DNA of 42,270 nt from Sulfurimonas sp. Its GTDB lineage: Bacteria > Campylobacterota > Campylobacteria > Campylobacterales > Sulfurimonadaceae. Location of the stretch: positions 1 to 42,270 of the forward strand of contig JAURYA010000049.1 of assembly GCA_030654155.1 (NCBI GenBank). Direction: 5' to 3'. The stretch's first letter is position 1. Each line of letters opens with the position of its first letter. Shown here in pieces: positions 1 to 42,270 of the stretch. Under the pieces are notes generated by a model. That model ran no database searches. It was not told the origin of the DNA and saw only the letters and a list, made by a program, of their open reading frames with translations. The position numbers were made by a program, and so were the translations under genes.

Positions 1-183
1 GTTAGACTAAAACTTTACAAAGGAAGCGTAAGCGTAGTTGGTCGCAAATCTATAAAATCACTATTTAACCCTGAGTACTGTACTTTTGAAGAAGATGCGG
101 TGTATGATCAAAAAGATGCGGCAGGTTTTATTAAACTAAACGCTCTTAGATTTATAATTGCCGGCAAAGCTAGAAAAAAATAA
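1..183 (+). CDS. argG: Argininosuccinate synthase, C-terminal fragment (5' end outside window)
   Basis: Frame 1 reads [60 protein letters not shown], typical of the ArgG C-terminus. Confidence 0.85.
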
Positions 184-201
184 CCACTTAAGGAAAATAG
201 C

Positions 202-939
202 ATGAGCATAATCAAAATAGATATGAATTCACCAGAGTTTCAAGCTGAGTTAGCAAAAACTGTTATCTTTACGGATAAAGTAAATAAGCAGTTCGGCTGG
301 GTTTACAATCCTCAAGCAGAGGTAAACGAAGGCGTACAGATGGGTCTTGCTAGAAACAAGATGATGTATGGTAAACGCTTCTGCCCATGTTTTATGGTTG
401 AAGTTGTGGATGAAAAACCAAGAAGTGTAGAAGATAGAATCTGTCCATGCAAGCCGGCAATTGAAAAAGAGATTCCAGAAGATGGAACATGTCACTGCGG
501 AATCTACTGCACGCCTGAGTATGCTGCAAACAAAAAAGCAGAGATGGGCATTGAAGAGGTTGTTCATACGCATTCTCGCGGTTTGACAAAAGATGAAGCA
601 GCAATTTTGCTAAATCAAGGTGAGCTAGATGCAGACGAATTAATATCTCTGCTTGAAGCAAGAAATCTCGGTATGGTAGCGTTTAAACTAGTTGACGTAA
701 GAGAGCATATGGAGTGGCAGATGGGGCACATAAAAGGTGCTGACAAACTTGTACCTACTAGCAGTTTTTTTGCTGCACTTGATGACGCAAAACTAAACAA
801 AGACGAAAACATAATTGTATATTGTCACGTTGGAAGCAGAAGTGCACACTGTGCTAGAATATTAAAAGACATGGGATATACGAAAATAGGAAATTTATCA
901 TATGGAATAGTTTCATATGGCGGCAAAATAGAGAGATAA
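202..939 (+). CDS. Ferredoxin:thioredoxin reductase catalytic-chain-like domain fused to C-terminal rhodanese domain
   Basis: CPC...CPC...CHCGIYC cysteine pattern in the N-terminal half; rhodanese loop VYCHVGSRSAHCARIL in the C-terminal half. Confidence 0.85.
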   Translation: MSIIKIDMNSPEFQAELAKTVIFTDKVNKQFGWVYNPQAEVNEGVQMGLARNKMMYGKRFCPCFMVEVVDEKPRSVEDRICPCKPAIEKEIPEDGTCHCGIYCTPEYAANKKAEMGIEEVVHTHSRGLTKDEAAILLNQGELDADELISLLEARNLGMVAFKLVDVREHMEWQMGHIKGADKLVPTSSFFAALDDAKLNKDENIIVYCHVGSRSAHCARILKDMGYTKIGNLSYGIVSYGGKIER

Positions 940-948
940 GGAAAAACA

Positions 949-1395
949 ATGAAAGTACTATTGATTAAAGACGTAAAAACTCTAGGCAAAGCAGGTGAAG
1001 TTAAAGAGGTAAAAGATGGCTACGGCCAAAACTTTTTAATAGCAAAAGGTTTTGCGAAACATGCAACTACCGAAATTTTGGCTAAACATAAAGAAGATGA
1101 AAAATTGGCGGCAGAAGAGCTTGCTAAAGAGATATCATCACTAAAAGAGCTGGCAACAAAGCTAGATAAAGCTGAAATCGTAATCACCAAAAAACTTGGC
1201 CAAAACGGTCACCTTTTCGGCTCAATTACAAAAGATGAAGTAGCCCAAGCACTTCAAGAACAGCACAATATCGAAATTGACAAGAAACATATAACAGATA
1301 AAGTTTCAATCAAAACAGTCGGCGAGCATGACCTTGACCTGAAATTAGGTCATGGAATCCACGCAACTCTGCATGTGGATGTTCAGGGGGAGTAA
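949..1395 (+). CDS. rplI: 50S ribosomal protein L9
   Basis: MKVLLIKDVKTLGKAGEVKEVKDGYGQNFLIAKGFA signature. Confidence 0.97.
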   Translation: MKVLLIKDVKTLGKAGEVKEVKDGYGQNFLIAKGFAKHATTEILAKHKEDEKLAAEELAKEISSLKELATKLDKAEIVITKKLGQNGHLFGSITKDEVAQALQEQHNIEIDKKHITDKVSIKTVGEHDLDLKLGHGIHATLHVDVQGE

Positions 1396-1436
1396 TTTAG
1401 ATATGAACTATTTTTTCCAGCCACTAGGAGACAAAC

Positions 1437-1982
1437 TTGTTTGACGCAACTACCATACTTGCATACAAAGGCAAGAACAAAGCAGTAATCGGCGGAGACG
1501 GTCAGGTTACTTTTGGAAACAGTGTTCTAAAAGGCAATGCTACTAAAATCCGAACTCTTCATAACGGTAAAATTTTAGCCGGTTTTGCTGGGAGCACGGC
1601 TGACGCTTTTAATCTTTTTGACATGTTCGAAGATTTTCTAGAAGCAAAAAAAGGCGATATTTTAAAATCAGTTGTCGAATTCTCCAAAGCATGGAGAAAA
1701 GACAAAGTCCTTCGCCGTCTTGAAGCTATGATGATAGTACTCAACAATGAACATATTTTTATCCTTACCGGCAACGGCGATGTAGTTGAGCCCGAAGACG
1801 GAGAGATTGCTTCAATCGGAAGCGGTGGAAACTTCGCCATATCTGCTGCGCGTGCCCTTAAAAAACATACCTCTTTAGATGAAGAGGAGCTTGTACGCGA
1901 GAGCCTTAAAATTGCCGCTGATCTATGCATCTACACAAACCACAACATTAAAACTCTCACACTCAGCGGAGAAAACAAGTGA
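1437..1982 (+). CDS. hslV: ATP-dependent protease proteolytic subunit HslV, TTG start
   Basis: [24 protein letters not shown]..; RBS-like taggag about 7 nt before TTG; overlaps hslU. Confidence 0.95.
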
Positions 1983-3307
1983 ATCTAACACCAAAAGAGA
2001 TAGTTGAATATTTAGACAAATATGTCATTTCGCAACACAACGCTAAAAAAACTATCGCACTTGCTCTCAGAACCAGATACAGAAGAATGCAACTAAGCCA
2101 AGAGCTTCAAAATGATATAACGCCAAAAAATATATTGATGATAGGCTCAACGGGTGTCGGAAAAACAGAAATTTCAAGACGCTTGGCGAAGATGATGAAA
2201 GTCCCTTTTATCAAAGTTGAAGCAAGCAAATATACCGAAGTAGGTTTTGTCGGACGAGATGTTGAATCTATGATTAGGGATTTGGTTGTTGCGTCTATTG
2301 CTATAGTAAAAGCAGAGAAAGAGGAAGAGAACAAAGAGAAGATAGAGAACTATATTTTAAACAAGATAGTTGAGAAGCTTCTGCCCCCTCTTCCACTGGG
2401 TGCCAGCGAGAGCAAAAAAGATGACTACCAGAGACTTTTAAGCGTTATGGAGGAGAGAGTTCTCTCAGGCGAGATGGATGATAAAATCATACAGCTTGAG
2501 ATTGAAAAGATACATGTAGAGTTTAACGATACAAATCTTCCTCCTGAAATGGCAAAGGTTCAAGAATCTTTCTCTAGGGTATTTTCTCAAATGAATAAAG
2601 AAGATAATAAAAAAGAGGTGACTGTAAGGGACGCAAAAGCTATTTTAAAAAATGAGGCTAGTGCGAAACTTATTGATTCTACACATATTCAGTCTGAAGC
2701 GCTCAGACGTGCCGAGAGTGGCGGAATTATATTTTTGGATGAGATTGACAAAATCGCTATAAGCGAAAAATCACAGGGCAGAAATGACCCTAGCAAAGAG
2801 GGAGTTCAAAGAGATTTACTCCCTATCGTCGAGGGAAGCAGCGTTTCTACGAAGTATGGAGCGATAAATACCGACCATATTCTCTTTATTGCCGCAGGTG
2901 CATTTCATCTATGCAAACCGAGCGATTTGATTCCGGAACTTCAGGGTAGATTTCCGCTAAGAGTTGAGCTTGAATCTTTAACAGAGGATACTCTCTATAA
3001 GATACTTACTCAAACAAAAAACTCATTGCTTAAGCAATATGAAGCGCTTTTAAGTGTTGAGGGAATGAAGTTAATTTTTGAAGATGAGGCGATTAGAGCT
3101 ATTGCAAAATTGGCTCATAGAGCAAATGAAGTTGCTGAAGACATCGGAGCAAGAAGACTTCATACCGTGCTAGAAAAGGTTTTGGAAGATGTAAGTTTTA
3201 ATGCAGATGAGTATATGGACAAAGAGTTTATCGTCACTGCAAAATTGGTACATGAAAAATTAGATGCTGTTGTCGAAAACGATGACTTATCAAGATATAT
3301 CTTATAG
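1979..3307 (+). CDS. hslU: HslU ATPase subunit
   Basis: [22 protein letters not shown], Walker [10 protein letters not shown], Walker [11 protein letters not shown]. Confidence 0.97.
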
Positions 3308-3315
3308 GAAAAAAT

Positions 3316-4194
3316 ATGACTAAAGCCGGTTTCGTCTCTCTAATAGGTCGTCCAAATGCTGGAAAGAGCACACTAATGAACTCACTACTAGGTGAAAATA
3401 TTGCCATGGTTAGTCAAAAAGCCAATGCAACTAGAAAAAGATCAAATGCAATTGTTATGCATGAGAACACTCAAATAATCTTTGTTGACACTCCAGGATT
3501 GCACGAAAGAGAAAAGGTTTTAAATCAGTTTATGCTTGATGAAGCTCTAAAGGCTATGGGTGACTGTGATTTGATTGTATATCTGGCTCCAGTAACAGAC
3601 AGCGTTGAGCATTATGAAAAATTTTTAAAACTAAATAACTCTAAAATCAAACATATAATAGTATTAAGCAAAATAGATCAGGTTACTCAAGAAAAGCTGT
3701 TTAAAAAAATAGCTCAATATAACCAATTTTCAGACCATTTTGAAGCTCTTATTCCGATGGCGGTGCCTAAAAAAGTTGGGCACAAGGACCTGCTTGAAAC
3801 AATATCAAAGCTTTTGCCGGAGTCTCCGTTTCTTTTTGATCCAGAGGATCTGACAAGTGAGTTAGTAAGAGATATATATGCAGGGTTTATAAGAGAAGGG
3901 ATCTTTGAAAATGTCAGCGATGAGATTCCGTACGAATCAGATGTTTTAATAGACAAGATATATGAAGAGAAAAATGTAGACAGAATTATTGCTACCATCA
4001 TTGTAGAGAAAGAGTCTCAAAAAGGTATTATAATCGGCAAAGGCGGGGAGTCAATAAAAAGAATCGGAAAGTACTCCAGAGAAAAGATAGAGATGCTTAG
4101 TGGGAAAAAAGTTTATCTTGATTTACAGGTTGTTGTAAAAAAAGGGTGGACAAAAGATAAATCATATTTACAAGAGATAGGCTATATATCATGA
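3316..4194 (+). CDS. era: GTPase Era
   Basis: GRPNAGKSTLMN G1, DTPGLHE G3, SKID G4, C-terminal KH domain GIIIGKGGESIKRIG. Confidence 0.97.
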   Translation: MTKAGFVSLIGRPNAGKSTLMNSLLGENIAMVSQKANATRKRSNAIVMHENTQIIFVDTPGLHEREKVLNQFMLDEALKAMGDCDLIVYLAPVTDSVEHYEKFLKLNNSKIKHIIVLSKIDQVTQEKLFKKIAQYNQFSDHFEALIPMAVPKKVGHKDLLETISKLLPESPFLFDPEDLTSELVRDIYAGFIREGIFENVSDEIPYESDVLIDKIYEEKNVDRIIATIIVEKESQKGIIIGKGGESIKRIGKYSREKIEMLSGKKVYLDLQVVVKKGWTKDKSYLQEIGYIS

Positions 4195-5156
4195 AATTAC
4201 TACTACTTATTTTAATAAGCTTAAATGTTTTTGCTAGCAATATACTAACCAGTTATAGAGTTAACGGCGTTGCAGACATTGAAAAGCAGATGGATTTAGA
4301 ACTATCAAAAGAGGAATATTGGAGCAGTTACCTAGTTACAAAAGATACAACATTTGGCTATATAGAATCTTATCTTAACGTTCTTGCTTGTGATAAATCA
4401 AAATCAACATTAGACCTATACTCTACCGACCAAAACCAAAGTTTTAAATTTAAAAAAACATATAGCGCTTTTACAGGTAAAATAAAGGGCGATAAAACAA
4501 AAGAGGGTGATTTAAAAACTCCGGTAGGAATCTATCAAATAGTTCAAAAACTCTCTAAAGAGACAAATCTGGACCCTTTTTATGGTCCTTTTGCTTTTGT
4601 AACATCATACCCGAATCTGTATGACTCTTACAGAGGAAGAAATGGCTCTGGAATATGGATACATGGTCTTCCATCAGAAGATAGAGATTCGTTTACAAGA
4701 GGATGTATTGCGATAAACAATTCAAGTATTGAATGCTTAGATAGAAATATAGATATATCAAAAACTCTTATTATCATAAATGACTCAAGTGTTAAAACCA
4801 ATGTCTCAAAAGAGACACTATCTTCAATACTTGCACAGCTCTACTCTTGGAGATATGCTTGGCTTTATGATGATATAGAAAATTACCTAAGCTTCTATTC
4901 AACTCAATTTGTTAGACATGACGGCATGGATATTGAAAAATTTACAAGCTACAAAACAAGAGTCTTTAAAAAAGCTGAGAAAAAATCTATTTTATTTAAC
5001 GACATTAACGTTATTCCATATCCTGGCAATACAAATATATATCAAATTACTTTTAAAGAGTTCTATAAATCTAATAGTTTTGAGTTTATAGGCAATAAAA
5101 CATTAATTGTAGAATTTGATAAAAATAAAAAAATAAAAATACTAACCGAACTATAA
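4191..5156 (+). CDS. L,D-transpeptidase/L,D-carboxypeptidase fold protein (YkuD), Csd6/Pgp2-like
   Basis: Signal peptide; YkuD catalytic motif IWIHGLPSEDRDSFTRGCIAI; C-terminal NTF2-like-looking extension; size like Csd6/Pgp2. Confidence 0.8.
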   Translation: MKLLLLILISLNVFASNILTSYRVNGVADIEKQMDLELSKEEYWSSYLVTKDTTFGYIESYLNVLACDKSKSTLDLYSTDQNQSFKFKKTYSAFTGKIKGDKTKEGDLKTPVGIYQIVQKLSKETNLDPFYGPFAFVTSYPNLYDSYRGRNGSGIWIHGLPSEDRDSFTRGCIAINNSSIECLDRNIDISKTLIIINDSSVKTNVSKETLSSILAQLYSWRYAWLYDDIENYLSFYSTQFVRHDGMDIEKFTSYKTRVFKKAEKKSILFNDINVIPYPGNTNIYQITFKEFYKSNSFEFIGNKTLIVEFDKNKKIKILTEL

Positions 5157-5167
5157 AAGATATATAT

Positions 5168-6481
5168 ATGAAATATACTTTTATAAGAGTGTTTTTTGCT
5201 CTAAATATCTTTTTAACTCCTATATTTGGAGATGTTCAATTAATTAAAAAAGAAAACAGTGACTCAAACACAACTCTTCTTGTTATAGGCGGAATACATG
5301 GTGATGAGCCGGGCGGATATTTTTCTGCATCAATATTAGCAACTCATTATAAAATAAACTCAAAAAACCTCTGGATAGTTCCAAACCTAAATCAAGAAAG
5401 CATCCAAAAAGATAGCAGAGGCGTAAACGGAGATATGAACAGAAAATTCTCCATAATAAACAGTGGAGATAAAGATAAAAAAATTGTTGAAAATATTAAA
5501 GAGATAATTACCAAGAAAAATGTTTCTTTAGTTTTAAATCTACATGATGGCAATGGGTTTTACAGAAAAACTGACAAAGGAAATATTTTCAATCCGAATG
5601 CTTGGGGACAAACATGCGTAATTGATCAATGCGATTTAATTGAAAACCAGCCATTTGGAAACTTAAATACAATTGCTATTGACATTAAAGAGAGAATAAA
5701 CAAAAGACTTATAGAAGAACATCACACTTTTGACGTAAAAAATACTAACACAAAATTTGATGATGAAGCTATGCAGCTCTCTCTTACATATTTTGCAGTT
5801 ACAAACAACAAACCTGCTTTTGCAATAGAGAGCAGTAAAAACTTGCCTTCACTTTCTCAGAAAGTTTTTTATCATCTCCTTGCGATAGAAGAATTTATGA
5901 ACATTATGGATATATCTTTTACTAGAGAATTTGAATTAAATGAACAAAATATTGATCAAATACTGAAAACTTATGGAAATTTAAATATAAATAACAATAT
6001 CTCAATTAATTTAACTAACATAAAAAAATCTTTAAGCTTTATTCCGATAAAATCAGAGAGTAATGTATTTAAGTTTTCTAACCCACTGGGGAATGTTGTT
6101 AAAGAGAGTGGCGGCTTTGTTGTTTACATAGGCAATAAAAAAATTACAACTCTCGGTCCACAATATTTTAAGCAGGGAGAGTCTTGTATAGAAGAGTTTG
6201 AAGTCATGGCTGATGGAGTTAAAATTTCATTAGGTGAAACTTCAGATTTTTTTGTAAATGACGATTTTAATATCGTTAAAAAAGATGGTTATCGTGCGAA
6301 TATTATTGGTTACAAAGCAGTTGGTCGTCTTGATGAGAGCGGTGTAAACATTAAGCTTCAAGATTTTGACAAAAAATTCTCTATTGACGTAGACGACTTA
6401 GTTTACAGAATTGAGTTTTATAAAAATAATGAATTTTGTTCTATGTCCAAAGTTCATTTTAGACAGGATAATGCAAAATGA
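5168..6481 (+). CDS. Zinc carboxypeptidase M14-like, Csd4/Pgp1-like peptidoglycan DL-carboxypeptidase
   Basis: GGIHGDEPGG (HxxE) and LNLHDGNGF motifs; signal peptide; length (437 aa) like Csd4. Confidence 0.75.
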   Translation: MKYTFIRVFFALNIFLTPIFGDVQLIKKENSDSNTTLLVIGGIHGDEPGGYFSASILATHYKINSKNLWIVPNLNQESIQKDSRGVNGDMNRKFSIINSGDKDKKIVENIKEIITKKNVSLVLNLHDGNGFYRKTDKGNIFNPNAWGQTCVIDQCDLIENQPFGNLNTIAIDIKERINKRLIEEHHTFDVKNTNTKFDDEAMQLSLTYFAVTNNKPAFAIESSKNLPSLSQKVFYHLLAIEEFMNIMDISFTREFELNEQNIDQILKTYGNLNINNNISINLTNIKKSLSFIPIKSESNVFKFSNPLGNVVKESGGFVVYIGNKKITTLGPQYFKQGESCIEEFEVMADGVKISLGETSDFFVNDDFNIVKKDGYRANIIGYKAVGRLDESGVNIKLQDFDKKFSIDVDDLVYRIEFYKNNEFCSMSKVHFRQDNAK

Positions 6482-8031
6482 GTAAAAAAGAACAACACTC
6501 TTTCTCTAGTGTACTTTCTATTAATCCATACAAAAATACGTATGTCAGCGCCGTTGCAAGTTCTTTAAGAGTAACTACATCACCTGAATACAGTAAAGAA
6601 CAGTATGTAATCTCTTATCTGAATACAAAAAGTTTTATTAATAGCCATATTGTTATAAGCAAAAATATTCCAGATGAAGATTTGTATGATGCTATTTACA
6701 ATAAGGCATATGATGAGCTTGGGCTTGATCAAGCCATAATGTATCAAATAGAGTATATAGAAACTTTTAGCAATCTAGATGAAAGCAACAGAAGCTTCCA
6801 CGTATTTATAATAGACCCCATAACAGTTAATGATATATTTAAGAATGCGGTTGAAAAAATTAAATACATAGACTATATCATTCCCTCTCCTCTATTACTA
6901 AAGTCACTTTATTCTAGAGAGATTATACAAGATAGCGGTGTTCACTGTTTTATCTACTTCCAAGAGAATGATACTTCTATAACTATATATAATGAAAAAG
7001 AGTTCGTATATACAAAATCTATAAATTATTCATTCTTACAGATGCATGAGAGATTTTGTGAGATTCATGGAGAGATGGTTGAATATGAGGATTTTATTCA
7101 CTTTCTATCAAATGAGGACCTTAAAACTACTAACAATAGTTATAAAACAGATATTATAAAGCTCTACAAAGAGATATTTGCAAACATTAATGATATTTTA
7201 ACGTATGTAAAAAGAGCTTTGGATATAGATAAAATAGAGAGTGTATACATAGATACTCAGCTTTCTACAATAACTAAAATAGATGAGATGGCAGAAGTAG
7301 AGCTTAGCATTAAAAGCAGCAGTTTCAATTTTAACTATGGATTTAAAAGCGAAGATACTCACATTGATCACTTTCACTATCTTATGCAGATCTACACTAC
7401 TCTTCCTGAAAATGAGAGATATGAGTGTAATTTTACTACATATCATCGCCCTCCAAAATTTACACGAAGAGAGAGCGGACGCGCTATATTACTAGCTGCG
7501 GCTTCTTTAGTGCTTGTTTTTCTATATCCCGTATCATATTGGACGCTTACATATGCTCAAACATTACAATATACGCTTTTAGAGGAAGAGTATAAGAGTG
7601 TCCATAACATTAAAATAACAAGAGAAGCAATTATAAAAAGCAAAGAGGCTGAGAAGGATGGTGTATCAAAACTTCTAGCTCAGGCGCAGCAAGAGTATGT
7701 TGAGAAGAAAAATACACTCATAAAAATTCATGATGTAAAAGTTAATTACCCGATGAAAGCCAACCTTTTACAAATATTGACAAAAGAGTTGAATGACTAC
7801 GATGTCAAATTAGAAACTGCTTTTTATTCAGAAACAGAAATAGCAGATAAAAGCAGCACCTCAAAAGAGTTTAAGTTTGGTTTAGTATCTTCTAACGATA
7901 AAAAGATTACTGATTTAATTAAGTATCTAACTAAAACATATGAAGGAAAATTTCACTTCTCTATTAATGAGATATCATATAAAATAGAAGAGAAGTTGTA
8001 CTTTGGTGAATTAAAGGTGAATTTATTATGA
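6478..8031 (+). CDS. Pilus/T2SS-like inner membrane assembly protein (MshI / fused PilM-PilN-like; CtsX-position)
   Basis: Cytoplasmic N-terminal ASKHA-like region, single TM AILLAAASLVLVFLYPVSYW near 345-360, periplasmic coiled-coil; position ahead of PilO- and secretin-like genes. Confidence 0.6.
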   Translation: MSKKEQHSFSSVLSINPYKNTYVSAVASSLRVTTSPEYSKEQYVISYLNTKSFINSHIVISKNIPDEDLYDAIYNKAYDELGLDQAIMYQIEYIETFSNLDESNRSFHVFIIDPITVNDIFKNAVEKIKYIDYIIPSPLLLKSLYSREIIQDSGVHCFIYFQENDTSITIYNEKEFVYTKSINYSFLQMHERFCEIHGEMVEYEDFIHFLSNEDLKTTNNSYKTDIIKLYKEIFANINDILTYVKRALDIDKIESVYIDTQLSTITKIDEMAEVELSIKSSSFNFNYGFKSEDTHIDHFHYLMQIYTTLPENERYECNFTTYHRPPKFTRRESGRAILLAAASLVLVFLYPVSYWTLTYAQTLQYTLLEEEYKSVHNIKITREAIIKSKEAEKDGVSKLLAQAQQEYVEKKNTLIKIHDVKVNYPMKANLLQILTKELNDYDVKLETAFYSETEIADKSSTSKEFKFGLVSSNDKKITDLIKYLTKTYEGKFHFSINEISYKIEEKLYFGELKVNLL

Positions 8032-8666
8032 ATTTCAAATTAATGATCGAAGAGACCTTACAAAGAATTGATAATTTCTTTAAGGAAAAATCTCAAAAAG
8101 ATGTTTATATAGTCTATATAATGATAATTGCCATTTTAGCTGCATTGGCTTATCCGTTTTATGACCTAACCGCCAAAGAGTTTAATGTTATAAAAGACAA
8201 GGTTAAACAAATTACCACAAAAATAGATGCCGACAAAATTTACCTGAAGATAAACACAGAGGCAACGGTAGTTAAATTAGGGCAAGACATTATAACGCTA
8301 GAGGGTGAGCTGGTAACTCAAAGAGATACAAATAAGTATATTAAAGAGAAGATAGAGACAATATCATCATTAATATACGATGAAGTTGCGTGGGGTAAAT
8401 ATCTTAACTCTATATCCATACATGCTAAAGAGCACAACATGAAGATTATTAACTTTGTTAACACATATTCATTGAACAACGAGTCAGCTTTTGGCCATGT
8501 ACTGGATATCTCTCTTGATGTTAAGGGAAGCTTTTTAGATACGGTGAAGTTCATTAATTCTTTAGAGCAGAGTGAGCTGGTTGTAGATGTTCATGATTTG
8601 GACGTAAAAGCTCAAGATGCACTAAACACGAAGATTAAGATTTCAGTTTGGGGGATTACTTACTAA
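8028..8666 (+). CDS. PilO/MshJ-like inner membrane protein
   Basis: N-terminal TM VYIVYIMIIAILAALAYPFYDL followed by coiled-coil and ferredoxin-like C-terminus; 4-bp overlap with upstream gene. Confidence 0.6.
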   Translation: MNFKLMIEETLQRIDNFFKEKSQKDVYIVYIMIIAILAALAYPFYDLTAKEFNVIKDKVKQITTKIDADKIYLKINTEATVVKLGQDIITLEGELVTQRDTNKYIKEKIETISSLIYDEVAWGKYLNSISIHAKEHNMKIINFVNTYSLNNESAFGHVLDISLDVKGSFLDTVKFINSLEQSELVVDVHDLDVKAQDALNTKIKISVWGITY

Positions 8667-9142
8667 TGAAAACAACATTAATAACACTACTGGCAGTTTT
8701 TCTAAGTAGTACTCTTTTTGCCACAGAGTTAGAGTGGGTAGATGAGCAGATTGAGGCTATTAAACCCCCGAGAAAGGGCATTAGCATTTCAGGGGTTGGT
8801 GATCCTTTTATTTTCTTGGAAAAGAATAATCCAGAAGTAAAAAAGAAGGGCACTGCTTCTTCAGCACCTGACACTAGGGTGACAGCGGCAAAGCCATCTG
8901 TTCTCAAGCAGAAAGTTTGTCCTCCAGATGGAAATACGACCAAGAGCAGCGGCTTTGAATTAAACGCAATTATCAACTCAAAAGCGATGATCAATGGCAG
9001 TTGGTACAAAAAGAGCGACACAATAAATAGCTATACCGTTTTGGATATCAGTAAAAATTCTGTAACTCTAAAAAAAGGCGGCAAGGAACTTATCTTGTCA
9101 ACTGTTAATAAAAAACAAACTCTAAAATTCAAAAATAAGTAG
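8666..9142 (+). CDS. PilP/MshK-like periplasmic protein (CtsR-position)
   Basis: Signal peptide MKTTLITLLAVFLSSTLFA; small beta domain AIINSKAMINGSWYKKSDTINSYTVLDISKNSVTLKKGGKELIL typical of GspC-HR/PilP; TAATG overlap start. Confidence 0.6.
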   Translation: MKTTLITLLAVFLSSTLFATELEWVDEQIEAIKPPRKGISISGVGDPFIFLEKNNPEVKKKGTASSAPDTRVTAAKPSVLKQKVCPPDGNTTKSSGFELNAIINSKAMINGSWYKKSDTINSYTVLDISKNSVTLKKGGKELILSTVNKKQTLKFKNK

Positions 9143-9151
9143 GGCAGATTT

Positions 9152-10735
9152 ATGAAACTTATAAAAACAACAATGTGTACAACGCTTTTAACACTCCTTT
9201 TGTCAAGCAGTGCTTTGGCTGACTGTTCTTATGAACTATTTAGTATTAGTTCTACAAAAAACACTAAAATAATAGATTTCATAGAACAGCTTAGTGATGA
9301 GTGTGGTTTTAGTATTATTGTTACTGATCCCAATGCTCAAAAGTTTTTAGATTCTAATTTAAATAAAACAAATCTAAACAACTTAACGATAGATGAGGTT
9401 TTCAATATTGTACTAAAAGAGAATAACCTTGCATATACTCTTGAAAATAATATTTTAAAAATTTCATATCTTGATACTAAGATGTTTAATATTGACTATA
9501 TTCTTTCACAAAGAAAGAGTGAATCAAAAACGAACATAACACTCTCATCAGAGGGTGCCGGTCTTGCTTCTACAACTGGAATTACTACAAGTACTAAGAC
9601 TGAAGAAAAAGGCGGGGGTGCAGCGGGCAAATCTGGTATGAAGATTGATAGCACGGATGAAGTGCAATTTTGGAATCAACTGGATTTAGAGCTTCGAGAA
9701 GTTTTAAATAGGCCGCAAGATGTATATGTGGCACAGGCTCCTATTATAAATAAAAATGCGGGGATTATAACAGTTACTGCAACTGTTAAGCAGATGGAGA
9801 GATTGGAAAAATATCTTAAGAAACTTCAAGATAAAGTGCAGCTTCAGGTTTTAATAGATGTTCAGCTTTTATCTGTAACTCTGAGTAAAGGCAAGACTAC
9901 TGGTATTGACTGGTCGCAATTGTACAAACTTCAGGATATTGATGTCAGTATTGACAAACTGTTCCATAAAAACATATCAGAATTTGAAGATAATAAAATA
10001 ACAACAGCAATTGCCGGTGGTGGCGCTAGTGAAAACTCTCATCTTATAAAAATAAGTGCGAGCGGAAACTTAAATGAAGTTATAAAGTTTCTTAAAACTC
10101 AAGGTGATGTTACCTCTATCTCCAATCCAAAAGTTTTAACACTAAATAATCAAGCAGCACTTATAACTGCCGGTACAGAATATTTTTACAAAATAACAAG
10201 CACAGAAACGCTATCCGGTGCAACAAGCGGGACACAGAGCACGAGCGAAGATGTTCAATCAGTTTTTGCCGGCGTTCTGCTAGATATCACACCGGAGATT
10301 TCTGACGACAATACTATAACATTGAAGATAAACCCTTCTCTATCTGAAACAGCAAGCAGTACGTTTATTGCTGACAGTGCAGAAGACAGAACAATGCCAC
10401 CAGACCTTCGCCGTCGTCAACTCTCATCAGTTGTAACCGTGAAAGATGGAAATCGTATTATTTTAGGCGGTTTAATTAACACAAGCAACATTGTTAACAT
10501 AAATAAGCTTCCTATTTTAGGTGATATTCCTATATTGAATTACCTATTCAAATATGAGGATAGACAAAAAATTACTCAAGAACTTGTTATTGTAATTCAA
10601 CCGCGCATTATTGCTAAGGACAAAAAAGATTTATCTCTAGCGGACTTAGGCTATCAAGGTCTTTCTGAAAAAGTTTTGCTAAACGCTAAAGATGCGATTA
10701 CATCTACTGAAGATCTAGCAAAAGAGGAAAATTGA
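9152..10735 (+). CDS. Secretin (MshL/PilQ/CtsD-like)
   Basis: STN-like N-terminal domain, secretin C-terminal signature ..LDITPEISDDNTITLKINPSLSE..RRRQLSSVVTVKDGNRIILGGLI..LPILGDIPILNYLF. Confidence 0.9.
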   Translation: MKLIKTTMCTTLLTLLLSSSALADCSYELFSISSTKNTKIIDFIEQLSDECGFSIIVTDPNAQKFLDSNLNKTNLNNLTIDEVFNIVLKENNLAYTLENNILKISYLDTKMFNIDYILSQRKSESKTNITLSSEGAGLASTTGITTSTKTEEKGGGAAGKSGMKIDSTDEVQFWNQLDLELREVLNRPQDVYVAQAPIINKNAGIITVTATVKQMERLEKYLKKLQDKVQLQVLIDVQLLSVTLSKGKTTGIDWSQLYKLQDIDVSIDKLFHKNISEFEDNKITTAIAGGGASENSHLIKISASGNLNEVIKFLKTQGDVTSISNPKVLTLNNQAALITAGTEYFYKITSTETLSGATSGTQSTSEDVQSVFAGVLLDITPEISDDNTITLKINPSLSETASSTFIADSAEDRTMPPDLRRRQLSSVVTVKDGNRIILGGLINTSNIVNINKLPILGDIPILNYLFKYEDRQKITQELVIVIQPRIIAKDKKDLSLADLGYQGLSEKVLLNAKDAITSTEDLAKEEN

Positions 10736-11547
10736 AGCCAAGTATCTATGAAAACTCTAGGGATGTTTTTTTAGATACGGTTAACGCTAAAGATTACATC
10801 CAGCTTGAAAGAGTATCGACTATTTACCAATCTCTCAAAGACTCTATAGAAAAACCACTAAAAATGGTTCTTCTGTATGGCAAACCAGGAACTGGCAAAA
10901 GTATGTTTTTATCGAAACTTCACCATAACCTTATCTCTTCTCAAAAGGTATGTCTCTATAAAACTCCTATTTTAGACGAGAATGAATTTTTCAAAATACT
11001 TGCACAAGATTTGTATGGAATAAGTTATGAAGGTGAGCTAAATTTTACACAATTTATAAAAGTTGTAGAAAATAAAGAACTTCTTGGAACGACTATTCCA
11101 TTAATATTGCTGGATGAAGCACAGCTCTACTCAACACCTATGATGGAAAAAATCAGACTTTTGTCGGATACAAGAAAAGTAAAGTTTGTAATTGCTCTTC
11201 ATAAAACAGAAAAAGAGGACATTATTGCAAAAGAGCACTTTCAAACTAGGATTTGGGAGAGCATCAGACTTGAAAATGCCTCAACTTCAGAACTAAAAAT
11301 ATATATTCAAAAAAAACTTATGAAGGTAAACTGCATAGATACGGCAAGTATGTTTACACAAAAGTCAATAAATTTAGTTCATAAACTAACAGACGGAAAT
11401 TACAGAGATGTAAACAAACTAGTATATACGCTATTTGATATATATGTATATTATGCGAACAACAATCCAAATAAAATAAATACAAGCGAAATCTCAACTA
11501 AATTTATAGAGATGTCTGCTATTCATACAGGGCTAATTGATGCTTAA
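10732..11547 (+). CDS. ExeA/MshM-like AAA ATPase (CtsP-like), TTG start
   Basis: Walker A LYGKPGTGKS, Walker B PLILLDEAQL; start overlaps secretin stop. Confidence 0.8.
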   Translation: MKPSIYENSRDVFLDTVNAKDYIQLERVSTIYQSLKDSIEKPLKMVLLYGKPGTGKSMFLSKLHHNLISSQKVCLYKTPILDENEFFKILAQDLYGISYEGELNFTQFIKVVENKELLGTTIPLILLDEAQLYSTPMMEKIRLLSDTRKVKFVIALHKTEKEDIIAKEHFQTRIWESIRLENASTSELKIYIQKKLMKVNCIDTASMFTQKSINLVHKLTDGNYRDVNKLVYTLFDIYVYYANNNPNKINTSEISTKFIEMSAIHTGLIDA

Positions 11548-12397
11548 TGTTAACGATCTAGAAGCTAGACATAAAAAATATAAGATAAAATCTTATGCGC
11601 CATATTTTGTAATATTTGCTTCTGTAACGGTTGCCATTGTCTCTATAACTTCTTTTATTTTATATAACTCTAAAATAGAAATAGATATTGAAAAAGAAGA
11701 ACAAAATCTGCCGGTTATTGTGCAAAAAATTGAAGTGACATCTGCAACTAAAGAAAAAAATGAAACACTGCAAGAAGTAGAACAAAAAACAGTACAAGAA
11801 GCAGCAGTAGAACCGGTTGCAGCTAAAGAAGATATAAAGGCTGAACAAAAACAAGAAAAAGTTTCACTCTTTCCTTCATTGGATTTTATGGGGAAAATCG
11901 GCTCAAACAATCAAGTTTATTATACAAAGGAAACTATTAGCACTGCTCAAAAGGTACCCAAAGAAATAACCATTGATATAAAACAAGAAGAAAAAAAGCA
12001 AGAAGAAAAAATAGTGCCGAAAAAAGTAGAAAAGATTGAAGAAGTTGCCATAAATATTGATAAAAAGACCCCTATTAATATAGCTAGAAAAGATGAACAA
12101 GAAGATCTTTCACATGTTATAAAAAGATTTAATGTAAACCATAACCCAGCATTAAGTCTATTTATCGCAAAAAAATATTATCAATTAGGCAGCTATGAGC
12201 AGGCTTATAATTATGCACTAATGACTAATGAAATAAATAGCAACATAGAAGAGAGTTGGATAATATTTTCTAAGTCATTAGTCAAAATGGACAAGAAAGA
12301 CAAAGCAGTTGAGACGCTAAAAAAATACATTTCCCACTCAAGTTCTTCACAAGCTAAACAGCTATTAGATGAAATCTTATCAGGAAAATTCAAATGA
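11537..12397 (+). CDS. MshN-like TPR membrane protein
   Basis: N-terminal TM YFVIFASVTVAIVSITSFILY, K/E-rich linker, C-terminal TPR-like helices. Confidence 0.6.
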   Translation: MMLNVNDLEARHKKYKIKSYAPYFVIFASVTVAIVSITSFILYNSKIEIDIEKEEQNLPVIVQKIEVTSATKEKNETLQEVEQKTVQEAAVEPVAAKEDIKAEQKQEKVSLFPSLDFMGKIGSNNQVYYTKETISTAQKVPKEITIDIKQEEKKQEEKIVPKKVEKIEEVAINIDKKTPINIARKDEQEDLSHVIKRFNVNHNPALSLFIAKKYYQLGSYEQAYNYALMTNEINSNIEESWIIFSKSLVKMDKKDKAVETLKKYISHSSSSQAKQLLDEILSGKFK

Positions 12398-12936
12398 AGA
12401 TAGCACTAATAATACTAATATCAATAAACTTGTACGCTAGTATAAAACAAGATATGCTTAACCTTTACCAAGGCAAAAAGTACGAGGAAGTTTGCAATAT
12501 TGGTTTTAATAATTTTGAAAACTATAGAAATGATGAAGAGTATGTATCACTTTATGCATTTGCATGTCTTAATGCGGACTATATAGACCGCTTATCAGTA
12601 CCAACTATCATGCTTAAGCTTGCAAAAGAATCACGCTCAAATGCTGCATATTTTTCCATTATACTTATGCAAAAAAAACTTCTATACCATGCACTCTTGG
12701 ACAACTATGATGTATCTTCTCTAAATTTACCGACTACAGATTATGTTTTATCTAAAGTTTTTGATCTATACACTAAAATGAAAAATAATGAACAAAAAGA
12801 GTTTTATATTTTTGAAGATGAAAGTGACAAACAATTAAAATATAAACTTTATATTTTAAAAGATGGTAAAATAGATAAAATGGTTATTGAAGAGTTTCAT
12901 AATTCGATTAGTATTAAAAAACATATTTATTGGTAG
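12394..12936 (+). CDS. Uncharacterised secreted/periplasmic protein within the pilus-assembly operon
   Basis: Signal-peptide-like MKIALIILISINLYA; overlaps flanking gene; no recognised domain. Confidence 0.7.
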   Translation: MKIALIILISINLYASIKQDMLNLYQGKKYEEVCNIGFNNFENYRNDEEYVSLYAFACLNADYIDRLSVPTIMLKLAKESRSNAAYFSIILMQKKLLYHALLDNYDVSSLNLPTTDYVLSKVFDLYTKMKNNEQKEFYIFEDESDKQLKYKLYILKDGKIDKMVIEEFHNSISIKKHIYW

Positions 12937-12944
12937 GAGGCATT

Positions 12945-14678
12945 ATGGATAGAATTACATCTGATTTATTAGCAAATGGCTCCATAATGAAGAGTCAGGT
13001 CGATAGGCTGATTGCCAAAGGCCTTGACAGTAACTTGATTCTTAGGGACATTACCATATCTGGATTTATGACAATGGATAGGCTTGTACGCTTCATTGTT
13101 GACAAAATACAAAGCGGTGAGTATGACCTCTCAATTATTGATGACTACGATTACATTCAAGAAAAAGATATTCTAGTTAAATTGGCTCAAAAACAAAATG
13201 TCCAATTTCTTGATTTAGATTCAATAGATATGGATTATAAACTTACTGAAAAAATATCACTTGCCCAACTTAAAAAATATAATGCTTTTCCAATTTTAGA
13301 AGATGAGCTGAGTATTACAATTGCTTTTTGCGACCCTCTTAATATTGAAGCGCAGGAGTCAATACAGAGACTTTTTCCAAAAAAACCGATTAAAATAGCG
13401 GTAGCAACTAAAAAGCAGATTGAATCATATCTTTTTAAAATAGAATTAAAAGATAGTATAAAGGGATTGGTAAAAAAAATAAGAGATGAGTTAAATTCTA
13501 TTAACTCCATAGAAGAGCAGCAAGAAGCCTCTTCTATCCTTCTTTTGATTGATGTTATCTTAAATGCATGTATTAAAAATCGCGCAAGTGACGTGCATAT
13601 TGAGCCGACAGAAAAGAATTGTGTAGTCAGAACTCGTATTGACGGAAAATTAATAGAAATATTTATTTTTGAAAAGGATATCTACCCTCCTCTTGCTTCT
13701 AGACTTAAACTACTTGCAAACCTTGATATCGCGGAGAAAAGAAAACCGCAAGATGGGCGTTTTTCAACGATGGTCAGCTCCAGAGAGTATGACTTCCGTA
13801 TATCTACGCTTCCAATTTTATATGGTGAATCTATCGTTATGAGGGTGCTTGACAAACAAAAAGCCCTTGTTAGGCTTGAAGATGCCGGAATGGACAGTGT
13901 TAGCTATCAAAAATTTTTAAAAGCATTGCAAACGCCTTATGGTATTATACTTGTAACCGGTCCAACGGGAAGCGGTAAGACTACAACTTTATATGGTGCT
14001 TTAAATGAACTTAGAAATGTTGAAGATAAAGTTATTACGGTTGAAGACCCGGTAGAGTATAGAATGAACCTTATCCAACAAGTCCAAGTTAATCCAAAAG
14101 TTGGTCTTACTTTTGCTGCAGCTCTTCGCTCAATACTAAGACAAGATCCTGATAAGATAATGATTGGTGAGATTCGTGATTCTGAAACATTAGAAATTGC
14201 GGTAAAAGCCGCACTTACAGGTCACTTAGTAATTTCCACACTGCATACAAACGACTCCATAAGTGCAGTTACTCGTATGGTTGACATGGGTATTGCCCCA
14301 TATCTTATCAGTGGCTCTCTTGTTGCAATACAGGCTCAAAGACTTGTAAGGAAAATTTGCCCAACCTGCAAAACGGAAGAAAAAGTTTCAGTATCATCAC
14401 TTGAGGAACTCAAACATTTAGTTCCAGCAGATAGTAAATTTTACATTGGAAAAGGTTGTAAAGAGTGCAATGAAACTGGCTATTTTGGCAGGGAAATGAT
14501 TTGTGAAGTTTTAGTTGTAAACGAAAAAATATCATCTCTTATTGCAAAAAATGCGTCGGTAGAGTTAATACATGCTCAAGCGTTAGAGGATGGATTTGTC
14601 GGGATATTTGAAAACGGTATCAACAAAGCTCTTGCTGGTGTTACAAGTTTAGAAGAAATTTTAAGGGTGGCAAAATAA
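12945..14678 (+). CDS. GspE/PilB/MshE-family assembly ATPase (CtsE-like)
   Basis: Walker A GPTGSGKTTTLYGAL, Asp box, His box HLVISTLHTND, tetracysteine CPTCK..CKECNETGYFGR; RBS taggagg before ATG 12945. Confidence 0.95.
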   Translation: MDRITSDLLANGSIMKSQVDRLIAKGLDSNLILRDITISGFMTMDRLVRFIVDKIQSGEYDLSIIDDYDYIQEKDILVKLAQKQNVQFLDLDSIDMDYKLTEKISLAQLKKYNAFPILEDELSITIAFCDPLNIEAQESIQRLFPKKPIKIAVATKKQIESYLFKIELKDSIKGLVKKIRDELNSINSIEEQQEASSILLLIDVILNACIKNRASDVHIEPTEKNCVVRTRIDGKLIEIFIFEKDIYPPLASRLKLLANLDIAEKRKPQDGRFSTMVSSREYDFRISTLPILYGESIVMRVLDKQKALVRLEDAGMDSVSYQKFLKALQTPYGIILVTGPTGSGKTTTLYGALNELRNVEDKVITVEDPVEYRMNLIQQVQVNPKVGLTFAAALRSILRQDPDKIMIGEIRDSETLEIAVKAALTGHLVISTLHTNDSISAVTRMVDMGIAPYLISGSLVAIQAQRLVRKICPTCKTEEKVSVSSLEELKHLVPADSKFYIGKGCKECNETGYFGREMICEVLVVNEKISSLIAKNASVELIHAQALEDGFVGIFENGINKALAGVTSLEEILRVAK

Positions 14679-15922
14679 TGAAATACTTTGTAGCGACTAT
14701 ACTTACAAAAGGTAAAAAAGAACAGATTGGGATGTATGCTGAAGATAGAAAGCAGGCTAATGAGCTTACAAAACTAAAGCACGCTGGAATTATAATTAAA
14801 ATTTCAGAAGAACAAGAGCCTATGGAAGCCCAATTTAAGAGATTTAAAACAAATTTACTAAGCAATGTTAAAAAAAGAAAAATAAGACCTGATGCATTAA
14901 TTGCATCTGTTAGACAATTAGCAGTTATGACAAATGCAGGTATATCAATTTACGATTCATTGAGTGAAATTGCAAAATCAACAACTGATGAAAATTTAAA
15001 ACTTGTTTTTAGCAAACTAGCAGAAGATATTAACTCTGGACATTCACTTTCTAAATCTATGGAAAATTTTCGTTTTGAGCTTGGCAATTTAGCCATTGCG
15101 ATGGTTCAACTTGGCGAAAAAACGGGTAATCTAGACGATGCACTCTATTCACTTGCGGATATGCTTGAAGAGATTCGTGCAAACTTTGTTAAATTTAAAA
15201 AAGCCATGGCATATCCAAGAAACGTTATGATTGCAATGGCAATAGCTTTTACAATTCTAATATCTTATGTTGTTCCTGAGTTTAAGTCTATTTTTGAAGA
15301 GCTTAATGCTAAATTACCTCTGCCTACGCTGATTTTGCTAAAACTTGAACATCTATTTAACAACTACGGATTATACGTATTGGCTGTTTTAGTTGTCTCT
15401 TTTACAATCTTTAAGTACTTAATAAATAACTACAAGGAGATCAGATATGGCTGGCATGAAGTCTTGCTAAAAACATATCTTATTAAAAATATTATTATGT
15501 TTGCAACACTTAGCCGTTTTACTCTTGTATTTTCAGAACTAATTCGTGCGGGTATTCCAATCGCCGAAGCACTCGACACTTCAATATCTATGATTGACAG
15601 TCTTCCCCTAAAAGCTAAACTTTCATCAGTTAGATTTGCTGTTGAAAAAGGCTCCTCTTTGCATGAAGGGTTAGCGGATACAAAATTATTTGAAAATATG
15701 ATTATTCAAATGGTTAGCGCTGGGGAGGATAGTGGTACTTTGGACGCTATGATAAGCAAAGTAGCGCAGTACTATAAAATGAGATTTGATGCAATTATTG
15801 ACGGTCTATCAGAAGCAATTGAGCCAATTATGTTGCTAATACTGGCGAGCATGATTCTCCTTCTTGCTCTTGGTATTTTCTTGCCGATGTGGGACATGGG
15901 TAACGCAGTCCAAGGAAGATGA
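14678..15922 (+). CDS. GspF/PilC/MshG-family inner membrane platform protein (CtsF-like)
   Basis: RQLAVMTNAGISIYDSL..; ..ELIRAGIPIAEALD; T2SSF repeats and three TMs. Confidence 0.93.
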   Translation: MKYFVATILTKGKKEQIGMYAEDRKQANELTKLKHAGIIIKISEEQEPMEAQFKRFKTNLLSNVKKRKIRPDALIASVRQLAVMTNAGISIYDSLSEIAKSTTDENLKLVFSKLAEDINSGHSLSKSMENFRFELGNLAIAMVQLGEKTGNLDDALYSLADMLEEIRANFVKFKKAMAYPRNVMIAMAIAFTILISYVVPEFKSIFEELNAKLPLPTLILLKLEHLFNNYGLYVLAVLVVSFTIFKYLINNYKEIRYGWHEVLLKTYLIKNIIMFATLSRFTLVFSELIRAGIPIAEALDTSISMIDSLPLKAKLSSVRFAVEKGSSLHEGLADTKLFENMIIQMVSAGEDSGTLDAMISKVAQYYKMRFDAIIDGLSEAIEPIMLLILASMILLLALGIFLPMWDMGNAVQGR

Positions 15923-15933
15923 TAGATAAAGAA

Positions 15934-15957
15934 AGATATAGGAACTATCCTATATCT
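15934..15957. terminator. Intergenic hairpin, candidate bidirectional terminator between convergent genes
   Basis: agatatagga-acta-tcctatatct: perfect 10-bp stem, 4-nt loop, between gspF-like and yebC stops. Confidence 0.6.
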
Positions 15958-15970
15958 AATCTAAATCTTA

Positions 15971-16681
15971 TCATGCTATATTTGTAAATACTTTTTGCAC
16001 ATCCTCATCGTCTTCAAGTTTATCTAAAATTTTATCTATATCTGCTTGCTGTTGCTCTGTGAGTGATATTGGAGAGGTTGCCATTCTCTCAAGAACTGCT
16101 TTTGTAATCTCTATACCCATATTCTCTAACGCACTGTTTATTGCGCCAAAACTTTTATAGTCAGCCGTTACGATAACAACACCATCCTCTGCTTCTATCT
16201 CTTCTAATCCTGCATCAATTAACTCTAACTCTAGCTCTTCTAAATCAACACCGTCTTTTAGAGGAAATTCAAAGAGTGCTTTTTTATCAAACATAAACTC
16301 TAGAGATCCTTTTATAAGCATCTCTCCTCCATGTTTTGTAAGTATATTTTTAACATTAGCAACAGTTCTAGTATTGTTGTCAGTCATACACTCTATAAAA
16401 AGTTGTACGCCGTGTGGAGCTTTTCCCTCAAAACTAACCTCAAGCATACTTGCCGTATCTTTCGATGTAGCTCTTTTAATAGCTGCTTCTATATTGTCTT
16501 TTGGCATATTTTCAGATTTAGCATTAATAATTGCCGTACGAAGCCTTGCATTCATATCAGGATCGATTCCACCCTCTTTTGCAGCCATTGTAATTATTTT
16601 TCCTAATTTAGGAAATAATTTTGACATTGCTCCCCATCTTTTTAATTTTGATGCTTTTCTATACTCAAAGGCTCTTCCCAT
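15971..16681 (-). CDS. YebC/PmpR family transcriptional/translation regulator
   Basis: MGRAFEYRKASKLKRWGAMSKLFPKLGKIITMAAKEGG..; GAVEIEAE-like central region. Confidence 0.95.
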   Translation of the reverse strand: MGRAFEYRKASKLKRWGAMSKLFPKLGKIITMAAKEGGIDPDMNARLRTAIINAKSENMPKDNIEAAIKRATSKDTASMLEVSFEGKAPHGVQLFIECMTDNNTRTVANVKNILTKHGGEMLIKGSLEFMFDKKALFEFPLKDGVDLEELELELIDAGLEEIEAEDGVVIVTADYKSFGAINSALENMGIEITKAVLERMATSPISLTEQQQADIDKILDKLEDDEDVQKVFTNIA

Positions 16682-16746
16682 AAACTTTTCCTTACCTATT
16701 TTTTATATGCTATTTTATATTTACACTCATTTTAAAATCAAAAATG

Positions 16747-16752
16747 TATAAT
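16747..16752 (+). promoter_or_regulatory. Candidate -10 element (TATAAT) upstream of frameshifted ORF
   Basis: Exact TATAAT 28 nt before ATG 16781, AT-rich divergent intergenic region. Confidence 0.4.
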
Positions 16753-16780
16753 AGCATATTAGAATATAGTAGGGATTTAA

Positions 16781-17271
16781 ATGCTGTCAAATTTTAAAAT
16801 TAAAAATCATTTTTTTAGTGCTTTTCGTGAATTATTTGTTCATCATCATGGCTCTTTGGAGTTCCGTGCAAAAATTTTGCACTTATTATTTCTGCAAATG
16901 AAGATGTAAAACCAGAGTCTTATGAAATTGTAAAAGATATTGGCATGGAAATTTATAAAAATGATGAAGATAGAGCAAACTTACTAATGCTCTCTACAAA
17001 AGAACTTGTTAAAAAGGTAAAAGAGGATAATGGTCTTGACATAGACAAACTTGTTGCAAACATTCAAAAAGAGCTAAGAATAACACCGAGATATGCTAAA
17101 AAAATAGATGTTGACCTACTAAGACCACTACTAAATCTCTCGCATGACCAAGACACTATTTCTTATCAAGAGAACATTATAGAATTTTTAAATGCTGTAA
17201 AAGAAGAGACTCTTCATGACAAAAAATCACAAATTGCCAAAGATGAAGAGAATATAGAGTCTAAATATTAA
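16781..17271 (+). pseudogene. Hypothetical helical protein split by a single-base frameshift at the A5T4 run near 16870-16878
   Basis: ATG 16781 frame gives MLSNFKIKNHFFSAFRELFVHHHGSLEFRAKI then terminates at 16907; the -1 frame continues ALIISANEDVKPESYEIVKDIGMEIYKNDED.. to 17271. Confidence 0.65.
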
Positions 17272-18028
17272 ATTTCTCTTTATCAAAGAAACTCTCTACA
17301 GATATATTTTTAAATGCTGAATTTAGGCTGGTAAAAAGTGACGGAAACTCTTTTTCCATATTTTTCAACATCTCTTTTGTGCGTGCTCTTGCATGTGGCA
17401 TTTTCACGTCAAATCGCATCGACGGACATGCTTCATCGCCTATTGTTGGCATATTATTATCAACCGCACATGCGGCCAATTGACGCTCCCTCATCTGAAT
17501 TAGCGGGCGAATCACAATCAAACCATTTTCGGCTCTGTATTTTGGAGCAAGTGAACGCATCTGTCCATTGTAGATAAAGTTCATAAAAAAACTCTCTGCT
17601 GCGTCATCCATATGGTGGCCGAGTGCTACTTTGTTACAGCCATGTTTTTCAGCTGCACTGTAAAGAGAACCCCTTCTCATTCTAGAGAAAAAGCTGCAAA
17701 ATGATGAATTTTTTCTTATTTTCTCACCGGCTAAATCATAAATTTGCGTGTCATGAATAGCATGCTCAATATCGTACTCCCTGCAGTGTGCAATAAGTTT
17801 ATCAAAATTTTCACCCATGCCATACGAAACAGTTACGGCAATAAACTCGAATTTAAAAGGAGCACGGCGTTGCTGTTCACGCAGTGCATGAACCATTGTC
17901 AGTGAATCTTTGCCGCCGCTAAGCCCGACAAGAATCTTATCACCCTCTTCTATTAAGTTAAACTCGGCATTTGTTTTGCCGAGTTTACTCATAATTTTTT
18001 TAGAAAGTTCAATCTGCAAGTTTTTCAA
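17261..18028 (-). CDS. PP-loop tRNA thiolation family (TtcA-like)
   Basis: PP-loop VGLSGGKDSLTM; ALGHHMDDAAESF; CSFFSRMRRGSLY. Confidence 0.8.
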   Translation of the reverse strand: MKNLQIELSKKIMSKLGKTNAEFNLIEEGDKILVGLSGGKDSLTMVHALREQQRRAPFKFEFIAVTVSYGMGENFDKLIAHCREYDIEHAIHDTQIYDLAGEKIRKNSSFCSFFSRMRRGSLYSAAEKHGCNKVALGHHMDDAAESFFMNFIYNGQMRSLAPKYRAENGLIVIRPLIQMRERQLAACAVDNNMPTIGDEACPSMRFDVKMPHARARTKEMLKNMEKEFPSLFTSLNSAFKNISVESFFDKEKFNI

Positions 18029-18701
18029 CCATTTTCATAACAAACTCTGCGCTCTCTTTTGCACTTGTTTGTAAAAACTCATCAAAGCTAAAACTTGCAT
18101 CCATATCAGCCGCATCGCTGATTGCACGAAGAATGAAAAATGGAATTTCTAGTGCATTACAAACAACAGCAACGCTTCCACCCTCCATTTCCAGTGCATC
18201 GGCACCAAATGTAGCTCCTATCCAGTTCTTTCGCTCTTCGTTTGCTACAAACTGATCTCCTGTGGCAATAATTCCCTCTTGCACAGTTTTACCCATGCTT
18301 TTTGCCACATTTTTGCTCATCTCTATCATCTCTTTGTCTGCTTCAACAAATACTGCTCCCTCAGGAACATAACCAAACGGATGCCCAAATGCCGTGATAT
18401 CTAAATCGTGTTGAGCCAACTTGGTAGCAACAATCAAATCACCCACCTTTAAAGTCGGCGATATAGCTCCTGCAACACCTGAAAAGAGCAATTTTTTAGC
18501 TCCGAAATGTTCAATCATAGTGGTAGCCGTAAGAGTAGAAAATACTTTTCCGATTTTTGAGTAAGCAATAACCAAATCAATGCCTCTGTATGATGCTTCA
18601 TAATACTTATTTCCTGCATACTGTGTTGTTTTATATGAACCTATTTTTTCAAGTATCGGGGAGATCTCTTCTGGCATTGCTCCCATTATTGCTATTTTCA
18701 T
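18009..18701 (-). CDS. mtnN: 5'-methylthioadenosine/S-adenosylhomocysteine (aminofutalosine) nucleosidase
   Basis: MKIAIMGAMPEEISPILEKI; FSGVAGAISPTLKVGDLIVAT; DALEMEGGSVAVVC; RAISDAAD. Confidence 0.93.
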   Translation of the reverse strand: MKIAIMGAMPEEISPILEKIGSYKTTQYAGNKYYEASYRGIDLVIAYSKIGKVFSTLTATTMIEHFGAKKLLFSGVAGAISPTLKVGDLIVATKLAQHDLDITAFGHPFGYVPEGAVFVEADKEMIEMSKNVAKSMGKTVQEGIIATGDQFVANEERKNWIGATFGADALEMEGGSVAVVCNALEIPFFILRAISDAADMDASFSFDEFLQTSAKESAEFVMKMVEKLAD

Positions 18702-18710
18702 CTATTTTCC

Positions 18711-19427
18711 TTATATCTCAAATGTCTTTATTACTTTTTCATAACGTGGCAGCTTATGCACTATAATTGCTTCTTCATTGACTATGCAACTTCCGCCCCA
18801 AAAGCCAAGACCGTCTTCAAAACCGACCCTGTTTACAAATATAAGCTTTGCTTTGCACTCACGCGCAACCGTTTTTATAATCTCATACCACTTATCTTCG
18901 ATTTCGAGTCCACTATCACTAAATCCGCGTGCAGGAGAAGCAACAAGTGCAATAATATAATCTGGATTTTCATTTATCAAACTTTTATGTACAGATTTAT
19001 GCCACAAATCTTCACATACCACCATAGATATTTTTCCATGACTGCTAGAAAAACTCTCAAAAATACTACCTGCTTTGAAATATCTAGCCTCTTCAAACAT
19101 CCCGTAATTAGGGAGATGAACCTTATCGTGTTTTGACAAAAGTTGACCTTTTGAGAAGTAGAGTGCAGAGTTTCTAAAACTATTTTCATCTCTAATGGCA
19201 GCACCGATTGCAATATCTGTATGTATGCTTAAATCTTTTAAAACATCCAGCTCACTTATATGCCAAGCGTCTTCATAGAGCTTGTCTTGAAGCAGATAGC
19301 CACTTAAAGAGAGCTCAGCAAACACAATTAAATCAGTTTCATTTTTACATGTATTAATTATTGAAACTACATCTTCTAAATTGGAACGATTTAATTTCGG
19401 TGATGTCTGAGCTAATGTTATTCTCAT
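18711..19427 (-). CDS. Carbon-nitrogen hydrolase (nitrilase superfamily)
   Basis: DLIVFAELSLSGY (Glu), LLSKHDKVHLPNYGMFEEARYF (Lys), ISMVVCEDLWH (Cys). Confidence 0.9.
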   Translation of the reverse strand: MRITLAQTSPKLNRSNLEDVVSIINTCKNETDLIVFAELSLSGYLLQDKLYEDAWHISELDVLKDLSIHTDIAIGAAIRDENSFRNSALYFSKGQLLSKHDKVHLPNYGMFEEARYFKAGSIFESFSSSHGKISMVVCEDLWHKSVHKSLINENPDYIIALVASPARGFSDSGLEIEDKWYEIIKTVARECKAKLIFVNRVGFEDGLGFWGGSCIVNEEAIIVHKLPRYEKVIKTFEI

Positions 19428-19428
19428 C

Positions 19429-20373
19429 TTATTTGCAGATTTGCTCTACAACTTCAATTAGAGATTTCATATCTGAGATATTGTAAGTCTCCAAATTTGG
19501 CGCAATTCTCTTATTTAAACCTTTAAGAGTAGCCCCATTTCCAAACTCGATTGCAATATCAACGCTATCTGCTATTGCAAGGATTGACTGCTTATATTTG
19601 ACTGGTTTTACCAACTGTTCGGTTAAAAGTTCAACAGCCTCTTTTTTAGTTGCATATGGTGCTGTTGTTACGTTTGAGATTATTGGAGCTTCAAAATTCT
19701 CTTCAATCATCCCTTCCATCAAACTCTTAAGCGGAACTTGTGCCGCAGATAAGAGCTCACAATGGCTAGCAACCGACATATTAAGCAGAAGTGCTCTTTT
19801 TGCACCTGCATCTTTGAATGTCTGCTCTAACGATGCCAAATCAGCTCTCATCCCAGCAACAACCAACTGTCCGTCTTGGTTATAATTTGCCGGCCAAACT
19901 TTTTTTCCATCTTGAAGAGCATCTGAACATATCTTCTCAACGCTCTCATCATCAAGCCCCATAACAACCATCATGCCGGCTTCAATATCAGTGCATGCAT
20001 CCTGCATAAGCTGACCGCGTCTGTGGACCAGCTCAACCGCATCTACATAATTTATTGCGCCGCTTGCGCAAAGAGCAGAAAATTCTCCCAATGAGTGACC
20101 TAAAAATAGCTCAGCTTTTAAATCAGGACACTTTTCCTTAAATAGACGATAGGCTATCATTTGAACCAAAAGTATTGCCGGCTGCGTATATGCTGTTTGA
20201 TTTAAGAGGTCATGCTCGCCAAAAATCAACTCATCAAATTTTAATCCAACTCTTTTGCCAGCCTCTTCGAACATCTCTTTTGCCAACTCTGAGTTATCGT
20301 AAAAATCTTTTCCCATTCCTGTTGCTTGAGAACCTTGACCTGCAAAAATTATTGCTATTTTTTTCATTTTCAT
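19429..20373 (-). CDS. fabD: Malonyl-CoA:ACP transacylase
   Basis: IFAGQGSQATGMGKDF; LGHSLGEFSALCASGA. Confidence 0.96.
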   Translation of the reverse strand: MKMKKIAIIFAGQGSQATGMGKDFYDNSELAKEMFEEAGKRVGLKFDELIFGEHDLLNQTAYTQPAILLVQMIAYRLFKEKCPDLKAELFLGHSLGEFSALCASGAINYVDAVELVHRRGQLMQDACTDIEAGMMVVMGLDDESVEKICSDALQDGKKVWPANYNQDGQLVVAGMRADLASLEQTFKDAGAKRALLLNMSVASHCELLSAAQVPLKSLMEGMIEENFEAPIISNVTTAPYATKKEAVELLTEQLVKPVKYKQSILAIADSVDIAIEFGNGATLKGLNKRIAPNLETYNISDMKSLIEVVEQICK

Positions 20374-20377
20374 CCTT

Positions 20378-21127
20378 TTATAAATACTTACTATTATCAG
20401 CTATTTTTTTTCTAAGTGTATTTCTATTTAAACCAAGTTTATCAGATAGCTGCAACTGCGACTTGAATCTTTGAAGCCCTGCCCTAACAAGCGGTACTTC
20501 ATATAGATGCAAAAAGTTTTTATAATCATTGTTAGAACCCAATTTTTCAACAAGGTAATTTTCAATAATTTCAATCAACTCATTTTCACTTACATTTTGT
20601 AAAAGATAATTTATCATAACCTGTTTTCTTAAGGAGTTAGAGTTTTGGCTTAAATCAGGTTTAAAATTTTTAACCTTAAACTCATCTTTTGGGCCAAATA
20701 AAAGGGACGCCTCTTTTGCAAATTTTTCTACTAATTGCTTAACATCTTCGGGTCTCTCTTGTAGAGATGGTATATCAAGCTTAATACTAAAAATTTTATC
20801 AGCAACTTCATTATAATATGAGTTCTTAGCAGTAGCAATAACCCTTATGTTATTAGCACTAATAATATCTAATACTTTTTTTGTGTTTGGTAAATTTTCT
20901 AAATTAGTGATTATTACGCTATTGACACTCTCAAGAGTTGCCAATATTTCATCATAATTAGATGCATCAAGCATTGGGGCATTTGGAAGCATATAGCGAG
21001 CTAAACTTTTCTTTCCAACTCCAACCTCTCCAGTGATGAGAGCGTTGACACTTAATGTTTTTAAAAGAGTAGCTGTCTTAAAAGCTTGTGCCGAAGAGGC
21101 AGAAGCTGTTATATAGTTAGCATCCAC
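20378..21127 (-). CDS. Short AAA (NtrC-like) domain with C-terminal Fis-type HTH, probable GTG start overlapping slyD stop
   Basis: ALITGEVGVGKKSLARYMLP; C-terminal SQLQLSDKLGLNRNTLRKKI Fis HTH; GTGGATGCTAA overlap with slyD stop; no GAFTGA loop seen. Confidence 0.75.
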   Translation of the reverse strand: MDANYITASASSAQAFKTATLLKTLSVNALITGEVGVGKKSLARYMLPNAPMLDASNYDEILATLESVNSVIITNLENLPNTKKVLDIISANNIRVIATAKNSYYNEVADKIFSIKLDIPSLQERPEDVKQLVEKFAKEASLLFGPKDEFKVKNFKPDLSQNSNSLRKQVMINYLLQNVSENELIEIIENYLVEKLGSNNDYKNFLHLYEVPLVRAGLQRFKSQLQLSDKLGLNRNTLRKKIADNSKYL

Positions 21128-21629
21128 AACCCGAGCCACCACCAGTGCCACAACAGTCATCATGTTGGTTCTCTACGGGAATACCGCTCATTGCTTCCTC
21201 GGCAGACGCTTCTCTAATATTATTAATAGAGACAATAAAAGATAAATCTTTTCCCGCTAAAGGGTGGTTAAAATCAATAATAACGTTCTCATCACCTATC
21301 TCTTTTACAATAACCTGAACGGTTCCACCATCTTCACCTTGTCCATAAAGAGCCATACCAACCTCTAAATCAATTCCCGCGAATTGATCTTTTGGAACTT
21401 CTTGCTTAGCTTCTTCTTCATACTCGCCATATGCATCTTCAGCTTTTACAAGAACTTCTGCTTTTTCACCGATTGACATGTTAGCTATTGCGTTTTCTAA
21501 TCCTGGAATAATCTGACCTTTTCCAAACATAAATACAAGTGGCATACCGCCAACATTGCTATCTACAACTTTTTCTCCGTCACTAACTTCATACTCTATT
21601 GATACGATTTGATTTTCTTCTATTGCCAT
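21117..21629 (-). CDS. slyD: FKBP-type peptidyl-prolyl isomerase SlyD
   Basis: QIIPGLENAIANMSIGEKAEV; VDFNHPLAGKDLSF; C-terminal HDDCCGTGGGSGCGC metal tail. Confidence 0.95.
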   Translation of the reverse strand: MAIEENQIVSIEYEVSDGEKVVDSNVGGMPLVFMFGKGQIIPGLENAIANMSIGEKAEVLVKAEDAYGEYEEEAKQEVPKDQFAGIDLEVGMALYGQGEDGGTVQVIVKEIGDENVIIDFNHPLAGKDLSFIVSINNIREASAEEAMSGIPVENQHDDCCGTGGGSGCGC

Positions 21630-21698
21630 ATTGGGTGCCTTTTATTTTTTGAGATTTTATCATAATAACGGTATTAACTACAAATAAGTTAATATTTA

Positions 21699-22592
21699 CT
21701 ACTTCATTGAACTTAATTTCTTTTTTGCAGTTTCTGAATGAGTGCTATCTGGAAATTGTGTAATTATTGCATCATAAAAAACTTTAGCATTTGTCTTATC
21801 GCCCGACTTCTCCATAGAAACTGCAGTATGAAGCATCAATGTAGGCATATAGCTAGCTTTGTTATGAAGCGTTGCACTTTTTTTAAAATATGCTACTGCG
21901 TCAGAATAATTTTTTCTATAATATTCTATCTCTCCTACCATGTAGTGAGCATTAGCAGGTTTATAATTTTTTTCAATAAGCTGTTTATAATACTCTAAAG
22001 ATTCGCCATAAAGCTTTTTATCGTAAAGCTCTTTAGCTTTTGTTTCGATATCTGAATCTGACATATCACTGTTTTGTGATTTTTTTTGCTTTGTACTACT
22101 TTTGGGATCTTTAACTTTATTTATATTATTTACAAATGAGTTAAATTCCTCTTTTGTAACATAAGATGTATTTATTGAATCAATAAGTTTTGATATCTCG
22201 CTTATCTTAAGATTGATTTTTTCAATCTCTTTGCTGTTTATCTGAATAGATTCAGCAATTCTCTTATCATATTCACTATTGTTATTTTTTTCATCTTCTA
22301 ATGATTTTAACTTTAGCTTATTTTCGCGAGTAGAAGAACTTATAGCTTCAATAACTGTTTGTAACCCATCAATTCTTTCTCTTAAAGAATCAACTTCATT
22401 AGCCTGATTGTTGCTTTTTACGACAACTTTACGAAGATCTTTTTTAGTTTCTAGCAGTGTTGCTTCTGTTGAAGTCAAACCATAAGGGTTTGGATTGTTT
22501 AAATCACCGGCACCGAACGCAGAAGGTTCGGCACTCATCAGGTGATAAGGTAAGATTACTGCCAATAAAGCAATTATTTTACTGTTGTTCAT
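21699..22592 (-). CDS. cpoB: Tol-Pal system coordinator (YbgF/CpoB), TPR protein
   Basis: Signal peptide, coiled-coil, C-terminal TPRs ..YKPANAHYMVGEIEYYRKNYSDAVAYFKKSA..FPDSTHSETAKKKL; next to pal. Confidence 0.85.
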   Translation of the reverse strand: MNNSKIIALLAVILPYHLMSAEPSAFGAGDLNNPNPYGLTSTEATLLETKKDLRKVVVKSNNQANEVDSLRERIDGLQTVIEAISSSTRENKLKLKSLEDEKNNNSEYDKRIAESIQINSKEIEKINLKISEISKLIDSINTSYVTKEEFNSFVNNINKVKDPKSSTKQKKSQNSDMSDSDIETKAKELYDKKLYGESLEYYKQLIEKNYKPANAHYMVGEIEYYRKNYSDAVAYFKKSATLHNKASYMPTLMLHTAVSMEKSGDKTNAKVFYDAIITQFPDSTHSETAKKKLSSMK

Positions 22593-22595
22593 TAA

Positions 22596-23135
22596 CTATG
22601 GTAGAAGCTTGAAATCAACTCTACGGTTTTGAGCCCAGCATTCTTTTGTTTTATCAGCACATGCAGGGTTGCTTTCGCCAAAACTTACCATTGAAATACG
22701 GCTAGTATCAACACCTTCTGCAATTAAAGCTTTCTTAACTGTATCAGCTCTCTTAAGTCCTAGTGCGAAGTTATACTCATCACTTCCCCACTCATCACAA
22801 TTTCCTTCTAGTTTTACAAAAAACATTTTTGCCTTAGTGTTTACTACGCCAGCATCTGCTGATAGGTTACCTTGCATATCTGCTTTTATGTTAAACTTGT
22901 CAAAATCAAAATATATTGCTTTTAACTCTTTTTCTAATCTTGCCATTGCTTCGCTAGTAGACTCTGTGCTATCGCTTGCAACTGAACCATTGTTGTTTGA
23001 TACTGTTTGAACAGGTTTACTGCTTACTTCTTGAGTAGCAGCACTATCTGTTGCTTCAACTTGAGGATCTTTATCTCCACATCCACTTAATACTAAAAGC
23101 GCTGTAAACACACTTGAAATTACTACTTTTTTCAT
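22596..23135 (-). CDS. pal: Peptidoglycan-associated lipoprotein Pal
   Basis: Lipobox LLVLSGCG; OmpA-like domain ALGLKRADTVKKALIAEGV..QNRRVDF. Confidence 0.93.
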   Translation of the reverse strand: MKKVVISSVFTALLVLSGCGDKDPQVEATDSAATQEVSSKPVQTVSNNNGSVASDSTESTSEAMARLEKELKAIYFDFDKFNIKADMQGNLSADAGVVNTKAKMFFVKLEGNCDEWGSDEYNFALGLKRADTVKKALIAEGVDTSRISMVSFGESNPACADKTKECWAQNRRVDFKLLP

Positions 23136-23207
23136 CTTTTTCTACCTTAGGTTTATTTTAACGGAATTCTAGCATAATAATATTAAAATTTATTTATAAA
23201 TTAAATA

Positions 23208-24458
23208 TTACCAATCCATTGATTGAATTTTTCCATTTTTTAGTGGAAAAAGGTAATTTTTATTATGATTTAGCCTAATTATGCCTATCGAACTTTGAGA
23301 TTGATAGTTCTTAATGAAAATTATAGCATCACCATCTACCGAAAATCTTGGGAATTCATTTACTCCGACTGCCGTAAGTCTTCTAATAAAATCTGTTTCC
23401 GTAGATACAAGATGTAAATTAAAAGTATTGTTACCGAACGCATCAGAGCTCTCTCTGGCTTTATATACTATATACTTTCCAAATACGCTGCATGCAGCAT
23501 TACTTTTTCCATAGTGCACAACCTGCTCAACGCTGCCTGAGCTCATATTTAAAGAAAATATATTTGGGTAGCCTAAACGATCAGATACAAATGCTATTTT
23601 ATCTTTTTCCATAAATTGAGCGCCTACATCGATGCCGCCGTAGTTTGTCAAAATTTTTGTATTTTTTGTTTTTACATCATAAATATAAATATCAGGCTGA
23701 CCTTTTGGAGCCATGGTAAGTAAAAGTTTGCTGCCGTCTTCATTTACGTCAGAACATATCATCATTCCATCAGAAGACATCATAACCTGACTTTTTCCTG
23801 TTTTTGTATCAACATATTTCAGCGTTGGCTTTTTCCCATCTAAAGAACTATAATAAAATGCGCTCTGCTCTTTATTTGCCCATTTTGGAAATACATTAAA
23901 ACCGCCTTTAACAACAACGTACTGATAGGTTAAAGTATAGTCAGAAACTACTAGTTCACTCTTTTGGGAATCAGTCATTTTAGAAAATATAACTTTTCGC
24001 TTCATCCATTCAACCGGCGATTCACCCATAAATTCATTTATGTCAAATGCTATTGTGTGTGCAACGAACATGTAGATATCAGAAGTTTTGACTTTATAGT
24101 TTTTAGTAAGTACTACATCATCTTTGCTTATTATTTTAATCTCTACATTTAATGCACGGCTGTTATCTTCACTTAGTTTATATCTAAGAACATAATTCAT
24201 ATCTTTATTTTCAACCAATACACTGCCGGCGTCATACTGGGCTGTTCGATGATTTCTATCAACGTTAAATATTGAGAGTACATTTAAATCAGCTACAAGG
24301 GCTTTGAAAAATTTACTTTTAAATGTTTGGTCATAGCTAACAGACGAATCTTCTACTGCTATACTTGGGAGACTGTCTGCTTTTTTTACAACATCTATCG
24401 TAGCATCATTTGCAAAAAGGGATACAATGACTAATAAAATTGAAATAATTATTTTCAA
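23208..24458 (-). CDS. tolB: Tol-Pal system protein TolB
   Basis: Signal peptide, beta-propeller with DVNEDGSKLLLTMAPKGQPDIYIYDVKTK; operon context. Confidence 0.9.
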   Translation of the reverse strand: MKIIISILLVIVSLFANDATIDVVKKADSLPSIAVEDSSVSYDQTFKSKFFKALVADLNVLSIFNVDRNHRTAQYDAGSVLVENKDMNYVLRYKLSEDNSRALNVEIKIISKDDVVLTKNYKVKTSDIYMFVAHTIAFDINEFMGESPVEWMKRKVIFSKMTDSQKSELVVSDYTLTYQYVVVKGGFNVFPKWANKEQSAFYYSSLDGKKPTLKYVDTKTGKSQVMMSSDGMMICSDVNEDGSKLLLTMAPKGQPDIYIYDVKTKNTKILTNYGGIDVGAQFMEKDKIAFVSDRLGYPNIFSLNMSSGSVEQVVHYGKSNAACSVFGKYIVYKARESSDAFGNNTFNLHLVSTETDFIRRLTAVGVNEFPRFSVDGDAIIFIKNYQSQSSIGIIRLNHNKNYLFPLKNGKIQSMDW

Positions 24459-24460
24459 GT

Positions 24461-25228
24461 TTACTCCTGTGAAATTAAATTTATTACATATGTACCTGAT
24501 TTATTACCAGGATTTTTAGGAAAAAGAACTTTCTCAAGCCTTTTCTTTATCTTATCGCATTCGCTATTAAAAGCGGCATTGTCCGAATAGGTTAAAATTC
24601 TAAAGTCTACAACTTTCCCAAACGCATTAAGCTCGATAACAGCTTTAACAACCCTATTTTGAGTATTTTCCGGTGGCGTGAAATGCTCATAAACTAAAGC
24701 CTGAATGTTAGCTAAATATTCATTTACTTCGCTACCCGTAGAGCTTTTAGACTCTTTTTCTGATTTATTTTCTGTATTTATTTTTTGAGCTTTGCTAGCT
24801 GCCGATTCGACTTTAGTAACATCTGATTTTGCGCTTTTTTTAGAGAGTTCTTGAGCGACTCTCTTGTCTTCATTTTCTATAACTTTTTCTTCTGTTTTTT
24901 TAATAGTCTTAGTTTTTACTTCACTAAACAAGTTATCTATGTTTATCTCTTTTTTTTCTGTTTTAGTTACTGTCTCTTTTTGAGGTTCCTCTTCAACAGG
25001 TTTTTCTTCCTCTTTTTTTTCTATCGGTTTATCAACTGTTTTTTTCACATCGCTTGATTTAACATTTGCCATATCTACCGAGACTGATATGAAATCATCT
25101 TTTTTCAGTGCATAGCTTTTTACATCGTCTGATGAAATAATAGCTATGAGAAAAATCGCTGAAAAAAATGTAAAAAGAGATAGTGATATAAAACCACTAA
25201 TGTAAAAATAAGAGTTTTTATTATCCAT
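24461..25228 (-). CDS. tolA: TolA/TonB-like energy transducer
   Basis: N-terminal TM, long K/E-rich linker, TonB-like C-terminus VVKAVIELNAFGKVVDFRI; between tolR and tolB. Confidence 0.8.
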   Translation of the reverse strand: MDNKNSYFYISGFISLSLFTFFSAIFLIAIISSDDVKSYALKKDDFISVSVDMANVKSSDVKKTVDKPIEKKEEEKPVEEEPQKETVTKTEKKEINIDNLFSEVKTKTIKKTEEKVIENEDKRVAQELSKKSAKSDVTKVESAASKAQKINTENKSEKESKSSTGSEVNEYLANIQALVYEHFTPPENTQNRVVKAVIELNAFGKVVDFRILTYSDNAAFNSECDKIKKRLEKVLFPKNPGNKSGTYVINLISQE

Positions 25229-25613
25229 CAGTAGCTAGTGAAACCTCAATAAAACCAGCCTGCTTTACAGCCGCAAGAACAGACATAACTGCACCATAGT
25301 CTAAGCTTTTATCAGCGCTGATAAGTACGGTTGCTTTTAAATCCAATTTTTTAGAGTATAGAAAAAAATTATCTAAAAATGCATTAAATTCAAAATTATC
25401 TTTATTTACTTTTAAATTTTTCTCTTTATCTATTGTTATGTGAACAGGTGGAATTTTTGAAAGTGATTTTGTTTTCGAGCTTTGAGGCAGATTTATCTTC
25501 TCCTCATATATCATAGTTGGTGCAATTACCATCATAATTGCTAAAAGAACCAACATAACGTCTACAAGAGGCGTAATGTTTAGTTCAGGTTTTTCATCCC
25601 AGTCATAAGCCAT
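25221..25613 (-). CDS. tolR: ExbD/TolR
   Basis: ELNITPLVDVMLVLLAIMMVIAPTM. Confidence 0.93.
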   Translation of the reverse strand: MAYDWDEKPELNITPLVDVMLVLLAIMMVIAPTMIYEEKINLPQSSKTKSLSKIPPVHITIDKEKNLKVNKDNFEFNAFLDNFFLYSKKLDLKATVLISADKSLDYGAVMSVLAAVKQAGFIEVSLATDG

Positions 25614-25617
25614 TTTT

Positions 25618-26184
25618 TTACGCTTTTCTAGCTATTATTGCATCGCTTTGCATCTCAATAAAGCTAATAAGTTCAAATGATTTTCTTTTGAGTATTTGAT
25701 GATACGTGTATGCAAAAATCGCAACAAAAATACCAGCAGCAGTTGCTATCAATGCATCAGAAACACCGCCTGCAACCAACGACATACCGCCACTGCTTTG
25801 TCCAATATTACTAAATGTGTCCAGAATTGAAACTACAGTTCCAAACAGACCTATAAAAGGGGTAGTTGACGCAAATATTGATAGTACTGAGAGACCTTTT
25901 GTCGCATCTTTTGTTGCCGCCAATAAAGCCAAAGACAATATATCTTTGTTAACATTTGAACTTGCTTTTAAAAAACTGCTTAAAAAAGATTGTGGGCTTA
26001 CGTTAGATGCTCCCATAAGTACGCTCTCAAGAGATCTGCTCTCAATTTCAAGCCAATTGTTTATAGAAAAATATCTGTAGAAGAAAACCCAGTTTAGCAC
26101 TATAAAATAGAGTGCTAAAAGAGCTAAAACACCCAGCGTGACTGGATGGCTTTTTATATAAAAATCAAGTAATTCGTTAATCAT
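25618..26184 (-). CDS. tolQ: MotA/TolQ/ExbB proton channel
   Basis: STTPFIGLFGTVVSILDTF..GGVSDALIATAAGIFVAIFA. Confidence 0.93.
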   Translation of the reverse strand: MINELLDFYIKSHPVTLGVLALLALYFIVLNWVFFYRYFSINNWLEIESRSLESVLMGASNVSPQSFLSSFLKASSNVNKDILSLALLAATKDATKGLSVLSIFASTTPFIGLFGTVVSILDTFSNIGQSSGGMSLVAGGVSDALIATAAGIFVAIFAYTYHQILKRKSFELISFIEMQSDAIIARKA

Positions 26185-26188
26185 CTGT

Positions 26189-26581
26189 TTATATTAAATT
26201 CTGAGCTGCTAACTCAAGTCTTGCAGTAACGGAAGCTATTGCAGGATTGTTGTCTTTAATAGATTCAATAAGTTCTTTAGCATTCTCAAGTGCTTTTGCA
26301 ACAGCGCTTTCACTATCTCCGCGAATTGCGACAGCACCCTCGACCAATACAATTACTTTCTTCTCATCAACCTGAACTACGCCCCAGTTAATAAGAATTG
26401 ATTCGACTGATTTATCCTCTTTCTCAATGTCAATTACACCTGCTTCAAGCAGAGTAGTTAAACAAGAGTGTTCTGCTAGAACGCCAAACTCGCCCTCTTC
26501 ACCTGGAAGAGTTACGCTAAGGGCTTCACCATTATAGATTACGCCGTTAGGAGTCAGGATTTCAAGTTTTAACTTTTCCAT
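26189..26581 (-). CDS. atpC: ATP synthase epsilon subunit
   Basis: LEILTPNGVIYNGEALSVTLPGEEGEFGVLAEHS. Confidence 0.96.
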   Translation of the reverse strand: MEKLKLEILTPNGVIYNGEALSVTLPGEEGEFGVLAEHSCLTTLLEAGVIDIEKEDKSVESILINWGVVQVDEKKVIVLVEGAVAIRGDSESAVAKALENAKELIESIKDNNPAIASVTARLELAAQNLI

Positions 26582-26597
26582 GTCAGTCCTTTATGAA

Positions 26598-28891
<2,294 letters not shown>

Positions 28892-28900
28892 AAATTATCC

Positions 28901-30418
28901 TTACGCTACTATAAAGCTAGATTTGAACTCTTCAAGTGCTTTTTTCATCAATGCGCTAGTAGTATCATCTACCTTAGAAGTACTTCTAATGCTCTCAAAA
29001 ATTTGAGGGTAAGATGCTTCAATAAACGGATACAACTCAGCTTCAAAACGAACTACATTTGATGGATTCATATCATCAAAGAAACCTTCGTTTCCAGCAA
29101 ATATTATTAGAACTTGCTTTTCAACAGCAAGTGGAGAAAATGGCGGTTGTTTAAGAACTTCAACCATTCTTTGTCCACGCTCTAGCTGCTTGCGAGACGT
29201 CTCATCAAGGTCTGAAGCAAATTGTGCAAATGCTTGTAACTCACGATATTGTGCAAGGTCAAGTCTTAGCGTACCAGCAACTTGCTTAGTAGCCTTAATC
29301 TGAGCAGCACCGCCAACACGAGATACAGAAAGACCAACGTTAATAGCTGGACGAACGCCTGCGTTAAATAGTTCAGTCTCAAGGAAAATCTGACCGTCAG
29401 TAATAGAGATAACATTGGTAGGAATATACGCTGAAACGTCACCCGCTTGTGTTTCAATAATAGGAAGAGCGGTTAAAGAACCTGCACCTTTGTCATCAGA
29501 AACTTTTGCAGCTCTCTCTAAAAGACGAGAGTGGATATAGAAAACGTCACCAGGATATGCTTCACGACCCGGAGGGCGACGAAGAATCAGTGACATCTCG
29601 CGGTATGCAACTGCATGTTTACTTAAATCATCATATACAATTAGACCATGTCTAGCGCTGTCACGGAAATATTCACCCATAGTAACACCAGTATATGGAG
29701 CCAAGAATTGAAGTGCTGCCGCCTCAGACGCCGTAGCAGAAACAATAATAGTGTACTCTAGTGCACCATGATCTTCTAAACGACGAATAATTTGTGCAAC
29801 AGTTGACTCTTTTTGACCAATAGCAACATAAATACAAATAACACCGTTACCTTTTTGATTGATAATAGCATCTAATGCGATTGTTGTTTTACCAGTTTGA
29901 CGGTCACCGATGATAAGCTCTCTTTGACCTCTACCGATTGGAACAAGGGCATCAATTGCTTTAATACCTGTTGCTAACGGTTCATGAACAGATTTTCTAC
30001 TCATAATACCAGGTGCTTTCTCTTCAACGAAACGAGTTTCAGTTGTCTCGATTGGACCTTTTCCGTCAATTGGCTCACCAAGTGCATTTACAACACGACC
30101 AAGCAGTGCATCTCCAACAGGAACACGAAGAAGACGACCTAGTCTTTTTACAGACATGCCCTCTTTTAACATTGATCCTGCTCCAAGAATAACAACACCT
30201 ACAGTGCTCTCCTCAAGGTTCATAACCAAACCTCTAGTTCCCTCTTCGAACTCTACCATCTCACCAGCCATAACATTGCTAAGTCCGTAAACTTGCGCAA
30301 CGCCGTCAGCATATGAAACGATTTTGCCTGTCTCATTGATATCAACACTTAGTTCAAAGTTGTCGATACGCTCTTTAATTATTGAGCTGATTTCATCAGC
30401 TTGAATTTTTACTACCAC
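28901..30418 (-). CDS. atpA: ATP synthase alpha subunit
   Basis: [41 protein letters not shown]. Confidence 0.99.
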
Positions 30419-30439
30419 TACACATCTCCTCTCATGAAG

Positions 30440-30973
30440 TTAAATTGCTTTTATAATATGTTCTATCATTTGGTTGTTGATTCTTGATTTTGAAAAACTT
30501 ATCTCTACACCAAGATCTTCAACATCTACTTTTATACCGTTAAAGTTATCTTTTACAAACTTTAATGATATCTTAGAATCAAATCTACTGCCTAATCCGT
30601 TGCCCAAATCTTCTATAACTTTTGAATTAATATCGCTATCGCTATACACAATTCCATTATAGATTTTAGTTGTTTTTGCGATATCTTTTCTCATTACTTC
30701 TGCTATTGCAGGAATAATATTAATACGATTATGTTCAGCAAGCAATTTAATTAAATTTTCAACATCTTTATAACCTGCCGACTTAACAGCTGCCAATAAG
30801 ATTTCTGATTTCTGATTTTTACTTACATCTGGATTGTTAATAATTTGATTAAATTTCTCATTATTAAACGCTTCTGCCAAAACAGAAAATATCAAAGCTA
30901 TATTTTGCATTGATTCTGCATTAGATCTCTGTTTAATAGCCTTGAGATATCTTTTTGCAATTAACTCTTCCAT
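30440..30973 (-). CDS. atpH: ATP synthase delta subunit
   Basis: AKRYLKAIKQ..; C-terminal GIKVDVEDLGVEISFSKSRI; operon position. Confidence 0.9.
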   Translation of the reverse strand: MEELIAKRYLKAIKQRSNAESMQNIALIFSVLAEAFNNEKFNQIINNPDVSKNQKSEILLAAVKSAGYKDVENLIKLLAEHNRINIIPAIAEVMRKDIAKTTKIYNGIVYSDSDINSKVIEDLGNGLGSRFDSKISLKFVKDNFNGIKVDVEDLGVEISFSKSRINNQMIEHIIKAI

Positions 30974-31492
30974 CTATGCCACCTTCTTTAAGATAACATT
31001 AGCCATAGCCTCTTTGTCAAAAGAATCATCACTTTGACTTAATACTTCTTTTAGTGTGTTTTCAACAACACTACGAACCATTTTTCTCTGCTCAAATTCA
31101 ACAAGTACAGCCTGTTGCTTTACCAATATCTCTATATCTGCATCACATTGAGTCATAATGCTATCATTGATTAGTTTATTCTCTTTTTTAGAATTAACCG
31201 CTAAATCTGCTGCAAATTTTTCAGCTGCAGTTACTTTAGCGAGTGCATCTTTTTTTAAAGAAACAGACTCTTTTAACTTATCTTGCACTTTTTTCATTTC
31301 ATCAGCGATTGACTGACTTCTTGATGCAAAATAATTCTTTACCGGCTCAGCAACAAGATACCAAACTAGCCCAGCAAACAGTAAAAAGTTAACTGTTCTT
31401 TGCACTATATCAGTACCTGCATTTTCTGCATTACCACTAGATGCCAATGCATATGTTGATATCATTAGCATAAATACTAAAATTCTACTCAC
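30974..31492 (-). CDS. atpF: ATP synthase F0 subunit b
   Basis: TM FLLFAGLVWYLVAEPVKNYFASRSQSIADEM plus long coiled-coil. Confidence 0.9.
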   Translation of the reverse strand: MSRILVFMLMISTYALASSGNAENAGTDIVQRTVNFLLFAGLVWYLVAEPVKNYFASRSQSIADEMKKVQDKLKESVSLKKDALAKVTAAEKFAADLAVNSKKENKLINDSIMTQCDADIEILVKQQAVLVEFEQRKMVRSVVENTLKEVLSQSDDSFDKEAMANVILKKVA

Positions 31493-31501
31493 ATCACATC
31501 C

Positions 31502-31924
31502 TTATATTTGACTAAATTTAGCTTTTACAGCTTCTTTAAACAGTGGGATTTGTGATTTTAAATCACTTGCCAACTGCTCGCGGGCATGAGCGAGTGACTG
31601 CTCATACTCTAAATACTGACTAGCTAATTCAGCACGTTTTGCTTCTAATTTACTCTCTGCCAACTCTCTAGCATCCGCAATAACTTTCTCTCTCAGGGCC
31701 GAAGCTTCCAATTTAGCATTTGCAATTATTGATTGCGCTTTTGATTCAAGTTCATTGATTTCATCATCGTTGGAACCTACTTTTTCTAGGTCTTTTTTGA
31801 TGTCCTCATCCCTTTTACTCATGTAAGCAAACAACGGATTGTAAAGCCAACTGTTTAGAACGGCGATAAGAGTAAGAAACACGATTAATGTAGCTACAAG
31901 TAGTATCGGATTTATATCTAACAT
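31502..31924 (-). CDS. ATP synthase F0 subunit b' (second b-type subunit)
   Basis: LIAVLNSWLYNPLFAYMSKRDEDIKKDLEKV..ANAKLEASALREKVIADAREL. Confidence 0.9.
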   Translation of the reverse strand: MLDINPILLVATLIVFLTLIAVLNSWLYNPLFAYMSKRDEDIKKDLEKVGSNDDEINELESKAQSIIANAKLEASALREKVIADARELAESKLEAKRAELASQYLEYEQSLAHAREQLASDLKSQIPLFKEAVKAKFSQI

Positions 31925-32017
31925 AGCACCTCCTAAAAGTTGCGTGATTATACTACTTTAAAATTAAAAGAATTGTTAAAGAAAGATAAAATTTAAAAAT
32001 TTATTACTTTTTGAGTA

Positions 32018-32860
32018 TTATTTTTGAAGATAAGTTAAAAATTTGTTTATCTGATTTTCATTATCAAATTCTATTGTTAAACTTTTATTAGAATTCTTAA
32101 TTTTAAATCCAAGTGCAGACAACTTTTCTCTAATCTCTTTAAAATCATATGAGATAGTCTCCGGTTTGCTATAAGATTCTGTCTTATTGTTCTTAATGCT
32201 TTTAATAGTAGCTTCAACTTCTCTAACACTTAATTTTTGTCCAACAATTGAGTTAACAATCAGCTGCTGCTGCTTTTCATCAAGCCCTACTAGAACTTTA
32301 GCATGCCCTGTGCTGATTTTCTTCTCTATTAGCGCTCTTTGTGTTTTTTGTGAAAGTTGCAAAAGTCTAATCGTATTTGTAATATGCGTTCTGCTTTTAT
32401 GAATTTTAGTCGAGAGTTCATCTTGTGTAATATTGTGAAGTTTGATAAGCTCGCCGTAAGCATGTGCCAACTCAATCGAATTAAGTTCATCTCTTTGAAT
32501 ATTTTCAATCAAAGCAAACTGTCTCATCTTTTGTTCATCGCTATTTAAAACAATTGCACGGATTGTTTTTAGTTTTGCCAGTTTTGATGCACGAAGTCTT
32601 CTCTCTCCTGCAATAAGCACATAGCCGTCAATATCCTCTGTTACAATAATAGGCTGGATTAACCCATCGTTTTTTATTGATTCGCCTAGTTCATAAAGAG
32701 AACTTTCTTCAAAATGTTTTCTTGGTTGAAATGGATTTGGTCTTATATCTTTTAATGCAATCTCTATAATTGAATCTTTTTGAGAAACTTCATTTTCATA
32801 AGCCTCATCAATCTCGCCTAAAAGCTCGCCTAAACCTCTACCTAATTTTTGTGACTTCAT
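32018..32860 (-). CDS. parB: Chromosome partitioning protein ParB
   Basis: IRPNPFQPRKHFEESSLYELGESIKNDGLIQPI; GERRLRASKLA; HTH. Confidence 0.97.
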   Translation of the reverse strand: MKSQKLGRGLGELLGEIDEAYENEVSQKDSIIEIALKDIRPNPFQPRKHFEESSLYELGESIKNDGLIQPIIVTEDIDGYVLIAGERRLRASKLAKLKTIRAIVLNSDEQKMRQFALIENIQRDELNSIELAHAYGELIKLHNITQDELSTKIHKSRTHITNTIRLLQLSQKTQRALIEKKISTGHAKVLVGLDEKQQQLIVNSIVGQKLSVREVEATIKSIKNNKTESYSKPETISYDFKEIREKLSALGFKIKNSNKSLTIEFDNENQINKFLTYLQK

Positions 32861-33642
32861 ACTTCCATAATCGCTTGTGCTAAATTTTGATATGCTATTG
32901 AACCGATTGATTTTACATCATACAATATTGCAGGTTTTCCAAATGATGGAGATTCCGCCAACTTTACATTTCTAGGAACTACTATAATCTCACCATCTGC
33001 ATCTTTAAAAAGCTTGCTGTTAAAATGTTGTTTTAAATCTGCAAAAACCTGCTTTGATAAATTATTTTGAGCGCTGAACATTGTCGGTAAAAAACCCTTT
33101 ATAATCAACTTCTGATTGATTGATTTTCTAACCAATTTTACTGTATTCAAAAGCTGCGCAAGACCTTCAAGCGCAAAAAACTCACACTGTATAGGAATGA
33201 TTACCGAGTTTGAAGCAGAGAGAGCGTTTATTGTCATAGGTCCAAGAGCAGGAGGAGAATCTATGATAATATAATCGTAATCTTTTAAAACACTTGCTAT
33301 TGCCTTTTTTAAAAGAAGCTCACGGCCTTTTGAGTTCTCCGCATCATAATACTCTTTCTCTATTCCGACAAGCCCAATATTTGAGGGCGCAAGATGAAGA
33401 GTCGGAAGTTCTGACTTTAAAATAATATCTTTTAGCTTCTTCGTCCCGATTAGAACATGATAAATATTGAACTCATAATCATTTCTGTGAAAGCCTAGCG
33501 ACGTAGTGGCATTTGCCTGTGGATCCGAGTCAATAAGAAGCACTTTTTTTTCTGCAACTGCAAGTGAAGCAGCTAAATTTACGGCAGTAGTTGTTTTACC
33601 GACTCCACCCTTTTGATTTGCAATTACAATGACTTCACTCAT
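32857..33642 (-). CDS. parA: Chromosome partitioning ATPase ParA/Soj
   Basis: IANQKGGVGKTTTAVNLAASLA. Confidence 0.97.
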   Translation of the reverse strand: MSEVIVIANQKGGVGKTTTAVNLAASLAVAEKKVLLIDSDPQANATTSLGFHRNDYEFNIYHVLIGTKKLKDIILKSELPTLHLAPSNIGLVGIEKEYYDAENSKGRELLLKKAIASVLKDYDYIIIDSPPALGPMTINALSASNSVIIPIQCEFFALEGLAQLLNTVKLVRKSINQKLIIKGFLPTMFSAQNNLSKQVFADLKQHFNSKLFKDADGEIIVVPRNVKLAESPSFGKPAILYDVKSIGSIAYQNLAQAIMEV

Positions 33643-34274
33643 CTTAGACTGTACATCCTCTCACCGTTTATTACAATAGAGCCGTCACTGCAAAGTGAAG
33701 CATCCCCTAAAGAAATTATTAAATTTTTATTGTGTGTATAAAAGTTTTGATTCTTGTAAAATTCTATCTTATATTTACTAAAAACCTGCTTCCATAAATT
33801 TATTTTTTTAATATTATTAAAATATCTCTCTATCAGTTTGTCTCTATCTACGGCGACATCAAGCTTGCCAAAACCAAGAGGCGCCTCTGCTATATTTAAC
33901 CCGACTCCGCAGACGAGGGTGTCTTTTACCAAATTTGTAATCATACCACCGATTTTTTTGTCACCTATGTAAAAATCATTCGGCCACTTTAGCCAGATGG
34001 CAGAATCAAATTCAGACAATGTCTCTTTTAAAATATAAGAAAAATATATAGAAGCAGATTCTAGCTTAAGGTCTTTTGGGAGTTCATTTAAAGGAGTTGC
34101 AAAAGATAAAAAAAGATTATTTCTTACACCGTTCCAAGAGTTTCCCCTGCTGCCAATGCCGTCTGTTTGAGAATCTGCAACAACAGCACAAGGCAGAGAT
34201 ATTTTACCCTCTTGTATCAGCTCTTTTAGATATTTTTGAGTTGAGTCAACGCTATCAAGATAGATTATCTGCAA
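33639..34274 (-). CDS. birA: Biotin-[acetyl-CoA-carboxylase] ligase
   Basis: GIGSRGNSWNGVRNNLFLSF; LKWPNDFYIGDKKIGGMI. Confidence 0.92.
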   Translation of the reverse strand: MQIIYLDSVDSTQKYLKELIQEGKISLPCAVVADSQTDGIGSRGNSWNGVRNNLFLSFATPLNELPKDLKLESASIYFSYILKETLSEFDSAIWLKWPNDFYIGDKKIGGMITNLVKDTLVCGVGLNIAEAPLGFGKLDVAVDRDKLIERYFNNIKKINLWKQVFSKYKIEFYKNQNFYTHNKNLIISLGDASLCSDGSIVINGERMYSLR

Positions 34275-35163
34275 TGCCTAATCTTTTTCCATTTATATAA
34301 GATAGAACATCCATCTCATTTTTTGATTCTGGCTGAACTCTGTAAACTTTTACACTTCCATTTTTACATCCGACTATAATAGAATCTTTTTCTACATGTA
34401 AAATTTTTCCGCTCTCATTTTGGCTCTCTTTTTCTGCCAGCTCTATCTTTTTTAATTTCAATCCTGATTTCAGATAAATTCCCGGCCAAGGCGTAAATGC
34501 ACGGTATTTATTAAAGAGACTCTGCGCGTCTTCAAACGCTACTTCGCCCTCTTGTTTTGTTATCTTTGTACAGTGTGAAGATGCAGAGTTATCCTGTTTA
34601 ACCGGAGTATATGAGTTGAAATTTTCCAACACATCGATACTCAGCTCACATGCCACGTCCGTAAGCCTCTCAAAGAGTGATTCTGCCATCTCGCTATCAT
34701 TCACATCAATCTCTTTGATTTTTATAATATCTCCGGTGTCAAGACCCTCATCCATAAGCATAGCAGTAACACCTGTTTTAGTATCTCCGTTTAAGAGAGT
34801 CTGCTGAATCGGACTTGCTCCTCTGTAGTGCGGCAATATAGAAGCATGAAGATTTATACACGGAGCGTGGCTTAAAATCTCTTTTGGCAATATCTGTCCA
34901 TAAGCCGCCACAACGATGTAGTCGCACTCGATTTTTTTAAGCTCTGCAACAACATCTGATTCTCTAAGTCTGCTTGGCTGATAAATGGCAATGTTATTTT
35001 GAAGTGCGATTGTTTTTACAATCGGAGGAGTCAGGACTTTTTTTCGCCCTACCGGTTTGTCGGGCTGCGTATAAACTGCTACTACTTCCATATCTTTGTT
35101 ATTAATAATTTTTTCTAAAATACGTCCCGCATAATCAGGCGTTCCCATGAAGATAATCTTCAT
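34255..35163 (-). CDS. fmt: Methionyl-tRNA formyltransferase
   Basis: IIFMGTPDYAGRIL; NLHASILPHYRGASPIQQTLLNGD. Confidence 0.97.
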   Translation of the reverse strand: MKIIFMGTPDYAGRILEKIINNKDMEVVAVYTQPDKPVGRKKVLTPPIVKTIALQNNIAIYQPSRLRESDVVAELKKIECDYIVVAAYGQILPKEILSHAPCINLHASILPHYRGASPIQQTLLNGDTKTGVTAMLMDEGLDTGDIIKIKEIDVNDSEMAESLFERLTDVACELSIDVLENFNSYTPVKQDNSASSHCTKITKQEGEVAFEDAQSLFNKYRAFTPWPGIYLKSGLKLKKIELAEKESQNESGKILHVEKDSIIVGCKNGSVKVYRVQPESKNEMDVLSYINGKRLGIADNLS

Positions 35164-35927
35164 TAAGCACCTCTTGTAAAAAGAGTTCCGCCTGCATGTT
35201 TGCCCTCAAGCATTAAACTTTTTATGTCACTCAAATCATATCCGCTTGTCAGTACCATATCAATGTTGTGTGACAAAAGATAGCTGGCCGCTTTTAGTTT
35301 TGTCAAAATTCCGCCTGTTGCAAAAGCGCCGTGAGGAGTCGCCTCTTTCTCAAGTTCATCTGCATCTATAGAATTTACAATTTTTAATATTTTTGCATCG
35401 ATAAATTTTCTCGGGTCTTTGTCATAGTAAGCGTCTATGTCGGATAAGATAATAAGCAAATTGGAATCGGTATGTTTTGCAACGTAGGCTGAGAGCTGGT
35501 CGTTGTCTCCAACCACAAGCTCTTTTGTAGTAGTTGCATCATTTTCATTGATAATCGGAATAACTCCATTTGAGAGAAGCGTATTGATGGTATCTTTTAT
35601 CTTTTTGCTCTCATCATCATCATTGAAATTTGCAGCCGTTACCAATACCTGCGCCGTCAAGATATTGCTTGTTGCAAACTTCTTTGCATATTTTCTCATA
35701 AGTATCGGCTGACCAATTGAAGCAAGTGCCTGTTTGTTTTGCAATATGCTTCTATCTAACTTCAACTCTGTATATCCAGCCGCCACTGCACCAGATGAAA
35801 CTAAAATAACTTCATTTGTTTTTCTAAGCTCGCATAAAAAATCAACCAAAACTCTCATACGCCCGAGTGCTATTGCATCATTCTCACTTAATACGGCACT
35901 TCCAACTTTTACAACTACTCTTCTCAT
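35163..35927 (-). CDS. proB: Glutamate 5-kinase
   Basis: VVKVGSAVL; VSSGAVAAGYTEL; IINENDATTTKELVVGDNDQLSAYVA; no C-terminal PUA domain visible (254 aa). Confidence 0.95.
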   Translation of the reverse strand: MRRVVVKVGSAVLSENDAIALGRMRVLVDFLCELRKTNEVILVSSGAVAAGYTELKLDRSILQNKQALASIGQPILMRKYAKKFATSNILTAQVLVTAANFNDDDESKKIKDTINTLLSNGVIPIINENDATTTKELVVGDNDQLSAYVAKHTDSNLLIILSDIDAYYDKDPRKFIDAKILKIVNSIDADELEKEATPHGAFATGGILTKLKAASYLLSHNIDMVLTSGYDLSDIKSLMLEGKHAGGTLFTRGA

Positions 35928-35953
35928 ATCTTCATCTCTAAATTAAAAATTTA

Positions 35954-37063
35954 TTATTTACTATAAACTCTGTTTGTTTGTACAAGATTAAATAGTGCAT
36001 GCTTCAAACCATCGATATTTTTATGCGTAGCTGAAGATATCGGTGCAACGAAATATGGAAGAGTTTTGTCATATCCAAGCGTCTCATCTGAACTGTTTTG
36101 AACAAAATATGGAAGCGAATCATCAAAACCTATCTCGCTGTTTTTATTTGCTTTTACTCCGATTATTTCCATAAATCCATTTACCAGATCGTTTATCTCA
36201 TCCTGTGGAACAATATCTACTCTTGTCAGAGCAATAGCATAGCTGCTGTGAGCCAATGTTTCCGAGAATGCAGCTACTTCAGCTTTTAGCGTCTCTATCT
36301 GCTCTTTTAAATCTCTGTATGATGCTAAATCAACCATAAACAGAAGGATTTTTGTTCTCTCGATATGTCTTAAAAATTGAATTCCAAGACCTTTGCCCTC
36401 ATGCGCTCCGCCGATAATACCGGGAATGTCAGCCATAATAAATGATTCAAAATCACCAATATTTACCTGACCTAGTTTTGGAGTAAGCGTTGTAAACTCA
36501 TAGTTCGCAATTTCAGGACGTGCATTTGAAACAGTTGATATAAGAGTTGATTTCCCTACATTTGGAAAACCTACCAGACCGACATCGGCTATAAGCTTGA
36601 GGTCTAACTTGATTGTTCTAGTTTCACCCTTCTCACCCGGCTGCGCATAAGTAGGTCGCTGATTTGTAGAAGATTTAAAGTGGGTATTGCCTAGTCCGCC
36701 TTTTCCGCCGGTAATAAACAACTCCTCCTGTCCATCTTTTAACATGTCAAATAAAACTTCTCCGCTTTCTGCGTCGATTATTTGAGTGCCTGGCGGTACG
36801 ATAATAACCTTTTTAGAACCGGATTTTCCAGCCATATTTGAGCTTTCACCCTGAGCTCCATTATCTGCTTTTATGTGCATCTTCTTTTGAAAGTGAGATA
36901 GTGTATGCGTGTTGTTATCACATTTAAACCAGATATCTCCGCCTTTTCCGCCATCTCCGCCATTTGGACCACCGTTAATAACAAATTTTTCACGACGAAA
37001 TGAAACACAACCTTGACCACCTTTTCCTGAAGAGACTGTGAGTTCTACGCTATCTGTAAACAA
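35954..37063 (-). CDS. obgE: GTPase Obg/CgtA
   Basis: Gly-rich Obg fold VSSGKGGQGCVSFRREKFVINGGPNGGDGGKGGDI; GFPNVGKSTLIS. Confidence 0.97.
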   Translation of the reverse strand: MFTDSVELTVSSGKGGQGCVSFRREKFVINGGPNGGDGGKGGDIWFKCDNNTHTLSHFQKKMHIKADNGAQGESSNMAGKSGSKKVIIVPPGTQIIDAESGEVLFDMLKDGQEELFITGGKGGLGNTHFKSSTNQRPTYAQPGEKGETRTIKLDLKLIADVGLVGFPNVGKSTLISTVSNARPEIANYEFTTLTPKLGQVNIGDFESFIMADIPGIIGGAHEGKGLGIQFLRHIERTKILLFMVDLASYRDLKEQIETLKAEVAAFSETLAHSSYAIALTRVDIVPQDEINDLVNGFMEIIGVKANKNSEIGFDDSLPYFVQNSSDETLGYDKTLPYFVAPISSATHKNIDGLKHALFNLVQTNRVYSK

Positions 37064-37214
37064 GTGCTTTCCTTTTAATTTTTCTTTAGCTAATATCTAG
37101 CTATTATCGATAGTAAATTCGACATTTAAATACTCAAAAATCAACTATAACAAAAAAGTAAATTGTTGAATATTTTAACTGTTGTAGATACAAAACCTAA
37201 TGGTTGAAGTAGAA

Positions 37215-37238
37215 ATATTTGGGCATATGCCCAAATAT
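37215..37238. terminator. Perfect 24-nt palindrome downstream of rplU-rpmA, candidate terminator
   Basis: atatttgggcatatgcccaaatat; located 7 nt after rpmA stop on the - strand and before obgE. Confidence 0.6.
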
Positions 37239-37245
37239 AGTAGAA

Positions 37246-37503
37246 TTACGCAGCAGGAATAATTGAAACTTGTTGACGTTTTTTATCTTTTCTATGAAAT
37301 AAAACAGTACCTTCAACAAGAGCAAAAATTGTATGGTCTTTTCCCATACCAACATTTTTACCTGGGTGAACTTTAGTTCCTCTTTGGCGAATAATGATGT
37401 TACCAGCTATTACAGCCTCTCCACCATACTTTTTTACACCAAGTCTTCTACCAGCCGAGTCGCGATTATTCTGCGTACTACCTTGACCTTTTTTATGTGC
37501 CAT
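37246..37503 (-). CDS. rpmA: 50S ribosomal protein L27
   Basis: [29 protein letters not shown]. Confidence 0.98.
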
Positions 37504-37536
37504 CTTGAATCTCCTTAGTTAATTTACAGCTTATTA

Positions 37537-37845
37537 CTAAGCTGCGATTTTTATAATACGAACGCGAGTAAAGTCTCTTCTAAAGCCTCTTTTAACTTTA
37601 GAGTCTTTACGACGACGTTTTTTGAATGTCATAACTTTTTTATCACGACCCTCGTTAATAACTTCAGCAGTTACAACAGCACCCTCAACAAAAGGCGCTC
37701 CCATTTTAAGTTCTCCTGCGTTAACAGCTAGAACTTCTTTAATTTCGATAGTAGCTTTAGGCTCTAGAGACATCTTATCCAATAACAGGATATCGCCCTC
37801 TTGAACTTTATACTGCTTGCCACCGTTTTTGATAATTGCGTACAT
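37537..37845 (-). CDS. rplU: 50S ribosomal protein L21 (start re-set to [13 protein letters not shown])
   Basis: [21 protein letters not shown] track start at 37893 adds a non-conserved 16-aa extension. Confidence 0.96.
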
Positions 37846-38022
37846 GTACAATTCCTTAAAATCTTTAATAATTAATTCTCTTGAATATATCAAATATCAT
37901 AAATTCAAAAGTATCATTTCTACAAAAAGTCTGGAATTGTATCTAACCAAGCTTTAAGTTTTGTTTAATTCTTAGCTTAAATTAAATATATCCATAATTT
38001 GAGTTAATTTTATCTTATTAAT

Positions 38023-38364
38023 TTACTCAAGTTCTAATTGCATTAGATACATATCTTCCCCGTCAAGCACATCAAGTTCTGTGCTTTTACATGTAGGGCA
38101 GCAGTATTGTATCTTTTGCAAAATTGATTCATTTAAGCAGTTATTACACCTGATTAGTATTGGCTGAATATTGATTATTAACTCAGCTTCTTCACAAATT
38201 GTTTTTTCTTTAAATGTATCAAATGCAGTTTTCAAAAGCTCTGGCTCAACTCCGCTCATTACGCCTATTTTGATTACAACCTTGGTTACTTTTGTAGCTT
38301 TATTTTGTGCAGCATTCTCATCACATGAGTCTAAAAGAGACTGAACTATACTGTATTCATGCAT
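38023..38364 (-). CDS. hypA: Hydrogenase nickel incorporation protein HypA
   Basis: MHEYSIVQSLLDSC; zinc motif CNNCLNES..CCPTCKS. Confidence 0.93.
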   Translation of the reverse strand: MHEYSIVQSLLDSCDENAAQNKATKVTKVVIKIGVMSGVEPELLKTAFDTFKEKTICEEAELIINIQPILIRCNNCLNESILQKIQYCCPTCKSTELDVLDGEDMYLMQLELE

Positions 38365-38389
38365 CTGTATTCCTTGATTTTATTTCATA

Positions 38390-38411
38390 AAATAAAGGGA
38401 ACCCCTTATTT
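38390..38411 (-). promoter_or_regulatory. Hairpin in hypX-hypA intergenic region, candidate attenuator/terminator
   Basis: - strand AAATAAGGGG-TT-CCCTTTATTT (10-bp stem with one G:U) followed by TTATGAAAT, about 25 nt before hypA ATG. Confidence 0.4.
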
Positions 38412-38515
38412 ATTATATAACGGCATCGGAAGTAATTCCGCTACCTACGCTAACGCTGAGTTTTACCAGCAAAGGCACTACACCTTCGACAGGAAGCCCA
38501 TCGTACTAGTACGAT
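38412..38515. repeat. Palindrome-rich, GC-elevated intergenic element between hypX and hypA
   Basis: Contains cggaa-gtaa-ttccg, cttc-ctgtc-gaag, gctg-gtaaaact-cagc (reading - strand where appropriate) and the perfect 16-nt palindrome atcgtactagtacgat. Confidence 0.4.
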
Positions 38516-40152
38516 TTCAATCTTTGTGGTGTCTGTATCGGACATACTTTATAAACGAACTCTTTTCTCAAAGAATGAAACGAGCTATCTTCATCCCAAA
38601 ATTCTGGGTGCATTGTCTTTAACTCATTCTCTTTGCACTCATTTATAAATTCTCTGTTTCTTTGTAGAAAGTCTTCTTTTTCATATATAAAATCATCATA
38701 CTCGTCTTGCGTTTTTACCAGTTTATTGGTGAAACTTCTTAATTTTTCAAAATAGTTCTCTTTTTCAAAGACCTCATCCACCATATTTATATCTTTTGCT
38801 TTAGAGGCATTTATTGGCATACAACGCTCCAGCAACTCTTTTGACTTAGCCTCGCCTACTCTTTTGGGCAGTGTAAATGTATGATACTCGCTTCCGCTAA
38901 GTCCCAAAGTTTTATAGTGAGGGTTTAAAACAACACTCTTACATGTAACAACATAATCACATGCCAAAGCCAGAAACACTCCGCCTGCTCCGGCATTTTT
39001 ATGTAGAGATGCAACAGTGATTACGTCATCTGCGAATATGATTGATTTTATCAAATCATTCATGGCATTTATGTTGCTCCAGCCGTCCTCTCCCTGCTTT
39101 TTAGAATCTTCGAGTATATTTAGATGTATTCCATTACTGAAAAAATCCGCTCCGCCCATCAAAACAACGACTTTACAACTCTCTTTTAAATACTCAAACG
39201 CATATTTTAGCCTGATGCACTGCTCAGAATGCATAGCGCCATTGTGAAAGTTAAAGCACAGATATGCCACATCGCCGTCTTTATGCGAGCCTATCTCATA
39301 AAATGTTTTATAGCTCATGTCAAATATAAGAGGAACTCTATCCTCTTTAACGCCTTTGATTTTCTCTTTTAAGACATAAGTACACGGCAGTTTAAACTTT
39401 CCTACCTCTTGCATATGAGTTATCCATAAAGCCCCGTCAATAGTGCCGACACATACAGCACCGTCTCTTTTGGCGATTATCTCTTTTGGTTCTCCTCTTA
39501 ACTTCTCCTCTTCCCAGGCACCGAAAAGATAACACTCTATTCCCAAAAACTCATCTTTTACGCCCGGAAAACTATCGCTTACATGTATCTTTTTTATTAT
39601 CTCTTTTGTGCTATTTTTTTGCCAATCTATTGCCCTGTCATTTTGGCTCAGGTAATTATGCATCGGCATTTTTAGTTGAGGAGTGGGTTTGAACTCTTTA
39701 TCGTCCAAATTTTTAAGCAGCTCTTTTAAGGCTTTTGAGGCGGCATCAGCAACTTCATTTCTGTATATAGAAGCCTTTGTCGCATCTCTCATCTCAAATC
39801 TTACTTCGGCGTATATATCTCCGCCGTCAAACTCTTCGTTTGCTTTAAGTATTACGACTCCCCACTCTTTTTTATCTTCCCTCAAAGCATGGTCGAGTGC
39901 ATTATGTCCTCTGTCTCCTCTTATGCCGGGATGAAGTATAAAAGTGGGAGTTTTAAGAAATATCTCACATGGGAGATACTTTTTCAGGTAAGGGCAAAAG
40001 ATGATATCTGGCTGAAACTCCAGAGCGCTCTGCATCATCGCCTCACTGCTTATGGCATACTGCACCGATACTGCATGATTCATATCTTGAAGCTCGCAAA
40101 AAACTCTTTGCGTAAGAGAGTTAAATGCAGATACGATAAGAAGTATTTTCAT
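38506..40152 (-). CDS. hypX: Hydrogenase maturation protein HypX/HoxX (formyltransferase-like N-terminus plus enoyl-CoA hydratase-like C-terminus)
   Basis: FILHPGIRGDRGHNALDHAL; C-terminal crotonase-like VVLMGGADFFSNGIHLNILED..NAGAGGVFLALACDYVV; adjacent hypE/hypD. Confidence 0.9.
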   Translation of the reverse strand: MKILLIVSAFNSLTQRVFCELQDMNHAVSVQYAISSEAMMQSALEFQPDIIFCPYLKKYLPCEIFLKTPTFILHPGIRGDRGHNALDHALREDKKEWGVVILKANEEFDGGDIYAEVRFEMRDATKASIYRNEVADAASKALKELLKNLDDKEFKPTPQLKMPMHNYLSQNDRAIDWQKNSTKEIIKKIHVSDSFPGVKDEFLGIECYLFGAWEEEKLRGEPKEIIAKRDGAVCVGTIDGALWITHMQEVGKFKLPCTYVLKEKIKGVKEDRVPLIFDMSYKTFYEIGSHKDGDVAYLCFNFHNGAMHSEQCIRLKYAFEYLKESCKVVVLMGGADFFSNGIHLNILEDSKKQGEDGWSNINAMNDLIKSIIFADDVITVASLHKNAGAGGVFLALACDYVVTCKSVVLNPHYKTLGLSGSEYHTFTLPKRVGEAKSKELLERCMPINASKAKDINMVDEVFEKENYFEKLRSFTNKLVKTQDEYDDFIYEKEDFLQRNREFINECKENELKTMHPEFWDEDSSFHSLRKEFVYKVCPIQTPQRLKSY

Positions 40153-40156
40153 AGCT

Positions 40157-41155
40157 TTAGCAGATTCTAGGAAGTAACTCGCCGCTTGGCGTATCCAAAA
40201 ATCTTGAAGTACCCCAACTGCTCTTTAAAACCACTTTTTTTAGATGAACATCCGTTACTTTGCCGATAACAGCCGCCTTTGAACAATTTTCAAAAGTTTT
40301 TAAAATCTCAACTGCTCTATCTGCATCATCATGATTTACAGCTAACACAAAAGTGCCTTCATTTGCCAAAGCGGTCGCTTCAAAACCGAGCATCTCACAA
40401 ATGCCTTTTACCTCATCGCTAACGGGAATACTCTCCTCTTGCACTTCGATGCAGATATTTGACTGCCTCGACCACTCATTTAGCACAGCACTCACTCCGC
40501 CTCTAGTCGCATCTCTCATAGCCGTTATTTTTATGCCTGCATCCAAAAGAGCTTTTACCTGAGGATAAAGCGACTCACAATCACTCTGCAAAGAACTGCT
40601 CATCTCTATGCCTTCACGAGCTACAAAGATAGCCGCACCGTGACAGCCGATATCACGGTTTACGACAATGAGATCATCTTTTGTTATGTTGTTGGAGCTG
40701 ATACCTTTTTTTAAAACTTCGCCGATTCCCGTAGTGTTTATAAAAATCTTATCGACACTTCCGCGAGGCACAACCTTGGTGTCTCCGCTTACAACCACCG
40801 CACCGTTAATTTCAAGCTCTTTTTTCATACTGCGAACAATCCGTTCCAGATCTCTCGTCTGAAAACCCTCTTCGATGATGACACTACATGTCAAATATTT
40901 CGGCTTCGCACCCATCATGGCAAGGTCGTTACATGTACCGCAAACTGCAAGCTTGCCTATGTCTGCACCCGCAAAAAACAGAGGCGAAACCGTAAAGCTG
41001 TCGGTTGAAAATGCCAACTCACCGTTATGGATAATAGCCGCATCTTCGCTTTTATCTAGGATGTCGTTTTTAAAAGCCTTGTAAAAAACATCTCTTATCA
41101 GCTCGTTGTTCTCTTCTCCGCCGTTTCCGCATGCTAATGTTATTGTTTTGTTCAT
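40157..41155 (-). CDS. hypE: Hydrogenase expression/formation protein HypE
   Basis: ACGNGGEENNELI; GDTKVVPRGSVDKIFINTTGIG; C-terminal PRIC*. Confidence 0.96.
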   Translation of the reverse strand: MNKTITLACGNGGEENNELIRDVFYKAFKNDILDKSEDAAIIHNGELAFSTDSFTVSPLFFAGADIGKLAVCGTCNDLAMMGAKPKYLTCSVIIEEGFQTRDLERIVRSMKKELEINGAVVVSGDTKVVPRGSVDKIFINTTGIGEVLKKGISSNNITKDDLIVVNRDIGCHGAAIFVAREGIEMSSSLQSDCESLYPQVKALLDAGIKITAMRDATRGGVSAVLNEWSRQSNICIEVQEESIPVSDEVKGICEMLGFEATALANEGTFVLAVNHDDADRAVEILKTFENCSKAAVIGKVTDVHLKKVVLKSSWGTSRFLDTPSGELLPRIC

Positions 41156-42270
41156 ACCAAATTCCCATATTTATAGTACGCCGCACATGCGCCCTCAGAG
41201 CTTACCATGCAACTCCCAATCGGTGAAGTCGGTTTACATGCAGTTCCAAATATCGTACACTCAGGAGGGCTAGCCATTCCTCTTAATATATCTCCGCAGA
41301 TGCAGAGTTTGTGGTCTTCTATCTCGCCCAGGGGCAGAACATCTTTAAATATTATTTCAGCATCATAATCTTTGAACTCAGGTTTTAGTTTTAGTCCGCT
41401 TTTTGGGATATTGCCTAAACCTCGCCATTTGAACAGGTCTGTTTTTTCAAAATACTTGTTTACCAGCTCCTGTGCTTTGACGTTTCCGTCATAAGTTACA
41501 AGTCTTTTGTACTCCACTTCAAGAGAGCATCTGCCCTCTACAAACTGTTTTACTATCATGCTGATTGCCTGCATGACATCAACAGGCTCAAAACCCGAGA
41601 CAACCACGGGACGATTATAATCACGCGGAAATTCTTCATAGATTTTACTTCCGCTTATAACACTTACATGTGAGGGTCCTAAAAATGCGTCTATTTTGTT
41701 GTTGTAACTATCTACATGTATATCTCTGGAATCTATCAGCTCTCTCATAACCTCAGGAACTGTTACATGGTTTATGTGAAAGAAGATATTTTTGATGTTC
41801 TGCTTTATTACCGCGTCAAGTAGTGCAGCACTCATCGGAGTAGTCGTCTCAAATCCTATGGCAAAAAAGATGATTTTTTTAGTCGGGTTCTCACGTGCGA
41901 TTTTCAAACACTCAAGAGGAGAATATACAAAACGAACATCTGCGCCTTTGCTTCTTGCATCTTGAAGACTTCCGTTACTTCCCGGCACTTTTATCATATC
42001 GCCCAGAGTAACTAATATCACATCTTGAAGCATACTTAAGACATAAGCATGGTCGATTCTCTCTTTTGGCATGATGCAAACGGGACAGCCCGGACCGTGA
42101 ATAAACTTGATGTTTGAAGGCAAAAGCTGAGGAAGACCGTACTTCATAATAGTATGAGTATGACCGCCGCAAACTTCCATAATGTTTATAGGATGCTCTA
42201 ACTTTTTAGCATCTTTTTTTATGATTTTTGCATAAGCTTTTATGGTGTCTGCATCTCTAAAGTCATCATA
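41152..42270 (-). CDS. hypD: Hydrogenase formation protein HypD, 5' end outside window
   Basis: MEVCGGHTHTIMKYG; FIHGPGCPVCI; the frame continues upstream of the ORF-track Met to the window edge (..YDDFRDADTIKAYAKIIKKDAKKLEHPINIMEVCGGH). Confidence 0.96.
   Translation of the reverse strand, partial: YDDFRDADTIKAYAKIIKKDAKKLEHPINIMEVCGGHTHTIMKYGLPQLLPSNIKFIHGPGCPVCIMPKERIDHAYVLSMLQDVILVTLGDMIKVPGSNGSLQDARSKGADVRFVYSPLECLKIARENPTKKIIFFAIGFETTTPMSAALLDAVIKQNIKNIFFHINHVTVPEVMRELIDSRDIHVDSYNNKIDAFLGPSHVSVISGSKIYEEFPRDYNRPVVVSGFEPVDVMQAISMIVKQFVEGRCSLEVEYKRLVTYDGNVKAQELVNKYFEKTDLFKWRGLGNIPKSGLKLKPEFKDYDAEIIFKDVLPLGEIEDHKLCICGDILRGMASPPECTIFGTACKPTSPIGSCMVSSEGACAAYYKYGNLV

Follow-up and report, generated by a model that had tools for sequence, protein, structure and literature searches.

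The operon and its borders

The window, meaning the whole 42,270-nucleotide stretch of Sulfurimonas sp. DNA that was analysed (contig JAURYA010000049.1), holds nine co-directional genes on the + strand at 6478-15922, which follow the order of the MSHA locus and stand between a csd6-like/Peptidase_M99 gene pair and a hairpin.

4191..6481, + strand: csd6-like L,D-transpeptidase family gene (Pfam YkuD and Cds6_C) and Peptidase_M99 (Csd4-type) helical-shape gene (Pfam Peptidase_M99); context, outside the machine
6478..8031, + strand: MshI-like protein, 517 aa, a fusion of PilM (actin-like), a transmembrane/coiled-coil helix and a PilN-like part; structure match
8028..8666, + strand: MshJ-like, PilO-type inner-membrane protein, 212 aa; weak Pfam PilO match, conserved position
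8648..9142, + strand: MshK-like, PilP/GspC-like periplasmic link, 164 aa, CtsR counterpart; weak CdsD_C and T2SSB matches
9152..10735, + strand: MshL secretin, 527 aa, CtsD/PilQ orthologue; TIGR02519
10732..11547, + strand: MshM-like (ExeA-type) AAA ATPase, 271 aa, CtsP orthologue; AAA_22, 38.3 bits
11537..12397, + strand: MshN-like membrane TPR protein, 286 aa, CtsX counterpart; TPR-type match
12394..12936, + strand: exported TPR protein of 180 aa, specific to Campylobacterota, C-terminus of beta type; alignment, model pLDDT 90
12930..14678, + strand: MshE-like assembly ATPase, 582 aa, CtsE orthologue; T2SSE 435.6 bits, MshEN 55.2 bits
14678..15922, + strand: MshG-like inner-membrane platform, 414 aa, CtsF orthologue; T2SSF 174 bits, concatenated tree
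15934..15957, no strand assigned: terminal hairpin, 10-bp stem and 4-nt loop; sequence, terminator scan, RNA fold

A sequence-only reading of this DNA had described nine overlapping genes in the Vibrio MSHA order, ending at a hairpin and with neither a pilin nor a prepilin peptidase adjacent. The gene order is borne out by the profile matches and by recurring synteny, and the count of nine holds, while overlap is found at seven of the eight junctions (8028/8031, 8648/8666, 10732/10735, 11537/11547, 12394/12397, 12930/12936 and 14678/14678), the exception being a 9-bp gap at 9142/9152. The hairpin, which lies between the operon and a convergent yebC, is real: it folds at -20.3 kcal/mol and is far more stable than shuffled sequences (z = -5.0). 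Genome-wide searches placed neither a prepilin nor a Peptidase_A24 match on the window's contig, in agreement with that reading, although the missing adjacent prepilin peptidase is not diagnostic, since no MSH locus contains one (PMC6668835). The co-directional run starts upstream of 6478, where the Peptidase_M99 gene (5168-6481) shares 4 bp with the MshI gene, and reaches back through csd6-like, era, hslU, hslV and rplI genes. Gene sizes had suggested flhF and flhG as upstream neighbours, an idea that was rejected as the genes are hslU and era.

The product of the first gene gave no family match in profile searches; its AlphaFold2 model (pLDDT 84) has its best Foldseek matches in PilM of Myxococcus and Pseudomonas (E about 1e-12; PilM E 4.6e-13) and bears a PilN-like C-terminus. 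The MshJ-like protein scores 19.5 bits against Pfam PilO, slightly below the 22-bit cut-off. The secretin exceeds the NCBI cut-off for MshL (TIGR02519, 258.3 versus 250.2 bits), and a secretin is present in 178 of 200 genomes of the phylum, paralogues included. The MshM-like ATPase takes its name from its position and AAA type. For the 180-aa TPR protein, which has two invariant cysteines in the alignment, profile searches gave no family match and the fold search found no close fold in the PDB, returning generic TPR matches only.

Kinship with MSH loci and with Cts

MSH loci were reportedly described from Campylobacterota in 2019 and T4P clusters in 2025. A literature search found no paper tying either to Cts, and gave nothing on competence in Sulfurimonas.

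The operon shares with the MSHA/MSH locus of Vibrio and Aeromonas (an Aeromonas locus, L121, being our comparator) the order I-J-K-L-M-N-E-G, an MshL above the NCBI cut-off, both MshM and MshN, and the absence of a prepilin peptidase. It differs in having no adjacent pilins, whereas in Aeromonas the pilin genes follow MshG, in an MshE that carries no c-di-GMP motif, and in the additional gene (180 aa) that separates MshN from MshE. In the MSH class mshE, mshG and mshM are mandatory together with mshL and mshA, of which mshA may lie elsewhere, and nearly all genes of such systems tend to lie in one locus, though this is not a strict requirement (PMC6668835). Here T2SSE plus MshEN, T2SSF and AAA_22 genes stand in MSHA order; for the part of mshA there are candidate pilins before priA, and the single-locus tendency is not followed, the candidate pilins lying in three other clusters. 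In the ATPase tree the Aeromonas MshE, itself a long branch, lies beside the operon clade, with a support of 89/82 on the separating branch. Pilin-flanked MSH loci of Campylobacterota (e.g. L130, L132 and L143) have the same I-J-K-L-M-N-E-G core but form a separate clade with pilins on both sides. Vibrio MshE contains two 24-residue c-di-GMP-binding motifs (PMC5013675). Motif scans found none in the window's MshE-like ATPase, and even a relaxed motif is absent from all 18 operons of its clade, while each of the six pilin-flanked loci has at least one copy in its ATPase.

A preprint describes T4P clusters in about half of Campylobacterota species, consisting of pilMNOPQ with pilM and pilN fused and accompanied by PilB, PilC, PilT and PilU (PMC11870540). 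The operon is probably the same gene set: both have a fused MshI followed by PilO-, PilP- and PilQ-type proteins, with PilT and PilU in the genome. In the sections of the preprint that concern these clusters, C. jejuni is said to encode no other T4P components, Cts goes unmentioned and, unlike here, pilin loci are not described. The same source describes the PilMNO-derived flagellar cage FcpMNO, with unfused M, N and O next to miaB and no secretin; this identity was rejected for the operon, in which M and N are fused and a secretin, an ATPase and a platform are present.

The order without pilins recurs in families f1, f3, f8, f10 and f11, the 180-aa gene being missing in a few cases, and its repetition in the family of the window as well as in four more indicates that the arrangement did not arise by chance. 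One genus (g18), which we take to be Helicobacter, has no such secretin; Helicobacter relies on a T4SS-derived system for transformation (PMC6668835). In C. jejuni and C. coli the K-L-M-N-E-G counterparts are ctsR-D-P-X-E-F, and the two orders differ by the 180-aa gene, which is absent at cts loci. The operon also adds MshI and MshJ, the genome adds PilT and PilU, and the flanks differ: ctsR has a 1186-aa gene upstream, whereas the operon follows era, csd6 and M99. Against C. jejuni and C. coli, the secretin matches CtsD with 243-244 bits and the MshM-like ATPase matches the gene after ctsD with 49-56 bits. The MshN-like protein reaches 30-39 bits with genes in the CtsX position, and the MshK-like protein has phmmer matches of 14-21 bits to a 98-107 aa gene before ctsD; the CtsX and CtsR likenesses (14-39 bits) are weak and based partly on position.

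The concatenated E+D+F tree places the C. jejuni-type cts genes inside the operon clade, beside other Campylobacteraceae. In the AU tests of this tree, from which a Helicobacteraceae-like row with a very long branch (L072) had been removed, a grouping of cts with the pilin-flanked MSH loci was rejected (p-AU 0.004), as was a position outside both groups (p-AU 0.023). With L072 kept, the cts group is one of three branches that leave a single unresolved node at the clade's base, and the ATPase-only tree does not resolve its place among the MSH-like groups. The secretin, ATPase and platform of the operon and of Cts (whose other parts include CtsG, CtsT and Cj0683) thus share common descent, as judged from sequence comparison and the tree. 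What had been noted as a resemblance to the cts locus is made firmer by tree and synteny, which show a relationship. Since cts is nested inside the operon clade, Cts would be a shrunken descendant, and the operon is apparently the fuller, ancestral version of the system.

Candidate pilins, retraction ATPases and uptake partners elsewhere in the genome

Pilins or pseudopilins had been expected elsewhere, and candidates were indeed found in three clusters away from the operon: pilA1-pilA2 before priA, three pilin-like genes beside hpf/recG and a FimT-like gene beside POR genes. Of the two GspG-like pilins before priA, one has its match in Cj0683, an uptake protein of C. jejuni, and the other in CtsG (pilA1 against a 171-aa CtsG-size pilin, 55 bits; L074 against C. 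jejuni 414 loci L158 and L159, 35 and 55 bits). The priA-adjacent and CtsG-like pilins of Cts, whose pilins are likewise encoded elsewhere, thereby have putative counterparts here. One to three pilins lie directly before priA in this genome and in the examined relatives with the full operon, and one does so in C. jejuni. Efficient uptake of DNA requires Cj0683 (PMC10046745). In relatives, a 1250-1380 aa exported protein is encoded with the minor pilins; in this genome the cluster is cut by a contig edge, which leaves only the last 66 residues visible. This large protein has no MshQ or PilY1 family match, and no phmmer match to the Aeromonas genes downstream of mshG.

Five relatives in which the operon is the only assembly system retain pilins of these cluster types, and it is from such conservation in single-system genomes, not from interaction, that we infer the pairing of pilins and machine. 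A second, pilin-bearing system, outside the view of the sequence-only reading, is encoded elsewhere in the genome on C106 joined to C61, the edge of C106 being identical to the start of C61. Its secretin system was rejected as the owner of all pilins, as C106 carries its own and genomes without a C106-type system still keep the other clusters.

The genome carries PilT and PilU, both above the TIGR01420 cut-off, which could serve the second system as well. Relatives G009, G126, G186, G116 and G146 each have a single assembly ATPase beside two ATPases of PilT type, while no PilT/PilU-type retraction ATPase was found in the sampled reduced cts genomes. ComEC and a secreted ComEA, two of the uptake partners whose presence was to be checked, are both encoded.

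Function of the machine and the origin of Cts

We consider it likely that the operon encodes the envelope machine of a retractile, MSH-branch type IV pilus that can take up DNA and uses distant pilins. The secretin, alignment subcomplex, platform, extension ATPase and MshM/MshN would form a trans-envelope assembly machine that polymerises pilins from the conserved priA, hpf/recG and POR clusters, its presumed substrates, with MshE extending the pilus and PilT/PilU retracting it. Its most likely conserved job, suggested by orthology to C. jejuni, would be to capture DNA and draw it in by way of the secretin, towards ComEA and ComEC. The pilus probably also has a second role, in surface attachment, because of the large exported protein that accompanies the minor pilins in relatives.

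On balance, and with some reserve, we favour the view that a retractile MSH-type pilus, ancestral in Campylobacterota, was reduced to the present competence machine of C. jejuni: the PilM/N/O-type parts, the large exported protein and the two retraction ATPases disappeared, but DNA import was kept. Cts serves as a model of how an important food-borne pathogen takes up DNA, and its odd parts list (no PilMNO, no PilT, scattered pilins) would be explained if it is what remains of a complete pilus system with dispersed genes. This view names counterparts for CtsR, CtsP and CtsX and supplies candidate pilins; it also raises the testable question of how DNA is pulled in after the loss of the retraction motors, for which the C. 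jejuni machine, if the view is true, is a natural test.

The sequence-only reading had leaned towards a pseudopilus, taken here as a short one dedicated to competence, of the kind proposed for C. jejuni, that would not act as a surface pilus. Orthology to cts, pilins like Cj0683 and CtsG, the presence of ComEC and ComEA and the lack of an adjacent adhesin are all compatible with it. We nevertheless regard it as unlikely, given the large exported protein of the relatives and the two PilT/PilU-type ATPases found alongside the full operon even in genomes that have no other system; as the sampled cts genomes have none, a retractile DNA-uptake pilus is the likelier reading. An adhesive or motility pilus of MSHA type, with DNA uptake arising only in Campylobacter after the operon had shrunk, would fit the gene order, the MshL equivalog match, PilT/PilU and the same large protein. 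It is made decidedly improbable by the conservation of a priA-linked pilin from this genus to C. jejuni, by ComEA and ComEC, and by an assembly ATPase without the c-di-GMP motif that couples Vibrio MSHA to attachment (PMC5013675). The retractile DNA-uptake pilus also has to be set against type II secretion or some other machine that has nothing to do with pili, to which we give hardly any weight and which, as type II secretion, was rejected: the TIGR models for GspE, GspF and GspD score well, yet below cut-off, MshM and MshN are present, the operon has no pseudopilins of its own, the pilins lying outside the locus, and the trees keep the operon apart from the clade in which Campylobacterota loci join Aeromonas ExeE and E. 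coli GspE.

Structure and identity of the operon genes

Nine genes occupy positions 6478–15922 of the window in the order of the mannose-sensitive haemagglutinin (MSHA) pilus locus, as the sequence-only reading had proposed, and the gene overlaps that it described occur at seven of the eight junctions, the exception being a 9-bp gap between MshK and MshL. Profile (HMM) searches identified MshL (TIGR02519, above cut-off), MshE (T2SSE and MshEN) and MshG (T2SSF), placed an AAA_22 ATPase at the MshM position and a TPR protein at the MshN position, gave weak signals of PilO type for MshJ and PilP/GspC type for MshK, and returned no family match for the first gene, at the MshI position, or for the gene initially labelled unknown. 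The predicted structure of the MshI-like protein resembles that of PilM; it contains a domain of actin-like fold, an extended helix and a terminal part of ferredoxin-like fold, so that on this model the gene is a fused PilM–PilN. Alignment and structure modelling characterise the unlabelled product as short, exported and of TPR type, its C-terminal part formed of beta structure and two of its cysteines invariant. The hairpin said to end the operon is present 3′ of it by terminator scan, sequence and RNA fold. There is no break on the 5′ side, where the operon continues a co-directional run (rplI-hslV-hslU-era-csd6-M99); its helical-shape genes at 4191–6481, related to Csd6 and Csd4 (Peptidase_M99), directly adjoin the pilus operon and overlap it by 4 bp.

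The c-di-GMP motif, defined as in PMC5013675, is absent from the assembly ATPase in all 18 operons scanned from the window's clade, so that this system probably lacks the c-di-GMP switch usual for MSHA. At least one relaxed copy of the motif was found in each of six pilin-flanked MSH loci. These loci, with pilins on both sides of an I-J-K-L-M-N-E-G core, occur in several Campylobacterota (L130, L132, L135, L137, L141, L143) and form their own clade.

Relationship to the Cts DNA-uptake system

In G112 a 1187-aa gene precedes a reduced, cts-type operon (the short form), and a collection scan found its close relatives, at 78–95% identity, in Campylobacter genomes that carry species names, among them C. 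jejuni and C. coli. In these two species a 1186-aa gene is followed by a gene of 98–107 aa and then by CtsD (470–472 aa), CtsP (167–202), CtsX (172–226), CtsE (519–520) and CtsF (392–393), lengths that match those tabulated for the cts genes (PMC8308473). In a combined tree of ATPase, secretin and platform, the cts sequences fall inside the window's clade, beside other Campylobacteraceae. Two other placements were rejected on the same three proteins: cts joined to the pilin-flanked MSH loci (p 0.004), and cts outside both groups (p 0.023).

The pilins of C. jejuni 414 also have counterparts in G000, the window's own genome. One of them, of 145 aa, stands immediately ahead of priA, where the literature places Cj0683, without which DNA uptake is almost abolished (PMC10046745); its strongest match is pilA2. 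For another, whose 171 aa correspond to the size of CtsG, the strongest match is pilA1. Two genes follow a 100-aa gene that has the size of CtsT, and the second of them matches minX, a minor pilin-like gene, at 26 bits.

A 2019 study described MSH loci from Epsilonproteobacteria; it admitted mshA as a loner gene and found prepilin peptidase in none of the loci (PMC6668835). According to a 2025 preprint (PMC11870540), about half of the species of Campylobacterota have type IV pilus (T4P) clusters in which pilM and pilN are fused; the preprint also states that no other T4P parts are encoded by C. jejuni. Within the literature searched, no paper was found that ties these loci and clusters to Cts. 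The kind of system is already known; new here are its link to Cts, the clusters of pilin genes and the contrast in PilT content. The Aeromonas caviae record NZ_AP026896.1, listed as a plasmid, is probably a chromosome under the wrong label, given its chromosome-like size (4.94 Mb) and the MSHA locus on it.

Distribution and retraction ATPases among relatives

Across 20 fetched neighbourhoods the pilin-less operon occurs in families f1, f3, f8, f10 and f11, though a few of the genomes (G146, G108, G074) lack the 180-aa gene or a call for it. Two genes are broken into two reading frames each, MshL in G191 (L061) and MshI in G145 (L063), through an error of assembly or through decay.

Genome-wide searches over this set gave a single assembly ATPase plus two ATPases of PilT type for each of G009, G126, G186, G116 and G146, and one of each for G115, whereas the short-form genomes G111, G112 and G087 yielded a single ATPase and none of PilT type; this contrast is drawn from 21 genomes and may reflect no more than one or two independent losses. 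T2SSE-family counts across the phylum, which pool PilT-type and assembly ATPases, agree in direction, with mostly one gene in the Campylobacter-type genus g14 and three or more in f1, f8, f10 and f11. The pilin clusters persist in single-system genomes, with pilins immediately ahead of priA, minor pilins next to hpf and usually recG, and a FimT-like pilin, which, among the genomes covered (all but G116), adjoins POR genes in G126, G186 and G163 and not in G009, G146 and G115.

Pilins, partners and a second system in the window's genome

The G000 assembly (1.97 Mb, 153 contigs, 95% complete) holds seven distinct N-methyl pilin genes, not eight, since the start of one is common to the edges of contigs C106 and C61. 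Two belong to a second secretin system on C106, which has its own 318-aa pilin, ATPase and platform as well as this further pilin. About 140 bp are identical between the end of C106 and the start of C61, indicating that the two contigs join; together (L003, L073) they hold a complete system of fused PilM-N, N- and P-like genes, lipoprotein secretin, TPR protein, large pilin, platform and small pilin, with an ATPase that has a c-di-GMP motif domain match. The suggestion that the operon's pilins lie elsewhere is supported by the other five, which are candidates for that role (hpf, recG and POR are named from reading of the sequences, not from profile matches):

Pilin genes of G000 outside the C106 system
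C137: two pilins ahead of priA and separated from it by a toxin-antitoxin-like pair
C20: two pilins and a third gene that is pilin-like, next to hpf and recG
C3: one pilin, beside POR genes

ComEC and an exported ComEA of 84 aa are present, as are two PilT/PilU-family ATPases; a fragment of a prepilin peptidase lies at a contig edge. Gene content and relationships are established, and from protein families and C. jejuni genetics we infer how the system may work. PilA-type pilins would be assembled on the MshG platform, powered by MshE, with MshI, MshJ and MshK forming the connection from the inner membrane to the MshL secretin, whose building or placement is probably aided by MshM and MshN, judging from family roles. 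Retraction of the filament by PilT/PilU would follow, DNA would arrive at ComEA in the periplasm, and ComEC would move it into the cytoplasm.

In relatives (L085, L087, L090, L093, L095, L097, L113) the minor pilins are preceded by a very large protein without an MshQ or PilY1 profile match. It measures 1250–1380 aa in its complete or near-complete copies, has a signal peptide in those whose beginning is seen, and is conserved at the C-terminus but much less in the body; the last 66 aa of the G000 copy are present at the edge of L075. The toxin-antitoxin-like pair of small genes lies at L074:3698–4212, and genes of similar size occupy the same place between pilins and priA in G126 (L086).
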